DNA from: Hyphomicrobium nitrativorans NL23
GTDB taxonomy: Bacteria > Pseudomonadota > Alphaproteobacteria > Rhizobiales > Hyphomicrobiaceae
Direction of reading: 5' to 3'
Assembly (NCBI RefSeq): GCF_000503895.1
Contig: NC_022997.1
Span: forward strand, 1-64,000
DNA length: 64,000 nt
Shown here: piece after piece, positions 1 through 64,000 of the stretch
Layout: each line of letters starts with the position of its first letter
Position numbering within the stretch: position 1 is the first letter of the stretch
The notes under the pieces: model-generated
Databases searched by the model: none
Seen by the model: only the letters and a program-made list of their open reading frames with translations
Told to the model about the DNA's origin: nothing
Made by a program: the position numbers and the translations under genes

Positions 1-27
1 GATTCCAGAATAGCAGCCGGCGTGATT

Positions 28-64
28 CCCCCCACCCCTAACCCCTCCCCACAAGGGGGAGGGG
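28..64. repeat. C-rich dispersed hairpin repeat, copy 1
   Basis: A run of C-rich sequence ends in a 9-bp hairpin (42-50 pairing with 56-64, 5-nt loop). A very similar sequence occurs in opposite orientation at 8742-8780, so this is a dispersed intergenic repeat and not a gene-specific site. It lies just past the stop of the TRAP permease gene and could double as a transcript-end hairpin, but it has no T-run. Confidence 0.6.
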
Positions 65-103
65 AACGGCGCGCTTCGCGCAAACGTCCCCCGTCCCGGT
101 TCA

Positions 104-709
104 TCAGGTCCTGTCCCCGTGGGGCGGACCCTCGCCGCCGTCCTTCAGGTCGACGCCCGTCTCGACGACGGTGTCGTGATAGCCGCCCTGCGGGCCGCTC
201 TCGGCGAGGTCTCCGCGCATGATGGCCACGCGTTTGATGATTTCGGAGACGCCCTGAACAAAAAGCAAGGCGAAGGCCACCGGAATGAGGCCCTTGATCG
301 GCCAAAGCACGAGGCCGCCCGCGTTCGGGGACTGCTCGTTATGGGCGTACGAGGCCATGAAGAAGTGCCAGGACGTGACCGCGATGAGCGCCGCGACGGG
401 CAACAGGAAAAGCGAATGGCCGACGAGTTCGATAATGTTGCGCGTGCGCTGCGAAAGGCGGCTGTTCACGATGTCGACGCGGATGTGCTCGTTGGAGACG
501 AGCGCCCAGGGCGCCGCGAGCAGAAACACGAGCGCAAACAGCCACCACTGGACTTCCAGCAGGGCATTCGAGCTCCAGTCGAAGGTCTTGCGGACGACGG
601 CATTCCCCGCGCTAATCACGGCTGCGACCACCACAAGCCAAGCTGCGGCCCGCCCGATCGCCGTGGATGTCCGGTCGATCAGCCGGCTCGTCGCCAGCAG
701 TCCTTTCAC
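104..709 (-). CDS. TRAP transporter small permease (DctQ family)
   Basis: Small membrane subunit of a tripartite ATP-independent periplasmic transporter, which takes up organic acids using a solute-binding protein and an ion gradient. The protein shows four hydrophobic segments and the DctQ signature around EVQWWLF, with a W-rich second helix and a short charged loop (NEHIRVDIV). A GTG start at 709 is preferred because GGAGG lies 7 nt upstream; the ATG at 769 would add 20 residues but has no visible ribosome-binding site. The large permease (DctM) and binding protein are not in the window and may lie to the left. The substrate cannot be inferred. Confidence 0.85.
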   Translation of the reverse strand: MKGLLATSRLIDRTSTAIGRAAAWLVVVAAVISAGNAVVRKTFDWSSNALLEVQWWLFALVFLLAAPWALVSNEHIRVDIVNSRLSQRTRNIIELVGHSLFLLPVAALIAVTSWHFFMASYAHNEQSPNAGGLVLWPIKGLIPVAFALLFVQGVSEIIKRVAIMRGDLAESGPQGGYHDTVVETGVDLKDGGEGPPHGDRT

Positions 710-954
710 CCGTCCCCCTCCCTGGATTTCCCGCGCCTCATCCTTTTCCGGATTTCGCTCCGCCTTCATGGCGCGGCGGCGGCTCGCTTCCTATATCCGA
801 TCGGGAGCCAGGGGAGAACTCCGGAGAAACTCCACCGTTGCGCCTCTCCGGCCCATGGCCTAGACGCAGGATTGCCCCTGCGGCGCTCGCTCGCGCGCTC
901 TTCGCGAGCTTGAGCCGGAAAACATCGGAAGAACAAGGAGCGCGGGAGAGCCCT

Positions 955-2478
955 ATGTCTGATCTGAAGGAAGAGGTCGTCCAACGGTTGCGGCGCGTCA
1001 AGGGACCGGATCTTGACGGAAACATCGTCGATCTCGGTCTTGTCTCAGACGTCCTGATCAAGGACGGGCGGGTTTATTTCTCCATCACGGTCCCGGCCGC
1101 GCGGGCGGAAGAGCTGGAGCCGTTGCGCGGAGCGGCCGAGAAGGTCGTGCGCGAGATTGACGGCGTGAGCGGGGTCGTGGCCGTACTCACGGCCGAGGCC
1201 GCGCCCGGAAGCGCGCCTGCGGGTGCCGGAAACGGGGCATCGGGGAACGGCCGGGAGCATCCGCGCGTGGCGGAAGCGCGCGCCAGAGGCGCGGCCGGAG
1301 ACGGTGGCCGCAAGGCCGCTCCGCCCGCTGCGGGTAGCGCACCCGTTCGCCAGACGCAGGGCGTGCCCGGCGTGAAGCACATCGTGGCGGTCGCGTCCGG
1401 CAAGGGCGGCGTCGGCAAGTCGACGGTGGCGGTGAACCTCGCGCTCGGCTTCCAGGCCATCGGCCTCAAGGCCGGTATCATGGACGCGGACATCTACGGC
1501 CCCTCCCAGCCGCGCCTGCTCGGCATCACCGATCGCCCCGAAGGCGCCGGCGAAAAGAAAATCAAGCCGCTCGAAAACTATGGGCTCAAGGTCATGTCCA
1601 TGGGCTTCATGGTGGAGGAGGACACGCCCATCGTCTGGCGCGGACCGATGGTGGTCAGCGCGCTCAACCAGATGCTGCGCGACGTCGTCTGGGGCGATCT
1701 CGACGTGCTCGTGATCGACATGCCACCGGGCACGGGCGACGTACAGCTCACCATCGCGCAGCAGGTGCCGCTTGCCGGGGCCGTGATCGTCTCGACGCCG
1801 CAGGACCTTGCGCTGATCGACGCCCGAAAAGGGCTCGCCATGTTCCGCAAAGTGAGCATCCCCGTGCTCGGCATCGTGGAGAACATGAGCTACTTCATCG
1901 CGCCCGATACCGGCGCGCGCTACGACATCTTCGGGCACGGCGGCGCGCGCGCCGAGGCGGAAAGGCTCGACGTTCCGTTTCTCGGCGAGGTGCCGCTCAC
2001 GATGGAAGTGCGAGAGACCTCGGATGCCGGGCGGCCCGTTGTGGCCACCCATCCCGAGAGCCCGAGCGCGGACATTTTCCGCGCCATCGCGGCCAACGCT
2101 TGGTCCGAAATCGAGCGCGTGGCCGGGCGGGGCATGAAGCCGCCCAAGCTCGAAGCCGTACACGGCGGCGAGGCCTTGCGCGTCTCCTTCGCCACGCGTG
2201 ACGAGCACGAGCTTCCTGCCGAATTCCTGCGCGTGTTGAGCCCGTCGGCCGAAGTGCAGGGGCATTCGAAAGAGCAACGCGTCACAGTCGGCGGCAAGAA
2301 GAACGTGAAGATCCGCGAACTGCGCGGCGTCGGAAATTACGCGGTGCGCATCGTGTTCGACGACGGGCACGACACGGGCCTTTTCACGTGGTCCTATCTC
2401 CACATGCTGTCGCTGCAGAAAGACAAGCGGTGGGGCGAGTATCTCGCCGAGCTCAAGGAAAAAGGGTTGTCGCGTTAG
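955..2478 (+). CDS. mrp: Mrp/NBP35-type P-loop ATPase fused to DUF971
   Basis: 507-residue cytosolic protein of the Mrp/ApbC family, whose members carry and transfer Fe-S clusters. Domains in order: N-terminal MIP18/DUF59 (about 5-85), an A/G-rich linker, the Mrp ATPase with deviant Walker A (GKGGVGKST), and a C-terminal DUF971 domain (about 400-505). The conserved CxxC that holds the bridging cluster is absent: the equivalent position reads FIAPDTG. No cysteine was found anywhere in the protein. The ATG at 955 fits the family start; the open frame extends upstream to 667 without support. A 15-bp hairpin follows the stop. The family call is firm, but the Fe-S carrier role is doubtful here. 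Confidence 0.9.
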   Translation: MSDLKEEVVQRLRRVKGPDLDGNIVDLGLVSDVLIKDGRVYFSITVPAARAEELEPLRGAAEKVVREIDGVSGVVAVLTAEAAPGSAPAGAGNGASGNGREHPRVAEARARGAAGDGGRKAAPPAAGSAPVRQTQGVPGVKHIVAVASGKGGVGKSTVAVNLALGFQAIGLKAGIMDADIYGPSQPRLLGITDRPEGAGEKKIKPLENYGLKVMSMGFMVEEDTPIVWRGPMVVSALNQMLRDVVWGDLDVLVIDMPPGTGDVQLTIAQQVPLAGAVIVSTPQDLALIDARKGLAMFRKVSIPVLGIVENMSYFIAPDTGARYDIFGHGGARAEAERLDVPFLGEVPLTMEVRETSDAGRPVVATHPESPSADIFRAIAANAWSEIERVAGRGMKPPKLEAVHGGEALRVSFATRDEHELPAEFLRVLSPSAEVQGHSKEQRVTVGGKKNVKIRELRGVGNYAVRIVFDDGHDTGLFTWSYLHMLSLQKDKRWGEYLAELKEKGLSR

Positions 2479-2510
2479 GCTCAGGCCGTCTTCGGCAGCG
2501 CTGCCATAGA

Positions 2511-2550
2511 AAGTGTGTCTGCGCGCGTTGAGGCACGCGCAGACACACTT
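2511..2550 (+). terminator. hairpin after mrp
   Basis: A perfect 15-bp inverted repeat (2511-2525 with 2536-2550, 10-nt loop) begins 32 nt after the mrp stop. No T-run follows, so it may be a factor-assisted terminator or an mRNA 3-prime stabiliser. Confidence 0.6.
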
Positions 2551-2727
2551 CATCCCAGGATCGCGCGGACGGCGCGCTGCTTCGGGTGCTTCATCGCGCC
2601 GCGCCGCGTGGAACTATTCCCGGCGCTTTGCCTTACCCTTTGAGCACGCGGCCGCGTCACCTCCCGTCTTTCCTCGATAAGACGCCAAGATCTGCGGCCA
2701 TGATCTCAACCATGACCGGAGTTCACA

Positions 2728-4026
2728 ATGCCTCGCACACCCTCCCTTCTCGCGGGGACGATGCTGTCAGCCGTTCTCGTCACCACGCCTCTTTTCGCCC
2801 AAACCGATAGCGGGACGTCGCCTGCCGAAGAGGTGGAAGGCGTGCCGCCCGCGGATGGAACGGAGGCGCAGCCCATCGGCAAGCCGACGGAAACGCAGCC
2901 TCCCAACGCGTCAAATCAGGAACCCGCTTTTGCAGGGCAAACGCGGGCTGCTCAACCCGCCGAAATGCCGAAGGCGGCCTCCGAAATTATTGCGGAGGGT
3001 CTCCCCCAGGCGTGGGCGATGCAATTGCTGCCAAACGACCGCATTCTCGTGACCGCCAAAGAAGGCGCGATGCACGTCGTCTATCCGGACGGGAAAGTCA
3101 GCGGTGCGCTCGCCGGTGTGCCGGATGTCGACGACGATGGACAGGGCGGTCTGCTGGATGTCGTGCTGGCGCCGGATTTCGAAACGTCGAACCGCATCTT
3201 CTTCTCGTTCTCCGAGCCACGAGATGGCGGCAACGGCACCAGCGTCGCCTCCGCGACATTGGCGCTTGACGACGCAGGCGGCGGTGCCCTCAAAGACGTC
3301 AAAGTCATTTTCCGGCAGATGCCGACCTACGATGGCGACAAGCACTTCGGCTCGCGTTTGGTCTTCGGTTCCAACGGCGAGCTGTTCGTGACCGTGGGCG
3401 AACGCTCCGACAAAGAGGTGCGCGGTCAGGCGCAAGACCTCGGAAGCGGCCTCGGCAAGGTGTTCCGTATCGATCAGGACGGAAAGCCGCTCTCCGACAA
3501 TCCGTTCGTCGGCAAGGACGGCGCGCTACCGGAAATCTGGAGTTATGGCCATCGCAATCTCCAGTCTGCGGCCCTGGACGGCAACGGACGGCTCTGGACC
3601 GTCGAACACGGTCCGAAGGGCGGCGACGAATTGAACCGTCCTGAGGCCGGACTCAACTACGGATGGCCGGAAGTGACCTACGGCGTCGAATACAGCGACG
3701 ACCCCGTGGGTGCGGGCATCACCGCCAAGGATGGCACCGAGCAGCCGGTCTACTATTGGGATCCCGTCATCGGTCCGTCGGGAATGGCGCTCTATCGCGG
3801 CGACGAGTTTCCGGAATGGCGGGACGCGTTTCTCGTCGGCGGTCTCGTTTCGACCGGCCTCGTGGTTCTCCATATCGAAAACGACCGCGTCGCCTACGAA
3901 GAGCGCGTGCCGCTCAAAGCGCGCGTGCGCGATGTCCGGGTCGGGGCGAACGGCGCCGTCTACGTGCTGACCGAAGATCCGGATGCGGGCACGTCGAACA
4001 TTCTGCGCGTTGCGCGCGCCAAGTAG
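2728..4026 (+). CDS. Periplasmic PQQ-type aldose sugar (glucose/sorbosone) dehydrogenase
   Basis: 432 residues with a signal peptide ending near PLFAQ, a low-complexity Pro/Glu/Thr linker (about 26-85), then a six-bladed beta-propeller of the soluble glucose/sorbosone dehydrogenase family (YliI/Asd type). Family marks are the HFGSRLVF, GHRNLQ, EHGPKGGDELN and GLNYGWP segments, which build the PQQ and calcium site. It would oxidise aldoses in the periplasm and pass electrons to the respiratory chain. The start has a good ribosome-binding site (CGGAG, 7 nt upstream). PQQ dependence fits the pqqA genes at 23 kb, although some family members bind PQQ poorly. The substrate is not known. Confidence 0.88.
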   Translation: MPRTPSLLAGTMLSAVLVTTPLFAQTDSGTSPAEEVEGVPPADGTEAQPIGKPTETQPPNASNQEPAFAGQTRAAQPAEMPKAASEIIAEGLPQAWAMQLLPNDRILVTAKEGAMHVVYPDGKVSGALAGVPDVDDDGQGGLLDVVLAPDFETSNRIFFSFSEPRDGGNGTSVASATLALDDAGGGALKDVKVIFRQMPTYDGDKHFGSRLVFGSNGELFVTVGERSDKEVRGQAQDLGSGLGKVFRIDQDGKPLSDNPFVGKDGALPEIWSYGHRNLQSAALDGNGRLWTVEHGPKGGDELNRPEAGLNYGWPEVTYGVEYSDDPVGAGITAKDGTEQPVYYWDPVIGPSGMALYRGDEFPEWRDAFLVGGLVSTGLVVLHIENDRVAYEERVPLKARVRDVRVGANGAVYVLTEDPDAGTSNILRVARAK

Positions 4027-4045
4027 CTCGATTGCGCGTAACAAA

Positions 4046-4072
4046 AAACCCCGGCGCGATGCGCCGGGGTTT
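4046..4072. terminator. bidirectional rho-independent terminator
   Basis: A GC-rich stem (4048-4057 with 4061-4070, 3-nt loop) is flanked by A-runs on the left and a short T-run on the right. Read leftward it ends the fae-like transcript with six T residues; read rightward it can end the dehydrogenase transcript. It lies between convergent genes. Confidence 0.85.
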
Positions 4073-4091
4073 CGCCGGGGTTTCTCTTGGA

Positions 4092-4640
4092 TCAGATCTC
4101 GCCCTTGAGACCCTTCTCGAAGTACTTGTGAACGATCTTGTCCTGGTTCTCCAGGAGCCAGTCGATCGAGGGCTCGTTCGACATCGCCTTGTGAATGGCT
4201 TTGGTCGTAGCCTCGCGGTGAATGTCGAACAGGATCTTATGATCCAGGTTTTCGATCGTCGACACGGACGGGTTGAGCCAGAGCGAAACGATGATGCCGA
4301 GGTCGTTGGCCTTCTCCTTCGGGATGTCGCCGTTTCTCACGGCATCGAGCACGCCCATGGCGGTGGCATACTGCACGGTGCCCATCAGGATGTTGGTGTA
4401 GCGCTCGTCCGTCACCGTCACCTTGCTCACGCAGATGGTGGCGGGGCGGATCATGACGTCCGTGTTGAGGAGCGCCAGCACGCGGCTGTGGCCCACGACC
4501 TGGTTTCCGAGCAGGTTTGCGAACGCCGTGCCGAGGGGCCCGTCCATTTCGCCGATCGCGACCTCGGGCTCGGCTGCCGTGCCGGGCGGGCCGCCGGCGA
4601 CCAGGGCTTCACCAACTCGAATTCCAATGCGTCCGCTCAT
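4092..4640 (-). CDS. Formaldehyde-activating enzyme (Fae) homologue
   Basis: 182 residues matching the Fae family over its full length: VGEALV near the N-terminus, the KVTVTD segment and the conserved TTKAIHKA helix. Fae condenses formaldehyde with tetrahydromethanopterin at the entry of the H4MPT oxidation pathway of methylotrophs. In aligned order, the active-site histidine after VGEALV (GNEVAH in the classical enzyme) appears to be replaced by an acidic residue (AEPEVA), and the C-terminus is different. This points to a Fae2/Fae3-like paralogue and not the main enzyme. It has its own ribosome-binding site (GGAGAGAG) and terminator and stands alone, with no other C1 genes beside it. The family is clear; activity is uncertain. 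Confidence 0.85.
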   Translation of the reverse strand: MSGRIGIRVGEALVAGGPPGTAAEPEVAIGEMDGPLGTAFANLLGNQVVGHSRVLALLNTDVMIRPATICVSKVTVTDERYTNILMGTVQYATAMGVLDAVRNGDIPKEKANDLGIIVSLWLNPSVSTIENLDHKILFDIHREATTKAIHKAMSNEPSIDWLLENQDKIVHKYFEKGLKGEI

Positions 4641-4858
4641 CTTCTCTCTCCGTGCTCGCCCGGGCTTTTTGCCCCGGGTCGTATCCGATCAAGCTCACGG
4701 GGCAGCGATACGAACTCGATAGCAGCCCCGTCAACCCCGGACCGGGGGGCGGATGCAGCGCGGCCCAGAAGATGGCGGCGGCGCCTCGCGTCCGCGTGCG
4801 GCTGATCCGGCCTGTGACCGATCCGCCACGAGTCAGATACGATCCCCGGAGCTAGACT

Positions 4859-4925
4859 GGATAATATCACAATTGGCGTTGCCAACGTGCGTGCCTCGCT
4901 TTACGCATCGGATAATATAACATCC
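4859..4925 (+). promoter_or_regulatory. Zur-like operator region before the TonB receptor
   Basis: The 16-mer at 4910-4925 matches the perfect palindrome found before the CobW GTPase gene (7410-7425) at 14 of 16 positions. A weaker copy, sharing its first 11 of 12 bases with the 4910 site, begins at 4859. The form GATGTTATAACATC is that of Zur boxes in proteobacteria, so zinc-responsive repression is the likely control. Confidence 0.7.
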
Positions 4926-4943
4926 ACGCTCAAGAGGTTTGTG

Positions 4944-7283
4944 ATGCGGACGTCTCAAAGGAAAAGGTTTTCAAGCGCGGTTTTGCCGGCCGCGGCGCTG
5001 TTCGCAGCCGCGGCGGCTTCGGCGACCATCACCCACGCGCAGGAGACCGTCACGGATCTTCCGGAGATCGAGGTCACGAGCCCCAGCCCGGTGCGCAAGC
5101 AGGCGCGCCGCCCGAGCGCGCCCGCAGCCAGCACGCAAGCCGCCCCTGTTGCGGACTTCGAAGCGCCGCTTCCGGACAACCTGCCCGGCACTTTGATCGT
5201 CAGCGACGATACGTTCAGCTCGGTGACGGTGGTGACCGACCGCGACGTTCTGAGCACGAGCGGACAAACGATCACCGAAGCGCTTCAGACGCGCCCCGGC
5301 ATCATCGGCAGCACGTTCGCGCCCGGCGCAAACCGGCCGATCATCCGCGGTCTCGACAGCTATCGCGTGCGCACGCAGGAGAACGGCATCGGCACGCATG
5401 ACGTGGCGGCCATTTCCGAGGACCATGCCGTGCCCATCGATCCCAACGCGGGCGACCGCGTGGAGGTCATTCGCGGCCCGGCGACGTTGCGCTACGGGTC
5501 GCAAGCCATTGGCGGCGTCGTCTCGGTCGAGAACCAGCGTATCCCGACGTTCATCCCGCGAAACGGTTTCAGCGGCGCGATCCGCGGCGCGGGTACGTCG
5601 GTGGACGAAGGAAAGGACGGATCGTTCAAGGCGACGGCCGGATCGAACGGGTTTGCCGTTCACGCCGACGGATTCTGGCGCAAGGCGGACGATTACGATT
5701 CTCCGCGCGGCACAGTCGTCAACAGCTTCGTCGAGAGCAAGGGCGGCGCATTGGGCGCGTCGCTCATCGGGCTCGACGGCTTCTTCGGCGTGTCCTTCTC
5801 GCGCATCGAGAGCACGTATGGGATTCCGGGACACGAGGCCGAGGAGGGCGTCGATCCCTATATCGATCTCGTGCAGGACAGATACATGGCGCACGGCGAG
5901 TGGCGCGTACGCGACGCAGGGATCGAAGCGATCCGCTTCTGGTTCGGCGCGTCCAATTACCGCCATAACGAATGGGCCAAGCACGACCATGGCCACGGCG
6001 GGCACGGGCACGGCCATGGGCATGCGCACGATGATGACGACGACGACGTGGATTTTGCGGTTCACTCGCGCTTCAAGAACACGGAGCAGGAAGCGCGCCT
6101 CGAACTTCAGCATCTGCCGGTCGGCACATCGCTCGGCACCTTTTCCGGCGCGCTCGGTGTCCATGTCGTGAACCGCGACACCTCGGGTATCGTGCCCGAT
6201 CCAGACGCCGGTGAATCGCTGCTCGAACCCGCGCATACGCAGAGCGTGGCGGCGTTCTGGTTCGAGGAGCTGGAAATCAATCCGTTCCTTCGCTTGCAGG
6301 CCGCCGCACGCATCGAGCACACGACGGTGGACGGAAAAGGCTGGAGCGAGTTCGAAATCGAGGAAGTGCCGCACGGCAACCATTCCCACTTCCACCTCCA
6401 TCACGAGGATTTCAAAGGCGAGCGCAGCTTTACTCCGGTGAGCGGCAGTCTCGGCCTGCTGCAAAAACTTCCGTTCGACGTGGTCGGCAGGCTCACGGGC
6501 TCATATGTCGAGCGCGCGCCCGATGCGGCGGAGCTGTTCTCGAAGGGCATGCATGAGGCGACAGGCACGTTCGAGGTCGGAAATCCGTTTCTCGATGTCG
6601 AGAAGGCAACAACGGCGGAAGTCGGCCTCGCGAAGGCGCGCGGCGCTTTCCGGTTCGACGCGTCGGCCTATTACACGCGTTACAACGGCTTCATCTACCG
6701 CGCCTTGCAAGGCTATACCTGCGAGGCGGACGGACACGAGTGCGAGCCTGAAGACGAGCATGGACATGGTCACGGCCATGGCCACGGCGGCGCGCACATG
6801 TTCGATCTCGTGCATTTCCAGCAGCGGGACGCAAACTTCTACGGCGCAGAGCTGGCCTTCCAATATGACGTCGCGCCGATCTGGAACGGTCTGTGGGGCA
6901 TCGAAGGCCAGTACGACTTCGTCCACGCCAAGTTCGACGGCGGCGGTTACGTGCCGCGCATTCCTCCGCATCGCCTCGGCGGCGGAATCTACTACCGCGA
7001 CGCCAACTGGTTCGCGCGGGCCGGCGTTCTTCATGCCTTCGATCAGAACCGCTTCGGCGAAGAAGAGGAAGCGACGCCCGGCTACACACTCGTCTCGGCG
7101 GAGCTGAGCTACACGATCCAGGGCGAGACCGTCGACGGCATCGTTCCCGTGGCGACGATCGGCATCAGGGGCGAGAACCTCGCGGACGACGAGGTGCTGA
7201 ACCACACGTCCTTCAAGCGCCGCGAGGATGTTCTGCTGCCCGGCGCCAACGTGCGGGTGTTCGGCTCGATCAATCTCAACTGA
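4944..7283 (+). CDS. TonB-dependent outer-membrane receptor, zinc-type (ZnuD-like), with His-rich loops
   Basis: 779-residue outer-membrane receptor. A signal peptide (about 1-32) is followed by a plug domain ([15 protein letters not shown] through [15 protein letters not shown]) and a 22-strand barrel ending in the typical aromatic-poor NLN terminus. Two extracellular-loop regions are rich in histidine and acidic residues (about 350-370 and 605-625), as in ZnuD receptors that capture zinc or zinc-peptide complexes. It faces outward and draws energy from TonB. The ATG at 4944 gives a clean signal peptide; an upstream frame to 4887 lacks one. A Zur-like box lies 19 bp before the start, and the next gene has the same box, so the two form a zinc-starvation regulon. 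Confidence 0.88.
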
Positions 7284-7409
7284 CCGGACGCCTACCCCGT
7301 CTCCCAAAAAGCGGCGTTCGATCCAAACGGAGGCGCGGTTTCATCCCGCGCCTCTTTTCTTTGGACGCCAGCCTCGAACGACGCCCGCGGGACTTGTGTG
7401 TCTCGTTTT

Positions 7410-7425
7410 GGATGTTATAACATCC
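7410..7425 (+). promoter_or_regulatory. Zur box (perfect 16-bp palindrome)
   Basis: GGATGTTATAACATCC is a perfect palindrome 24 bp before the GTPase start. Its core matches proteobacterial Zur operators, and it recurs with two changes before the receptor gene. Confidence 0.75.
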
Positions 7426-7449
7426 GAATATTTCGGAGGATTGATCGAT

Positions 7450-8709
7450 ATGGACACAAAGCTCAAAGACCATCTCGAACGCAGTGCGACGCGTATCGAC
7501 AGGCGCCTGCCCGTGACGGTGCTGTCCGGCTTCCTGGGCGCGGGCAAGACGACCCTACTCAACCACGTCCTCAACAATCGCGAGGGCCTCAAGGTCGCTG
7601 TCATCGTCAACGACATGAGCGAGGTGAACATCGACGCCGATCTCGTTTCGAAGGGCGGCGCGAACCTGTCGCGGACGGACGAGACGCTGGTCGAGATGTC
7701 GAACGGCTGCATCTGCTGCACGCTGCGCGACGACCTTTTGAAAGAGGTCCGCCGGCTCGCATTGGAACGGCGCTTCGACTATCTGCTCATCGAATCGACC
7801 GGCATCGCGGAACCGCTTCCCGTCGCGACAACATTCGAGTTTCGCGACGAGGACGGCCAGAGCCTGTCAGACGTGGCGCGACTCGACACCATGGTGACCG
7901 TCGTGGACGCGGCGCATCTGCTGCGGGATTATTCCTCGCAGGATTTCCTGAAAGACCGCGGCGAAACGGCCGGCGACGAGGACGAGCGCCCGCTGGTTCA
8001 GCTTCTCGTCGACCAGATCGAGTTCGCCGACGTGATCGTGCTCAACAAGATCGACGTGGCATCGCGCGAAGACGTGGAGGCCGCCCGCGCCATCATCCGG
8101 GCGCTCAACTCGGATGCGCGCATCATCGAGACGAGCCACGCGCAGATCGCGGCAAGGGATATCCTCGACACCGGCCTGTTCGACTTCGATGCCGCTCATC
8201 GGCACCCTACGTGGTTCAAGGAGCTTAACGGCTTCAAGGATCATCAGCCCGAAACCGAGGAATACGGCATTTCGAGCTTCGTCTATCGCGCGCGCGGGCC
8301 ATTCGAACCGGAGAAGCTCTACGCCTTCTTCACCAAATCCTGGCCGGGCGTGGTGCGGGCGAAAGGCTTCTTCTGGCTTGCCACACGGCCGCAATGGGTT
8401 GGCGAACTCGCGCAGGCCGGCTCATTGGTGCGGCATGAGGCGATCGGCTATTGGTGGGCCGCCGTGCCGAAGAAGAACTGGCCGGAGGAGGACGACCTCG
8501 TCGCGCGGATCAACAAGACCTGGCACACCCTCTGGGGCGACCGTCGCCAAGAGATCGTCTTCATCGGAACGCGCGAGATGGACAAGGCCCGTATGATTGC
8601 GGAGCTGGATGCGTGCCTGCTGCCGCTCCCCAAGGAAGGCGCCGTCGACACGGGCGCATGGAAGACGCTTCCCGATCCCTTCCCCGAATGGGGCCGCGAA
8701 GCGGCCTAA
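7450..8709 (+). CDS. CobW/COG0523 GTP-dependent zinc metallochaperone (ZigA/YciC-like)
   Basis: 419-residue cytosolic G3E GTPase. Visible motifs are the Walker [10 protein letters not shown] (27-35), the metal-binding CICC (87-90), ESTGIAEP and the NKID guanine-specificity motif, followed by the CobW C-terminal domain. Such proteins, when controlled by Zur, hand scarce zinc to client enzymes. The start at 7450 has a strong ribosome-binding site (GGAGG, 8 nt upstream) and a Zur palindrome just upstream. It follows the ZnuD-like receptor by 166 bp with its own promoter region. It belongs to the zinc branch of COG0523 by context, not to cobalamin synthesis. Confidence 0.88.
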
Positions 8710-8741
8710 AGCACGTTCAGGTCAGGCGGACTCGCGTTTTT

Positions 8742-8868
8742 CCCCTCCCACTTGTGGGGAGGGGCTAGGGGTGGGGGGGAAGCCCAACACCAGATGGTGC
8801 TCAATCCCCCCCTCCTAACCTCCCCCACGTCATGTCGAAGACATGCCTCCGGCATGAGGGGGGAGGGA
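8742..8868. repeat. C/G-rich intergenic repeat cluster
   Basis: Positions 8742-8780 are an inverted copy of the repeat at 28-64. A related hairpin at 8806-8868 carries an inserted CATG-rich hairpin (8829-8857). The CATG pattern recurs in the inverted-repeat element at 20818-20845. The 280 bp between the GTPase and ahcY hold these repeats and one terminator, and no gene. Confidence 0.6.
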
Positions 8869-8935
8869 CAGCGTCGAGTTCGTTTGAAATGAACATGCTC
8901 TAAAGCGGCCTATTCCGCCGCCAGCGCCCAGCAAA

Positions 8936-8963
8936 AAAGCCCCGCCATCGCTGGCGGGGCTTT
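8936..8963 (-). terminator. ahcY rho-independent terminator
   Basis: A 12-bp stem (8936-8947 with 8952-8963, 4-nt loop) lies 27 bp past the ahcY stop. On the leftward transcript it is followed by six T residues. Confidence 0.85.
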
Positions 8964-8989
8964 CGTTTGGTCTGAGCACTTTGCGGAAC

Positions 8990-10396
<1,407 letters not shown>

Positions 10397-10466
10397 TGGG
10401 ATTCCTTGTGTTTTTCTTGCACAGGAGGCGGGCACGCGATCCGGCGGCCCAGGCGATCTCCGCCCC

Positions 10467-10495
10467 CATATAGCCGCCCAGAGCCTGGACGGCAA
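10467..10495 (-). promoter_or_regulatory. putative sigma-70 promoter of ahcY
   Basis: On the minus strand TTGCCG (10495-10490) and TATATG (10472-10467) are separated by exactly 17 bp, with the ahcY start about 70 bp downstream. No SAH or SAM riboswitch fold was recognised in the leader. Confidence 0.5.
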
Positions 10496-10520
10496 TAAGA
10501 TATAAACAAGTCCTTATATG

Positions 10521-10917
10521 TTTGGTGCGACACAAGCTGCCAGAAGCTTCGGACAAAAAGTGTGGTGCTTTGTGGAGGGCCGCGGCACTTGCCGCGGGTC
10601 GCCTTGCTCCCGGGCGCTGCCGCGCCGTTCTTTGGTGCGACACAAGCTGCCAGAAGCTTCGGACAAAAAGTGTGGTGCTTTGTGGAGGGCCGCGGCACTT
10701 GCCGCGGGTCGCCTTGCTCCCGGGCGCTGCCGCGCCGTTCTTTGGTGCGACACAAGCTGCCAGAAGCTTCGGACAAAAAGTGTGGTGCTTTGTGGAGGGC
10801 CGCGGCACTTGCCGCGGGTCGCCTTGCTCCCGGGCGCTGCCGCGCCGTTCTTTGGTGCGACACAAGCTGCCAGAAGCTTCGGACAAAAAGTGTGGTGCTT
10901 TGTGGAGGGCCGCGGCA
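10521..10917. repeat. 110-bp perfect tandem repeat, 3.6 copies
   Basis: Three identical 110-bp units (10521-10630, 10631-10740, 10741-10850) are followed by the first 67 bp of a fourth (10851-10917). Each unit contains a GC-rich hairpin (CCGCGG with a 6-nt loop) and a segment rich in A and GTG. No stop codon interrupts several frames, so long open frames appear on both strands, but the period is not a multiple of three and the three frames repeat in turn. That argues against a protein. The array sits between ptsO and ahcY. Confidence 0.9.
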
Positions 10918-11040
10918 GTCCATGCGAAGCATAGCTCCGGCGCTCTTTTGTTTGCATGGCTCCGCCATGACCCGCGCGCCGCGTCCAAGCGGAGCTTGGC
11001 TTCGCCAAGACGCTCCCGGGCGCTGCCGCGCCGCGTTCGG
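10918..11040. repeat. degenerate end of the tandem array with extra hairpins
   Basis: After 67 bp of the fourth unit the sequence diverges into about 90 bp with small palindromes (GCATGG...CCATG, CAAGC...GCTTGG). It then rejoins the end of the unit: 11012-11033 is identical to the last part of each repeat (GCTCCCGGGCGC and following). The fourth copy therefore looks like a unit whose middle was replaced. Confidence 0.6.
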
Positions 11041-11062
11041 GGCATGTCCGAAGTGGACCGGG

Positions 11063-11368
11063 TCAGTCCTCGCCGGCCAGTTCCTCGCCGAAGCCGGTCT
11101 CGACAAGATTGACGAGAGCTTCGAGCGCTTCCGGAGCTTCGGCGCCGGAGGCGTTGATATAGAGCGTGGAGCCAGGGCCTGCGGCGAGCATCATGAGGCC
11201 CATGATCGAGGTGCCGCCGACCGTCTGACCGTCGCGGGTCACGGTGATGGTGGCGTTGTAGCTCTCCGCGAGCTTCACGAACTTGGCAGACGCGCGCGCG
11301 TGCAGCCCCTTGCGGTTGACCACCGTCACCACGGCCTCGGGACGTTTGCTATCGCGGATTTCCGGCAT
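11063..11368 (-). CDS. ptsO: HPr-like phosphocarrier (NPr) of the PTS-Ntr system
   Basis: 101-residue HPr-family protein with the phosphorylated histidine in KGLHARAS (His23) and the regulatory-serine region GTSIMGLMML. It relays phosphate from EI-Ntr to EIIA proteins. In this bacterial order the system has no sugar permease and serves regulation. It lies 16 bp after the EIIA gene and forms one operon with it. The N-terminus is about 8 residues longer than E. coli HPr. Confidence 0.92.
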   Translation of the reverse strand: MPEIRDSKRPEAVVTVVNRKGLHARASAKFVKLAESYNATITVTRDGQTVGGTSIMGLMMLAAGPGSTLYINASGAEAPEALEALVNLVETGFGEELAGED

Positions 11369-11384
11369 TTCGGCGCTCTCCTGC

Positions 11385-11789
11385 CTACTGCTCGCCGGAC
11401 AGCTCTTGGCTGGCCACTTTGATATATTTCCGGCCGGCCTCGCGCGCCAACGTCACGGCTTCGTCGAGCGGAACGTCCGCGCGCAGGCCCGCGAGCTTGA
11501 CCAGGATGGGCAGATTGATGCCCGCCAGGATCTCGACCTTCGCCTCGTCCATCACGGAAATCGCGAGGTTCGATGGCGTACCGCCGAACATATCGGTCAG
11601 GATGATGACGCCGTCGCCCGTTTCGGCGCGGCGCACGGCCTCAAGGATCTCGCTGCGGCGCAGCTCCATATCGTCCTCAGGCCCGATGGAAATGGTCTCC
11701 AGCTGCGTCTGGGGGCCGACGATGTGCTCCAGTGCCGCGCGGAATTCTACGGCGAGGCCGCCGTGCGTAACGATCACAAGTCCGATCAT
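11385..11789 (-). CDS. ptsM: PTS EIIA of the mannose type (regulatory)
   Basis: 134 residues with the EIIA-Man fold signature: VTHGG with the phosphorylated His9, and LTDMFGGTPSN. It accepts phosphate from NPr. No EIIB, EIIC or EIID gene is nearby, so it is probably a signalling protein acting with HprK and ChvG/ChvI, as proposed for related bacteria. Gene order and spacing place it between hprK and ptsO. Confidence 0.92.
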   Translation of the reverse strand: MIGLVIVTHGGLAVEFRAALEHIVGPQTQLETISIGPEDDMELRRSEILEAVRRAETGDGVIILTDMFGGTPSNLAISVMDEAKVEILAGINLPILVKLAGLRADVPLDEAVTLAREAGRKYIKVASQELSGEQ

Positions 11790-11976
11790 CTGGAAGAGCC
11801 GTGATTGTTGCGAGTTTTCGATTCGCCGACGCGGAGCCGATCCTCCACACGCCGCGGCCTAACTCTCCATCGCGTCACGATTTTCTCCATGGCATCATGA
11901 GACGCTAAGCGGACCAAAGCCCGTGCCACAGGGCGCGGCGGAGACTTACAGGGCTTCACGGGCAACGCAAGGACTT

Positions 11977-12468
11977 TCATCCAACAGACCGCGGGGGGGC
12001 CAGCACGTCCCGGGCTGCGGCCAGCGCGAGCACGACCTTTGCCGGAGCGGACGCCTCGAACGGCGCGAGACGCAGCGTCGGGACGGCCTGTCCCAGGAAA
12101 ACCGTCGCGATCTCTTCGAGCGGAAAGCGCGGCACGTCGTCGAGTGCCACGAGGTCGATCACGAGCGCGAGGCGCGCAGACGCACGGTAGGGCACCTCCA
12201 GCACGCCGAGGCCGCGCACTTCAAGTTTGCCGGCGATAGCGGGCGGAGCCGAGACCTCGATGCCGTCGAATGTGCGGCGAAGCTCGACCTGGTCGTCGGC
12301 CACGAGTTCGGCGCGGTGCGGCACATGAGCCAGCGCGGGAGCCGCGATGCAGCGTAGCGCGAGGTCGGACTTACCGGCTCCCGAAGGGCCGCGGATCAAC
12401 GCCGCTTTGCCGCCAAGCGCGAGCGCGGTGGCGTGAACGCGCTCAAACTCGGTCGCGGGGCGCGTCAT
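11977..12468 (-). CDS. hprK: HPr kinase/phosphorylase, short alphaproteobacterial form
   Basis: 163 residues, about half the length of the Gram-positive enzyme because the N-terminal domain is missing, as is usual in this class. The Walker A loop GPSGAGKS (27-34) and the following DLALR are clear. It phosphorylates or dephosphorylates the regulatory serine of NPr. The start overlaps the end of chvG by 26 bp, which indicates translational coupling. It is followed by a 187-bp gap before the EIIA gene in which no gene was seen. Confidence 0.92.
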   Translation of the reverse strand: MTRPATEFERVHATALALGGKAALIRGPSGAGKSDLALRCIAAPALAHVPHRAELVADDQVELRRTFDGIEVSAPPAIAGKLEVRGLGVLEVPYRASARLALVIDLVALDDVPRFPLEEIATVFLGQAVPTLRLAPFEASAPAKVVLALAAARDVLAPPRSVG

Positions 12469-14422
12469 GGTGCCGATCCGAAGCAGGCGCCGCGCGCCGG
12501 CCGCTGGTCATGCCGGAGCGGGCCGAGGCAACGAGCGCGGGCAGGCGCACGACGAACCGTGCGCCGAGAGGCTTGTCGTCCGCCGCCTGCAGTGCGCCTC
12601 GCCTGTTCTCGGCCGAGATTTCACCGCCGTGGGCGCGAATGATCTCACGCGAGATCGAAAGGCCGAGCCCGGAGTTCTTGCCGCGCACCGCCTCGGTGTC
12701 GGGGCGATCCGTGTAAAAGCGGTCGAAGATGATGCTAAGGCGGTCATCGGGAATGCCGGGGCCTTCATCCTCCACCGCCAGCTCGACGATGCCGGCGACG
12801 CGGCGCACGTGCACCGTCACGGTGCTCGCTTCCGGAGAAAACGAAACTGCATTGTCCACGAGGTTGGTCAACACCTGGCCGAGACGGCCGGCGTGGCCGC
12901 TCACGAGAAACGCGCCTTCGAACGGGGCGGGCGCGATCTCCGTCGCCACGAGGCGGCTGTCGCTCGAAAGGATGTCGCGGAAAATCTGCGCGACGCTCGC
13001 GGCCACGCTGGTCACGTCGACCGGGCCCATCTGCTGGCGTGCCAACTCCGCGTCGAGACGAGAGGCGTTGGACACGTCGGTGATCAGACGGTTGAGCCGT
13101 TTCAGCTCGTTCTGGATCTGGCGCACAACTTCCTGGCGCTGTTCCTCCGTCTTGGCGTAGGCAAGCGCTTCAGCCATCGAGCGGGCCGCGGTCAGCGGGT
13201 TTTTCAACTCATGCGCCACGTCGGCGGCGAAGCTCTCGCTCGCTTCGGCGCGCCGATAGAGCGCATCCGTCATGGAGGCGAAGGCGGACGCCATCTGCCC
13301 CACTTCATCGGTGCGGTGCGCATAGTCGGGCAACTCATGGCGGGCCGAGATGTTGCGGCTCACATGCTCGGCGGAGGCGGAGAGGCGGCGGATCGGCCCC
13401 GCCACCGTGCGCGCCAGCATCAGCGAACTCACCAGGGTGGCGATGAGCGCAAAAGCCGCGAGCACCCAGATGAGCGCGCGTTCCTCGGAGAGAATGTCGT
13501 CGATCTCGCCCGGCGGGGTCGACATCAGAAGGACGCCTTGCACGACGCCGCCTCGCTTGATGGGCACGGCCGTCGAGACGATCTGCTCGCCCTTCTCGTT
13601 GAGCAGCAGCATGGCCGTCGTCGTGCCTTCGAGGGCGCGCCGGACCTCGCGGTAGGAGGTGCCGTTGGCGTTGCCGATCTCGCGGTAGACCGGCAACTCC
13701 TCTCCGATCATCAAAGACTTGAGGCGTGTCCAAAAGTTTTTCGTGCGCAGCCGCGTGCCATCTTCGACCTTCGGCTCGTGGCGGTTGAGCTGGCCACGCA
13801 TCAGCAAAGTTGCCGAATCCATGACCAGCGTGCCGTCGCGGCTGTAGACGCGGGCACGACGCTGCGTCGGCTGGATCAGGCGGCGCAGAATGGGCGCCAC
13901 GCGTTCGGGACGGATCGATAGCTCGTGCGCGGCGAACGCATCGTCCGCGTGGTCCTGAGGCGACAGCAAATCATCGGTCGGAATGATCAGGCGGCCAGGC
14001 TCGATCCGCGCATCGCTCGCGATGGCAGCGGCGATGATCTCGCCCTGGACGCGCAGCGACTCCCGCTTCGCTTCGAGCAGCCAGACGTTGTGCTCGCTGA
14101 AATAGAAGATGCCGCCGATGACGACGACGAGGCCTGCGAGATTGGCGGCAAGGATACGGCGGAGCAGGCTTGCGCTGAGGAAGCGGAAAACGAACGTGCC
14201 CTGCCACCAGCGCGAATGCCGGGCCATCGCCTTCGAGACCCGACGCAGCAGCCTGCGGGGCCACGGCAGAAGCGCGGCCGCCTGCCTCCGCAGCCCGGAC
14301 GTGACAGCGTCGAGCCCGGTGGCAGTCGCCGGCGTTCGCTCGGTTTCGAGCGCCATTGCCCCTCCACTCCAGGGTGTGTCCTCGATACCGTCAGGCTGGC
14401 TTGCGCCTGATGCGGCCAACAC
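12443..14422 (-). CDS. chvG: Sensor histidine kinase ChvG
   Basis: 659-residue inner-membrane kinase. Domains: cytoplasmic N-terminus, TM1 (about 91-108), a periplasmic sensor domain of about 205 residues, TM2 (about 317-338), HAMP, HisKA with VAHELKNPL (His404), and HATPase with NLVDNAVSFSP and DEGPGIP. With ChvI it senses acid pH or envelope stress in related bacteria. The N-terminal start is uncertain: an ATG at 14356 would remove 22 residues. It lies directly downstream of chvI, separated by 117 bp that contain a repeat element, and overlaps hprK. Confidence 0.93.
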   Translation of the reverse strand: MLAASGASQPDGIEDTPWSGGAMALETERTPATATGLDAVTSGLRRQAAALLPWPRRLLRRVSKAMARHSRWWQGTFVFRFLSASLLRRILAANLAGLVVVIGGIFYFSEHNVWLLEAKRESLRVQGEIIAAAIASDARIEPGRLIIPTDDLLSPQDHADDAFAAHELSIRPERVAPILRRLIQPTQRRARVYSRDGTLVMDSATLLMRGQLNRHEPKVEDGTRLRTKNFWTRLKSLMIGEELPVYREIGNANGTSYREVRRALEGTTTAMLLLNEKGEQIVSTAVPIKRGGVVQGVLLMSTPPGEIDDILSEERALIWVLAAFALIATLVSSLMLARTVAGPIRRLSASAEHVSRNISARHELPDYAHRTDEVGQMASAFASMTDALYRRAEASESFAADVAHELKNPLTAARSMAEALAYAKTEEQRQEVVRQIQNELKRLNRLITDVSNASRLDAELARQQMGPVDVTSVAASVAQIFRDILSSDSRLVATEIAPAPFEGAFLVSGHAGRLGQVLTNLVDNAVSFSPEASTVTVHVRRVAGIVELAVEDEGPGIPDDRLSIIFDRFYTDRPDTEAVRGKNSGLGLSISREIIRAHGGEISAENRRGALQAADDKPLGARFVVRLPALVASARSGMTSGRRAAPASDRHHDAPRDRV

Positions 14423-14438
14423 TCGCTCCGACGCGTTC

Positions 14439-14479
14439 TAGAGCGTGATCAGCTTCAATTGAATCGCGATCACGCTCTA
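14439..14479. repeat. palindromic intergenic repeat
   Basis: TAGAGCGTGATC (14439-14450) pairs with its perfect complement at 14468-14479 around a 17-nt loop. Elements with AGAGC(A/G)TGATC arms are frequent between genes in Rhizobiales. It lies between chvI and chvG. Confidence 0.6.
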
Positions 14480-14505
14480 TGTCTTTCGTGAGACCGACGA
14501 TTCAC

Positions 14506-14530
14506 GTTTCAGGCTGATAGGGCCTGAAAC
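14506..14530 (-). terminator. hairpin after chvI
   Basis: A 9-bp stem (14506-14514 with 14522-14530) lies 10 bp after the chvI stop. No T-run follows, so read-through into chvG is likely. Confidence 0.4.
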
Positions 14531-14539
14531 GATCGTGGT

Positions 14540-15247
14540 CTATGCCTCTTTGAAGCGGTAGCCGACGCCGTAGAGCGTCTCGATGACATCGAAGCTATCG
14601 TCGACCTGCTTGAACTTCTTACGCAAGCGTTTGATATGACTGTCGATTGTGCGGTCGTCAACGTAAACTTGGTCGTCGTAGGCGGCATCCATCAGCGCGT
14701 CGCGCGTCTTGACCACGCCGGGGCGCTGCGCGAGCGCCTGGAGGATCAGAAATTCCGTCACGGTCAGCGTCACCGGGCGGGCATCCCAGTGGCAGGTGTG
14801 GCGCTCCGGATCGAGCTTGAGCTTTCCGCGCTCCAGGGTGTGGGCGACGGTCGTCTCCGCGGCCTGGCCGTCCTTCGGTTGCAGGCGGCGCAGGATCGCG
14901 CGCACGCGCTCCACGATGAGGCGCTGCGAGAAGGGTTTTGCGATGTAATCGTCGGCGCCCATCTTGAGGCCGAACAGTTCGTCGATCTCCTCGTCCTTCG
15001 AGGTGAGGAAGATCACGGGCATGTCGGACTGCTGCCGCACGCGGCGGAGCAACTCCATGCCGTCCATGCGCGGCATCTTGATATCGAAGATGCCGAGGTC
15101 GGCGGGATCCTCGGTCAGAGCCTCAAGCGCGGACGCACCGTCGGAATAGGTGCGCACCTTGTAGCCTTCGGCTTCGAGCGCCATCCCGAGTGACGTCAGG
15201 ATGTTGCGCTCGTCATCTACAAGCGCGATCGTGCTCTTCTCTTTCAT
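14540..15247 (-). CDS. chvI: Response regulator ChvI (OmpR family)
   Basis: 235 residues: receiver domain with phospho-acceptor Asp in [10 protein letters not shown] and the conserved Lys of FLTSKDEE, then a winged-helix DNA-binding domain with [16 protein letters not shown]. It is the partner of the ChvG kinase encoded next downstream and controls acid, envelope and metabolic genes in relatives. The start at 15247 is followed upstream by a 174-bp region shared with the divergent HugZ-like gene, which must hold both promoters. Confidence 0.95.
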
Positions 15248-15421
15248 GTTCAGGTTCCGCTTATCCTCTGGGCGCTCTTAATAGGGATCGATTGCGCTTT
15301 ATGGTCCCAAGGTGGATCAATTGTGGCAGGAGATCCGTTACGTCTCTCCGCCTGAACCCAGTCTGAACGGTGCGTAACCTGATCGGTGCCCACCGCAAGC
15401 TCACACGAGGCTCGTTTCCCC

Positions 15422-16189
15422 ATGGCTGTCACCGATCCCGGCACCCCGTCCAACGCACCGCGAGACGCGCTCCCGCCCGCCGAGGCCGCCCGCGTGCTCA
15501 CGCGCCGAGCCCTCAAAGCGTCGCTTGCCACGCTCGAAAGTACGACCGGCCATCCTTACGCCTCGCTGGTCACAATCGCAACCGATGTGGACGGCACGCC
15601 CCTCCTCCTGATCTCAACCCTCGCCCTCCACACGAAAAATCTCCTCGCCGACGGCCGGGCGAGCCTGCTGTTCGACGGCACAGACGCCACCGGAGACCCG
15701 CTCGCGGGCGGACGGGTCACGCTGATGGGGCGCGCGCAGAAGAGCGAGCGCGCCGCCGCACGGAGCCGGTTCCTCGCGCGCCAACCGCACGCCGCGGGCT
15801 ATGCCGATTTTCCGGATTTCGCCTTCTACGAACTCGTCCCGGATCGGGCGCATTACATCGGCGGGTTCGGACGCATCGTCGATCTCGATCCGCGCGATCT
15901 ATTGCTCGACATCTCGGACGCCGCGTCCCTCGTCGCCGGTCACGACGACATCGTCGCGCATATGAACGAAGATCATGCGGCGGCGAACGAGCTTTATGCC
16001 ACCGTGCTCGCGGGAGCACCGAGCGGACCGTGGAGCATGACCGGCATCGATCCCGAAGGCTTCGATCTCGTCTGCGACGGCATGACAGCGCGTCTCACCT
16101 TCGACAACCGCGTAACCTCCCCTGAGGAAGCGCGCCGCGAATTGGTGGCTCTCGTCGCACGTGCGCGGGAGCGTCAACCGATACGTTAG
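15422..16189 (+). CDS. HugZ-like / pyridoxamine-phosphate-oxidase-fold protein with DUF2470 domain
   Basis: 255 residues. The N-terminal split-barrel flavin-fold domain (about 25-165; TLALHTKNLLADGRASLLFD) is followed by a DUF2470 domain with HMNEDHAAANELYA. This is the layout of HugZ-type proteins, which bind or break down haem in some bacteria; others in the family are of unknown role. The ATG at 15422 is chosen, but a GTG at 15386 is possible because neither has a strong ribosome-binding site. It is divergent from chvI, with no haem uptake genes nearby. Confidence 0.82.
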   Translation: MAVTDPGTPSNAPRDALPPAEAARVLTRRALKASLATLESTTGHPYASLVTIATDVDGTPLLLISTLALHTKNLLADGRASLLFDGTDATGDPLAGGRVTLMGRAQKSERAAARSRFLARQPHAAGYADFPDFAFYELVPDRAHYIGGFGRIVDLDPRDLLLDISDAASLVAGHDDIVAHMNEDHAAANELYATVLAGAPSGPWSMTGIDPEGFDLVCDGMTARLTFDNRVTSPEEARRELVALVARARERQPIR

Positions 16190-16299
16190 TTCAACGTCTT
16201 AGGCCTTTGTGAGCGCTTGTGCGGCCTGCGCGCGATCAATAGAGAAGGGGCAGATTTCCGATAGCCTCAACGCTCTCGATTGGCGGAGAACACACCGAC

Positions 16300-18108
16300 A
16301 TGAACGCCGCGCCTCCCGTAAAGATCGCAACGACGAATTCGGCGGTTCTTTCGTTCGTCGAAGACTGCCGAAAGTTGTTCGCACCAGGCGCCGTTCACTG
16401 GTGCAGCGGCAGCCAGGCGGAATACCAGCATCTGCTGCACAGAATGGTGCAGATGGGAACGGCGCTGTGGCTGGACCCGGACAAGCGCCCCAACTCGGTG
16501 ATCGTGCGGTCCGATCCGGCAGACGTCGCCCGCGTGGAAGATCAGACGTTCATCTGCTCGGTGTCCGAATCCGACGCCGGGCCGACCAACAATTGGGCAA
16601 ATCCCGGAAAGATGAAGGTCACGCTCGAACGCCTGTTCGACGGCGCGATGATGGGGCGGACGATGTACGTGATCCCCTATTCGATGGGGCCGATCGGATC
16701 GCCGATCGCACGGATCGGCATCATGGTGACCGACAGCGCCTATGCGGCCGCCAATATGCACATCATGACGCGCGTCGGCGACGAGGTGCTCAAGGCTCTC
16801 GGCGACAACACGGATTTCGTGCGCGGACACCACACGGTCGGCGTGCCGCTCAAGCGGCAGACGTGGGCCGACGAGCCGTGGCCCTGCAATACCACGAAGT
16901 ACATCTGCCATTTCCCGGAAACGCGCGAGATCTGGTCGTTCGGCTCCGGCTACGGCGGAAACGCGCTTCTCGGCAAGAAGTGCCATGCGCTCCGCATCGC
17001 GTCCGTGCAGGCCCGCGACGAAGGCTGGCTCGCCGAGCACATGCTGATCCTCAAGCTCACCAATCCGGAAGGCCAATCCAAATTCATCGCCGCCGCCTTC
17101 CCGTCCGCATGCGGCAAGACCAATCTCGCCATGGTGATCCCCACCATTCCCGGCTGGAAGGCCGAGACCATCGGCGACGACATCTGCTGGATGAAATTCG
17201 GCGCGGACGGGCGTCTCTACGCGATCAACCCCGAGACCGGCTTCTTCGGCGTGGCGCCCGGCACATCGCGCGAGACAAACCTCAACGCGATGAAGACGCT
17301 CGACGCCAACTGCATCTTCACCAACGTCGGAATGACCGACGACGACGACTTCTACTGGGAGAACATGGGCGAAGATCCGCCCCCGCACCTGACGGACTGG
17401 CTGCGCCGGTCCTGGTCGCCCGCGTCCGGCCGGCCCGCAGCGCACCCCAACGCGCGCTTCACGGCACCGGCCGCGCAATGTCCCGTCATCGCCAAGGAGT
17501 GGGACGACCCCAAAGGCGTACCGATCGACGCCATTCTTTTCGGCGGACGGCGGGCGTCCGTCGTGCCGCTCGTCTCGGAGGCGCTCTCGTGGCAGCACGG
17601 CACCTTCCTTGGTGCGACCATGGCGTCCGAAAAGACCGCCGCGGCTGCGGGTAAGATCGGAGACGTTCGGCGGGACCCGATGGCGATGCTGCCCTTCTGC
17701 GGCTATCACATGGGCGACTACTTCCAGCACTGGCTCGACATCGGCGAGAAGGGCGGCAGCGCCATGCCCAAGATCTTCTATGTCAACTGGTTCAGAAAGA
17801 GCGCCGACGGCAAGTTCCTGTGGCCGGGCTATGCGGAAAACAGCCGCGTGCTGAAATGGATCTTCGAGCGGTGCGACGGCGCGGACAACGCGGTCGAAAC
17901 CCCCATCGGGCGGCTGCCCGCCGACGGCGCGCTCGATCTCGACGGGCTCGATGTGCCGGGCGAGGATCTAGCTGAATTGCTCAAGGTCGACGTCGAGGGC
18001 TGGAAAGGCGAACTCCCCTCCATCCGCGAGCACTTCGCCACTTTCGGCGATAAGCTTCCGGCTGGCCTCCGAGAGGAGTTGGCGGCGCTGGAGCAGCGGC
18101 TCGGATAA
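16300..18108 (+). CDS. pckG: Phosphoenolpyruvate carboxykinase, GTP type
   Basis: 602-residue cytosolic enzyme converting oxaloacetate and GTP to phosphoenolpyruvate and CO2, central to gluconeogenesis and to C4/C3 balance in methylotrophs. The nucleotide loop FPSACGKTN (267-275) and [21 protein letters not shown] region mark the GTP family. Many Rhizobiales carry the unrelated ATP-type pckA at this place beside chvI/chvG, so the position is conserved while the enzyme class differs. The start has GGAGAA 9 nt upstream. ChvI control would be plausible by analogy. Confidence 0.94.
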
Positions 18109-18387
18109 AGATCTTCCGGCGGCCGCCTGAGCTCCGTCAGGGACGGGCTTGCCCTTCTCTCGCAGCGCTCGCATGGTGTCGGTGCCGCCTCGTCCATCCC
18201 CGGATGGCGAGGCCGTCTCGGCACGACGTGTCATGCGCCGCTTTCTCTTTCTCCGGATTGCTTTTTCCGGACGCATGTACTCGATCTTGCTGGTGAATCA
18301 TGGTCTACACGATGCGATCGCGTGTGCGGGCACCGATCCGACATGACGGCTTCAGAGCCCAACTCAAAGCCCAACAGGGCAACCGCA

Positions 18388-18909
18388 ATGCTGGACTGGC
18401 TTTCGAAGTTCATCGGGCGACGCCATGACGCGCCGCCGCCCAGCGCGATCTCGCCGATCCGCGTTTCGCTCGACGATAGGATCGTATCCGTTCGCGACGA
18501 AAAGGGGCGCGTTGCCCTCATCGAGTGGGGCGAGATCGAGCGCGTTCACGTTGCGGTCGACAAATCCGACCCGGAGCACGAGATTCAGTGGGTGCTTTCG
18601 GACCGTGACGGGCGGGCCAGTCTTTCGGTGCCGATGGGCGCGGAGGGCGAGGGCCCCTTCATCAAGGCCATGCAGGCGCGTCTGGCCGACTTCGACAACA
18701 TGGCCGTCGTCGAGGCGCTGAGCAGCCCCACAAACGGGGAATTCCAGGTTTGGCCCCCCTCGACTTCGCCGTCTAAAGACGTTCCGATGCGCGATGCCGC
18801 AGAACAAGCGGTTTTGATCTGTGAAACGCAAAGGCCGTGCCTCCCGCCCCCTGACGTGTGCCCCGTTCCGGGCTATGGTGGGCGCCTCATCTCCTGCGAA
18901 AGGACATCT
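18388..18909 (+). CDS. small conserved-looking domain, in frame with the following redoxin
   Basis: Residues from the ATG at 18388 to about 18760 read like a normal small soluble protein (acidic, with [19 protein letters not shown]). I do not recognise the family. The last 50 codons before the redoxin start (18760-18909) look non-coding in composition. No stop separates the two, so as written this is the N-terminal part of one 423-residue reading frame. One extra C in the C6 run at 18754-18759 would create a TAA at 18774 and a clean independent gene of about 130 residues. An upstream ATG at 18343 is also possible. Confidence 0.5.
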
Positions 18910-19656
18910 ATGTTCGACCCCGAGAACCCGCCAGAGCTTGCCGCCGCCGCCTGGTTTAACGCCGATTCCTCCCTGACGCTGGCAAGCCTCAAGGGCAAGG
19001 TCGTCCTGCTCGCCGCCTTCCAGCAGCATTGCCCCGGCAGCCTCAAGCACGGCCTTCCGCAGGCGGCGCGCATCGCGGGCGCCTTCAGCGACGACGAGGT
19101 GGTCGTGATCGGGCTCAACACGCCCTTCGAGCACGCCGACAAGCAGGACAAAGCCGCCCTCGAAGCGTTCGTCGCCGAGCATGAGCTGAAATTTCCGGTG
19201 GCGCTCGACAAGACCACCGGCGGTCCCCTGCCGGAAACGATGGACGCGTTCGAAATTCAGGGCACACCTGCGGTGCTGCTGTTCGACCGGCAGGGCCGGC
19301 TGCGGCGGCATTACCTCGGACAGGTGGACGATCTGAGGCTCGGCGCCGAGATCATGGCGCTCACGCTCGAAGCACGGAATGCGCCGCGTGAGCAGTCAAT
19401 CGCACTTGAGCGGCGCCTGGCGGCCGTGCTCGCCGACCCCAACGATCACGCGCACGGCGACGGCTGCGGATGCGGGCACGACCACGGCCATTCTCACGAT
19501 CATTCCCATGGGCACGATCATGGCCACGACCATCATCACCACGCCCATGACGGCGGGTGCTGTGGCGGGCACGGTCACAAGCACGAGGCCGATCACAGCC
19601 ACGAGCACACCCACGCGGGCGGCCATGACGGGTGCGGCTGCGGCCATAAGCACTGA
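18910..19656 (+). CDS. Peroxiredoxin/TlpA-like redoxin with a His/Cys-rich metal-binding tail
   Basis: 248 residues from an ATG with a very good ribosome-binding site (GAAAGGA, 5 nt upstream). The thioredoxin-fold domain (about 1-150) has a single active-site cysteine in FQQHCPGS and the cis-proline region [10 protein letters not shown]. From about residue 170 the tail is packed with histidine, plus cysteine pairs (CGCGH, GGCCGG), which should bind several zinc, nickel or copper ions. The tail may be for metal storage or sensing; metal-linked redox function is inferred. It is not in the Zur pair at 5-8 kb, and no Zur-like palindrome was seen before it. Confidence 0.8.
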
Positions 19657-19803
19657 GTTCTGACGGCATGAAACGGACATCCGCGACGGCGGGCGCTGCC
19701 GCAGATGTCCGTCAAGTTGTTCATACCGCGTCCTCACGCCTTCAGCACGCCACCCGAATCGGCGGAATGTTCGTCAATAATTTTTGATGGACAGGAGCCG
19801 GAG

Positions 19804-20772
19804 ATGACCGAGCGCGCGACGGGGCGCAAGACGGAACGGGACGAGGACGACGCGCCCGCGCATACGGACGCTTCTTCGGCAAAATCGAAGACGGCGTCCA
19901 AGCCCGTAGAGGCCTTCGACAAGAAGACCATCGCGCTCGTCTACGACTTCGACGGCACGCTCTCCCCGCGCCCGATGCAGGAATACTCCTTCTTGCCGCA
20001 ACTCGGCATCGAAGCATCCGCTTTCTGGGACGAGTGCACCCGCGTCGCGCGCGAGCAGGGCGCGGACCCGCTCATCACCTACATGCACCTGATGTACAAA
20101 AAGGCGCGCGAGAAGGGCCTCAGGATCGACCGCGACGACCTCGTGCGCCAGGGCGCGGACGTGGCGCTGTTTCCCGGTGTTGCCGAATGGTTCGACGAGA
20201 TCGCGGAATACATCGGTATCCGTGCGGAAAGCGCGGGCGTGGAGCTTCGGCATTACCTCGTCTCATCCGGGCTCACCGAAATCATCGAAGGCACCTCGAT
20301 CCGCCGCCACTTCCACAACGTGTTCGCGTCCGAATACTGGTTCGACGCTTACGAGCTGCCGTTTCCGAAGCGGGTGATCACGGACACGGGTAAGACGCAG
20401 TATCTCTTCCGCATCAACAAGGGCATCGAGGATCTCGGCGAGAGCATCAACGCGCACATGGCGGAAGAGCTGCGGCCGATCCCGTTCCGGAACATGATCT
20501 ATTTCGGCGACGGCGAGACCGACGTGCCCTCCATGGCGCTGATGCGCAAGAGCGGCGGGCACGCGATTGCCGTGCATCCGGAAGAGCGCGGCAAGGGCTA
20601 CGATACGTGCGTCGAGCTGTTCCGCGCGGGGCGGGTCGATTTCTTCGCGGCTGCCGATTACCGGCGCGGGTCCGATCTCTTCAAGCGCACATGCCTTCTG
20701 CTCGACCGCATCCTCACCGACATCGCCGTGCAGGAGGAAGCGTGGGGGATTGGCGTCGAGATGCAGGGTTAG
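19804..20772 (+). CDS. HAD-superfamily phosphatase
   Basis: 322 residues. After a hydrophilic N-terminus of about 45 residues come the HAD motifs: VYDFDGTLSP (nucleophile and acid Asp), SSGLTEII (motif II), a lysine in the PFPKRVITDTGK region, and YFGDGETDVPSM (motif IV). Substrate unknown; the long cap region suggests a small-molecule phosphatase of the phosphoserine-phosphatase-like branch. The ATG at 19804 follows AGGAGCCGGAG. Its stop codon forms the first three bases of the inverted-repeat element downstream. Confidence 0.85.
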   Translation: MTERATGRKTERDEDDAPAHTDASSAKSKTASKPVEAFDKKTIALVYDFDGTLSPRPMQEYSFLPQLGIEASAFWDECTRVAREQGADPLITYMHLMYKKAREKGLRIDRDDLVRQGADVALFPGVAEWFDEIAEYIGIRAESAGVELRHYLVSSGLTEIIEGTSIRRHFHNVFASEYWFDAYELPFPKRVITDTGKTQYLFRINKGIEDLGESINAHMAEELRPIPFRNMIYFGDGETDVPSMALMRKSGGHAIAVHPEERGKGYDTCVELFRAGRVDFFAAADYRRGSDLFKRTCLLLDRILTDIAVQEEAWGIGVEMQG

Positions 20773-21010
20773 GCCGCGCACTCATAAATGGATGGGCATT
20801 GACGCGAGGACTTTCGTGTCATGCTGGAAGCATGTCTCCGGCATGACCCTGCAGTGCGAAAGGACCGCGCCCCTTCGGGGTGAGCCAAGACAAGCCAATG
20901 GCGGCGTCAAACCGCTTGCCCGATGCGTAGGCATCGCGCTACGCGCTTTTCCTGACCCTTGGCTTGTCTTGGCTCATCAATGTCCCATCCATTTATGAGT
21001 GCGCGGCCTA
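20770..21010. repeat. 241-bp nested inverted-repeat element between convergent genes
   Basis: The left arm 20770-20802 and right arm 20977-21010 are complementary over 33 positions with one extra T. A second perfect 18-bp inverted repeat (20881-20898 with 20959-20976) is nested inside and touches the right arm. Each outer arm begins exactly with the TAG stop of the flanking gene. The interior has a CATG-rich hairpin and a CCCC-TT-GGGG hairpin. It has no open frame and may be a miniature mobile element or a very large two-way terminator. Confidence 0.85.
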
Positions 21011-21925
21011 AAACAGCCGGTTCATCGTGCGGCTGATGGAGCGGAAGCTGCGGGAGACGGAGCGCGAGAACGACGGCGGTTTGTTGCGCGCTCTGCGTGA
21101 CGCGCGTCGCGGACGTTCGCGTTTTGCAGCCTTGGGGACACGCACGACGGGTGCCGGCACCATCTTGGGCGAGCCTGCGGCCGCCGTTTCGTTCCCACCG
21201 ACCGACGCCGTCGCGACATGCGCGAGCGGCTGTGCCGTTTTCGAGGCGGGCTGCGTCTCGTCCGCATAGCTCAGATGCTCCGCGCGGCCGTGCGTCTCGA
21301 ACGTGGCAGAAGAGGACAGGACGACATCGCGCGTCATGATCGCCTCGCGCCTCATCGTCGGGGTGCCTCTCTCGACAGCCGTTTCGATGCTGCCCGTTTC
21401 GAGCCTGCTCGCATCTACCGGCGAAGCAAAGGCTTCAACGGCGCACGAGACGTCGTCATGCGTTTCGACGAGGGCCAGCAGCACAGCGTCAGGCTTGTCG
21501 ACGGGAAGCCGCGCGTTGACGCGGATCGTGAACGCCTCCATCGCGGCGCTGGTTTGTCCGGCCCACACGCCGTCGATGCCGCCCTGGTAACAGCCTGCGC
21601 GTTTCAACGCCGTCTGGACGGAGCGCGTGAGGTCTTGGGCGTCGCCGGTCATCGGCTGAACGACAGCGCCGGGCGACACGGCGGAGGGCCGATCTATGCG
21701 GGCAACGGCAGGAGTGGTCACAACGGGCGTGAAGACCGGGCCTCTCACGGCGACCGTGTTTGCCCTGATCTCGGCGTCCGCCTCGGTCTTGCCGCCGCCG
21801 AAAAGGACGACGTAGCCGATCATCAACGTTGCGAGCGACGTGCCCGCCGCTGCGAGCGCCGTCGACAGGCTGGGAGACAGGTCGGCCGGCAATGCCCGCC
21901 GAAACGCCGCGAAATCAAAACGCAT
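21008..21925 (-). CDS. membrane-anchored protein with peptidoglycan-binding-like domain
   Basis: 305 residues. One transmembrane helix near residues 25-45 is followed by a region resembling a peptidoglycan-binding domain (VQTALKRAGCYQGGIDGVWAGQT), a Ser/Thr-rich linker, and a very basic C-terminus with many Arg and Ser residues. It is probably periplasmic and bound to the cell wall. The ATG at 21925 follows GGGGTGG. Its stop lies at the exact right edge of the inverted-repeat element. No characterised homologue was recognised. Confidence 0.7.
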   Translation of the reverse strand: MRFDFAAFRRALPADLSPSLSTALAAAGTSLATLMIGYVVLFGGGKTEADAEIRANTVAVRGPVFTPVVTTPAVARIDRPSAVSPGAVVQPMTGDAQDLTRSVQTALKRAGCYQGGIDGVWAGQTSAAMEAFTIRVNARLPVDKPDAVLLALVETHDDVSCAVEAFASPVDASRLETGSIETAVERGTPTMRREAIMTRDVVLSSSATFETHGRAEHLSYADETQPASKTAQPLAHVATASVGGNETAAAGSPKMVPAPVVRVPKAAKRERPRRASRRARNKPPSFSRSVSRSFRSISRTMNRLF

Positions 21926-22114
21926 CACGCCACCCCACTCGATACACGGCCCGGCAAGCGGGCGCTATGCTTTTACGTGTCATCCCCCACGTTCGTTCCG
22001 CACACTCATGAGCATAGCACACTGCACCGCGCGTCAAGCCCGTTCGGACGTTCTCGATCAAACGATGCACACTTGCGGGCGTGGTGCGTTATGCTCGCAT
22101 CGTGCGCAATGCGG

Positions 22115-22480
22115 TCATGGATCGGGCTTCAGAAATCGCGCGGCGACCCAACCCTGCATGCCGCGATATTCGACGCGACACCATTGGAGCTTCGCGTTGA
22201 TGCGTTCGCTCTCGGTCATGATCATCCAGCGGTCGAGACTCGGTTCCGGCGTGAGGCAGCCGAGGTGCTTGAGACCGCGCGTATCGGGCGGGATGCCCGC
22301 GAGTTTCTTGCTATCGCCGTGCGGTACGTCGCGCAGGTTGAGAACGTCGCCGGGTGCGACGCCCGTCACGGCCCAGAAGCGCGGCCGATCGTCGGCGCGG
22401 ACACTATGGCCGGCAAAGTTCGACCCCAAACAGGTCGCGAGAACGAGGCCGAGCGCGCGGCCGACGAACGGGTCTCTCAT
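22115..22480 (-). CDS. secreted protein with bacterial SH3 domain
   Basis: 121 residues: signal peptide (about 1-34, ending near SVRA) and an SH3b-like domain (GVAPGDVLNLRDVP through YRGMQGWVAARFL), which usually binds cell-wall peptides. The start at 22480 has GGGGGAT before it; the open frame upstream to 22801 lacks coding character. Function unknown, probably envelope-related like the gene before it. Confidence 0.8.
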   Translation of the reverse strand: MRDPFVGRALGLVLATCLGSNFAGHSVRADDRPRFWAVTGVAPGDVLNLRDVPHGDSKKLAGIPPDTRGLKHLGCLTPEPSLDRWMIMTESERINAKLQWCRVEYRGMQGWVAARFLKPDP

Positions 22481-22651
22481 GACGATCCCCCATTGGTTTT
22501 CCCCGCTTCGCGCACCCGCCGATGAAGCGCTGAAAATTGTGCCTGTGGCGTGGCAGGACGGAGCGCGAGGTGCAGGGCGCGGCAGCACTTGCGGCGGCTT
22601 CGGTCGGATCCCTATTTCTTTACGACACGCGCGACAGAGGAAGGTGCCACC

Positions 22652-22870
22652 ATGGCTTTCGAGGATGTTCAGGCCGAAATCGGCGTACTGCTCACGCGGA
22701 TGCAGAACGAGGCGGAGGATCGCCACGAGATTTACCTTCAGCTCCGGGAGCGGCTCAACGAGCTCAAAGCCTTCGATCTTCCCATCCCGGAAGACCTTCA
22801 AGCTCTCGAAGCGGCGCTCGAAGCCGAATTCGCGGCCGATGCACGGACGTCGCTCTCGGACCGCAACTGA
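22652..22870 (+). CDS. small conserved hypothetical protein
   Basis: 72 residues, acidic and likely all helical, with heptad-like leucines (LLTRMQ, LQLRERLNEL, LEAALEAEF). The ribosome-binding site (AGAGGAAGG) is good. No signal peptide or known motif was seen. It lies upstream of the first pqqA but has a separate promoter region between, so a functional link is not shown. Confidence 0.7.
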   Translation: MAFEDVQAEIGVLLTRMQNEAEDRHEIYLQLRERLNELKAFDLPIPEDLQALEAALEAEFAADARTSLSDRN

Positions 22871-22971
22871 TTGTTTTTATTTAATTTACACGCCTCCACG
22901 CTGGATGCAGTCATAAGAAAATCTTTGCAAGTCAATAAGACAGACTGATGACTGGATCACGAACTTGCGAT

Positions 22972-23000
22972 TTGCCGTTATCGGGGTGCTTGCCTATATA
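22972..23000 (+). promoter_or_regulatory. putative promoter of first pqqA
   Basis: TTGCCG at 22972 and TATATA at 22995 are separated by 17 bp, about 64 bp before the pqqA start. The same TTGCCG/17/TATAT pattern occurs before ahcY. Confidence 0.5.
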
Positions 23001-23063
23001 CGATGCAGCATCAGACGGGCTGGCGGCCCGCTGGTCATAGGAACTCTTAAGGAGGAACATCCC

Positions 23064-23153
23064 ATGAAGACCTGGAACAAGCCCTCGGTTCGCGAGCAGG
23101 AAGTCGGCCTCGAAGTGACCTCGTACCTGCCGGCTGAGATCGACATCATCTAA
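23064..23153 (+). CDS. pqqA: PQQ precursor peptide PqqA, copy 1
   Basis: 29-residue peptide, the substrate from which pyrroloquinoline quinone is made. The Glu17 and Tyr21 that become PQQ sit in EVTSY, at the fixed spacing of three. AAGGAGG lies 9 nt upstream. It has its own terminator. No pqqB, C, D or E gene is next to it in the window. It differs from copy 2 only at residue 5 (Asn instead of Met). Confidence 0.95.
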   Translation: MKTWNKPSVREQEVGLEVTSYLPAEIDII

Positions 23154-23176
23154 GTCGATCAGACTTGCTGAATTCG

Positions 23177-23208
23177 GCGGCGGTCGCGAAAGTGACCGCC
23201 GCTTTTTT
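23177..23208 (+). terminator. terminator of pqqA copy 1
   Basis: A 9-bp stem (23177-23185 with 23194-23202, 8-nt loop) is followed directly by six T residues. Confidence 0.85.
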
Positions 23209-23733
23209 ATTTTCTGAGCCGTTTTGAATGCCTCGATCCGATTGGTCTTCATTGTCTCAGGATCACGGTTTCGACGAGAGTGTTTCACGGATTTGTGTTC
23301 GCTTTCTCTCATGCATCCGAACGCTCCCGAAACAAAGATCTCGCGAGAGGCGTCCTCACGCCGGCGTTTTCGTGCAACGGCGCGTCTCGCGCCTCATGCA
23401 CCACGCGCGGCACGCATCGAGCCATGCGAGATATGCCCGGTTTTGCTCGATTAGTTGCATGTCGCGCCGCGTGCGCCGAACACTGTTTCCCGTCTCGCAT
23501 CGGTTCATACGCAGGCCCAGCCCACGCGGCTTTTCATTTCACTCGGCGCCGGTGTTCCACGCTTTGCATGCGGCTTCTCTTTTCTATGCGCCTATTTTAA
23601 AACGCTACAATGTAGCATCAGGCTGACTGATCCAACGAAAATGAAAATACGATTGGTATTCCGCGTCAGCTCCGCTTATTTGTACCCTGCCTCGGACGCT
23701 CTTTTGTCGGGGGCTCAAAAAGGAGGAACTATC
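23209..23733 (+). other. intergenic region between the two pqqA genes
   Basis: About 525 bp with no convincing gene. Short open frames here lack ribosome-binding sites and have a composition unlike the neighbours. A possible promoter for the second pqqA is TTGGTA at 23653 and TTATTT at 23676 with 17 bp between (weak). The length is large for a simple promoter, so regulatory sites or a small RNA are possible. Confidence 0.4.
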
Positions 23734-23823
23734 ATGAAGACTTGGATGAAGCCGTCGGTTCGCGAGCAGGAAGTTGGCCTTGAGGTCACGTCCTACCTGC
23801 CGGCCGAGATCGATATCATCTAA
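23734..23823 (+). CDS. pqqA: PQQ precursor peptide PqqA, copy 2
   Basis: 29 residues, identical to copy 1 except Met instead of Asn at position 5. AAAAGGAGG lies 8 nt before the start. It keeps the Glu17/Tyr21 pair. The DNA differs from copy 1 at several silent positions and the flanks differ, so the duplication is not recent. It has its own terminator. Two copies would raise precursor supply, as expected when methanol dehydrogenase needs much PQQ. Confidence 0.95.
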   Translation: MKTWMKPSVREQEVGLEVTSYLPAEIDII

Positions 23824-23847
23824 TATCGATCAAACTTTCGGTCTTTG

Positions 23848-23887
23848 GCGCGGCGGCCGCATTTTGCGGCCGTCGCGCTTCTTTTTT
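23848..23887 (+). terminator. terminator of pqqA copy 2
   Basis: A 13-bp stem with one G-U pair (23848-23860 with 23866-23878, 5-nt loop) is followed by TTCTTTTTT. Confidence 0.85.
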
Positions 23888-23998
23888 GTGCAGTTCCGCC
23901 CGCCGACGCCCTGAATTTACGCCCGCGGCCCGCTGGTCAGGCCGCTCGCGATCGGGGATGATCGGCACCCGAAACCGAGATGCGAGGGGACCGAGGCG

Positions 23999-24451
23999 GT
24001 GCTGATCCGTGACGCCCTACCGAGCGACGAACCGCGCTGGCGGCGGCTGTGGGACGGCTATCTCGCGTTCTACGAGACCACGCTCCCCGAAGACGTAACG
24101 GCGCGCACGTGGAACCGCCTGATCCACAAATCCGACGGCCTGTTCTGCCGCGTCGCCGAGACGGCGGGCGAAGTGTGCGGCTTTTCCCACTCGGTGCTCC
24201 ACGCGGGCACCTGGACGACGACGTCGTCGTGCTATCTCGAAGATCTGTTCGTCGCCCCGGAGCAGCGGGGCCGCGGCGTGGGCGAAGCGCTTATCCGAGA
24301 CCTCGCGGGTTTGGCGAAAGCGAAGGGCTGGTCGCGACTCTACTGGCATACGCGCGGCTCGAACGCAGCCGCCCGGCGCGTCTACGACCGCTTCATCGCG
24401 GCCGACGACTTCGTGCGATACCGGATTTTTTTCGGTCCGGACGCAAGCTGA
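23999..24451 (+). CDS. GNAT-family N-acetyltransferase
   Basis: 150 residues with the acetyl-CoA loop in EQRGRGVGEAL and the fold order of GNAT enzymes. The C-terminal part (YWHTRGSNAAARRVYDRF) is typical of the family. GTG start at 23999 with GAGGCG close upstream; the substrate is unknown. Isolated gene, not part of an evident operon. Confidence 0.85.
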   Translation: MLIRDALPSDEPRWRRLWDGYLAFYETTLPEDVTARTWNRLIHKSDGLFCRVAETAGEVCGFSHSVLHAGTWTTTSSCYLEDLFVAPEQRGRGVGEALIRDLAGLAKAKGWSRLYWHTRGSNAAARRVYDRFIAADDFVRYRIFFGPDAS

Positions 24452-24474
24452 GAGACGCTTCGTTCAACGGGCCG

Positions 24475-24990
24475 TCAGAGCGGCAGGTCGGGCTCTTTCT
24501 GCGCCTCGCGCTCCAGGCGATCGATGCGCTCCTTGAACTTACGCACCATGCCTTCGACGTAGTCGAACAGCTTGTCCACGTCGCGCTCGGTCGGAACGGG
24601 AAGGTCTCCGGGAGGCGCGGGTGGAACGAGATCGCCCGCGGCCGGCGGCTCGCTTGCGGGCGGATGCACGGGGCTCCGTTCAGCCTGGGCCCGCAGCGCG
24701 CGGTTCTCGCGTTCGAGCTCGTCGACGCGTTGCGCCAGATCGTTCTCGCTTTCCGGCATTTCCTTGCATGACCACGCTCCGTCCTTGCCGGTGCAGAACG
24801 ACATCGCGCCCGTCTCGCGATCCAGGCGGATGACGCCGCCTTCGGTGGGGGACATCGTATAGCGGCCCGTGGCCTCGCCGGCAGCCCACGCGGGCGCAGC
24901 GAGAAGCAGCAGCGCGCCGGTTGCCACCAACCCACGCGCCCATGTGCGGTCGCGGTCATGCCTCCGGTCGCAACGCAGCGTCTTCAACAC
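24475..24990 (-). CDS. periplasmic hypothetical protein with coiled coil
   Basis: 171 residues from a GTG with GGAGG 6 nt upstream. Signal sequence ends near PAWAA (about residue 36). A compact domain with two cysteines (SFCTGKDGAWSC) could form a disulphide; then a coiled coil (LAQRVDELERENRALRAQ), a Pro-rich linker and a helical C-terminus. Conserved families of this shape exist in Rhizobiales but have no known role. The stop lies 23 bp from the end of the GNAT gene, in convergent orientation. Confidence 0.7.
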   Translation of the reverse strand: MLKTLRCDRRHDRDRTWARGLVATGALLLLAAPAWAAGEATGRYTMSPTEGGVIRLDRETGAMSFCTGKDGAWSCKEMPESENDLAQRVDELERENRALRAQAERSPVHPPASEPPAAGDLVPPAPPGDLPVPTERDVDKLFDYVEGMVRKFKERIDRLEREAQKEPDLPL

Positions 24991-25356
24991 AGCACGCCTC
25001 CATCTTTCCGCAGGCAAGACACCCTTGCCTCAGCATATCAGCGGAATGCGGCACCTGTCCGCTGCGCGTCGCGACGCGCATGCGATTCGCCCGTTCAATT
25101 TTGGGCGAAGGGCAGGGGGAGAACGTTCCCAGGTCAAAATTATCGCATTGATTTTCAATAATTTTCTCAGATCCAGCCCCAGCTTAAGAGAACGTTTACT
25201 GCGGGCTGCGAGCCTCATGGTGTTCGGGTTTCTGAATCGTGCCTCGTCTGACCCTTCAAACGCGTTCAGCCGGCATGGCGGGCGGATCGTTCCGCCCTTC
25301 ATCTCCCACCGAGGAGCGGCCGGTACGTGCGTCGCACCGCTTCGTGGGGACCCTTG
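24991..25356. other. intergenic region, no gene seen
   Basis: About 366 bp between divergent genes. AT-rich patches near 25130-25180 may hold promoters for both sides. No repeat, RNA gene or supported open frame was found. Confidence 0.4.
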
Positions 25357-28119
25357 ATGTTGCATTCAGAGCAAGACAGTTGGCCGGCGTGGCATAGCGC
25401 CCAGGGCCTGCCCGAAGCGGCCGGAGGACCCGGACGGCCGCTGATGGATCTTGCACGCGAGATCGAGGACACGCAGCGCCGCCAGAGCGATACGCTTCAG
25501 CACATCGTCAAGCGCCTGCGCGCGCTTGAGCTTATGCCTTCCGCCGGTGCCGACGCGGCGCAGGGCAGCGACGGCAGCGCGGTTGGGCACGACGAACCGT
25601 GGGATGCGGCCAGCGCGGAAGCGCTGATGCAAACGTACGAAACCCAACAGGCGGCCGGCGGCGCGCCTACTGCGTATCGTGCGAGCGGCGCGTATCAGGG
25701 CGCGTCTCACCAGGAACCGTCGTCGCAGCAGGAGACGTCACAGCAGGAGACGTCACAGCAGGACTGGCTCGGACAGCCTTTCCACGACGTGACGCAGCGG
25801 ATCAAGCGCACGCTTTCGGACCTCAAACCCGGCACGACGATCGCGCTTCTCGAAGAACGCCTCGACCATTTCCAGCACCATATCAATCTCGCCCTCGAAG
25901 ACGTCGTGCGACGCGCCGACCTCGAAGGGCTGCGCCGCATCGAAGAGCACGTGAGCGACCTCGGCCACCAACTTCAGCATCTGGAGCGGCACGTGCAGCG
26001 CCTCGACGGCATAGAGGCCGACGTGCGCCAGGTCATGGACCAGGTGTCGGACGAGCGGCTGGCGAAGCTGCTCGACTATAACGCGCGCTTTGCAGCCGAT
26101 CTCGACGCGGTCGCCATGCGGGCGGCCGAAGAAGTCCATGCCCGTCTCGGCCAGGAGAACCACGAGGCCCACGCGCGCCGTCACCAGGAGCTCACCGCGC
26201 TGATCGAAGCCTCGCTGCAAGACCGGCGGCACACGAATACCGAGGCATCGGCGCTGGTGCAGGATCTCAACGGTCACGTCACCGCGCAGGCCGATCGCTA
26301 CAACGAAATCAAAGCGCTTCTGGAAGACACGCGGCGCGAGCAGCGCCAGAGCGAGCAGACCGCGCTCGGAATGCTGGATACGCTCCAGCAGGCGCTGGTC
26401 CGCGTGCTCGACCGCATGGATACGTTCGAGCAGCAGCACCTGCCGCCGCAGCCTGCTCCGGCCTTTGCGGAGGAGCCGCAGCCGGCTGCATCTTTCCATA
26501 ACCCCCAGACCCAGATCGCCGAAATCGAGCGCCACTTCTCGGCCCAGCGGGCGGCACCCGAAATGCCGGCCGATACGCGTTTTGCCGACTATTCACCGGC
26601 GCACGCCATGGACGAGATCGCTCCGGCCGAAGTGCCGGCGTCTTACGTTTCCGCCGCCGGCGATACGCAGCATCCGGACGAAGACAACCACTCGACGATC
26701 GAAAGGCTCCGCCGCGATTTCGTTGCCGATGCCCGCCGCGCCAAGATGAAGGCAGCCGCGAACCGCGCCGAAGCGATGTCGGAGCGCTCGCAACCGGCGT
26801 GGCAGTTCGAGGACGAGAAGCCGGCGCCGAGCGGCGTCGGCCGCCACGCGATCCTGGGCGGTGCCAGCCGTCTTTTCGGTTCCTCGCCGAAGCTGATTGC
26901 GGGTGTTCTCGCGCTGGTCGTCGCGATCAATGGTGGGCTTCTGCTTCTCACGCGGAAGGACAGCTCCGTTCCGGCTGTTCCTGAAATCAGCGTGCCCGGC
27001 GCGATCGAGCATGGGGCCGATGCTCCGCCCTCCGACTCCACCGGCACGGGACAGCGTTCCGCACTCGACGACCTGGACACCGACTTCGCCGGATACGGCC
27101 GGCAGCAGCAGGACACCGGCCTCTCGGGCGATCATCGGGTGACGCCTTACGGCGGGTTGGACGACGTCCTCAACCCGCCGCAGCTCGACCCGACCGGCGA
27201 TACCGCGTCCGCACCGCCGGGCACCACCATCGTCTCGTCCGCAGTGACGCAGCATGAAGAGGCCGTCGCCGGCGTTTACGAACAGCAGGTGCTGGCGGGG
27301 CTGTCCGGTCAGCTCGGGACAATCGCCTCGAAGCAAACGCCCGGCGCGATGCTTCCCGAGAAGACAGGGCGGATCATCGATCCCGTCTCGCCCGTTGCCG
27401 CGCATGGTACGATCCCCGCGCCCTCAGCAGGCGTGAGCAGGAGCCACGACGGTGCGCTCGATCTGCCGCCCGCGACGGTGGGCCCGCTCTCGCTGCGCCT
27501 CGCTGCCGCCAACGGCGATGCGTCGGCGCAGTTCGAAGTCGGTGCGCGGCTGGCCGAAGGCAAAGGCACATCGCAGAACTTCGTGGAAGCGGCCCGCTGG
27601 TATCAGCTCTCGGCCGCCAAGGGCTTCGCTCAGTCTCAGTATCGCCTGGGCACGCTCTACGAGCGGGGTCTCGGCGTCAAAAAAGACCTTGCGCGGGCGC
27701 GCGTCTGGTATGGGCGTGCCGCCGAGCAAGGCAACGTGAAGGCGATGCACAATCTCGCGGTCATCGTCGCAGGCGACCAGAACGCGCCCGACTACAAGAC
27801 GGCGATGCACTGGTTCTCGGAAGCTGCCGAGCACGGGCTTGCGGACAGCCAGTTCAATCTCGGCGTGCTCTATGAGAACGGCCTCGGCGTCGCAGCGGAC
27901 CGCGTCGCGGCCTACACGTGGTATGCGCTGGCCGCCATGGGCGGCGACGCGGATGCCGGAGGGCTGCGCGATGCGCTCAAGGCAAAAATGTCCGCTGGCG
28001 AGCTGAAAAAGGCAGAGCAACAGGTCAACACCTTCAAGCCTCGGATGCCCGCGCGCCTCGCCAACGACGCGCTCGCCGCCGGAGAGGACTGGAAACGGCG
28101 CGCGGAGAGCGGCACCTGA
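25357..28119 (+). CDS. PodJ-like polarity protein: coiled coil, one TM helix, periplasmic Sel1 repeats
   Basis: 920 residues. The cytoplasmic part (about 1-510) is largely coiled coil with many Gln and Glu and a short GT/QQET repeat (about 125-140). One transmembrane helix lies near 520-540 (LIAGVLALVVAINGGLLLLT). The periplasmic part has a Ser/Pro-rich linker and at least four Sel1/TPR-like repeats near the C-terminus (GKGTSQNFVEAARWYQLSAA and relatives). This is the layout of PodJ, the organiser of the flagellated/adhesive pole in Caulobacter, and would suit a polar budding bacterium. The peptidoglycan-binding domain of PodJ is absent. Start chosen at the ATG after GGGGA. Confidence 0.75.
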   Translation: MLHSEQDSWPAWHSAQGLPEAAGGPGRPLMDLAREIEDTQRRQSDTLQHIVKRLRALELMPSAGADAAQGSDGSAVGHDEPWDAASAEALMQTYETQQAAGGAPTAYRASGAYQGASHQEPSSQQETSQQETSQQDWLGQPFHDVTQRIKRTLSDLKPGTTIALLEERLDHFQHHINLALEDVVRRADLEGLRRIEEHVSDLGHQLQHLERHVQRLDGIEADVRQVMDQVSDERLAKLLDYNARFAADLDAVAMRAAEEVHARLGQENHEAHARRHQELTALIEASLQDRRHTNTEASALVQDLNGHVTAQADRYNEIKALLEDTRREQRQSEQTALGMLDTLQQALVRVLDRMDTFEQQHLPPQPAPAFAEEPQPAASFHNPQTQIAEIERHFSAQRAAPEMPADTRFADYSPAHAMDEIAPAEVPASYVSAAGDTQHPDEDNHSTIERLRRDFVADARRAKMKAAANRAEAMSERSQPAWQFEDEKPAPSGVGRHAILGGASRLFGSSPKLIAGVLALVVAINGGLLLLTRKDSSVPAVPEISVPGAIEHGADAPPSDSTGTGQRSALDDLDTDFAGYGRQQQDTGLSGDHRVTPYGGLDDVLNPPQLDPTGDTASAPPGTTIVSSAVTQHEEAVAGVYEQQVLAGLSGQLGTIASKQTPGAMLPEKTGRIIDPVSPVAAHGTIPAPSAGVSRSHDGALDLPPATVGPLSLRLAAANGDASAQFEVGARLAEGKGTSQNFVEAARWYQLSAAKGFAQSQYRLGTLYERGLGVKKDLARARVWYGRAAEQGNVKAMHNLAVIVAGDQNAPDYKTAMHWFSEAAEHGLADSQFNLGVLYENGLGVAADRVAAYTWYALAAMGGDADAGGLRDALKAKMSAGELKKAEQQVNTFKPRMPARLANDALAAGEDWKRRAESGT

Positions 28120-28313
28120 GGGCCGCAGCAAGACTTCCGCCGCCCCCCGGTCGCAAGACCGCGTCGCAAGGCTGGCGCTTGCACTCAAGGTTCAATACGA
28201 TGCGGGGGCATGGACGCCCCCGTATGCATTTCATGCGTGCATAGGTCCCAAGGCTTCCCTGCGCCGAAATCGATTTCCCACCCTGCGAGCCCGGTCGAGC
28301 ACCACTTTCCGTA

Positions 28314-29246
28314 ATGCATATCTATCTGCCGATCGCCGAGATGCCCGCCAACGTGCTGCTGTTCCTGGGCATGGGGTCCGCCGTGGGATTCCTTTCGGGC
28401 CTCTTCGGCGTAGGCGGCGGCTTTCTGCTCACGCCGCTGCTGATCTTTTCCGGCATTCCGACGCCGGTCGCCGTCGGCACGGCGGCCGCCCAGATCGTCG
28501 CTTCGTCCGTCTCGGGCGCCATCGCGCAGTGGCAGCGCAACAACGTCGACATCAAGATGGGGCTGGTGCTGCTCGCAGGCGGCATCGTGGGCTCCGTCAT
28601 CGGCGTGCAGATGGTGCGCATCCTGCGGCTTGCGGGACAGTTCGATCTGTTCGTCGCGCTTGCCTACGTCACGTTCCTCGGCGTGATCGGAACGCTGATG
28701 CTGATCGAGGCGGCCGGGGCCATCCAGCGCGCGAGAACTCAGCAGCCCCTCTCGCTTGCGCGCAGCTCCGGCCAGCACAACTGGATCCATCGGCTGCCGT
28801 TCAAAATGCGGTTCCACCGCTCGAAGCTTTACATCAGCGCCATTCCTCCGCTCGCTATCGGCGCGTTCGTGGGATTTCTCGGCGCTATTATCGGGGCAGG
28901 CGGCGGCTTCATCATGGTGCCGGCGATGATCTATCTCCTCCGCATGCCCACGAACGTGGTGATCGGCACCTCGCTGTTCCAGATCGTGTTCGTTGCGGCG
29001 CTGACGACGGTGATGCATGCGACCGAGAACTACAGCGTGGACGTTGTGCTTGCGCTCATTCTCATCGTGAGCGGCGTGATCGGCGCGCAGTACGGCGCGG
29101 CAGCGGGCGCGCGGCTCAAGGGCGAGCAACTGCGGTTTCTGTTGGCAGCGCTCGTCCTCCTCGTCTGCATCCGCATCGGCTGGGATCTGGTGGCGACGCC
29201 GGAAGACCTTTACAGCATCACCACGTCGTTCGGAGGCACGCCATGA
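28314..29246 (+). CDS. TauE/SafE family sulfite/anion exporter
   Basis: 310 residues with eight or so hydrophobic helices in two similar halves, each with the glycine-rich TauE motif (FLSGLFGVGGGFLLTP; FLGAIIGAGGGFIMVP). Members move sulfite, sulfoacetate or related anions across the inner membrane. The next gene overlaps by 4 bp and is the regular partner in alphaproteobacteria, so the pair likely acts together. Substrate not known. Confidence 0.88.
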   Translation: MHIYLPIAEMPANVLLFLGMGSAVGFLSGLFGVGGGFLLTPLLIFSGIPTPVAVGTAAAQIVASSVSGAIAQWQRNNVDIKMGLVLLAGGIVGSVIGVQMVRILRLAGQFDLFVALAYVTFLGVIGTLMLIEAAGAIQRARTQQPLSLARSSGQHNWIHRLPFKMRFHRSKLYISAIPPLAIGAFVGFLGAIIGAGGGFIMVPAMIYLLRMPTNVVIGTSLFQIVFVAALTTVMHATENYSVDVVLALILIVSGVIGAQYGAAAGARLKGEQLRFLLAALVLLVCIRIGWDLVATPEDLYSITTSFGGTP

Positions 29247-30169
29247 GGTGTCTCCGCGTACTCTGCGTGGCCGGCGCGTTGCAGCTCGTTCTCGCGGGTG
29301 TGCTTGCGAACGGCGCGTGGCATTTTACGGACGCAGCAACCGCTCAGGTCCTCGCGCGGGGTCACGAAGAGTCGCGCCGCATCGTCCAGCGCAACCCGAA
29401 GCCCGCTCCGGATGTCCGACGTGGCGAGCCGCAACCGCTTCCGCGAGAGACCGTGGAAGCCGATGTCTCCAGCCGGGCCATTGCCATCACGTCGGCCTTC
29501 ACGGGCACGGAGATCGTCGTCTTCGGCTCCGTGCTCAACAGCCGCCAGCCGAGCGCGGAAGCAGGCTATTACGACGTGATCGTCGTGCTGGAGGGCGTGC
29601 CGGAGCCGGTCGTCGCGCGGCGGAAATCCAACGTGGCGGGGCTGTGGGTCAACACCGACTCCTTCGATTTCGAGAGCGCGCCGAGTTATTATGCCATCGC
29701 GTCGACCCGGCCGATCGAGGAGATCGCGGAGGAAGGGTTTCTCGAAGCGCACGCGATCGGGCTCGACTATGTGCGGCTTTCACCCGCCGCCCGCTCCGCG
29801 ATCCGGACGGAGCCTGCCGAAGCCAAGAGCTTCAAGGAGGCGGTGGTGCGCCGCCGCGAGCAGGACGGGCTCTATCTCAAGGCCGACTATGCCGTGATCT
29901 TCATCGGCAAAAGCTTGTTTCGCGCCTCCATCGCGTTGCCGGCGCATGTTCCCGTGGGGCCGCTGACCGCGCGCGTTTATCTTTTCCGCGAAGGCGAGGT
30001 GCTGAGCACATTCCAGCAGCGGGTGCGGCTGGAGCGGGAGGGCCTGGAACTCTGGATCTACTGGTTCGCGATGCGCCACCCGGCGCTCTACGGCCTGTTC
30101 ACGGTGATGGTCGCGGTGATCGCGGGACTGCTCGCCTCGGCCGCATTCCGGCGCAAGACGGCTGTGTAG
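29243..30169 (+). CDS. TIGR02186 family membrane-anchored protein
   Basis: 308 residues: N-terminal signal or anchor helix (about 1-22), a beta-rich periplasmic body with FTGTEIVVFGSV and VRRREQDGLY, and a C-terminal transmembrane helix (about 280-300). This family sits beside TauE/SafE genes in many alphaproteobacteria and has no assigned role. ATG overlaps the preceding stop (ATGA), so it is translationally coupled. Confidence 0.85.
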   Translation: MRCLRVLCVAGALQLVLAGVLANGAWHFTDAATAQVLARGHEESRRIVQRNPKPAPDVRRGEPQPLPRETVEADVSSRAIAITSAFTGTEIVVFGSVLNSRQPSAEAGYYDVIVVLEGVPEPVVARRKSNVAGLWVNTDSFDFESAPSYYAIASTRPIEEIAEEGFLEAHAIGLDYVRLSPAARSAIRTEPAEAKSFKEAVVRRREQDGLYLKADYAVIFIGKSLFRASIALPAHVPVGPLTARVYLFREGEVLSTFQQRVRLEREGLELWIYWFAMRHPALYGLFTVMVAVIAGLLASAAFRRKTAV

Positions 30170-30179
30170 GATCGCGCGG

Positions 30180-30920
30180 TCAGTCTTCTTTCAGAAGACG
30201 CGAGGCGATCGGGTAAAGCCCTTCCTGTCCCATCACCAGAACCGAAACACCATCCGAGCCGAAGACCGGCGCAAAGGCGTCGTCGAGCACGTTGAGCCCG
30301 CCCGCGTACGTGCCGAAGGCGGGCAGCACGAGCCGATTGCCGTTGCCGACGAAGCAGGGCCGACGGATGACGTGGCCGTGGAACGACACGCGCGCGGCCG
30401 GGTGCAAGTGGCCGGCGATTTCATGCGTGACACGGCCTTGCGCCGGCTCGTGGCGGAAGATGAGGCCCGAGACGTTCAGCTCCGGCAGCACATGGCCGCC
30501 GAAGCACTCGGGAATGACCGTGTCGTGATTGCCGGTAATCCAGATCCATTCGCGGTCTTCCTGCAGGATCGCGAGCGTCTCGCGATCCTGCGCGCACATA
30601 CGCCCGTCCGCGCCGTTATCATGGAAGCTGTCGCCGAGGCAGACGACCGTCTCGGCGTTATAGGCATCGAGCGTCGCGGCGAGGCGTTCGAGGGTGGCCG
30701 ACGTATCGTAGGGCGGCAGCATGAGGCCGCGCGCGGCGAAGGCCGACCCCTTCTCGAAATGCAGATCGGCGACGATCAGTGCGTTCTCGGCCGGCCAATA
30801 GAGGGCGCCCGAAACGTCGGCGACGAAGGCGAGGCCGGAGACCGAAAGCGGCTGGCGGCTGAACTCACCGACATCGAGGCGCTCGGGCTTGAGTTCCAGA
30901 AGCTGCGTCGCGTTTCTCAC
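30180..30920 (-). CDS. pdeM: PdeM, ligase-associated DNA-damage-response endonuclease
   Basis: 246-residue calcineurin-like metallophosphoesterase with the metal ligands in DLHFEKG, GDSFHD, GNHD and GHLHP. It belongs to the ligase-associated cluster usually found with a DNA ligase, an exonuclease and an Lhr-like helicase. Only the helicase is adjacent here (4-bp overlap). Expected role: nucleolytic trimming in DNA repair. Confidence 0.9.
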   Translation of the reverse strand: MRNATQLLELKPERLDVGEFSRQPLSVSGLAFVADVSGALYWPAENALIVADLHFEKGSAFAARGLMLPPYDTSATLERLAATLDAYNAETVVCLGDSFHDNGADGRMCAQDRETLAILQEDREWIWITGNHDTVIPECFGGHVLPELNVSGLIFRHEPAQGRVTHEIAGHLHPAARVSFHGHVIRRPCFVGNGNRLVLPAFGTYAGGLNVLDDAFAPVFGSDGVSVLVMGQEGLYPIASRLLKED

Positions 30921-33556
30921 GTTTCGTGTGTCCCCGCATTTGCAGTGGCTTCCGCGATCAGTTCCGCGGCCGCGTCTCGCAGAAGATCCTCACGCGTCAG
31001 CCGGGCAACCGGCTCGACGCCGATTTCGAGCAGCACCGGCACGGCGAGCGGAGAAACCCGCTCCAGAGCTTGATGCCTGATTCGCCCGCGGATGCGCGCC
31101 AGGAATCGGCCGAGACGGGCGATGTCCAACAAGCCGGTGGCCGCATCCTCCCACGCGGCTTCCAGCAGAATATGGCCGGGATCATGGCGGCGGAGCACGT
31201 CGTAGATGAGATCGGTGGAGATCGTGACCTGCCGGCCGCTCTTCTCGCGACCCGGAAAGCGCCGTTCCACCAGCCCCGCGATCACGGCGACGGTGCGGAA
31301 GGTGCGGCGCATGAGGCTGCTTTCCGCGAGCCAGGCTTCGAGGTCGTCGCCCAGCATATCCTCCGCGAACAGATCCGCGAGATCGAGGCTTCCGTCCGCG
31401 ATCCGCCCCGTGAGGTCTCCGAGGCCCCAGACGGCGAGGCCGTAATCGTTGGCGACAAAGCCGAGGGGGCGTGCGCTGGCGCGTTCGAGCCGGCGTGTGA
31501 GCAACATGCCGAGCGTCTGGTGCGCGAGGCGGCCTTCGAACGGATAGGCGATGAGAAAATGCCGTCCGCGGCGCGGGAAGGTTTCGATCAGCACGTCGTC
31601 CACGCCGGGGAGCGCGGAGGCGTCCTGCTGCAAACGCAGCCAGTCCGCGACGGGCGTGGGCAGGTCGGACCACTGCCTGCTGTCGGCCAGCATGGCGCGT
31701 ACGCGCTTGGCGAGATGGGTCGAGAGCGGAAACTTGCCGCCCGCGTAGCTCGGGATCATGGCGTCGGCGCCGGGGGCGCGCGTGACGTAGGCTTCCGTGT
31801 CCGCGAGGCCCTCGAAGCGCAGGATTTCGCCTGCGAACACGAACGTCATACCCGGCGAGAGCTGCTCGACAAAGTACTCCTCCACCTCGCCGAGCACGCG
31901 GCCTCCCATGAGCGGGCGCTGCGCATCCGGTCGTCCGGTCTTGCCTGCACGGCGGCGGCCGACGAGGCGCACCTTGATCATCGGCGCTTCGACGATGGTG
32001 CCCGCGTTCATGCGGTACTGGCGGACGAGCGAGGGATGCGCGAGGCGCAGGCGGCCGTCGCCGGTGGGGCGGAGCCTCGCAAAACGCTCGTAGGATTTGA
32101 GGGCGTAACCGCCGGTGGACACGAACTCCACGACGCGGTCGAAGCGCGCGCGCGTGAGGTTGGCGTAAGGCGTCGCCATGCGCACTTCCTTGTAGAGCGC
32201 GTCTGGATGGAAAGGCCCGGCGCACGCGGTGCCGAGCACGTGCTGGGCCAGCACGTCCAGCGCACCGGAGCGTGCAATGACAGCATCCTGCTCACCCGCC
32301 TTGGCGGCATCGAGAGCGGCCCGGCACTCCAGCACCTCGAAGCGGTTCGCGGGCACGAGAAGGGCGGCCGAAGGGTCGTCCAGCCGGTGGTTGGCGCGGC
32401 CGATGCGCTGCGCCAAGCGCGATGCCCCCTTCGGCGCGCCGACGTTCACGACGAGATCGACGTCACCCCAGTCGATGCCGAGATCGAGCGTGGAGGTGGC
32501 CACGACGGCGCGGAGCGATCCGCTCGCCATGGCGGCTTCCACCTTGAGACGCCGTGCCTTGTCGAGCGAGCCGTGATGCAGCGCGATGGGAAGCGCCGCC
32601 TCGTTGAGGTTCCAGAGCTCCTGGAACACCATCTCGGCCTGCATCCGCGTGTTGACGAACACGAGCGTGGTGCGGTGGCGCTCGATTGCGCGGTAGATCT
32701 CGGCCATCGCGTACCGCGCGGAATGGCCGCCCCACGGCACCGGCTCCTCGATTTCCAGGATTGCAATGGACGGATCCGCGCCACCGGCGGCAACGACGAG
32801 ATCCGACATCTCGCAGATCCGTTCCGGCGCGGTCTGCGGCCGGAGATAGCTGCGAAGCTCGGACGGATGTGCGACCGTTGCCGAAAGCCCGAGCGTGATG
32901 AGGTTCGGCGCCAACGTGTTCAGACGCGCCAGCCCCAGCGCCAAGAGATCGCCGCGCTTCGAGGGCGCGAGCGCGTGCAATTCGTCCAGGATGACAGTGT
33001 CGAGGTTGCCGAACACGTAGCCCGCGTCCTCGCTCGACAGCATGAGCGCGACCTGCTCCGGAGTCGTGAGCAAGATATGTGGCGGCTTCACGCGCTGGCG
33101 TGCGCGCCGTGCGGTGGACGTATCGCCCGAGCGCGTTTCGATGCGCACGTTGAGGCCCATTTCCGCAACGGGGGCGACGAGGTTGCGGGCGATGTCCTCG
33201 GCCAGCGCTTTGAGCGGCGAGATGTAGAGCGTGTGGAGTCCGCTGCCCGCCTCGCCTGCGCGGCGGCGCGGCGTATCCGAAATGGCAATCAGGCTCGGCA
33301 GGAAGCCCGCCATGGTCTTGCCCGCGCCGGTCTGGGCGATCAGCAGCGTGGAGCGGCGGGCGCGCGATTGTTCCAAGAGGGCAAGCTGATGGTCGCGCGG
33401 ACGCCAGCCCCGCCTGCTGAACCAATCCGTGAACGGCGCTGGAAGCGTCGGCGTGGGGCGCGCGGCTGCCCCGGATGTCGCCTTTTTTTGCGCCCGCTGC
33501 GGCGGGCTTTTTCCTGCCGCCCGCTTGCCCTTCGCCTTCTCCGATACGCCACCCAC
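30917..33556 (-). CDS. Ligase-associated DNA damage response helicase (Lhr-like)
   Basis: 879-residue superfamily 2 helicase. Walker A AQTGAGKT, DEXH box DELH, SAT motif LSATV and motif VI QRIGRANH are present, followed by the long C-terminal Lhr-type region. The basic N-terminus is variable. The GTG start at 33556 has GAAGGGCG upstream. It is operonic with pdeM; the cognate ligase and exonuclease are not in the window. Confidence 0.92.
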   Translation of the reverse strand: MGGVSEKAKGKRAAGKSPPQRAQKKATSGAAARPTPTLPAPFTDWFSRRGWRPRDHQLALLEQSRARRSTLLIAQTGAGKTMAGFLPSLIAISDTPRRRAGEAGSGLHTLYISPLKALAEDIARNLVAPVAEMGLNVRIETRSGDTSTARRARQRVKPPHILLTTPEQVALMLSSEDAGYVFGNLDTVILDELHALAPSKRGDLLALGLARLNTLAPNLITLGLSATVAHPSELRSYLRPQTAPERICEMSDLVVAAGGADPSIAILEIEEPVPWGGHSARYAMAEIYRAIERHRTTLVFVNTRMQAEMVFQELWNLNEAALPIALHHGSLDKARRLKVEAAMASGSLRAVVATSTLDLGIDWGDVDLVVNVGAPKGASRLAQRIGRANHRLDDPSAALLVPANRFEVLECRAALDAAKAGEQDAVIARSGALDVLAQHVLGTACAGPFHPDALYKEVRMATPYANLTRARFDRVVEFVSTGGYALKSYERFARLRPTGDGRLRLAHPSLVRQYRMNAGTIVEAPMIKVRLVGRRRAGKTGRPDAQRPLMGGRVLGEVEEYFVEQLSPGMTFVFAGEILRFEGLADTEAYVTRAPGADAMIPSYAGGKFPLSTHLAKRVRAMLADSRQWSDLPTPVADWLRLQQDASALPGVDDVLIETFPRRGRHFLIAYPFEGRLAHQTLGMLLTRRLERASARPLGFVANDYGLAVWGLGDLTGRIADGSLDLADLFAEDMLGDDLEAWLAESSLMRRTFRTVAVIAGLVERRFPGREKSGRQVTISTDLIYDVLRRHDPGHILLEAAWEDAATGLLDIARLGRFLARIRGRIRHQALERVSPLAVPVLLEIGVEPVARLTREDLLRDAAAELIAEATANAGTHET

Positions 33557-33637
33557 GCAAGACGCCCTTCGCTCAGAGGCTCTGCCATGCTAGAGGGTTA
33601 GCCCGTCTCGCTCCGTTCGCGCATGGAAGTCAGCCTC

Positions 33638-33919
33638 ATGGATCGTAACACGTTTTTCGGCGGAAACCCGGTCGGGGTCCTGATCCGCCTCGCCTTGATC
33701 TCGATCGCCGTCGGCATCGTCCTGAGCGCGCTCGGCATCGACCTCGGCAACTTCTTCGACCGGATCAACCAACTCCTGCGCAACATCTACGACCTCGGGT
33801 TCGGCGCGGTCGAATGGCTGCTGCAGTATCTGCTGCTCGGCGCGCTGATCGTCGTGCCGATCTGGCTGATTACGCGCGTCGTGTCCGCAAGCCGCTCGAA
33901 GGGTGGGAACGAGAGCTGA
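33638..33919 (+). CDS. small inner-membrane protein (DUF6460 type)
   Basis: 93 residues with two hydrophobic segments (IRLALISIAVGIVLSALGI; LLQYLLLGALIVVPIWLI). GGAAG lies 7 nt before the ATG at 33638; an ATG at 33623 is possible. Small proteins of this kind occur across Rhizobiales with unknown function. Confidence 0.7.
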   Translation: MDRNTFFGGNPVGVLIRLALISIAVGIVLSALGIDLGNFFDRINQLLRNIYDLGFGAVEWLLQYLLLGALIVVPIWLITRVVSASRSKGGNES

Positions 33920-33928
33920 TCCGCCTCC

Positions 33929-35020
33929 TCAATCGAGCGGCTTGGCGGCCCATTCGGCGGCGCGGGTTCCGACGAGATCCATAATGGACGATACGCCGCG
34001 CTGCTGACATGCCTCCGCGAGACGTGCGGTGATGCGGCCGATGAGGCCGGGACCTTCGTAGATGAGCCCCGTGTAGAGCTGAAGCAGGCTGGCGCCCGCT
34101 TCGATCTTGGCGAGCGCGGTCTCGCCGCTGTCGATGCCGCCGATGCCGATCAGCGGGACTTTACCGCCCGTCGCCTGATAAACCCGCGCCAGCATGACGG
34201 TCGAACGGTGGAACAGCGGACGCCCGGACAGGCCGCCCGCCTCCGCCGCAGCCCGATCCGCAAGACCGTGGGGCCGCGCGAGCGTCGTGTTGGAGACGGC
34301 GATGCCATCCACGCCGTGGCGGACCAGCGCCTCGGTGATGGGCCCGACATCCTCCTCCGCGAGGTCCGGCGCAACTTTTACGACGATGGGGCGGCTCGGG
34401 CTACCAGCCGCAACCTTCGCCGCGCGCCCGGCCATGACCCGGCCGAGAAGCTCGTCCAAGGCCGCGGGCGCTTGGAGGTCGCGCAGGCCGGGCGTGTTCG
34501 GCGACGAGATGTTGACGGTGAAATAGCTTGCAACATCATAGAACGCCTCGATGCCGGCGACGTAATCGGCAGCGCGATCTGCGCTCTGCTTGTTGGCGCC
34601 GATGTTGACGCCGACGATGCCGCGCGCGGGACGTGCCTTCAGGCGTTCGAGCGCCTTGGCGTGTCCGGCGTTGTTGAAGCCGAGGCGGTTGATGACGGCG
34701 CGTTCCGAAATCAGCCTGAATACGCGCGGGGACGGGTTGCCGGGCTGGGGTCTCGGCGTGGTCGTGCCGATCTCGGCATATCCGCAGCCGAGCCCGAGCA
34801 CCGCATCCGGAACCCGCGCATCCTTGTCGAAGCCCGCGGCGACGCCGAGCGGATTGGGAAATGTCAGGCCCCAAAGGGGAACTTCGAGCACGGGATGCCG
34901 GACCGACGAAGCGCGCGGATAAATGCCGTGCTCAAGCGCGCGCAGCGTGACCTCGTGCGCGGCCTCGGGCTCCAGCGCGAAGAGCATCGGGCGCGCGAGA
35001 CCGGCAAGCGCCCTCAACAT
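33929..35020 (-). CDS. pyrD: Dihydroorotate dehydrogenase, quinone-type (class 2)
   Basis: 363 residues, membrane-associated flavoenzyme of pyrimidine synthesis that oxidises dihydroorotate and reduces quinone. The N-terminal amphipathic helix, FMN contact AAGFDKDA, catalytic-serine loop NISSPNTPGLR and GIGGIDSGE phosphate site mark class 2. The start at 35020 overlaps the end of the DUF952 gene by 7 bp, so the two form an operon. Confidence 0.95.
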   Translation of the reverse strand: MLRALAGLARPMLFALEPEAAHEVTLRALEHGIYPRASSVRHPVLEVPLWGLTFPNPLGVAAGFDKDARVPDAVLGLGCGYAEIGTTTPRPQPGNPSPRVFRLISERAVINRLGFNNAGHAKALERLKARPARGIVGVNIGANKQSADRAADYVAGIEAFYDVASYFTVNISSPNTPGLRDLQAPAALDELLGRVMAGRAAKVAAGSPSRPIVVKVAPDLAEEDVGPITEALVRHGVDGIAVSNTTLARPHGLADRAAAEAGGLSGRPLFHRSTVMLARVYQATGGKVPLIGIGGIDSGETALAKIEAGASLLQLYTGLIYEGPGLIGRITARLAEACQQRGVSSIMDLVGTRAAEWAAKPLD

Positions 35021-35358
35021 GCTGCGATATCCTCCGGAATGCGGGGAACGCCGTCCGCGTCCAGCGGCATCGGCCGCGTCCAGAGCGCAAGGCCTGTGGG
35101 CAGGGAGCCATAGAGATGCGGGAATAATTGGCCGCCCCGTGACGGCTCCCACTTCAGCGCTTCGCCCAAGGTTTCGTCGTCGAACGCGACGAGTACGAGG
35201 CCATCGACGCCCCGAAAATGGCGAGCGGCCGTGCCCACGAGCTGCTCCGCCGTCGAGAAATGGATGAAGCCGTCGCGCACGTCGTCGGGCGAGCCGCAAT
35301 AGACGCCCTCGCGCGAGGCCGCGTCCCAGTCTTCCCGCCCGACAATCTTGAATATCAT
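35014..35358 (-). CDS. DUF952 domain protein
   Basis: 114 residues with the DUF952 marks (DGFIHFSTAEQL near residue 30 and LFPHLYG). The fold resembles ADP-ribosyltransferase-like small proteins; activity is unproven. Often placed before pyrD in alphaproteobacteria. Overlap with pyrD suggests coupling. Confidence 0.85.
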   Translation of the reverse strand: MIFKIVGREDWDAASREGVYCGSPDDVRDGFIHFSTAEQLVGTAARHFRGVDGLVLVAFDDETLGEALKWEPSRGGQLFPHLYGSLPTGLALWTRPMPLDADGVPRIPEDIAAC

Positions 35359-35691
35359 CGCGTTGTTTCCGTCCGCCGTCCCGGGGTCGGGACCGCTACT
35401 TCCGTTGCAATCCGAACCCGCCTTGACTTTATGTCCGGCCTCCGCCATTCGCGCCAGACGTATTCTGGTGTTCTCCGACGGTCGATGTGGTGTAAAATCC
35501 ACCGCGCACCAGCGGATGGCGCATATCGTATTCAGAGCTTTGTGCGGGTGGGATGCGGAGGGGCGTTCCCCCACTACGAAAAGGTCACTCGACGGGCGGG
35601 CTCACGGACAATGCAACGTTCCACTCGCGTTCTCACAACGCGAGAAGGAGGCCTGCGTCCGAGAGAAAAGGAAGTTAAGGGAAGTTCCCTC
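35359..35691. other. intergenic region, no gene seen
   Basis: About 333 bp between divergent genes. It should hold the promoters of the DUF952-pyrD operon and of the DUF262 gene. Open frames here have no ribosome-binding site and no recognisable product. Confidence 0.4.
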
Positions 35692-37320
35692 GTGCACGAT
35701 TATATTTCGGTGAGCGTTGTCCCCCTCGGGGACTTATTTTCAGACGCGTATCATTTCAGACTGCCCTATTTTCAGCGGGCCTATGCTTGGCAGACGCCCG
35801 AAGTGGGCCGCCTGCTTTCCGACATCGTGGGCGCTATGCGTCGGCACGAAGGGCAACGCCCGTATTTCCTCGGCAAGCTCATGGTGGCGAAAAAGACAGA
35901 GGCGCCGGACGCGGCGCTCGTCGACGGCCATCAGCGCGTGATGTCACTCACGCTTCTGTTCGCCGTGCTGCGCGACCTCGAAAGCGACCCGAAACTCCAA
36001 GGCCGCCTTCACGGCTTCATCCGGGGCGACGACCTGCGCCTCAGCACGCAGGACGTGATGGCGGCGTTCTGCGAGCGCTACGTGCAGGCACCCGGAGCGA
36101 CGGCCATCGATCCCGCCGTCGATTTCGAGACGCTCTCCGAAAGCGAGCGCAACATCATCGAAAATCGCAACGCGCTCAGGGCCGAGCTTTCGGGCGGAGA
36201 TTACACGCCGGAACTTCGGCGCGCGCTCATCGGCTATCTTGCGGAGCGGTGCTGCGTGATCGTCTCGTCCCTCGAAGACGAGGACGAGGCCTGGAGCCTG
36301 CTCCGCACCGAAGAAGAAACGCGCGTCGATTTTTCCAAGTCGGATCGGGCCAAGTTCAGCCTGCTCGCCATCGTGCCGCCTCAAGAGCGCGCGGCCTGCC
36401 AGACGATCTGGGAAAACTGCGAAGCCGCACTCGGCGCAACCGATATGCACGCGTTGCTCGGACATATCCGTTTGCTCAAGCGGCGGCGCCTCAGCGGCAA
36501 GCCGGTCGAGATCGACATTGCCGATACGTTCAAATTCAACGTCGCAGGCGCGGGACACACATTCCTCGACACCGAATTGCGCCCCGCTGCGGAGCGTCTC
36601 GCCTCGCTTCGGCAGCCGAGCGACACATCTCCCATACCCAAGCTTGCAGAGCGCTGCCGGTGGATCGATCCGCAGCTCTGGGTTCCCGCTGCGCTTTTGT
36701 GGATGGGAAAGGCGCGGGGCCCGGAAGAAACCCTGCTATTCTTCAAGCGGCTCGAACGGCTCGTGTGGATCATGCGGATCGCGGGCTTCGATCCGACGAA
36801 GCAGCATACGCGGATCCTTCACCTCATGGGCGAGATCGACCGCGGCGTGACGGTGTCGCACATGACGGAACTCGATGTAACGCCGCGCCTGCGGGACGCG
36901 GCGATTTTCAACCTGCGCAGCACCTCGTTCGATGCCAAGCATTACGCGGGGCGCGTCCTGCGGCGGATCAGCATCGCGCTCGGGCAGGACACGGGGCCTG
37001 TCGAGCGCAACTCGGTGACCATCGAGCACATTCTGCCGCGCGGGTATGCGCCGAAAAGCGGCTGGCGGACGCATTTCGCCTCGCGCGAGGCCGTGCAGCG
37101 CTATACGCACCGCCTCGGCAACCTGACGTTCCTCGCACCCGGAGACAATCAGCAGGCCGACACGCTCGACTGGGCGCAGAAGAAACCCATTCTCGCGCAT
37201 TCCCGCTTCCTTCTTTCGAAGCACGTGGCGGATGAGCGGGACTGGACGCCGGACCGCATCCTGGCGCGGACGGAAACGTTGATCGGCGTGCTGTTCAAGG
37301 ATTGGGAGATCAAGCTTTAG
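35692..37320 (+). CDS. DUF262/DUF1524 putative nuclease (GmrSD-like restriction family)
   Basis: 542 residues. The DUF262 (ParB/GmrS-like) domain has FRLPYFQRAYAW and the signature DGHQR (78-82; usually DGQQR). The C-terminal DUF1524 domain holds an HNH-type site: IEHILPRG (near 443) and RLGNLTFLAPGDNQQAD. Fused proteins of this type act as modification-dependent defence nucleases in some phages and bacteria. GTG start at 35692 gives the usual short N-terminus; an ATG at 35611 would add 27 residues. It stands alone, with no methylase or other defence gene beside it. Confidence 0.85.
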   Translation: MHDYISVSVVPLGDLFSDAYHFRLPYFQRAYAWQTPEVGRLLSDIVGAMRRHEGQRPYFLGKLMVAKKTEAPDAALVDGHQRVMSLTLLFAVLRDLESDPKLQGRLHGFIRGDDLRLSTQDVMAAFCERYVQAPGATAIDPAVDFETLSESERNIIENRNALRAELSGGDYTPELRRALIGYLAERCCVIVSSLEDEDEAWSLLRTEEETRVDFSKSDRAKFSLLAIVPPQERAACQTIWENCEAALGATDMHALLGHIRLLKRRRLSGKPVEIDIADTFKFNVAGAGHTFLDTELRPAAERLASLRQPSDTSPIPKLAERCRWIDPQLWVPAALLWMGKARGPEETLLFFKRLERLVWIMRIAGFDPTKQHTRILHLMGEIDRGVTVSHMTELDVTPRLRDAAIFNLRSTSFDAKHYAGRVLRRISIALGQDTGPVERNSVTIEHILPRGYAPKSGWRTHFASREAVQRYTHRLGNLTFLAPGDNQQADTLDWAQKKPILAHSRFLLSKHVADERDWTPDRILARTETLIGVLFKDWEIKL

Positions 37321-37341
37321 ATTGCCCGTGCGGGCGTTGCG

Positions 37342-39018
37342 TTACGCTTGGACCGGATCGGCCGAGACGAGTTCGCCCTTCAGCGCGGCGTCGATCAATG
37401 CCCGCGTCTCGTCGATGCCGTAAAGCGCGATGAACGAGCCGAAGCGCGGGCCTTTGCTCTCGCCCAGCAAGATTTCGTAGATGCTGTTGAACCACGCGTT
37501 CGAGACGCCGGGCTTTTCCGGCGTCGCGCCCTTGGCATTCAGGTCCTGATAGCGCGGGATCGTGCGGCCGACATCGTAGAGCACGGTTTGCAGATCCTCG
37601 GCGGGCGCATCCGCTGGAACTTTCGCGAGCGCTTGCGACAGTGCTTCGAGGGCCCCCCGCTCGACATCGTCGGGTGCGCGGTGGTGCTTCTTCGGCTTCA
37701 CGAAATCGGCGTAATAGCGCACGGCGTATCCGGCCAACTCGTCGAGCAGCGGATAGGCTTCCGGGCTCGCGCCTGGAATGTGGCGGCGGATAAAGCCCCA
37801 CAGCACGGCCTTGTCGTCCGCATTCGACGCCGCGACGAGATTGAGAAGCAGCGCAAACGTGACGCCGGCCGGCACCGTGTGCGACGGCGGATTGCCGTTG
37901 TGGATGTGCCAAACCGCATTATCGAGCCGCGCCTTGCCCTCCTGGCGCGGATAGGCTGCGAGCAGTTGCAGGTATTCGTCGACCGCGCGCGGAATGACGT
38001 CGAAGTAGAGCCTCTTCGCCGTGCGCGGCTTCTGGAACATGAAGAGCGCGAGGCTTTCGGGCGAAGCGTAGGTCAGCCATTCGTCGATGGTGAGACCGTT
38101 GCCCTTCGACTTCGAAATCTTCTCGCCCTTGTCGTCGAGAAACAGCTCGTAGACGTAATGCTCGGGCGCGGTGCCGCCGAGGATCTTGCAGATCTTGTCG
38201 TAGATCGGCGCGTTGGTCTGGTGATCCTTGCCGAACATTTCGAAATCGACGCCGAGGGCGGCCCAGCGCATGCCGAAATCCGGCTTCCATTGCAGCTTTA
38301 CGTTTCCGCCCGTGACCGGCACCGTGATGTCGCGGCCGTCCTCGTCCGCAAACGTCACCGTCCCCGCCTTGGCGTCGACGGTCTTCATCGGCACGTAGAG
38401 CACGCGGCCGGATATGGGCGAAATCGGAAGGAAGGGGCTGTAGGTCTCGCGGCGCTCGGCGCCCAGCGTCGGCAGCATGACGGCCATGATGTCGTCATAG
38501 CGCTCGGCCGCACGCAACAGCACCTCATCGAAGCGGCCCGCCTTGTAGTATTCGGTGGCGCTCGCGAATTCGTAGTCGAAGCCGAACGTATCGAGGAAGC
38601 GGCGGAGCATGGCGTTGTTGTGATCGCCGAAGCTCTTGTAATCACCGCCGAAGGGGTTCGGCACGGACGTGAGCGGGAGCTGGAGGTAGGGTTCCAGCGC
38701 AGCGCGGTCCGGCACATTGTCCGGCACCTTGCGCATGCCGTCCATATCGTCGGAGAAGCAGAGGAGCCGCGTTGCGATCTTGCCTCCGGTCAGGATCGTG
38801 AAGGCGTGGCGGACCATGGTCGTGCGGGCAACCTCGCCGAAGGTGCCGATGTGCGGCAAGCCGGACGGCCCGTATCCCGTTTCGAACAGAACCGTCTTGT
38901 CCTTGCCGCCCTTGATCCTGTCGAGACGCGCAATGAGCCGGCGCGCTTCTTCGAAGGGCCAGGCCTTAGCGTCGCCTAGCACTTCGGCGAGGGCGGGATC
39001 GAGCGTCGGTTCGGACAT
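37342..39018 (-). CDS. lysK: Lysyl-tRNA synthetase, class I (archaeal type)
   Basis: 558 residues charging tRNA-Lys. Class I signatures: HIGH-like [10 protein letters not shown] (about 50-59) and KMSKS-like KISKSKGNG. This form is typical of archaea and alphaproteobacteria and unrelated to the class II LysS. The ATG at 39018 fits the family; the frame upstream to 39168 is not supported. Two palindromes lie just upstream. Confidence 0.95.
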
Positions 39019-39047
39019 AGGTGGTGGCTTTCGGCGTTGGTGGAACT

Positions 39048-39083
39048 TTCCATTTATGGAAGCAATCCTTTCCATAAACGGAA
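39048..39083 (-). promoter_or_regulatory. paired palindromes upstream of lysK
   Basis: TTCCATTTATGGAA (39048-39061) and TTCCATAAACGGAA (39070-39083) are inverted copies of one another with one change, 30-65 bp before the lysK start. They could form a hairpin in the leader or bind a dimeric regulator. Confidence 0.4.
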
Positions 39084-39177
39084 TGCGAGGGCGCAACCTA
39101 TGAGGCCGGGTGAGGCCCGTCAATTGCGGGGCCCAAGGGTGCCGCAGACGGAGAGAACGGCACGGCAATCCGTCCGC

Positions 39178-40986
39178 TTACGCCGTCGTCTGGGCCGGGG
39201 CCGCTTTGCGCCGAGGGCGGAACAGGCGGCGCAGCATCAAAAGCAGCACGAGCACCGCAAACCCGAGGCCGACCACAGGCAGCGGGTGCTTCTCCCACAG
39301 CAGGATGGGCGAGACTTGCCCCTCCCACGCGGCTTCTGCATCGGCAAGGATGGCTTTTGGTCCGCCGCTCCCCTCGCGCAGCATCATATCGACGGCTCGC
39401 GCCTGATCGCGGCTCGTAATCAGGCCATCGCGGACACGGGACGACGCGAGCCGCTGCATCTTGCCTGGCGTTGCGGCCACGGCTTTCAGGATGCGGTCGC
39501 GCGGCTCCGGATCGAGCCCCACGAGATAGCGCGAGAGCGTATCGAGCTCGGCTTCCGAGAAGCCGCGCGCAAGCCGTCTCAGGTCCGCCGCCGGGAGGCC
39601 GAACAAACGCTCGCGCGCTGCGGGTTCAAGCGCCGCAAGGCGGCCGATCGCCATCGGATCGTTAAGCGCCAGAAGCTGCGTGAGCGTGGCGCGCGTGAAG
39701 CCCGCATGATCGGCGCGTTTGTAAACGCCGTGCTCGATCACTGCGGGAAGCCGGTCGCCCGCAAGCTGAGACCAACCGAGCGCCGCATCGATGGAACGGG
39801 TTTCGCGCGCAATCGTCATCGCGGGCTCAAGCAGGAAGCGGACAGCCTCGTTCAAAGAGCCGTCTCCCAGGCGGCGCAGCACGCCCGGCTCTCCGCCGGA
39901 CGCCAGGACAAGCGCCATCACCTCGTCGAGGCGGGCGAGTTGCGCGGGCTGCACGGTATCGAGAAAAGCGCGGAAATCCTCATTGCGCGCGGCCAAATCC
40001 AGCGCCTGGCGATGGGCGTTGCGGAAGCTCTGCCAGATCTCGATCACGCGATCCGCCGATTTGGAAGCGATCTCGGGCAGATGTTTCGTCATCTGCTCGT
40101 CGAACGTCTTGGCCAGTTCCTCCTTGACCATGTTCTTCGTCGTTTCCGACTTCATCTCTTCCGAGATGATCGGAAGCACGCCTTTGCGCAGCTCCCAGAT
40201 GTCCTTGGCGATCAGCACCACGCCGACGCCGCCCGCCGCGACCGACACGAGGCGGGCGAGGATGGAGCCCGCGAGCCGCTGGCCGATGCGCGCCGTCAGG
40301 TTGGCAAGCTGACGGCGCATGAGCACGAGGGCCGCACCTGCAATGCCCTCTCCCGATTGCTGGATGACTGCGCCAGACGAGACCGTCGCGCGACCCGCAA
40401 CGGAATCCAGCCCGAAATCGCGCTCCACGTCGCGCGAGACGACACCCGCAACCGTCGTGCCGTAGCGCTGGCCAAGGAACGCCCGCATGCATTCGACCGC
40501 GGGGCTCGCTGCGTCCTGCAACGCACTTTCGAGCGCGCGGCCGACCTCCTGGCCCACGCCGGTCGCGAGACTTTCGACGGCCACCCGCATCGGCTCCGAC
40601 TGATAAACGCGCTCGGCGACCTCGGCCGCCATCTTCTGCGCCTTCTCGGTGTCGATCAGCGATTGCGCGAGGCCTGCCCAGCTCGTTTCGCTGCGCACTT
40701 CCTCGATTGCGAGATCGACGCGCTTGACGAGCAGATCGTCCATGCCGGCGCGGCGCCATTCCCGGTCTACCGTCGCCCGGTAATCGACCGTCCTGACGCC
40801 AGCTTGCAGGGCTTTCAGCGACAGGGCTTCGATGGCTTTGCGGAAGCCTGCCTCGTCGGCGGACTGGCAGGCCTCATAGTCGGCCCGTGTCATGGGAGGG
40901 GCGGCGGCAAGCGCGGATTGGAGAAACGGCGCAGAAATCGCAGCGACGAGCAACGCCGAGACAGCGGGGCGCAGGACACTCAGCAA
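39178..40986 (-). CDS. large conserved hypothetical envelope protein
   Basis: 602 residues. Signal peptide at the N-terminus (cut near QSALA), a long helical periplasmic part, a hydrophobic stretch near the middle (about 240-265, LAGSILARLVSVAAGGVGVVLIA), and a C-terminal transmembrane helix (about 565-587) with an Arg/Lys-rich tail facing the cytoplasm. TTG start with GGAG about 10 nt upstream; the exact start is uncertain. I do not recognise a named family. It ends next to lysK but in the same direction, with 160 bp between. Confidence 0.7.
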   Translation of the reverse strand: MLSVLRPAVSALLVAAISAPFLQSALAAAPPMTRADYEACQSADEAGFRKAIEALSLKALQAGVRTVDYRATVDREWRRAGMDDLLVKRVDLAIEEVRSETSWAGLAQSLIDTEKAQKMAAEVAERVYQSEPMRVAVESLATGVGQEVGRALESALQDAASPAVECMRAFLGQRYGTTVAGVVSRDVERDFGLDSVAGRATVSSGAVIQQSGEGIAGAALVLMRRQLANLTARIGQRLAGSILARLVSVAAGGVGVVLIAKDIWELRKGVLPIISEEMKSETTKNMVKEELAKTFDEQMTKHLPEIASKSADRVIEIWQSFRNAHRQALDLAARNEDFRAFLDTVQPAQLARLDEVMALVLASGGEPGVLRRLGDGSLNEAVRFLLEPAMTIARETRSIDAALGWSQLAGDRLPAVIEHGVYKRADHAGFTRATLTQLLALNDPMAIGRLAALEPAARERLFGLPAADLRRLARGFSEAELDTLSRYLVGLDPEPRDRILKAVAATPGKMQRLASSRVRDGLITSRDQARAVDMMLREGSGGPKAILADAEAAWEGQVSPILLWEKHPLPVVGLGFAVLVLLLMLRRLFRPRRKAAPAQTTA

Positions 40987-41751
40987 CGGTCGTCAACTCC
41001 AGTGGCCCCGGACTCCTTGCGCGGAGAAGCGATGGCGCCGATCCGAAATTTACTATACGCGCGACGCGCCCTGTGGCCAGTGACTTTTCGGACATCTCGG
41101 TGGAATGGGTCCCGGATTTCGTCCCATCGTTCCCGGTGTGCTATTCCACGCCCGAGCGGGGGATGCGACAATCTGGCCACGGCGGGAATAATCGCGAACT
41201 CATCCTCGGGCTATCGCCCGGAACGATCATAGGCTTCTCGCTTTCGCCGCCTCCGTTCACCGATGTCCCACCGTGGTTTCGACACAGCACACGTCACATT
41301 TCCGCCGCACCAACCCTCGACACCGAGCGCCGACCGATGGGCAAAACCGGCCTGCGGGGTGCCTCAGGGCGCGCTCTGTTTACCTTGCGACCGATGGCCT
41401 CATAGGCAAGGACGACGCGAGAGTTGCAGGTAAGGGCCTTGAGGACGGCAGTGCGGACGAGCCCTTCTCATTGTCGCGGCACCGAGGGTGTCGAGCGACG
41501 GATTCACGGGCATCAAGCTCCGGCCGTGCAGCGGGGCATTCCGGCTGCCGAGACGATTGCGATCCTCGCCCTCACGGGGTGCGCCATGCGTTTTGCGGGC
41601 CGGTACGACGCCAAAAAATAACGACGCGGAGAGGCAACCAAGGACGCAACGATCCTGAGACCTTGTGAGAGGACGCCTTTTGAACACTTGGCATTTCCTT
41701 CTCAATCGGGTTTATTCTTCTTGGCGCGTAACAGCGAGTTAACCTAACAGC
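40987..41751. other. long intergenic region, no gene seen
   Basis: 765 bp between divergent genes. Open frames on both strands here lack ribosome-binding sites and coding character. CGACCGATGG occurs twice (41333 and 41390). No tRNA, RNase P, SRP or 6S RNA signature was recognised. A promoter for the hydrolase is expected near 41690-41740. Confidence 0.4.
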
Positions 41752-42630
41752 ATGAGCAAGAACGAAAAAATCAACGCCTACCGTGGCAGTCTCGTCATTC
41801 CCGGTGGCAAAGTTGGCGTGCTTTTGGTGCATAGCCTTGGCGGCAACCCCATCGAGTTGAGGTTCGTTGCTCAAGGTCTCGCGCGACAGGGTTACACGGT
41901 TTACTGCCCGCTCGTACCGGGCCTCGGTGGCGGCACCGATCCCTCCGGCCTGTCGTCCTGGCGCGATTGGTATCAGGCGATCGAAGAAGCGCACGACGAA
42001 CTCAAAGCCCATTGCGACGTCGTCATCGTGGGCGGCCTCTCTGCAGGTTCGATGCTTGCGCTCCGGCTCGCGCGCGAACGCGCCAACGACGTTCACGGCC
42101 TCATCCTTTTCGCGCCGACGATGAAGCCGAACGGCTGGGCCATTCCGCTGACCTTCAACTTGTTCCGGCTCGTTTATCACAAGTGGGTCGCATCTTTGAT
42201 GCGCTTCAAGCAGCGCGCGCCCTTCGGCATCAAGGACGAGCGCATTCGCAATTTCGTCATCGACTCCTTCAAGAGCGAAGGACGGTCGATGGAGGATCTC
42301 TTCAGCCGCGGCGGCGGGCTGGTTTGGGAGTTCACGCGGCTTGCGCGCGATGTTAAGCGCCGGCTCGGCGAAATCTCGCAGCAGGCCGTTATCTTCCATC
42401 CGCGTCGCGACGATCAGAGCGACATCTCGAACGCCTTCCAACTCCAGCGCAAGCTGGGCGGGCTCGTGGACGTCACCGTCCTGGACGACAGCTATCACAT
42501 GGTCACGCTCGACCGGCAGCGCTCGGTCGTCGTCGACCGCACGGTGGATTTCGTCCAGCGCCTCACGCAACGCCTCGAAGAGAAGGCCGCCGTTTCGCGT
42601 TTCCTCAAGGGGAACGGCGTCGCCGAGTAG
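41752..42630 (+). CDS. alpha/beta hydrolase (carboxylesterase/lipase-like)
   Basis: 292 residues of the alpha/beta-hydrolase fold. The nucleophile elbow is GLSAG (Ser97), the oxyanion loop is VHSLGGNP, and the catalytic His is probably in DDSYHMVTLD (about 245). No signal peptide, so cytosolic. Resembles monoacylglycerol-lipase or carboxylesterase Est families; the substrate is unknown. Confidence 0.82.
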   Translation: MSKNEKINAYRGSLVIPGGKVGVLLVHSLGGNPIELRFVAQGLARQGYTVYCPLVPGLGGGTDPSGLSSWRDWYQAIEEAHDELKAHCDVVIVGGLSAGSMLALRLARERANDVHGLILFAPTMKPNGWAIPLTFNLFRLVYHKWVASLMRFKQRAPFGIKDERIRNFVIDSFKSEGRSMEDLFSRGGGLVWEFTRLARDVKRRLGEISQQAVIFHPRRDDQSDISNAFQLQRKLGGLVDVTVLDDSYHMVTLDRQRSVVVDRTVDFVQRLTQRLEEKAAVSRFLKGNGVAE

Positions 42631-42663
42631 CGCCCATCGTTCGCTTTCATGCCGACGATATTG

Positions 42664-42691
42664 AAAAGGCCGGGCGAATGCCCGGCCTTTT
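42664..42691. terminator. bidirectional rho-independent terminator
   Basis: A 12-bp stem (42664-42675 with 42680-42691, 4-nt loop) between the convergent hydrolase and DUF2147 genes, with A-run and T-run on opposite sides. Confidence 0.85.
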
Positions 42692-42725
42692 TCGTTGTTC
42701 TTCCGCAATGGCTCTGGGGTCAGCG

Positions 42726-43235
42726 TCAGGCTGGCGGTAGGCCATCACAAGGCTGCACCTCTGGGCCGGCCCGGCGCCAATTGAACGACTTGCCCATCAT
42801 CTTCACGCCGAGATAGCCGGTGACGACGAGCTGATCGGGCGAGGCGAGTTGCAACGCGACGCTGTAGGACTTGCCGGCCTTTGGATCGTAGATCCAGCCG
42901 CCGTCGAACGTGCCGTCTCTCATCAGACCCAGGTTGCCGATGACGGGCAGGCCGCAGATCGGGCGGTTCTGAAGGTCCGGTTTCGGGTTGTAGCGATCGT
43001 GCTTAGGCGTGCCCTCTGCCGTCAGCGGATCCTTGAGCCACGCAATGCGGCCGCACAGGCGATTAGGGTCGTCGTTACAGATGTAAATCTCGACGGCACC
43101 GTCTCCGGAGTCATCGTACCAGAGGCCGAGTTCCGGACGAGCATGGCTCGCGGTGGACACGGCAACCAAACCAACGACGGCTGCCGGGAGGAGCCGCGCT
43201 GCAAAGCCCATAAGGGCAAACGTTCTTTCGATCAT
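42726..43235 (-). CDS. DUF2147 secreted protein
   Basis: 169 residues with a signal peptide (cut near SHA, about residue 32) and the DUF2147 body: GLWYDDSGDGAVEIYIC, CGRIAWL, and YDPKAGKSYSVAL. Two pairs of cysteines fit periplasmic disulphides. The family is periplasmic and of unknown function. The ATG at 43235 gives the best signal peptide but has a weak ribosome-binding site. Confidence 0.85.
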   Translation of the reverse strand: MIERTFALMGFAARLLPAAVVGLVAVSTASHARPELGLWYDDSGDGAVEIYICNDDPNRLCGRIAWLKDPLTAEGTPKHDRYNPKPDLQNRPICGLPVIGNLGLMRDGTFDGGWIYDPKAGKSYSVALQLASPDQLVVTGYLGVKMMGKSFNWRRAGPEVQPCDGLPPA

Positions 43236-43661
43236 GAAGGAACCCGATAATTCGGCCGTGACCGCGTCACAGCCTAGTTTCGTGCTGTTTTTCAACGCAC
43301 CCTGCGCCGCGGGTCTGGCCGCGGTGTCTCATCGTCGCAGGATCTCGACTCTGCAACCAAAAACGGCGAAAACACGGAACGTAACGTTATCAGTACGTTA
43401 TTAGCCATGCTCCGAAGGACATCAAGAGGCAAGGCTTAGACTTACCATCTTTCTGCCCCGGCACTTTGATTTGAATGCCACCGCGCTAGAAGGGTAGTGT
43501 GAGCCTGGACCATAACCTATATTCCGGCTCACGAAGACGACCTCGATCAGAGCTTGGAAGCCGGGCGCACGGACGGGCCTCAACAGAGCCCGATGCGCCC
43601 AGCGGGCCTGACCCGACATTTCAAGTCCCCGTATCCGTCAACCCGATCGGTTGCTGAGAAG
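43236..43661. other. intergenic region with an ACGTTA palindrome
   Basis: About 426 bp between divergent genes. TAACGT (43382) and ACGTTA (43395) form an inverted repeat that could be an operator. No gene was seen. Confidence 0.4.
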
Positions 43662-44792
43662 ATGATCCTCACGCTCGCGTTCCGTAATCTCTTCCATGAC
43701 CGAATCCGGCTTGCCGTCACGCTGGTCGGCATCCTGTTTTCCATCGTGCTCGTTGCGATCCAGCTTGGCATGTATCTCGGCTCCAGCCGCATGATTACCG
43801 ACATGATCGAGCGCTCCAACGGCGAACTCTGGATCACCGCGTTCGACGCCAAGAGCTTCGAGGAGGGCGGCATTCTTCTCACCTCGCGAGAACGCCACCA
43901 GGCTCTCGCCACACCGGGCGTTCAGGCCGTGGTCCCGCTCGTCGTCTCGTTCGCGGAATGGCGGAAGGCGGAGGGCGGCTCGACCCGCGTCGTCGTGGTC
44001 GGTACGGATGCGGAAGACGGCGGGCTCGCGCCATGGTCGCTCGTCGACGGCACGTGGCAGGACATCAAGTCGCCGGACGCGGTCTCCGCCGACGACACCT
44101 ACTTCCGCGAGCTCGGCATCGACGGCATCGGCGATACGGCCCAGATCGGCACCGGCCGCGTGAAGGTGAAGGCGCTGACGCATCGCATCCGCTCGTTCAC
44201 CCAGTCTCCCTACGTGTTCACGCCGTTGCAGCGCGCGCGCAACCTGCTCGGCGTCGACGGCGACAGGGCCTCGTTTTACCTCGTGCAGCTTGTGCCGGGC
44301 ACGGATGTGGAAGTCGTTCGCCAGGAGCTTCTGAAGCGGCTCGACGGCGCGGAGGTGCTGACCAAGGAAGAGTTCCACGAACGGAGCCTCAGCCAGTGGC
44401 TGTTCCGCACCGGCGCCGGTCTCGCGCTCATCGGCGGCGCGCTGCTCGGCATCCTCGTCGGCACGGTGATCGTGGCGCAGACGCTCTATTCGAGCACGAA
44501 GGATCACCTCAACGAGTTCGCGACGCTGCGCGCGCTCGGCTCGTCGTCGGGATACATCTACAAGGTCATTCTCGCGCAGGCCGGGCTTTCGGCCGTGATC
44601 GGCTACGTGCTCGGAATACTCATCTCTCTCGGCATTCTCTACATCAGCCGCAATACGCCGCTGCCCCTCGTCATGACGCCGGGGCTCGCGGTGGCGCTGC
44701 TCGGCCTCACGCTCTTCATGTCGGGCGTGTCCGCGATCTCGGCGATCATGAAAGTCACCCGCATCGATCCAGCCACGGTGTTCAGCAGATGA
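43662..44792 (+). CDS. ABC exporter permease, DevC/MacB-FtsX type
   Basis: 376 residues. One N-terminal helix (about 18-40), a large periplasmic domain (about 45-245) and three C-terminal helices (about 255-370) give the FtsX/MacB plan. It works with the ATPase and adaptor encoded next, in the order DevC-DevA-DevB. Such exporters move glycolipids or hydrophobic compounds across the envelope. Start preceded by GAGAA. Confidence 0.87.
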   Translation: MILTLAFRNLFHDRIRLAVTLVGILFSIVLVAIQLGMYLGSSRMITDMIERSNGELWITAFDAKSFEEGGILLTSRERHQALATPGVQAVVPLVVSFAEWRKAEGGSTRVVVVGTDAEDGGLAPWSLVDGTWQDIKSPDAVSADDTYFRELGIDGIGDTAQIGTGRVKVKALTHRIRSFTQSPYVFTPLQRARNLLGVDGDRASFYLVQLVPGTDVEVVRQELLKRLDGAEVLTKEEFHERSLSQWLFRTGAGLALIGGALLGILVGTVIVAQTLYSSTKDHLNEFATLRALGSSSGYIYKVILAQAGLSAVIGYVLGILISLGILYISRNTPLPLVMTPGLAVALLGLTLFMSGVSAISAIMKVTRIDPATVFSR

Positions 44793-45544
44793 CGAAAAAC
44801 ACGCCCGTCCTCGAATGCGAAAACGTGGTCAAGGAACTCGGCAAGGGGGCCGGCAAGGTCGTGGCCCTCAAGGGCGTCAACCTTGCGCTCGCCAAGGGCG
44901 AACTCACGTTGCTGATGGGCCCTTCGGGCAGCGGGAAGACGACGCTGCTCTCGATCCTCGGCTGCATTCTCACTCCCACATCCGGCATCGTGCGGGTGGC
45001 GGGCGAGTCGACGGAGGGCAAGACGGCGGAAGAACTCGCGAACCTGCGCCGCAAGCACATCGGCTTCATCTTCCAGTCGTACAACCTGTTCCCGACGCTG
45101 TCGGCGTTCGAGAACGTCCGCATCGCGCTCGATGTGATCGGGCAGAAGGGCTATCCGGCCGCGCGACGTGCCGAGGAAGTGCTGCGCGACGTCGGGTTGG
45201 GGCATCGACTTCGGAATTTCCCGTCCAACCTGTCGGGTGGTGAGCAGCAGCGCGTGGCGGTTGCCCGCGCGATTGCCGCTCAGCCCTCCGTCGTGCTCGC
45301 GGACGAGCCGACGGCGGCGCTCGACAGCGAGAACGGGCATGCGGTCATGGCGCTGCTCGCGCGCGTCGCCAAGGAGCAGGATCGCTGCGTGCTGGCCGTG
45401 ACACACGATCCCAGAACACTCGGATATGCCGACCGCGTCGTGCGTATCGAGGACGGACTCATCGTCGGAGAGGAGCGCAGGCCGCAGGGCCTCGACGCGC
45501 CCGAGATCACCGACCTGACAAAGAGGCGAAAAGCAAATGCGTAA
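44789..45544 (+). CDS. ABC exporter ATPase, DevA/LolD type
   Basis: 251 residues with Walker A GPSGSGKT (44-51), signature LSGGEQQR, Walker B VVLADEPTAALD and the switch His in VTHDPR. Overlaps the permease stop by 4 bp (ATGA). Energy subunit of the exporter. Confidence 0.93.
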   Translation: MTKNTPVLECENVVKELGKGAGKVVALKGVNLALAKGELTLLMGPSGSGKTTLLSILGCILTPTSGIVRVAGESTEGKTAEELANLRRKHIGFIFQSYNLFPTLSAFENVRIALDVIGQKGYPAARRAEEVLRDVGLGHRLRNFPSNLSGGEQQRVAVARAIAAQPSVVLADEPTAALDSENGHAVMALLARVAKEQDRCVLAVTHDPRTLGYADRVVRIEDGLIVGEERRPQGLDAPEITDLTKRRKANA

Positions 45545-46643
45545 GCTCGACCCCACCTTTTACACCGTGGCTATCGCCGCGGTGCTTGCCATCGCGGCAA
45601 GCGTGCTGCTGAACCAGCTCGTCGGCAGTACGCCCGGCTCGCACGCCCAGAAGATGACGGGCGGTTCCGCACACGCGGCCAACACGTCCACGCTCCGGCC
45701 CGTGTGGGCGGCTTCGGCCACCGGGCGTGTCGAGCCTTCCGGGGGCGAAGTCCGGATCGCGGCCGAAATTCCGGCCCGGATCGTCGAGGTCATCGCCACC
45801 ACGAACGACCGCGTGAGCGGTGGCGACCTGCTCGTCCGCCTCGACAGCAGCGATCTCATGCAGAAGCTGATCGCGGCAGAGGCGGAGGCAGAAGTTCGCG
45901 TGCGCGAGCGTGACGAGGACGTCGAGGAAGCCGCTGCGACGGGCCCCGCCCTCGACCGGCGGAAGGCCGAGGACGCGCTTTACGCTTCCGAACGGGCCAG
46001 CTTCCGCGCGCTGATGGCGGCGGACGACGTGTATCGCCAGCACCGGGCCGACGAAGCAGATGCGGACGCACTGACCAAGGCCCGCGAAGCGCTCGCCGAA
46101 GCCGAGCAGAAGGAAGCCGACGACCGCGCCGCGCTCGAAAAGCTCGCTGAGAACGCGAACATGCCGCTACCAACCCGACTCGAATCCTCGCTCACGATTG
46201 CGCGGACCGAGGTCGCCCAGGTGGTGCACGCCATCGAAAAGACGCGCGTGCGCGCGCCGCAGGACGGAGCTGTTCTCAACGTGTGGGCGAAGGTCGGCGA
46301 GATGGCCGCGCCGTCTCCCGATGCGGCATTGCTGTTGTTCGGCGACATCTCCAGCCTTCGCGTCCGCGCGGAGGTCGAAGAACGCGACGTGACGCGCATC
46401 CGCATCGGCCAGCGCGTCGTGGTCCGCGCCGACGCATTCCCGGACCAGGAGTTCGAGGGTGTCGTCACGCAAATCGCGCCGGCGCTCGGCGCGCCCCGGA
46501 TCACGTCGCGCGGTCCGCGCCGTCCGACGGACGTGGAAGTTCTCGAAGTACTGATCGGGCTCGACGGAACGCCGCCGCTGCTCACCGGCATGCGCGTCGA
46601 CGCGTTCTTCCGGCACGAGGCTGCCGCCGCGGCGACGCAGTAG
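45537..46643 (+). CDS. ABC exporter periplasmic adaptor, DevB/HlyD type
   Basis: 368 residues: N-terminal anchor helix, lipoyl half-motif (ATGRVEPSGGEVRIAAEIP), a long coiled-coil hairpin rich in Ala and Glu (about 110-215), second lipoyl half (VRAPQDGAVLNVWAKVGE) and a beta-barrel domain. It links the ABC exporter to the outer membrane. Overlaps the ATPase gene by 8 bp. A strong terminator follows. Confidence 0.9.
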   Translation: MRKLDPTFYTVAIAAVLAIAASVLLNQLVGSTPGSHAQKMTGGSAHAANTSTLRPVWAASATGRVEPSGGEVRIAAEIPARIVEVIATTNDRVSGGDLLVRLDSSDLMQKLIAAEAEAEVRVRERDEDVEEAAATGPALDRRKAEDALYASERASFRALMAADDVYRQHRADEADADALTKAREALAEAEQKEADDRAALEKLAENANMPLPTRLESSLTIARTEVAQVVHAIEKTRVRAPQDGAVLNVWAKVGEMAAPSPDAALLLFGDISSLRVRAEVEERDVTRIRIGQRVVVRADAFPDQEFEGVVTQIAPALGAPRITSRGPRRPTDVEVLEVLIGLDGTPPLLTGMRVDAFFRHEAAAAATQ

Positions 46644-46666
46644 CGCTGAGATAAAAATCTCGAAAC

Positions 46667-46701
46667 AAAAAGCGCGAGGGATCGACTCCCTCGCGCTTTT
46701 T
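46667..46701. terminator. bidirectional rho-independent terminator
   Basis: A perfect 15-bp stem (46667-46681 with 46687-46701, 5-nt loop) with T-run on the right and A-run on the left, between the ABC exporter and the convergent RND operon. Confidence 0.9.
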
Positions 46702-46732
46702 TTATTGCGGCACCGCTCGATCGGATGCGCTG

Positions 46733-49700
46733 TTACTCCGCGGCTGCGGGGCGTGGCGATGTGGGCGGCGATGCCGATGGATTGTCGCCTGGTTCGTCGC
46801 GGGGACCGACGAAGCGGCCGAAGAAGCGCCAGATCCACTGACCCACATCGTCCATAAGGACGAACACCGCCGGCACGAACACGAGGCTCAAGACCGTCGA
46901 CGAGAGAAGACCGCCGATCACCGCGATCGCCATCGGGGCGCGGAACTCGCCGCCTGAATCGAGCGCGAGTGCCGAGGGCAGCATGCCTGCCGCCATGGCA
47001 ATGGTCGTCATAATGATTGGACGCGCGCGCTTGCGGCCGGCATCGACGATGGCCTCGCGCCGTTCCGTGCCGCGGCGCATTTCCTCGATGCCGAAGTCCA
47101 CGAGCAGGATCGCGTTTTTCGTCACGATCCCCATCAGCATCAACACGCCGATCACGACCGGAAGGCTGATGGTGTTGCCCGTGAGCGCGAGGCCGACAAT
47201 CGCACCACCGATGGAGAGCGGCAGAGAGAACAGAATGGTGATCGGTTGCAGGAAGCTCGCGAACAGGAGCACGAGCACCGCGTAAACCATCATGAGACCC
47301 GCGGCCATGGCTGCCCCGAAGCTCTCGAACACTTCGCCCATGATCTCGGCCGCGCCGAACTCGCGGATCTCGACGCCCGGCGGAAGATCCTGCGCCGCCG
47401 GCAACGCCATCACGGCCTTCACCGCGTCTCCCAGCGGCGTGCCGGGCACGAGGTCGGCGCCAAGCACGATACGGCGCGTGCGGTCGTAACGGTCGATGGC
47501 GGTCGGGCTCTGGCCGTAGCTGAACGTCGCCACCGCAGAGAGCGGCACAGCGCCGCCCGAGGCCGTTGCCACCTTCAGCTCTTCGAGAAGCTGGCGATTT
47601 TCGCGCGCGCTTTCGCGCAGCTGCACGCGGATCGGAACCTGACGGTCGGCCACGTCGAACTTGGCGAGGTTTGCGCCGATGTCGCCGATGGTGGCGATGC
47701 GAACAGCCTCAGAGATCGCTTCGGTGGTGATGCCAAGCTCGGCCGCAAGCTCGGAGCGCGGATAAATGCGCAGCTCCGGCCGGTCCAGCTCGGCGGTGGA
47801 CACGACGTTGGTAAGCTGGTTCAGACGCTTCGCCTCGCTCGTCAGTTCGGCCGCGATGCGCGTCACGGCGTCGCCGTCCCGTCCCGTCACGACGAGTTGG
47901 AGTTCACGCTGGCCATCGTCCTGCAGGAAGAAGTAGCGGATGTCGGGGAGGCCCGCGAGATTGCGGCTCAATTCCTCGCGGATATCGCCTTGCGAGAGCG
48001 CGCGCTCTTTGCGCGGAACGAGCGTGATGATGAGCGTCGCCTTGCGCACTTCCTCACCGCCGCCCAGCAGCGTGCCGCCGAGCGCGAACGCGCTCTCGAC
48101 GTCCGGCCGCTCGCTGACGCGGCGCGCGATCTCGTCCAGCGTACGCTCCGTATCCGCGAGGCGCGAACCAGGCGGGAGCTCGACGCCGAGCAACATGCGG
48201 CCCGAATCCTCGGTGGGCATGAATCCGGACGGCAGAAGGAAAAAGCTGCCGATGGAGCCCGCGAACACCATGAGGCCGAGCATGACCGTCATGACATAGT
48301 GGCGAACGGACCAGCGCACGAGGCGCGTGTAGGTTCGGAGAATCCAGCCTTCCTTCTCGGCGTGGGCGCTCGGACGCATGAAGTAGGCGGTCATCATCGG
48401 TGTGATGAGACGCGCGACGAGCAACGAGAAGAAGACCGCCGCGGATACGACGAGACCGAACTGCTTGAAGTACTGGCCGGCGATGCCGCCCATGAACGAC
48501 ACGGGCGTGAAGACGGCGATGATGGTGAGTGTCGTAGCGATAACCGCAAGGCCGATCTCGTCCGCGCCTTCGAGGGACGCGCGCCAGGCGGATTTCCCTT
48601 GATGGATGTGCCGGTCGATGTTCTCGATCTCGACGATGGCGTCGTCGACGAGAATGCCGGTCACGATCGTGACGGCGAGGAGGCTCACGAGATTGAGCGA
48701 AAAGTCCATCACCGACATGGCCCAGAACGCCGGCACGATGGAGAGCGGCAGCGCAACGGCTGCGATGACGGTCGCGCGCAAATCGCGCAGGAACAGGAAT
48801 ACCACGATGACGGCCAGCACAGCGCCTTCGAGCAGCGTCTTCATGGTCGCTTCGTAAACGCCCATCGTGTAGTCGACGGTGTTGTCGATGCGTTGAATGG
48901 CGACGTCGGGATAGCGGGTCTCGATCTCCTTCAAGCGCTCGGCCACCGCGGCGGCAACCACGGTGTCGCTCGCGCCCTTCGCACGGCTGACCGAGAACGC
49001 GACGATGAATTCTCCATCGAGCTTGGCGAACGTGCGCGGCTCCGCAATCGAATCCGTCACCGTTCCGAGTTGGTCGAGCCGCACCTTTCTGCCGCCGGGA
49101 AGCGCGACCATCGTGGCGGCCAGCTCGCTCACGGTTACCTTGCTTGCGAGCGTACGGATCGCCTGCTCGCGGCCCGCAATCTCGCCGCGGCCTCCGGCAA
49201 GATTGACGTTCGACGCACGAACCTGTGCGTTCACATCTCCCGCCGTGACGCCGAATGACAGCAGGCGGTCGGGATCGAGATCGATACGGATCTCACGCTC
49301 GACGCCGCCCATGCGGCGCACTTCCGAAACGCCGGGCACACCCTGCAACAGGCGCGACACCGTATCGTCCACGAACCAGGAGAGTTCCTCCGGCGTCATG
49401 CCCGGCGCGCGCGCCGCGTAGGTGACGATGGGGAGGCCTTCCAGCTCGACGCGCGTCACGACCGGCTCTTCTATCGTGCGCGGCAGGTCGGTCTTGATGC
49501 GCTGGACGGCATCCTTCACATCATTCAGGGCGCGATCCGAGTCGATCTCCAGGCGAAATTCGATGCTGGTCAGCGACGCGCCTTCGGTGACGGTCGAGGT
49601 GATGTGCTTCACGCCATTGACGCCGGAGACGGCATCTTCGACACGCTTCGTGACCTGGGTCTCAAGCTCGGTCGGCGCCGCGCCCGCCTGATAGATGCGG

Positions 49701-49846
49701 ATCTGGATGAGCGGAACGTCGATGTTTGGGAAGCGCGTGACGGGCAGCGCCTGGAACGCCTGCATTCCCAGCACCATCAGCACCAGGAACAGAACGATCG
49801 AGGGCACCGGATTTCGGATCGCCCACGCCGAGACGTTGAGGTTCAT
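46733..49846 (-). CDS. RND efflux pump inner-membrane permease (AcrB/MexB-like)
   Basis: 1037 residues with the RND plan: twelve helices and two large periplasmic loops. The proton-relay motif VDDAIVEIENIDRH in helix 4 is intact. Drives export of drugs or hydrophobic compounds by proton exchange. Its start overlaps the adaptor stop by 4 bp. No outer-membrane channel gene is in the operon, so a shared TolC-like protein is likely. Confidence 0.95.
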   Translation of the reverse strand: MNLNVSAWAIRNPVPSIVLFLVLMVLGMQAFQALPVTRFPNIDVPLIQIRIYQAGAAPTELETQVTKRVEDAVSGVNGVKHITSTVTEGASLTSIEFRLEIDSDRALNDVKDAVQRIKTDLPRTIEEPVVTRVELEGLPIVTYAARAPGMTPEELSWFVDDTVSRLLQGVPGVSEVRRMGGVEREIRIDLDPDRLLSFGVTAGDVNAQVRASNVNLAGGRGEIAGREQAIRTLASKVTVSELAATMVALPGGRKVRLDQLGTVTDSIAEPRTFAKLDGEFIVAFSVSRAKGASDTVVAAAVAERLKEIETRYPDVAIQRIDNTVDYTMGVYEATMKTLLEGAVLAVIVVFLFLRDLRATVIAAVALPLSIVPAFWAMSVMDFSLNLVSLLAVTIVTGILVDDAIVEIENIDRHIHQGKSAWRASLEGADEIGLAVIATTLTIIAVFTPVSFMGGIAGQYFKQFGLVVSAAVFFSLLVARLITPMMTAYFMRPSAHAEKEGWILRTYTRLVRWSVRHYVMTVMLGLMVFAGSIGSFFLLPSGFMPTEDSGRMLLGVELPPGSRLADTERTLDEIARRVSERPDVESAFALGGTLLGGGEEVRKATLIITLVPRKERALSQGDIREELSRNLAGLPDIRYFFLQDDGQRELQLVVTGRDGDAVTRIAAELTSEAKRLNQLTNVVSTAELDRPELRIYPRSELAAELGITTEAISEAVRIATIGDIGANLAKFDVADRQVPIRVQLRESARENRQLLEELKVATASGGAVPLSAVATFSYGQSPTAIDRYDRTRRIVLGADLVPGTPLGDAVKAVMALPAAQDLPPGVEIREFGAAEIMGEVFESFGAAMAAGLMMVYAVLVLLFASFLQPITILFSLPLSIGGAIVGLALTGNTISLPVVIGVLMLMGIVTKNAILLVDFGIEEMRRGTERREAIVDAGRKRARPIIMTTIAMAAGMLPSALALDSGGEFRAPMAIAVIGGLLSSTVLSLVFVPAVFVLMDDVGQWIWRFFGRFVGPRDEPGDNPSASPPTSPRPAAAE

Positions 49847-51102
49847 CGGCCGGCCTCACTGAGCTTGCCCGGCGTTGCCTCGTCCGGTTTCAAGGGACGG
49901 ACAGCGTCGCCGTCGCGCAGGAAGGTTCCGGACTTCTGGACAACCAGCTCGCCTTCTGCAACGCCGCTTTCGATGCCGATCATGCCCGCCGTTTCATGGC
50001 CCGTCTTGACGTTGCGGGTGGCGATCTCTCCGTCCACGACGACCTGCACGGTCGGGCCGTCGTCGGTGTAGAGCACAGCCGAGAGCGGGACGGCGACCGC
50101 GCTTCCGGCGCCTGTCTCGATGATGCCGCGCCCGAAGGCGCCGATCTTGATGTCGTCCCTATCGCCGAGGAAAATGCGGACGTTGCCGAGGCGTGTCGCT
50201 TTGTCGACTTCGGGCGAGACGAGGCGGACGGTGCCCGTGACCTCGATCCCGCCGGACGCCCGGATGCGCGCCTGCTGACCCGGCTTCACCTTCCAGAGGT
50301 GTGTCTCGACGACCTCGGCTTCGAGCTCGATCTCGCCGTTCTCGATCAAGCGAAACATCGTGTCGCCGCCGGTGAGAGCGCTTGCGGTGGCGATGCCGCC
50401 GACGCGGCCGCTGCGACGGCTCACGACACCATCGGTCGGCGCGCGCACTTCCGCGTTGGAGTGCCGCCAATCCAGCTCCCGCCGCTGCGCTTGGATCTGC
50501 GCCTTTTCCGCTTCTGCCTGAGCGAGTGCGCTCTTGGCCGATGCGAGTTGGGCCTCCGCCGTTTTTGCAAGCGCGATGCGCTGATCGAAGACGCTTTCGG
50601 ACAGGTGTTTGGACTTCACGAGCGGGCGGGCGCGCTCAAGCTGCGCTTCGGCTTCCGCGACGCGCGCCTCCTGCTCGGCAATCAGGCTCTGCGACCGCGC
50701 AATGGCGGCGGTGGCGCTTGCGAGCGCTGCGTCGTTGGCGGCGATTTGCGCGTCGATCTGCTCCGTCACGAGCACGGCCAGCACATCGCCTTTTTTCACG
50801 CGGTCGCCAACCTCGGCGCGGATTTCGAGCACGCGCATGCCGTCGACTTCCGGCGCCACGAGGATTTCCTCGCGCGCGGCGAAGGAGCCGGTCACCAGGA
50901 CGCTGTCGACGAAATCCGCGCGCCTCGCGTACACGACGGAGACGACCGGAACCGGCGGGCCGGACTTCGGCGCTTCGGCTTTTTCTTCAGTCTCGTGTTT
51001 GGCCGCGAGCGTTTCGAGATAGGGGGCGACGAGGCCTGATTGATACGCGGCGACAGCGAGGCCGCCGAGTCCCAGAAGAATAATGAGAAGGCGCTTTTTC
51101 AT
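49843..51102 (-). CDS. RND efflux periplasmic adaptor (MFP)
   Basis: 419 residues: N-terminal anchor helix, lipoyl domain halves (VAPEVDGMRVLEIRAEVGDRV; RAPTDGVVSRRSGRVGG), an alpha hairpin (about 115-205) and beta-barrel. Partner of the RND permease. Overlaps the tetR stop by 4 bp, so the three genes form one operon. Confidence 0.93.
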   Translation of the reverse strand: MKKRLLIILLGLGGLAVAAYQSGLVAPYLETLAAKHETEEKAEAPKSGPPVPVVSVVYARRADFVDSVLVTGSFAAREEILVAPEVDGMRVLEIRAEVGDRVKKGDVLAVLVTEQIDAQIAANDAALASATAAIARSQSLIAEQEARVAEAEAQLERARPLVKSKHLSESVFDQRIALAKTAEAQLASAKSALAQAEAEKAQIQAQRRELDWRHSNAEVRAPTDGVVSRRSGRVGGIATASALTGGDTMFRLIENGEIELEAEVVETHLWKVKPGQQARIRASGGIEVTGTVRLVSPEVDKATRLGNVRIFLGDRDDIKIGAFGRGIIETGAGSAVAVPLSAVLYTDDGPTVQVVVDGEIATRNVKTGHETAGMIGIESGVAEGELVVQKSGTFLRDGDAVRPLKPDEATPGKLSEAGR

Positions 51103-51773
51103 TGGGCAGCCTCCGCACGAGCACGCGCGGCCTTTTTCGCGGGCTTGGCGGGGGGCGGGCGCACCGCCTCTTTTGCCGGATCCACAGGCTTCAACAACTC
51201 ACTCACCATGCGAACAAGCACCGGCAGAACCTCTTGGGCATTAAACTCGGGGTGGACGGCGCGACGCCAGAACAGGCCGTCGCCGATCAGGGACACAACT
51301 TCGGCCAGCAGACGGGGATCGTCTTCTGCCGCGATCCGGCCGCTTTCGCGGGCCTTTGCGAAGACCTGCTCGAAGCTTTGACGGCAAAACGTGTCGACCG
51401 TGCGATAGATCTCGCCAACGGCGGGGTTCCGCGTCGCTTCGCAGCCGATCTCCACGCAAAGGACGCGCTTATAGTGCGGCTCTTCCAGCGTGTAGTGCTC
51501 GCCAAGCCTGCTCAGCGCGGTGAGCAGATCCGGCGCATCCGGCAGATCGGCGAGCTTCGCTGCAAGTTTCGCCCGGTCACGCTCCGTGATCCCCGCGATG
51601 AGGTCTTCTTTCGAGGCGAAGTGGACGTAGAGCCCGCCGGGGCTGATGCCGGCTTCCTTGCAGATGTGCTGCATGGTGGTGCGGTGGAAGCCTGAGCGCG
51701 CGAAACAGCGCTCGGCGGCATCGAGGATGCTCTCGCGGCGCTGGCGCAGGGTCTCGGGCTTGAGCTTTGGCAT
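51099..51773 (-). CDS. TetR-family regulator of the efflux operon
   Basis: 224 residues with the N-terminal helix-turn-helix (ILDAAERCFARSGFHRTTMQHICKEAG region) and a ligand-binding C-terminal domain. It is first in the operon and very likely represses it until a substrate binds. The C-terminus ends in a Pro/Ala/Lys tail of about 25 residues that is not typical of the family. ATG at 51773; a palindromic operator lies 65 bp upstream. Confidence 0.92.
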   Translation of the reverse strand: MPKLKPETLRQRRESILDAAERCFARSGFHRTTMQHICKEAGISPGGLYVHFASKEDLIAGITERDRAKLAAKLADLPDAPDLLTALSRLGEHYTLEEPHYKRVLCVEIGCEATRNPAVGEIYRTVDTFCRQSFEQVFAKARESGRIAAEDDPRLLAEVVSLIGDGLFWRRAVHPEFNAQEVLPVLVRMVSELLKPVDPAKEAVRPPPAKPAKKAARARAEAAQ

Positions 51774-51837
51774 AACGCTTTCTCGATCAGGACGCAGCCT
51801 TAAGGCTGCTCGGGCGCGGGCGCTGTTCCCTTGGAAA

Positions 51838-51857
51838 CAAAACGAACGGTCATTTTG
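51838..51857 (-). promoter_or_regulatory. candidate TetR operator
   Basis: CAAAACGA-ACGG-TCATTTTG is an imperfect inverted repeat (7 of 8 positions per arm) upstream of the tetR-MFP-RND operon, at the usual place and form for autorepression by TetR proteins. Confidence 0.55.
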
Positions 51858-52010
51858 TTTGTGGTGACAAATTGCGGCTTCGTCAAGGCGAGGCCCTCGC
51901 GTCCGCGCGCCGCGGCAACGCTTTGGTTGCCAACGTGTTTTCAAGTCTCTTTGATGAGGAATTTCAGGCGTTTCACGCCGATTGGGATTGGATAGAGACG
52001 GGCTATCGCC

Positions 52011-52889
52011 TCAGAACTGGGTCAGCCAATTGACCGTCGCGTAGGGCGAGATTTCAGTTTTTCCGTCGCGGGAAAACTTATCGCCGAGCGCGCCGACGGA
52101 CAGCGAAAGTTCCCCGCGCTCAAGCTCATAGCGCACGAAACCGCCGGCGCGTCCGTAATCCATCAGGCGCGTTTCCCGGTCATAGGCGGACTTGCAGCCG
52201 GACGCGCTGGAAACGTCCATACGGCATTGGCCCTGCGCATCGACGTTGACCGCGGCTTCGACGCCGAGCGAAAGCCTGGGCCAGATGCGATAGCCGGTAC
52301 GGGCGCGCGCGGAGGCGGTGTCGTGCGCCGAGGAGAACGACATATCGAGCGAGCCCCAGCCGCGCTCACCCATGTTCAGCCACAGCTCCAGCACGCCTTT
52401 CAGGCCGATTTCGTCGCCTATAACCACCGTTTCGGTGTCGGCGGGCGAGATGTCGTGGCCGATGATGGAGGGACCGACGAAAGCTTTGGCCGTCAACTCG
52501 CCGAAGCGCATGAGGTAGCCGACCAGGATCTCGGCGTAATGGGTCTTGGCGTGGAACGTCGCTTCCCGGTCGCGGGGGTCCAGGGCGGGGTCGGACGAGG
52601 GAACCCGATCCGAATACGTGTACTCGCCATATCCGCCGGACGCGCGCAGCTTCAGCCCTTCCTCGTGCATCCGGCTCCACGGGGACGACGTCACGCCAGA
52701 ATAGAGCAACCAGACGTTGGACGACGCATCCGCGCCCGTCCACACCTGCCATTCCCTCGGTTTTTCAGTGAGTTCCACGTCCGATGCGAGGCTATTGCAG
52801 GTGGCGAAAAGCGCCGAAAGTCCCACGAGCCCAGCGCCGAGGTGCCGGCTTCCACTGACGCGACGACCTGGCTGACGCGAGACCGACAT
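52011..52889 (-). CDS. bcsS: BcsS-like cellulose-biosynthesis-associated outer-membrane protein
   Basis: 292 residues with a signal peptide (cut near SLASD) and a body of alternating beta strands with conserved TGADASSNVWLLYSG, GYGEYTYS and ending in an aromatic residue (WLTQF), which fits an outer-membrane barrel. BcsS occurs in cellulose clusters of alphaproteobacteria. No bcsA, B or C gene is near, so the link to cellulose is by family only. Start at ATG 52889; ribosome-binding site not clear. Confidence 0.75.
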   Translation of the reverse strand: MSVSRQPGRRVSGSRHLGAGLVGLSALFATCNSLASDVELTEKPREWQVWTGADASSNVWLLYSGVTSSPWSRMHEEGLKLRASGGYGEYTYSDRVPSSDPALDPRDREATFHAKTHYAEILVGYLMRFGELTAKAFVGPSIIGHDISPADTETVVIGDEIGLKGVLELWLNMGERGWGSLDMSFSSAHDTASARARTGYRIWPRLSLGVEAAVNVDAQGQCRMDVSSASGCKSAYDRETRLMDYGRAGGFVRYELERGELSLSVGALGDKFSRDGKTEISPYATVNWLTQF

Positions 52890-53122
52890 AACGCACACAC
52901 GAGCACAACATGGTTAAGTGCTCAGCAAGACAGTTAACTAAATGAGTGTCAACGAAGATCGTCAGTCCACTGCATATTATCTATTTAAGGTTGAGGCCTG
53001 CGGCGCGGCTATCAATCTGAGATTGCAGATCACCTCTCGTTCGCCCCCTGCCCGCTTGGCATCGCCTTGCGCGCGCGATAGCTAGAAACCCATCCGATGC
53101 CGATCATCCGAGCGCTCGCTTC

Positions 53123-53317
53123 ATGACGTCCAAAGATCCCCGCGCGCCGTCGCATTCCGCCGCGAAAAAGGAGGAGCGGCTGGCCAAGGCGCTGCGAGAC
53201 AACCTTGCGCGCCGCAAAGCGCTTCAGCGCGCCAAGCGAACGCACGACGACGCTCCTTCCGAAACATCTACCGCCTCGTCTCCGGCCCCCGCTCGAAAGG
53301 ACGAACCCCACGCGTAG
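53123..53317 (+). CDS. small basic hypothetical protein
   Basis: 64 residues: Lys/Arg/Ala-rich helical first half (EERLAKALRDNLARRKALQRAK) and a disordered Ser/Pro-rich tail. Small proteins like this commonly precede murA in the order. Same strand as murA with 150 bp between. Coding status is probable, not certain, because of the short length and weak ribosome-binding site. Confidence 0.6.
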   Translation: MTSKDPRAPSHSAAKKEERLAKALRDNLARRKALQRAKRTHDDAPSETSTASSPAPARKDEPHA

Positions 53318-53467
53318 GCGGGCCGCGCCCAGGAGCCGTTCCCTGCCCTTTCCGTTGCGCTTCGGGCCCCGGAGCGATTAATCATCTCGTCACACATCGG
53401 CGAAGCACTCCACTGGTCCGCAGCCGGACACTCGCCGCCCACCCTGCACAAAGGCTCCGAGCACCTC

Positions 53468-54760
53468 ATGGACCGAATTAAGATCGTTGGCGGCGAGCGC
53501 CTCAAGGGGTCGATCCCGATCTCGGGCGCGAAGAACGCGGCGCTGCCGCTGATGATCGCGACGCTTCTCACCGAGGACCGGCTCACGCTCAAAAACGTGC
53601 CGAACCTCGCGGACGTGAACCTCCTCGCCCGCATCCTGCGCAACCACGGCGTGGACCTTGCCGTCGACGGAAAGCGGGTCGGTGGCACGTCGCACCTCGG
53701 CGAAACCTTCCACCTCACGGCGCGCGATATCTCGGATACGATGGCGCCCTACGATCTGGTGTCACGGATGCGCGCGAGTTTCTGGGTTCTGGGTCCGCTG
53801 CTCGCCAGGATGGGCGAAGCAAAGGTGTCGCTCCCCGGCGGATGCGCCATCGGAACGCGGCCCGTAGACCTTCATCTCACCGGCCTCAAGGCGCTTGGCG
53901 CAGACATCGAGATCGACGGCGGCTATGTGATCGCGCGGGCACCCAAGGGCCTCAGAGGCGGGCACGTGATCTTCCCGAAAGTGTCGGTGGGCGCGACCCA
54001 CAACGTGCTTCTGGCCGCCGCGCTCGCGAAGGGCGAGACACTGATCGAGAACGCCGCGCGCGAGCCGGAAGTGGGCGACGTGGCGGCCTGCCTCGTGAAG
54101 ATGGGCGCTGTCATCGAGGGCATCGGGACCTCCACGCTGCGCATCCAAGGCAAACCGAGGCTCGAAGGCGCGGTGCACGCTGTGCTGCCCGACCGCATCG
54201 AGACGGGGACGTTCGCCTTCGCCGTCGCGGCGACGGGGGGCGACGTGGTGCTGGAAGGCACGCGGCGGGACCTGCTCACGACGGCGCTCGACACTCTGGC
54301 CGAGACCGGCGCGACCGTGACGGACACCGACAACGGAATCCGCATCACGCGCAACGGAGACGGCATCGTCCCGATCGACGTGGAAACACAGCCGTTCCCC
54401 GGCTTCCCGACCGATCTGCAGGCGCAGTTCATGGCCCTGATGACGCGCGCGAAGGGCACCAGCGTGATCCGCGAGACGATCTTCGAGAACCGCTTCATGC
54501 ATGTGCAGGAGCTGGCCCGCCTCGGCGCGGACATCAAGCTACACGGCGACACGGCAACCATTCGCGGGGTCAAGAGCCTGCGCGGTGCGCCGGTCATGGC
54601 GACGGATTTGCGCGCGTCCGTCTCGCTCGTGATCGCTGGGCTGATGGCCGAAGGCGAGACGCTCATCAACCGCGTCTATCATCTCGACCGCGGGTTCGAG
54701 CGGCTGGAGCAGAAGCTCTCGGCGTGCGGTGCGCAGATCGAACGGTTGTCGGCCGGATAA
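53468..54760 (+). CDS. murA: UDP-N-acetylglucosamine 1-carboxyvinyltransferase
   Basis: 430 residues, first committed enzyme of peptidoglycan synthesis: adds enolpyruvate from PEP to UDP-GlcNAc. The fosfomycin-target cysteine is present ([10 protein letters not shown], Cys126), as are KNAALP and the C-terminal GYE-type region. Essential housekeeping gene. The satellite-like island starts within about 160 bp of its stop. Confidence 0.96.
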
Positions 54761-54921
54761 AGGCACCATGCGGCCGGTAGCGCGCACTTCGATGTGCGGC
54801 TCGGCCGCGTGAGATTTAGAGATGGGCCTGAAAAGGCGATGGTGCCCAGGGCCGAGGCACCTAAACCCCATGTTTTCAATCACTTAAGTCGCAGGTTTAC
54901 ATTTGGCCACGCCGTGAAGAT

Positions 54922-55428
54922 TCAAGGCTTTACCCCTGCCGGTGTAAACCCTGCCCTCGCGTCGTCGGCCGCCTCAAACACGCGACGCGTGATCTCTGCC
55001 AAGTCGAGCACGATGAACCCGCTCGAGGTGACGCCAATGTCGGCGCGCGCGAAGCCCTGGCCGGGATGCGGATGCGCGTCGGCTGTCAGCCGATAGGACA
55101 GCGCCCCCATATCAACTGAGCGGCTGAATTCGATGTGCGAGCGACCGCTGGCCGGATCGAACGCGAACAGCGCCGGATAAGCATCACGCGGCCGGCTGAA
55201 GTCCGCCATGACGCGGTTGACCAGGCGCACGCGCTCCACGCGGGACGGGCACATGCGTTCGAGGTCGGACGCAATGAGAAGTTCGATCGCCTTTACAGCC
55301 GTCACATGCTGTTCGGGCGCGCCGGCGTGGCTCTCGTCAAAGGCTTTAACATTTAGGTAGGCTGAAAGCTCAGCCGGCGAGCGCTGCGTGAGCTTTGCGA
55401 GCTTCGAAAGGGGAATGCGTTCGGCCAT
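54922..55428 (-). CDS. island hypothetical protein
   Basis: 168 residues. The N-terminus (IPLSKLAKLTQRSPAELSAYLN) looks like a small helical, possibly DNA- or protein-binding segment; the rest is mixed alpha/beta. Good ribosome-binding site (GGAGATCGCCC). Last gene of the leftward block. Not recognised. Confidence 0.65.
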   Translation of the reverse strand: MAERIPLSKLAKLTQRSPAELSAYLNVKAFDESHAGAPEQHVTAVKAIELLIASDLERMCPSRVERVRLVNRVMADFSRPRDAYPALFAFDPASGRSHIEFSRSVDMGALSYRLTADAHPHPGQGFARADIGVTSSGFIVLDLAEITRRVFEAADDARAGFTPAGVKP

Positions 55429-55498
55429 GGGCGATCTCCGCTTGTTGATGCGGAGAGGCTGGCCGAACGCATGTTGTCGCGCAAATTTTGATACGAAA

Positions 55499-55750
55499 CT
55501 ACGCCCGAAGCCCTCTAATCGCGGCATCCAAATCGTCAGTAGGAAGTGGTGGCGGGCAGTTCTTTAAACCTCTGAGAGGTCGCTTTGCTTTCGCTATTTT
55601 CGGGCCCGCGGCCAGGAGAAACGCCCCTGCGATCAACGGCGAGACAACAAGGGAAAGTACGCACCAATCAGCGCCGCTCCTGTTAAACCGATTGCGAGCC
55701 CCTACACCGACTGCAATCGAGAGCAAAACCCATCCGATTATCAAATCCAT
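55499..55750 (-). CDS. small membrane protein of the island
   Basis: 83 residues with two hydrophobic segments (about 1-18 and 32-50) and a Pro-rich tail. GAAGGG lies 6 nt before the ATG. Its size would suit a holin, but no lysis enzyme is next to it; this is only a possibility. Confidence 0.6.
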   Translation of the reverse strand: MDLIIGWVLLSIAVGVGARNRFNRSGADWCVLSLVVSPLIAGAFLLAAGPKIAKAKRPLRGLKNCPPPLPTDDLDAAIRGLRA

Positions 55751-55860
55751 GTCGCACCCTTCAAGAATGATCTAATTCGCTTGGCGGCCATCGGGCCGAC
55801 CCGAAATTTTCGACCGATCGCGTCCGGCAACCTCTTTCAAACATTTTAGGGCTCTGTATT

Positions 55861-56463
55861 TCACGACGCTCGCCCGATATGTCCTTCAATGATGCCAGAC
55901 CGATCGATCAAGCACCGGATCGTGTAGTTCAGCTCAACACCAACGTTATTCTTCGCAGTGAAGGAGGAAAAAACCGTCGTGCGCCCGTTGGGGTGTTCGG
56001 CCACGGCTGTATCAAGAAAGCGTGAGAAGCTAACTGTGCTTGGCCGGACGGCGCGAGACTTCGCATAGTCCTCACAGAACTGAACCGCCGCGCTTTGATC
56101 GACGTGAACGGGCGCCGAAAGTGGAGCGGTAGCTTTCATGCTCAATTCATCGAAATGAACGGTTACGGTATCGAACCCCTCGCCGCACAGGACGAAAAAC
56201 ACCGGCCGATTCGCTGCTTTCGATCGCGTGACGGACTTCGCAGCCGTGCCGGCGTGAATAACATCGCGGCATCGAGCATCCTCGCGGTGCAGGCGATTCA
56301 CCGCGGCGATTATCAGGCGCTTATGATTCTTTGTGCCTGCATCCCAATAGAAGTCCGCCTCCGTGAACTTTTGCTGCGCAGCGCTCGCAGCGGACACGTT
56401 GACAATTTGTGACGCGATCACCGAGACAGCGATAAGCCCGAAACGACCCCAAAAATAAGCCAT
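55861..56463 (-). CDS. secreted hypothetical protein of the island
   Basis: 200 residues with a signal peptide (cut near ASA, about residue 28) and at least four cysteines, probably periplasmic. Strong ribosome-binding site (GGAGGGCGG). No recognised family. Unusual cargo for a small phage-like island. Confidence 0.65.
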   Translation of the reverse strand: MAYFWGRFGLIAVSVIASQIVNVSAASAAQQKFTEADFYWDAGTKNHKRLIIAAVNRLHREDARCRDVIHAGTAAKSVTRSKAANRPVFFVLCGEGFDTVTVHFDELSMKATAPLSAPVHVDQSAAVQFCEDYAKSRAVRPSTVSFSRFLDTAVAEHPNGRTTVFSSFTAKNNVGVELNYTIRCLIDRSGIIEGHIGRAS

Positions 56464-56521
56464 TGTCCGCCCTCCGAAATAATCAGATACCGGACGGATT
56501 CGGTTAACGAAAGGTTACTGA

Positions 56522-57532
56522 CTATCGGAGCTGCACCAACGTCCCTGCCGCACTCGTCGCGAGATTAACGGCGCCGAGCCCGGCCAACGCGTGAAGCGCC
56601 CGATGCGCAGACGACTTCGACAACCCAAGCCGTTCGCCAAGCTCGTCTAGTGGCCCCTCGAGCTGGCCGCCTGCGCTCTTGATCTTCGCTAGCACATCGT
56701 CTAGGGCGCGCGAGCGCTTACGTCCTACCGTCTTTCGATCGTCTTGCGGAGCTTCGGGAGCATCGGCCATGGCCGGAGCGGCTGCTACCTCCGGCACCGG
56801 CTTAGGTTCAACGGCAGGCGCGGACTTGGCCGGCTCTGCCTTCGCCGCAGCGCCGGGAAGCGCCCCAACGACGATCAGCGAAGCCGCGGCGCCAAGCTCG
56901 AAAAAGATGACCGAGAGCAGCACAAGCCAGGGCGACAGCTTCGCTGGCTCTACCTCATAGCCGAGCGCAGCCGCATAGCTGGCCATGGATGCTGCGGTCG
57001 GATCGGCCACGGTTGCCGTGGCGCCGGCGGCCATGACGCGCTCGGCGTCGGCGCGATCGGCCTCGAGTTTCGCTTTGCGCTCGGCGCGTGCCGCTTCGGT
57101 CTTACGGTTGCCCCGCGGTGCCGCCGCCAACGTCGCAAGCTCGACATTCGCCACCTTCGCCTTGTCTCGTGCGATTGCGTACGCGTCCGCTTCGGCGCCG
57201 CGCGTGGCGGCTGCAACGTCGCGGGCGCCACTAACAAAGCCGAGTGAGCTGACAGTCGCATAGGCAAAACAGCAAGCGGCCAATGCTAGAGCCACTAAGC
57301 CCCGCACAAACTGCCACCGGCCGAAGGCGTTGAAAGCGGCTGCGAGTGCGATCGGCGTCATGATTGCGCCGGCAATGGAGGCAATCGCGAGGATTAATGC
57401 GGCGATCTCTGAGCTTCGGGCACCAAGTGCCCAACCGTGAAGCGAGTTTTGCGCCGCGGCGCATAGGATGAAGGTTGCGGCTGCACAATAGCCGAGACAG
57501 CGCGTTCCGCGCCCGTTAGACTCCCGAAGCAT
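56522..57532 (-). CDS. four-helix membrane protein with C-terminal winged-helix domain
   Basis: 336 residues. Hydrophobic helices lie near 14-36, 42-66, 76-100 and 206-230. Between helices 3 and 4 is a coiled coil rich in Ala, Lys and Glu (about 110-190). After a Pro/Ala linker (about 235-270) a winged-helix-like domain follows (DDVLAKIKSAGGQL, LGERLGLSKSSAHRALHAL). The domain could bind DNA at the membrane. Ribosome-binding site TAGGAG. Not recognised as a described family. Confidence 0.7.
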   Translation of the reverse strand: MLRESNGRGTRCLGYCAAATFILCAAAQNSLHGWALGARSSEIAALILAIASIAGAIMTPIALAAAFNAFGRWQFVRGLVALALAACCFAYATVSSLGFVSGARDVAAATRGAEADAYAIARDKAKVANVELATLAAAPRGNRKTEAARAERKAKLEADRADAERVMAAGATATVADPTAASMASYAAALGYEVEPAKLSPWLVLLSVIFFELGAAASLIVVGALPGAAAKAEPAKSAPAVEPKPVPEVAAAPAMADAPEAPQDDRKTVGRKRSRALDDVLAKIKSAGGQLEGPLDELGERLGLSKSSAHRALHALAGLGAVNLATSAAGTLVQLR

Positions 57533-57669
57533 GGGTCACTCCTATTACAGGTAGGGTTGGCTCTAGGCCCGCCGAGCTGTTAGCGCAGCGCGACGGGCCG
57601 CTTCATTTAAAGCGGTATACCGTTTCGAAATAACTTACTTTCTCAACCTTGTATGGCCACAGGTTGAAT

Positions 57670-58146
57670 TTAATTCTTACGGGGCAGTCCGCCTAGTAGG
57701 CCGGCAAACCTCCCGCCAAATGGCGTCTCGCCGCGTTTCGGAACGTTTAAGCGCGCGCCGGGGTGCAGCCCCAAAAGACCGGCTGTCCTATGAAGGGTAT
57801 CGACGGCAATCTTCCACGTCTTGACGGCCGGGTTGCTGGTCCGACCTCGCGCCGTTTCAACCGTTATCCCGAGGTCGGCAATGGCTTCCTGCGACGTGCA
57901 GAGCATCCCCCAGGCGAGAGCATGGGCTGCTAGCACGCCTTCGTGCGCGGCGCTGATCAGCCCAGGCGGCATAATCGAGAGCACGCGGTCCCATTCCGCG
58001 GAGGCCACGGGGTTTGCAGCGACAACGGGCGGCTTTTGCGGGGGCAAATCGACAATGATTTCGTCGTCAGCGATCGGGCGCTTGCCCGGATTACCTTCTA
58101 ACAACCGGATCACGTTGCTTTTAGGCTTCCTGCCTACTTTAGCCAT
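57670..58146 (-). CDS. phage terminase small subunit, P27 family
   Basis: 158 residues. The N-terminal basic segment (VGRKPKSNVIRLLEGNPGKRP) and the following ASAEWDRV and LGLHPGARLNVP marks are typical of P27 small terminases, which recognise the packaging site. AAAGGTGA precedes the ATG at 58146; a GTG at 58155 is possible. No large terminase follows, though it normally comes next. Confidence 0.85.
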   Translation of the reverse strand: MAKVGRKPKSNVIRLLEGNPGKRPIADDEIIVDLPPQKPPVVAANPVASAEWDRVLSIMPPGLISAAHEGVLAAHALAWGMLCTSQEAIADLGITVETARGRTSNPAVKTWKIAVDTLHRTAGLLGLHPGARLNVPKRGETPFGGRFAGLLGGLPRKN

Positions 58147-58243
58147 TAAAATCACCTTTTAGAAAACTTCCGCGTTTCGCGAATTTGAAAATGCGACCCC
58201 ATGCGGCGGTCCCCAAGGGCAAACGCGTGAAAGTTTTTTCCTT

Positions 58244-58633
58244 TTATTTTCGGGTTAGTTGCGTCGCGCGTCTCCGCGGCCTCGGTTCGCTCGGCGGAAA
58301 GAGCACCGCAGTCACGTGCGACGTGATGACATCACGGACCTTCGGGGGAAGGCCGGGAACGGATGCTAATGCGAGCGCGATAGCATCCGGAGAGACCGGA
58401 CCAGAGCTGCGGTTGATCTCGAATGCCAACACATCGGCATGGCGATAGCGAACATGGCGGCCGACCATCACGTATCGAGGCCCGCCGCCGTGTCGCCGCA
58501 TAAAGCCGAGATGCCCAACTGATACGCGAAGGTGCCTCGCGACTTCAGCGGGCTTGAGCATTACGCCCTCAGTGAGACGCAGCATCGGATGAAAGGCCGG
58601 ATCGACCTCAAGATTTTTTGGAACATTGAGCAC
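58244..58633 (-). CDS. HTH domain protein (AlpA/excisionase-like)
   Basis: 129 residues with a central MerR/AlpA-like helix-turn-helix (LKPAEVARHLRVSVGHLGFMRRHGGGPRYVMVGRHVRYRHADVLAFE). GTG start with AAGGGG upstream. It lies between the capsid and small terminase genes, 25 bp after the capsid gene in transcription order. Likely a regulator or packaging/excision helper. Confidence 0.7.
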   Translation of the reverse strand: MLNVPKNLEVDPAFHPMLRLTEGVMLKPAEVARHLRVSVGHLGFMRRHGGGPRYVMVGRHVRYRHADVLAFEINRSSGPVSPDAIALALASVPGLPPKVRDVITSHVTAVLFPPSEPRPRRRATQLTRK

Positions 58634-58658
58634 GATCCGGCCCCTTCCGACACGCCGC

Positions 58659-59837
58659 TTACGAGGCGGCGATCTTCAGCAGCTTGATAGCCGCGTAGTC
58701 CTGCACACCGCCGCCAACGCGCTTCGTGGTGTAGAACAGGACGTAAGGCTTCGTTGAATACGGATCGCGAAGAACGCGAATGCCCGTGCGGTCTACGATC
58801 AGATAGCCCCGCTCGAAGTCACCGAACGCAATCGGCGTCGCGTCCGCTTCGATCGACGGCATATTTTCATCAATCACTACCGGGCGGCCAAGGAGCGTTG
58901 CGGGCTGACCAACTTGGATAGACGGTTGCCAGAGGTAGTTTTCGTTATCATCCTTCAGCTTCGCAACCGTTGCGGCAGTCGAGCTGTTCATCAGCCAGCT
59001 CGCGTTCGCCCGGTACGTTGCTTTGAGCGAAAAATACAAATCGTAGAGGGCGTCCACGCCGTTGTGCGTGCTGTCGGACAACGCCGCGGCAACGCCGCTC
59101 ACGCGGAAGCCGATTTTGCCCCATGCCCAAGACGGGTCCGCGACCTTAGGGACGGAAAGGAAGCCTTTCGGCTGCTTGATGCCGGTGCCGTGAACGAAAG
59201 CCGTATCTTCCATTTCCGAAAACGCCGTCGCGATCTCAAGACTAAGCTCAGCAGCAACATCTGCGAAGGCGTCGTCGATAAGCGTCTGCGTCACGGCCGG
59301 CATCGCCTGAAGTTCCCATACGGGGAATTCCAGCTCGGACAGTTTCATTCCCGGCGTCTGATTGCGCGCCTCGCGCTCGCCTACCCATGTCGCAGTGGGA
59401 CCATTGAGGCTCACGCACTTGACGTACGCGCTCGTGTCAGTGGTGACGACGCGCGCGATGGAACGCATCGGCGTCGCGTCACGGGCGAGGCGGGCGATGC
59501 TCTGTTCAACCGTGCGAGGAACGAGGTAGCCGCCATCAGGCTTATTGTCGGTGCCCATCGACGCGCGGATGCCGCGACCAAAAGCTGCGAAGGCTTCACG
59601 TTCGGAGCGAGCATCGCCGCTCAGAATGTCACCGCAGCCCGTGCGCCCACCGATCTGCTCGATACGGCTGCGCTCGCGGCTTTCGTCTTCGAGTGCCTTG
59701 AGCCGTCCACCGAAGTCGTCGCGAAAGGTGCTAATCGTCGAGGTCAGTCCGTCCAGAGACGCGCGCACGTCCGAGCCGGCGGCGTTAGCGAAAATGCGCG
59801 CGTCATGGGCGCGCGCGGGAATGGAAATCGGTTTCAT
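58659..59837 (-). CDS. phage major capsid protein, HK97 fold
   Basis: 392 residues. An N-terminal scaffold-like coiled coil (about 25-65) is followed by the HK97 core: GGYLVPRTVEQSIARLARD, WVGEREARNQT, AFVHGTGIKQPKGFL and VRDPY-like region near the C-terminus. The ATG at 59837 has GAAAGAGAT upstream. No maturation protease is next to it, so the N-terminal domain would have to be removed by a protease from elsewhere or kept. Confidence 0.92.
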   Translation of the reverse strand: MKPISIPARAHDARIFANAAGSDVRASLDGLTSTISTFRDDFGGRLKALEDESRERSRIEQIGGRTGCGDILSGDARSEREAFAAFGRGIRASMGTDNKPDGGYLVPRTVEQSIARLARDATPMRSIARVVTTDTSAYVKCVSLNGPTATWVGEREARNQTPGMKLSELEFPVWELQAMPAVTQTLIDDAFADVAAELSLEIATAFSEMEDTAFVHGTGIKQPKGFLSVPKVADPSWAWGKIGFRVSGVAAALSDSTHNGVDALYDLYFSLKATYRANASWLMNSSTAATVAKLKDDNENYLWQPSIQVGQPATLLGRPVVIDENMPSIEADATPIAFGDFERGYLIVDRTGIRVLRDPYSTKPYVLFYTTKRVGGGVQDYAAIKLLKIAAS

Positions 59838-60005
59838 CGATATCTCTTTCAAAAATAAATCTTTCGGCGCGAAATGCGCCACGCGCTCATGATCGCCCAG
59901 CGCGCGCAGAACGCAAAAAAATGCAGCGGGCCGTTTAGATTCGGCACCGCTGCACTCAGCACAGCAAAATCAAAAGGAAGTTCGATGCCCACTCGGGCAT
60001 TACAA

Positions 60006-60407
60006 TTATGCCCGAAAATCGAGCGGCACCAAATCGTGGCGCCAACTGAGACGTTTTGCGTCGCTTATCCTTTTCACGACGGCACGATACGCCCGCCCCT
60101 CGAGTTCCTCTCGCCGCCGGTCACCGCCAGGTGCTCGAAAGACCCAGTAAACATGCGCCCAGCCAAGGGAGGCGGAACCCATGCGATGATCGATGTTCTC
60201 GCTGCGCACGTCGTCGGGTGGGAGCCAGCATCTATCCCAATATCCGAGATCAATTCGCGCACAGACGGATACGCGCTTGGCGGTGGCTTCAATCGCGAAA
60301 CCCGGTCCGTCACCACCGCGGCGCGTCTCCACCAGCAGCCAAGGCAACCGAACGCGGCGGTCAACGAGGTGAGCGGCGCGCTCCCGCAAGCGATCCCAGG
60401 GCGTCAT
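60006..60407 (-). CDS. island hypothetical protein
   Basis: 133 residues, mixed alpha/beta, rich in Arg and Trp. Starts inside the end of the preceding small gene (ATGA overlap at 60404-60407). Not recognised; could be a head or regulatory protein. Confidence 0.65.
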   Translation of the reverse strand: MTPWDRLRERAAHLVDRRVRLPWLLVETRRGGDGPGFAIEATAKRVSVCARIDLGYWDRCWLPPDDVRSENIDHRMGSASLGWAHVYWVFRAPGGDRRREELEGRAYRAVVKRISDAKRLSWRHDLVPLDFRA

Positions 60408-60613
60408 GCTGCACCGCCAATCGCGAACACCACGGGCACGAGCTGCCCGCGTACGCGCTCGACGCCGACGAAGAGCTGGCGCCGGCCCGTTTTGATGATG
60501 CGCCCCACGATGCCAGGGGCGGGGAGGTTTTCGGCCATGGTCACGAGGCCGTCGAGATCGACGCGCTGTTCGCGGGTCTTCGTCTTAAATTTCTTCGAGA
60601 TAGGCTTGGTCAT
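60404..60613 (-). CDS. small basic island protein
   Basis: 69 residues with a Lys/Arg-rich N-terminus (KKFKTKTREQRVDL) and a compact C-terminal half. Translationally coupled to the next gene. First gene after the AT-rich repeat region, so it probably opens the capsid-terminase operon. Confidence 0.65.
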   Translation of the reverse strand: MTKPISKKFKTKTREQRVDLDGLVTMAENLPAPGIVGRIIKTGRRQLFVGVERVRGQLVPVVFAIGGAA

Positions 60614-60720
60614 CGGTTTGCTCCGTTGTTCATCTGCGATGTACACACGGTGCCGCAACACGATTAAAAAAGCGCAAACGCCATCGCCCGCTTCCGAAAA
60701 TCCGGTTGCGGGGGCGAACA

Positions 60721-60813
60721 ACGCATAAAATATACGTAGAGTTCTTACCGCCGAGTTAATGACGCATATTTTATGCGTAAGCTTTTCGAACCGCGCTGCG
60801 CATAAAAAATATG
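60721..60813. repeat. GCATAAAATAT inverted and direct repeats
   Basis: GCATAAAATAT (60722) is matched by its complement ATATTTTATGC (60766), and GCATAAAAAATATG follows at 60800. The AT-rich triple repeat lies upstream of the capsid-terminase gene block and resembles a phage operator set. Confidence 0.6.
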
Positions 60814-60854
60814 TCGTTCGGCCAGGCTGAAGGTTCTTGGACAGGAGCGGGACA

Positions 60855-60889
60855 CGGACATCCATCTCCTAGAGATGGATGGATGTCCG
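60855..60889 (-). terminator. GGACATCC hairpin cluster after the primase gene
   Basis: A 12-bp stem (60855-60866 with 60878-60889) competes with an alternative 8-bp stem (60860-60867 with 60873-60880). Further GGACAT/ATGTCC copies run to 60960, into the end of the primase gene. It may stop or attenuate transcription, or be a binding array such as an origin. Confidence 0.5.
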
Positions 60890-60916
60890 TCCGGATGTCC
60901 GGCGGACACGGACACG

Positions 60917-62794
60917 CTAAAATCCGGACATGTCCGGGATGTCCGGGCCTCGCTTGTAGAGCCTTCCCCCCTCTAGAACGTAGGCGGTGGCCAATGCTTT
61001 CTTGAGAGCGCGATCCCAAGCCTTCCTACGGCTGTCCGGTTTTCCAGATCGTGCCGCCTTAAATGCAGCTTCAACGGCCGCCGCTTCTCCGGAAGGCACT
61101 TTCGCCAGGGCATCTTCAAAGTCCCGTCCGCTCTGGACGCTCGTGAAGCCATCTTCGGGGGCGGCGGCCGTGCCATTCGGCCGCGCCAGCTCACGGACAA
61201 AGCATGACGTGATCGGCTGCCCGTCCTTCTTGGTGCCAACCTGAACTATGGGGAGTTCTGCCCAGCCTAGGCGGCATTCCGCAGCGTCACGGCACTTTTC
61301 GAGGAACACTTCGCCGTTCTTGCGAAGCTCAATCACGAAATCGGCGTTAGCTCTTAGTGCCGACGAACCGCGCAACCTTTCCGGCCCATGACCAAAGTGA
61401 TGCGTCGCAAGGCAAGTCGCACCAATTGTCTGGCTGACTGAGTGCATGATCTTGGTGGCGCGCGTTACCTCCGTTGAGGCGTCTTCGTCACGCAATGTGA
61501 ACGCCTGTCCGAAGGTATCGAAGACGACGAGGCCGAGCGGGACACCGAACTCGCGGCGCATGTCCGCGTCCACTTGCCGTAAATCGGCAATGAAGGCTTC
61601 CAAGCCGGCGGAACTCATGACGTCGATCGCACCCTTCGTGAACTTCAGGGGAAGTTGCCTCGCAGCCCTACTGTCCAAGCCGAAGGCGTGCACTGCCGCC
61701 GCTTTAACGCGATGCGTGATCGAGTAGCTACCTTCCGCGGCAACGATGTAGGTTCCAAACCCCGCTTCGATCTTGCGCCCGTAGAAGGGACGCTGCATCG
61801 CGCCGCTCAGTGCCAAGTGAACGAGTTGGAAGGTCTTACCCGCGCCCGACTTGCCGCCGAGAAACCCGATTCCGCCGCGCTGGATCGTCTCATCAACAAG
61901 CCAGTCGATTTCCGCATCTAAAGGCTCGTCGCCAACCCAATACGATAGGGAGCGCGAATTTTCCGGTTTCGGAAGCTCGACTGCGCAGAACCCGGCCGCG
62001 GGATTGTCGCGGCCGGCGGGCACTTGTCCATAGCGATAAGCGTTCGCGACAACGGTCTCTAGTTCATCGGCCGGCCATTCCGGCAAGCATCGAAGGTTGT
62101 AGTGCTCCCACATGAGATCAAAACATACGGGCTCTGAAACGCCGCGATCCTTCACCTGGCACGCGACCTTGAACGTCATCTCGTTACCGCCGGAACCCTC
62201 CACAGCCGCCGGCGCGGCGTCTTTGAGATAGGCTGTCGCTGCCTCTATCGACGCGGGCGTGTCTAGTTCGCCCAACGTCTTCGGTGCTTCCGCAGACTTT
62301 CGATGCGCCGCCACAAGCCGCTCTAAGAGCCAAGCCGGACATTCCGCAACGGGTGCATCGCGCTCGAGTAGGTACTCCCGACCCTTGAAGGTCGAGCCCA
62401 CGCCCATGACGTAGCTTTTCGGACCTGTCTTTATGTCAACGCCTTGTCCAAGCTTATCAGTTCCGCCCGATAGATCGGCGCCGGCCGGCGCGCGCAAGTA
62501 CAGGTGAAGCCCGCCGTTCGGCGTTCTCACTGTGTAGGTAGCAGGCAACGGCGGGTGGCCCTTAAGGGTCTCCAAACCCTCGCGGTGTGCGTCTACGTCC
62601 ACGACCACAAGACGGTCAGTGCGAACGCCGATGTTGGTGCGAGCCTCAATGAAGGTGTCGAACGCTTCGGCGGGATCGGCAATCGCCCCTCCGTTGGCCC
62701 AATCCCGCTGGGGTTTGTCTTTCGATCCGTGCCGGATGCGGAACACAGGATCGCCGTTGCGGGCGTGCCGAACGGCTGTGGACACGAGGCTCAT
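60917..62794 (-). CDS. primase-polymerase / RepA-like AAA helicase replication protein
   Basis: 625 residues. N-terminal bifunctional primase/polymerase domain (about 1-190; VVVDVDAHREG, TPNGGLHLYLR), then a RecA-like AAA domain (about 305-520) with Walker A GGKSGAGKT and Walker B LVVFDTF. This fusion is typical of replication initiators in phages and satellites. It overlaps the preceding gene by 4 bp. An ATG at 62827 would add 11 residues. Confidence 0.88.
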   Translation of the reverse strand: MSLVSTAVRHARNGDPVFRIRHGSKDKPQRDWANGGAIADPAEAFDTFIEARTNIGVRTDRLVVVDVDAHREGLETLKGHPPLPATYTVRTPNGGLHLYLRAPAGADLSGGTDKLGQGVDIKTGPKSYVMGVGSTFKGREYLLERDAPVAECPAWLLERLVAAHRKSAEAPKTLGELDTPASIEAATAYLKDAAPAAVEGSGGNEMTFKVACQVKDRGVSEPVCFDLMWEHYNLRCLPEWPADELETVVANAYRYGQVPAGRDNPAAGFCAVELPKPENSRSLSYWVGDEPLDAEIDWLVDETIQRGGIGFLGGKSGAGKTFQLVHLALSGAMQRPFYGRKIEAGFGTYIVAAEGSYSITHRVKAAAVHAFGLDSRAARQLPLKFTKGAIDVMSSAGLEAFIADLRQVDADMRREFGVPLGLVVFDTFGQAFTLRDEDASTEVTRATKIMHSVSQTIGATCLATHHFGHGPERLRGSSALRANADFVIELRKNGEVFLEKCRDAAECRLGWAELPIVQVGTKKDGQPITSCFVRELARPNGTAAAPEDGFTSVQSGRDFEDALAKVPSGEAAAVEAAFKAARSGKPDSRRKAWDRALKKALATAYVLEGGRLYKRGPDIPDMSGF

Positions 62795-63225
62795 TGCACA
62801 GCCACCGGCACACCAAGCATGTCCCAAAGGACGCTGCCGTTTCCGCTTTCATGCATCGCCTCGAGATACCGCCACCAGCCTTCTGGCGAGTGCCGCGTGA
62901 AGGTGCTTCGGCCGCGCTCACCATAGAGCAGTAGCGGGGACGAAACCGGCCCGAACCATCGTTCTAAGCATCCATCGCGGTAGCGAATGGCGACAATCGC
63001 GGCAGGGTATCGCGACCATCCCTCAGGGACAGCGCTTTCCCCCTGCCGAAAGAGAACGCCCCGATACTCGCACGGCAGAGCCTCACGGACATGCCACTCG
63101 CAGCCGTGGCGGCCGTAGTACCAAAGATCACGATGCGCACCTTCGGCGGCGTCATATTCCGCCCAGTATGCGACGGGATCGGCACGCTTTAGAGCGGCGC
63201 TAAGGCCGATAGCTTCTTTGAACAT
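62791..63225 (-). CDS. island hypothetical protein
   Basis: 144 residues, rich in Trp, Tyr and Arg, no signal peptide. GAAGGGAAG before the ATG. Coupled to the replication gene by a 4-bp overlap, so probably early-acting. Confidence 0.65.
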   Translation of the reverse strand: MFKEAIGLSAALKRADPVAYWAEYDAAEGAHRDLWYYGRHGCEWHVREALPCEYRGVLFRQGESAVPEGWSRYPAAIVAIRYRDGCLERWFGPVSSPLLLYGERGRSTFTRHSPEGWWRYLEAMHESGNGSVLWDMLGVPVAVQ

Positions 63226-63381
63226 CACACTTCCCTTCAAAAACTCGCGAAAGGAAGCGCGTCGCAAAATTGACTTTCGGGGTGAAAGTCACGACTATGT
63301 GGGGGTCAGCCATTTCCATTCGCCGTTAAAATTATCAGACAAAAAGAGCCCGTCCGGTTGCCAGCCGGCGGGCTTTGCCGT

Positions 63382-63585
63382 TTACGCGGCTCGATTAAGT
63401 TCGGCCGAAGACCCGAATGTGTTGGCGGCCATCCACTCCCTAAGTTCCGCCACGGGGTACAAATAGCGCCCGTGTACGGCGAGGAACTTCGGCCCTACGC
63501 CTTTATCGCGCCAACGTTTAAGGGTCTTCGGAGTGCGATTTAGCAACCGACCCGCCTTGTCAGGGGTCAAACAGACGTTTTCCAT
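63382..63585 (-). CDS. AlpA/MerR-like HTH regulator
   Basis: 67 residues, one helix-turn-helix (LTPDKAGRLLNRTPKTLKRW) plus a wing (GRYLYPVAELREWM). Strong ribosome-binding site (GGAGACTTAAG). Proteins of this type switch on excision or replication in satellites such as P4. Divergent from the gene at 63853, with a perfect palindrome between. Confidence 0.8.
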   Translation of the reverse strand: MENVCLTPDKAGRLLNRTPKTLKRWRDKGVGPKFLAVHGRYLYPVAELREWMAANTFGSSAELNRAA

Positions 63586-63708
63586 CTTAAGTCTCCACAT
63601 AAAGTGCCGCGTCGTCGCCTTTGGGGACAAAGCGAGACATGGCGGGATGGAAACTTAAAATGGGATGCGCTGCAAATTTCGGTTCCAAGTTGGACGTTAT
63701 GCGACTTT

Positions 63709-63737
63709 TAGAATGCTCAGCAATGCTGAGCATTCTA
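63709..63737. promoter_or_regulatory. 13-bp perfect inverted repeat between divergent regulators
   Basis: TAGAATGCTCAGC (63709-63721) is perfectly complementary to 63725-63737 around a 3-nt centre. It sits in the 267-bp gap between the two divergent HTH genes, as expected for an operator of the island switch. Confidence 0.6.
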
Positions 63738-63852
63738 ATGCCAAAATCTGAATAAGAAGTTTATCGCGCGGCGCGCGGGTTTACAGAATGCGATTTTGGC
63801 GATTTGTGTTGCGATGATATTTTTTAGGCTCGTTATTTATCGAGCCACCGCA

Positions 63853-64000
63853 ATGACCCGCCACGAAAAGCCCAGCGCCGTTTTACCGTCCTCGATGCCG
63901 TTACTGCTGTGCTCGCGGGTGCAAGCTGCGGCGTTGCTCAATGTTGCTCCAACCACCTTCGACAAGCTGCGCAAGAGCAATGCCCTGTTGCGGCCGGTCC
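63853..64000 (+). CDS. HTH protein, partial at window end
   Basis: The frame from ATG 63853 is open to the window edge (49 codons). It reads as an AlpA-like helix-turn-helix (SRVQAAALLNVAPTTFDKLR). It is the only rightward gene in the island and divergent from the other regulator. Its length and any integrase behind it cannot be seen. Confidence 0.6.
   Translation, partial: MTRHEKPSAVLPSSMPLLLCSRVQAAALLNVAPTTFDKLRKSNALLRPV

Follow-up and report, generated by a model that had tools for sequence, protein, structure and literature searches.

The window analysed here is the 64,000-bp stretch C1:1-64000 of the host genome, a single contig of 3,653,837 bp, and its right end was occupied by an integrated island. 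The island was closed at contig positions 54,840-65,262, forming a 10,408-bp unit with one 15-bp copy of the tRNA-Phe 3' end at either side. The left attachment repeat TGGTGCCCAGGGCCG (54840-54854, unstranded) duplicated the final 15 nt of tRNA-Phe(GAA), which is encoded on the minus strand at contig 65248-65323, and a repeat search placed its partner at contig 65248-65262, outside the window. The second direct-repeat family from that search (16 nt, 94 %) did not pair the island ends. The longest match in 200 mononucleotide shuffles of the flanking pieces (250 and 260 bp) was 13 bp. At just 15 bp, the repeat is a point weighing against the satellite reading given below.

Extension past 64 kb, as advised in the original prediction, located a tyrosine integrase gene just outside the window (contig 64089-65201; PF00589, 4.9e-12) and the right end at tRNA-Phe; as integrase and right repeat both lie past 64 kb, the interval 54922-64000 is the island without its integrase end. 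ORFs past tRNA-Phe were taken to be chromosomal genes. A prophage running on past 64 kb was ruled out by the ORFs read there and by large-terminase searches: a large terminase, portal and tail module directly beyond 64 kb was looked for and not found. Empty sites next to murA, which had also been anticipated, were not reproduced: a look beside tRNA-Phe in six same-genus genomes (stretches of at most 20 kb) did not find murA.

All but one of the island genes in the window were on the minus strand. The leftmost were an ORF of 201 aa without family match (54922-55527), an ORF of 83 aa without Pfam match (55499-55750) and a phage-type ORF of 200 aa with no assigned function (55861-56463; phrog_29597, 1.8e-10). 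A 336-aa protein (56522-57532) displayed N-terminal membrane helices, recognised by eye, and a C-terminal HTH_IclR domain (Pfam); five further islands encoded a homologue of it (G064, G067, G081, G045 and G085 contig 76). It was followed by a P27-type small terminase, TerS (P27/Terminase_4, 57670-58155; PF05119 4.4e-10, phrog_83 3.3e-21), by a conserved 28-bp box directly upstream of terS that is a candidate packaging (cos-like) site (58183-58210, minus strand), by an AlpA/excisionase-like HTH_17 protein identified by profile matches (58244-58633), with homologues in the G081 and G045 islands, and by an HK97-type major capsid protein of 407 aa (58659-59882; PF05065 5.8e-84). An ORF of 133 aa without match (60006-60407) and a probable ORF of 69 aa (60404-60613) came next; the start of the latter was picked by eye, and the longer frame (153 aa) had no Pfam match.

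An AT-rich stretch with GCATAAAATATGCG-like repeats (60715-60824, unstranded) adjoined a candidate replication origin composed of GGACA/TGTCC repeats and a hairpin (60852-60917, minus strand). This was contiguous with the gene of a primase-polymerase and AAA_25 replication protein (60917-62827; PF09250 1.9e-23, PF13481 2.6e-22). A 158-aa protein with no assigned function (62791-63267) was the best conserved among the compared ORFs, and its predicted structure was uninformative (pLDDT 35.5). Beyond an AlpA/HTH_17-type regulator (63382-63630, profile match), a perfect palindrome of 15 bp with a 1-nt centre (63708-63738, unstranded) lay between divergent genes; it is a candidate operator and occurred as a single genomic copy at three mismatches or fewer. 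The plus-strand gene was represented by the 5' part of an ORF that looked HTH-like by eye (63796-64000) and led into the integrase. Scans for promoters and terminators gave nothing above shuffled sequence. The P27 small terminase, HK97 capsid, primase-polymerase/helicase and AlpA-type switches claimed in the original prediction were thus all confirmed by profile matches, and the named ORFs were open. The gaps that it had listed were also borne out: Pfam and PHROG scans of the ORFs, those past 64 kb being read as well, found no large terminase, portal, protease, connector, tail or lysis genes in the island, and among the scanned ORFs only TerS and capsid matched virion classes.

The search of related genomes for the same gene set uncovered a second intact copy of this design. 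The same-genus genome G064 carried a homologous island of 11,329 bp between 46-bp tRNA-Arg repeats, with an integrase of another type and, additionally, a tape-measure protein. Identities between the two islands were 70 % for the 158-aa ORF, 65 % for TerS, 64 % for the primase-polymerase, 59 % for the membrane-HTH protein and 41 % for the capsid, the HTH protein adjoining the capsid being 29 % identical; the low identities of these last two are a second point weighing against the satellite reading. Five shared genes displayed dN/dS values of 0.05-0.31 (lowest, 0.05, for the 158-aa ORF), which are rough because dS was saturated. Non-coding boxes after the primase-polymerase gene and before terS were kept while other non-coding DNA had diverged. 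The candidate origin was identical to L041 at 60 of 66 positions (32/66 for the next best place in the L041 island), with one base pair of the hairpin changed on both arms, and the packaging box matched L041:13229-13256 at 27 of 28, the median best match among 546 non-coding 28-mers being 17.

These comparisons bear on whether the island is a decayed prophage that kept its integrase, replication gene, terS and capsid gene by chance and lost the rest. Incomplete prophages are common, accounting for 667 of 1165 in non-animal-associated Hyphomicrobiales according to passages of PMC11080155 (the host's place in that order is presumed), and a capsid gene that has neither portal nor protease beside it is a plausible picture of a remnant. 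However, terminase and head classes are preferentially lost in that group, capsid being a separate class (same passages of PMC11080155), yet terS was kept here. Decay is also hard to reconcile with open ORFs, with a gene set recurring in G064 at another tRNA site and with another integrase type, with signs of purifying selection and two selectively kept non-coding boxes, and with paired repeats bounding both islands; we consider it unlikely.

In a search for further copies of this particular island, the primase-polymerase alignment hit two of 397 genomes of the order at 1e-60, the second (G200) in a stretch where no capsid gene was seen, and the 158-aa ORF was found in one of 397; G064 was in neither hit list, so the even draw of 397 genomes missed it. 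TerS was detected in two of 103 family genomes at 1e-5; at 1e-10 it had three hits in 385 genomes of the class, but two were weak. Of the 50,697 phage records searched, the capsid matched 587 (all below 60 % identity), TerS one (30 %), the primase-polymerase 298 (none reaching 80 % coverage) and the tape measure none; on plasmids, the primase-polymerase matched 32 of 72,556, none reaching 80 % coverage. Viral contigs contained at least 80 loci with a related capsid, the matches listed comprising 63 GTA-type (gene-transfer-agent), 13 P27-type and four unclassed; the other queried island genes were absent at 1e-5 from the 80 listed loci. With the patterns used, viral contigs gave no relatives of the 158-aa ORF, the membrane-HTH protein or the tape measure, and no match to the origin pattern. 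Among the best-ranked matches listed from open-licence PMC full text, no report of these islands was encountered.

Within the family, 17 primase-polymerase places were found, and 13 were examined. Nine of these carried part of a virion set, drawn from tape measure, TerS, TerL, capsid and head protease, and a portal was found in none; besides the window and G064 islands, four islands combined paired end repeats with such partial sets. A tape-measure protein was encoded in G064 and in six other examined islands, and a ClpP-type protease in two related ones. There is about an even chance that primase-polymerase satellites of this family, most of them integrated at tRNA genes, form a lineage with virion genes as exchangeable cassettes. 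Each island would then replace between one and three components of the helper's particle by a variant of its own, be it capsid, tape measure, head protease or either terminase subunit, and none would bring a portal. In this scheme the window island would be the capsid plus TerS form; the sister adds the tape measure, so that a satellite could set both head and tail.

The capsid protein probably starts at codon 16, giving 392 instead of 407 aa. Its delta (scaffold) domain was short: the two island capsids displayed 116 (or 101) and 102 residues versus at least 122 in 43 relatives, the domain of the window island being some 20-35 residues shorter than in P27-type relatives. Capsid identity fails to tell P27 phages and GTAs apart, a further point weighing against the satellite reading. 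The best tblastn segments were 58 % identical for P27-type L077 and L078 versus 56 % for GTA-type L088, while over the whole alignment identity was 52 % to L077 versus 55-56 % to GTA-type L082, L084, L036 and L088. A capsid scan of genome contigs gave five loci, four GTA-type and one P27-type. In G102 and G003 a second capsid copy was seen without the other island genes; the G102 copy lay at a contig end and was placed by the tree in the GTA clade, and the G003 copy adjoined a recombinase-like ORF.

The host possesses a GTA-like cluster at about C1:2,607-2,618 kb, away from the island, and the island itself has no RcGTA-like head-tail cluster. The original prediction had proposed searching resident prophages for a matching large terminase, and none was found: PF03354 had no match in the host genome, and the sole phrog_2 match lay inside the GTA cluster, so that a helper prophage within this genome was rejected. 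An alternative is a satellite of the host's GTA, with the island contributing TerS and capsid protein to the GTA particles. In G064 the only phrog_2 large terminase was some 5 kb away from a GTA-clade capsid gene; the island capsid shared 44 % identity with that of the host GTA and at most 56 % with other capsids of GTA type, and among solved structures the RcGTA capsid matched it best. In the best tree, by contrast, the two island capsids paired (96/83) and fell outside a clade of 25 rows (100/99) that includes the host GTA capsid, which opposes a GTA origin of the capsid, although a tree with the G000 (host) capsid among the GTA rows was not rejected (p 0.46). The TerS is P27-type, and its best relative (L058, 42 %) has a TerL_ATPase, a portal and a ClpP protease as neighbours; those P27 phages that were inspected combined TerL_ATPase with ClpP protease, whereas the host GTA has Terminase_6 and Peptidase_S78, and a ClpP-type protease recurred in the two related islands. 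Dependence on the GTA thus appears quite unlikely, and P27-type phages are the likelier helper, judging from TerS type and not from capsid identity.

The island is probably an integrated phage satellite that replicates itself and borrows its missing virion parts from a helper phage. It displayed the general features of such elements: its own integrase, attachment repeats, its own replication gene and an incomplete virion set. The capsid-carrying, borrowing satellite of the original prediction is supported by the tRNA ends, integrase, replication gene, G064 copy, signs of purifying selection and conserved boxes, but its "capsid-forming" is not to be taken in the sense of a cf-PICI, as the searches turned up no portal, protease, connectors or large terminase. 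A purely interfering role, in which capsid and TerS now act only against incoming phages and the island is not packaged, is very unlikely: a single capsid homologue could disrupt assembly, and Ccm of SaPIbov5 is mainly responsible for the block of its helper phage (passages of PMC5052747), but the conserved box before terS, the mobility genes and the origin-like element suggest that transfer occurs too.

For the satellite, excision would follow the entry of a helper, the likeliest being a phage with P27 TerS, TerL_ATPase and ClpP protease, and the island would replicate from the hairpin element by its own primase-helicase. Its TerS would direct the helper's large terminase to the island's DNA, with the box ahead of terS as the site, and its capsid protein would join or replace that of the helper and alter the shell; portal, protease and tail would be the helper's. 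In the G064 relative, the added tape-measure protein could reset the tail too.

A capsid homologue alone is already known from cos-type SaPIs. By modelling, the delta domain of Ccm, a capsid-protein homologue, is 44 residues shorter than that of its helper, and one cos SaPI measures 10.3 kb (passages of PMC5052747); the small shell has Ccm in its pentamers (passages of PMC8569155). Like SaPIbov5, the window island is small and encodes a capsid homologue, here with a delta domain that is short relative to P27-type relatives; unlike it, it resides in another phylum, with a Prim-Pol/AAA replication protein, a P27 TerS in the same island and a tRNA-Phe site. By analogy, the island capsid could change shell size; weighing against this, concatemers of a shortened island apparently went into large capsids in the SaPIbov5 work (passage of PMC5052747). 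The island capsid need not build the shell alone, co-assembly with the helper capsid being equally likely, as for Ccm.

The AlpA/HTH_17 ORFs, together with the palindrome that separates divergent genes, might correspond to the Stl/AlpA switch with divergent promoters of PICIs. cf-PICIs encode a head and packaging set of capsid, protease, portal, connectors, both terminase subunits and HNH (passages of PMC10690885), and some have putative tmp genes (passages of PMC12987554). The window island shares capsid and TerS genes with them, and its second solved-structure match was the cf-PICI EcCI2 capsid (9gyi, 35-36 % identity), but only TerS and capsid of that set were found; lacking most of the head genes, it does not qualify as a cf-PICI. 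PLE11 of Vibrio cholerae uses its own tape measure for chimeric tails, and a working satellite tape measure was demonstrated only recently, for PLE (passages of PMC12987554). The relatives resemble PLE in encoding their own tape measures but differ in host, genes and replication, and Pfam/PHROG scans gave no tape-measure match in the window island itself.

P4-like satellites integrate at tRNA genes and combine AlpA-type regulators with a primase-helicase and a nearby origin. The window island resembles them in its tRNA integration, its AlpA-type regulators and a primase-helicase near a candidate origin, but its capsid strategy relies on a capsid homologue, not an outside scaffold. Described satellites mostly alter the helper shell by scaffold-like proteins or bring a whole head (see also passages of PMC10690885). 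Here, capsid homologue and tape measure were both encountered in one lineage of alphaproteobacterial islands, and related islands carry other parts. They form a natural series for asking which self-supplied virion parts benefit a parasite, and the candidate origin, packaging box and operator are named sites open to direct testing.

Extension of the sequence beyond 64 kb, where the integrase and right end of the island had been expected, revealed both of them in stretch L003 (contig 53001-73000); the genome is a single contig of 3,653,837 bp, of which the window forms bases 1-64000. Here, an AlpA-type gene was followed by a palindromic spacer and an HTH-like ORF (recognized by eye), and beyond these lay a tyrosine integrase gene (64089-65201; PF00589, 4.9e-12) and tRNA-Phe(GAA) (65248-65323). 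The final 15 nt of this tRNA were repeated at 54840-54854, ~80 bp beyond murA, and the two copies were 10,408 bp apart, start to start. The island displayed a G+C content of 59.7 % versus 64.6-65.1 % in adjoining DNA. ORFs beyond tRNA-Phe are presumably chromosomal. A perfect 15-bp palindrome between the divergent genes occurred once in the genome and had no counterpart in the integrase/AlpA spacer of the homologous island from the same-genus genome G064.

Pfam and PHROGs confirmed the gene content put forward in the original prediction, namely a P27 small terminase (TerS, PF05119), an HK97 major capsid protein (PF05065), a Prim-Pol/AAA_25 protein (PrimPol) and HTH_17/AlpA-type regulators. The claimed absence of large terminase, portal, head protease, tail and lysis families also held among the island ORFs scanned against both collections. 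TerL_ATPase (PF03354) was not matched anywhere in the genome. The search for a large terminase in a resident prophage failed, as the sole phrog_2 match belonged to a GTA-like cluster at ~2,607-2,618 kb (Terminase_6N/6C, portal, Peptidase_S78).

The same gene set was looked for in related genomes, and G064 harbored a second copy of the design. TerS was matched in two of 103 family genomes at 1e-5, NL23 (G000) and G064; the capsid was matched in 60 of 103 at 1e-20, many of which will be GTA capsids (part were classified by their neighbors). The genes of the G064 island were arranged in the order integrase, AlpA, a 144-aa ORF, PrimPol, a 174-aa ORF, capsid, HTH, a tape-measure protein of 566 aa, TerS and a membrane-HTH protein. 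The end of tRNA-Arg(ACG) bounded this island on both sides as a perfect 46-bp repeat, the copies being 11,329 bp apart. Identities between the two islands reached 65 % for TerS, 64 % for PrimPol, 70 % for the 158/144-aa ORF, 59 % for membrane-HTH and 41 % for the capsid, with dN/dS values, at saturated dS, of 0.16, 0.11, 0.05, 0.16 and 0.31, respectively; the 129-aa HTH (29 % identity) was too divergent for this calculation. The integrases differed in domain make-up and tRNA site. The sole phrog_2 large terminase of G064 was located ~5 kb from a GTA-clade capsid gene.

Two non-coding boxes were conserved between both islands. Immediately 3' of the stop codon of PrimPol, 60 identities were counted over 66 bp (second-best placement within the G064 island, 32/66). 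GGACA/TGTCC repeats were present in this element, as was a 10-bp hairpin centered on TAG; a single base pair of the hairpin was T-A in one of the islands and A-T in its counterpart, so that both arms had changed. Single-stranded DNA folding of the two elements gave z-scores of -4.6 and -3.3. It was followed by the most AT-rich stretch of the G064 island and by one of the two most AT-rich of the NL23 island. Tandem repeats followed PrimPol in two related islands, with nine copies of CGGCGGTT in G081 and seven of TGCGCAGT in G045, and the same test detected none in two others. By position and conservation, the element is a candidate replication origin. The second box, just upstream of terS, displayed 27 identities out of 28; among 546 non-coding 28-mers from the window part of the island (median 17), at least 24 matches were encountered only at these two boxes. 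Since HK97-type phages have their cos site before terS, this conserved box is a candidate packaging site.

Matches to the membrane-HTH protein were present in 15 of 397 order genomes (1e-8) and matches to PrimPol in 15 of 103 family genomes, at 17 places (1e-10). Thirteen of these places were examined (G094, G028, G015 and G044 were left out), and nine displayed virion genes; as places were picked by PrimPol similarity and ORF scans were partial for small ORFs, these counts are not frequencies. A tape measure was found in seven of the nine, the exceptions being the window island (TerS, capsid) and G060, which displayed a minor tail protein (phrog_1924, L222:16027-16692) on a stretch also containing a primase-helicase and an integrase match. 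The tape measure was accompanied by capsid and TerS in G064, by a large terminase in G067 (14,403 bp, flanked by 60-nt repeats of 88 % similarity, one of which lay in tRNA-Arg(CCT)), by a TerS of another family in G045 (21,458 bp between 51-bp repeats, tRNA-Met), and by a ClpP-type protease and P27 TerS on G085 contig 67 (L215+L219; 15,669 bp between 48-bp repeats, tRNA-Cys). G085 contig 6 (L220, extending to the contig end) had a ClpP-type head protease, a P27-type TerS and a tape measure; a tape measure was the virion gene of G085 contig 76 and of G081 (14,130 bp, flanked by 21-bp repeats, with no tRNA recognized). Virion genes were not found in G054, G061, G024 and G040 by tblastn and partial PHROG scans, and a portal was matched neither by tblastn in the islands tested nor among PHROG matches of scanned ORFs.

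In the G067 island (L206, G067:C3:184934-199396), tRNA-Arg(CCT)-like repeats enclosed the large terminase together with a tape measure of 820 aa; capsid and portal were not found there. The same genome contained a broken membrane-HTH gene (L207:18050-18369), perhaps left behind by a former island. Charged, probably coiled-coil proteins of ~170-350 aa, without useful PHROG match, recurred by eye near PrimPol genes (L206:868-1743, beyond the repeats of its island; L215:12204-12710; L216:6996-7655; L222:8206-8895; L223:7439-8458; L224:7048-7929; L225:7084-8130) and could be scaffold-like.

In a 42-row capsid tree with long branches and an arbitrary root, both island capsids paired (support 96/83) outside a 25-row clade (100/99) containing the host GTA capsid. 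This clade included 11 of 13 rows from GTA-classed contigs (L172 and L174 fell outside), its other 13 rows having no individual classification. Forcing the NL23 capsid, or both, among these 25 rows was not rejected (p 0.46 and 0.11). Best tblastn segments were 58 % identical in P27-type L077 and L078 and 56 % in GTA-type L088; over the alignment, L077 reached 52 % and GTA-type L082, L084, L036 and L088 55-56 %, so identity does not decide between phage and GTA kinship. The AlphaFold model (mean pLDDT 74) best matched the RcGTA capsid (6tsu, 6tb9; 44-45 % identity), followed by that of cf-PICI EcCI2 (9gyi; 35-36 %). The GGYLVP motif was preceded by 116 residues (first start) or 101 (better start) in NL23 and 102 in G064, versus at least 122 by first start in all 43 relatives giving a value (10 of 18 P27-type and 33 of 38 GTA-type loci, some near-identical). 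With starts picked by ribosome-binding site, P27-type values ranged from 132 to 179, while two GTA rows dropped to 75 and 39, probably through wrong starts. Separately, the host GTA capsid (L005, C1 ~2,607-2,618 kb, in an RcGTA-like cluster) was 44 % identical to the island capsid, and a 185-bp segment close to the 3' end of the gene was 80 % identical at the DNA level. Stretch L043 (G003:C8:1002-3676) displayed an HK97 capsid gene (494 aa) and then, by eye, a recombinase-like ORF, without terminase or portal match.

Evidence at the sequence level comprised paired repeats at a tRNA, an integrase, a dedicated replication protein, TerS and capsid without partners, recurrence, signs of selection and the two boxes. 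On phage entry, the island would excise and replicate; its TerS would guide the helper large terminase to the 28-bp box, and its capsid would co-assemble with or replace that of the helper, which would supply portal, protease and tail. TerS suggests phages of the P27/ClpP type as helpers, because its best relative (42 %, L058) adjoins TerL_ATPase, portal and ClpP protease, and because the protease of two G085 islands is ClpP-type. P27-type loci occurred in the same family in G055, G045 and G041.

The proposal of a capsid-forming satellite stood as regards TerS and capsid, but the full head and packaging set by which cf-PICIs are described in PMC10690885 was not found, and on that description the island is not a cf-PICI. 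It would rather work like cos-type SaPIs, which use a capsid homologue. A short delta domain, as suggested for the island capsid by comparison with its relatives, is described for SaPIbov5 Ccm relative to that of its helper (PMC5052747); later structures place Ccm in pentamers of the small shell (PMC8569155). A shortened SaPIbov5 apparently entered large capsids in concatemeric form (PMC5052747), which would speak against a simple size match. Relatives of the island would resemble PLE in having their own tape measure: PLE11 builds chimeric tails with its own, and further putative satellite tmp genes, cf-PICIs included, are reported (PMC12987554). Given these SaPI and PLE precedents, neither capsid homologue nor tape measure is new alone. 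As far as listings of open-licence papers show, what is new is the alphaproteobacterial lineage, its combination of TerS and capsid in the absence of further head genes, and the swapping of virion parts among related islands.
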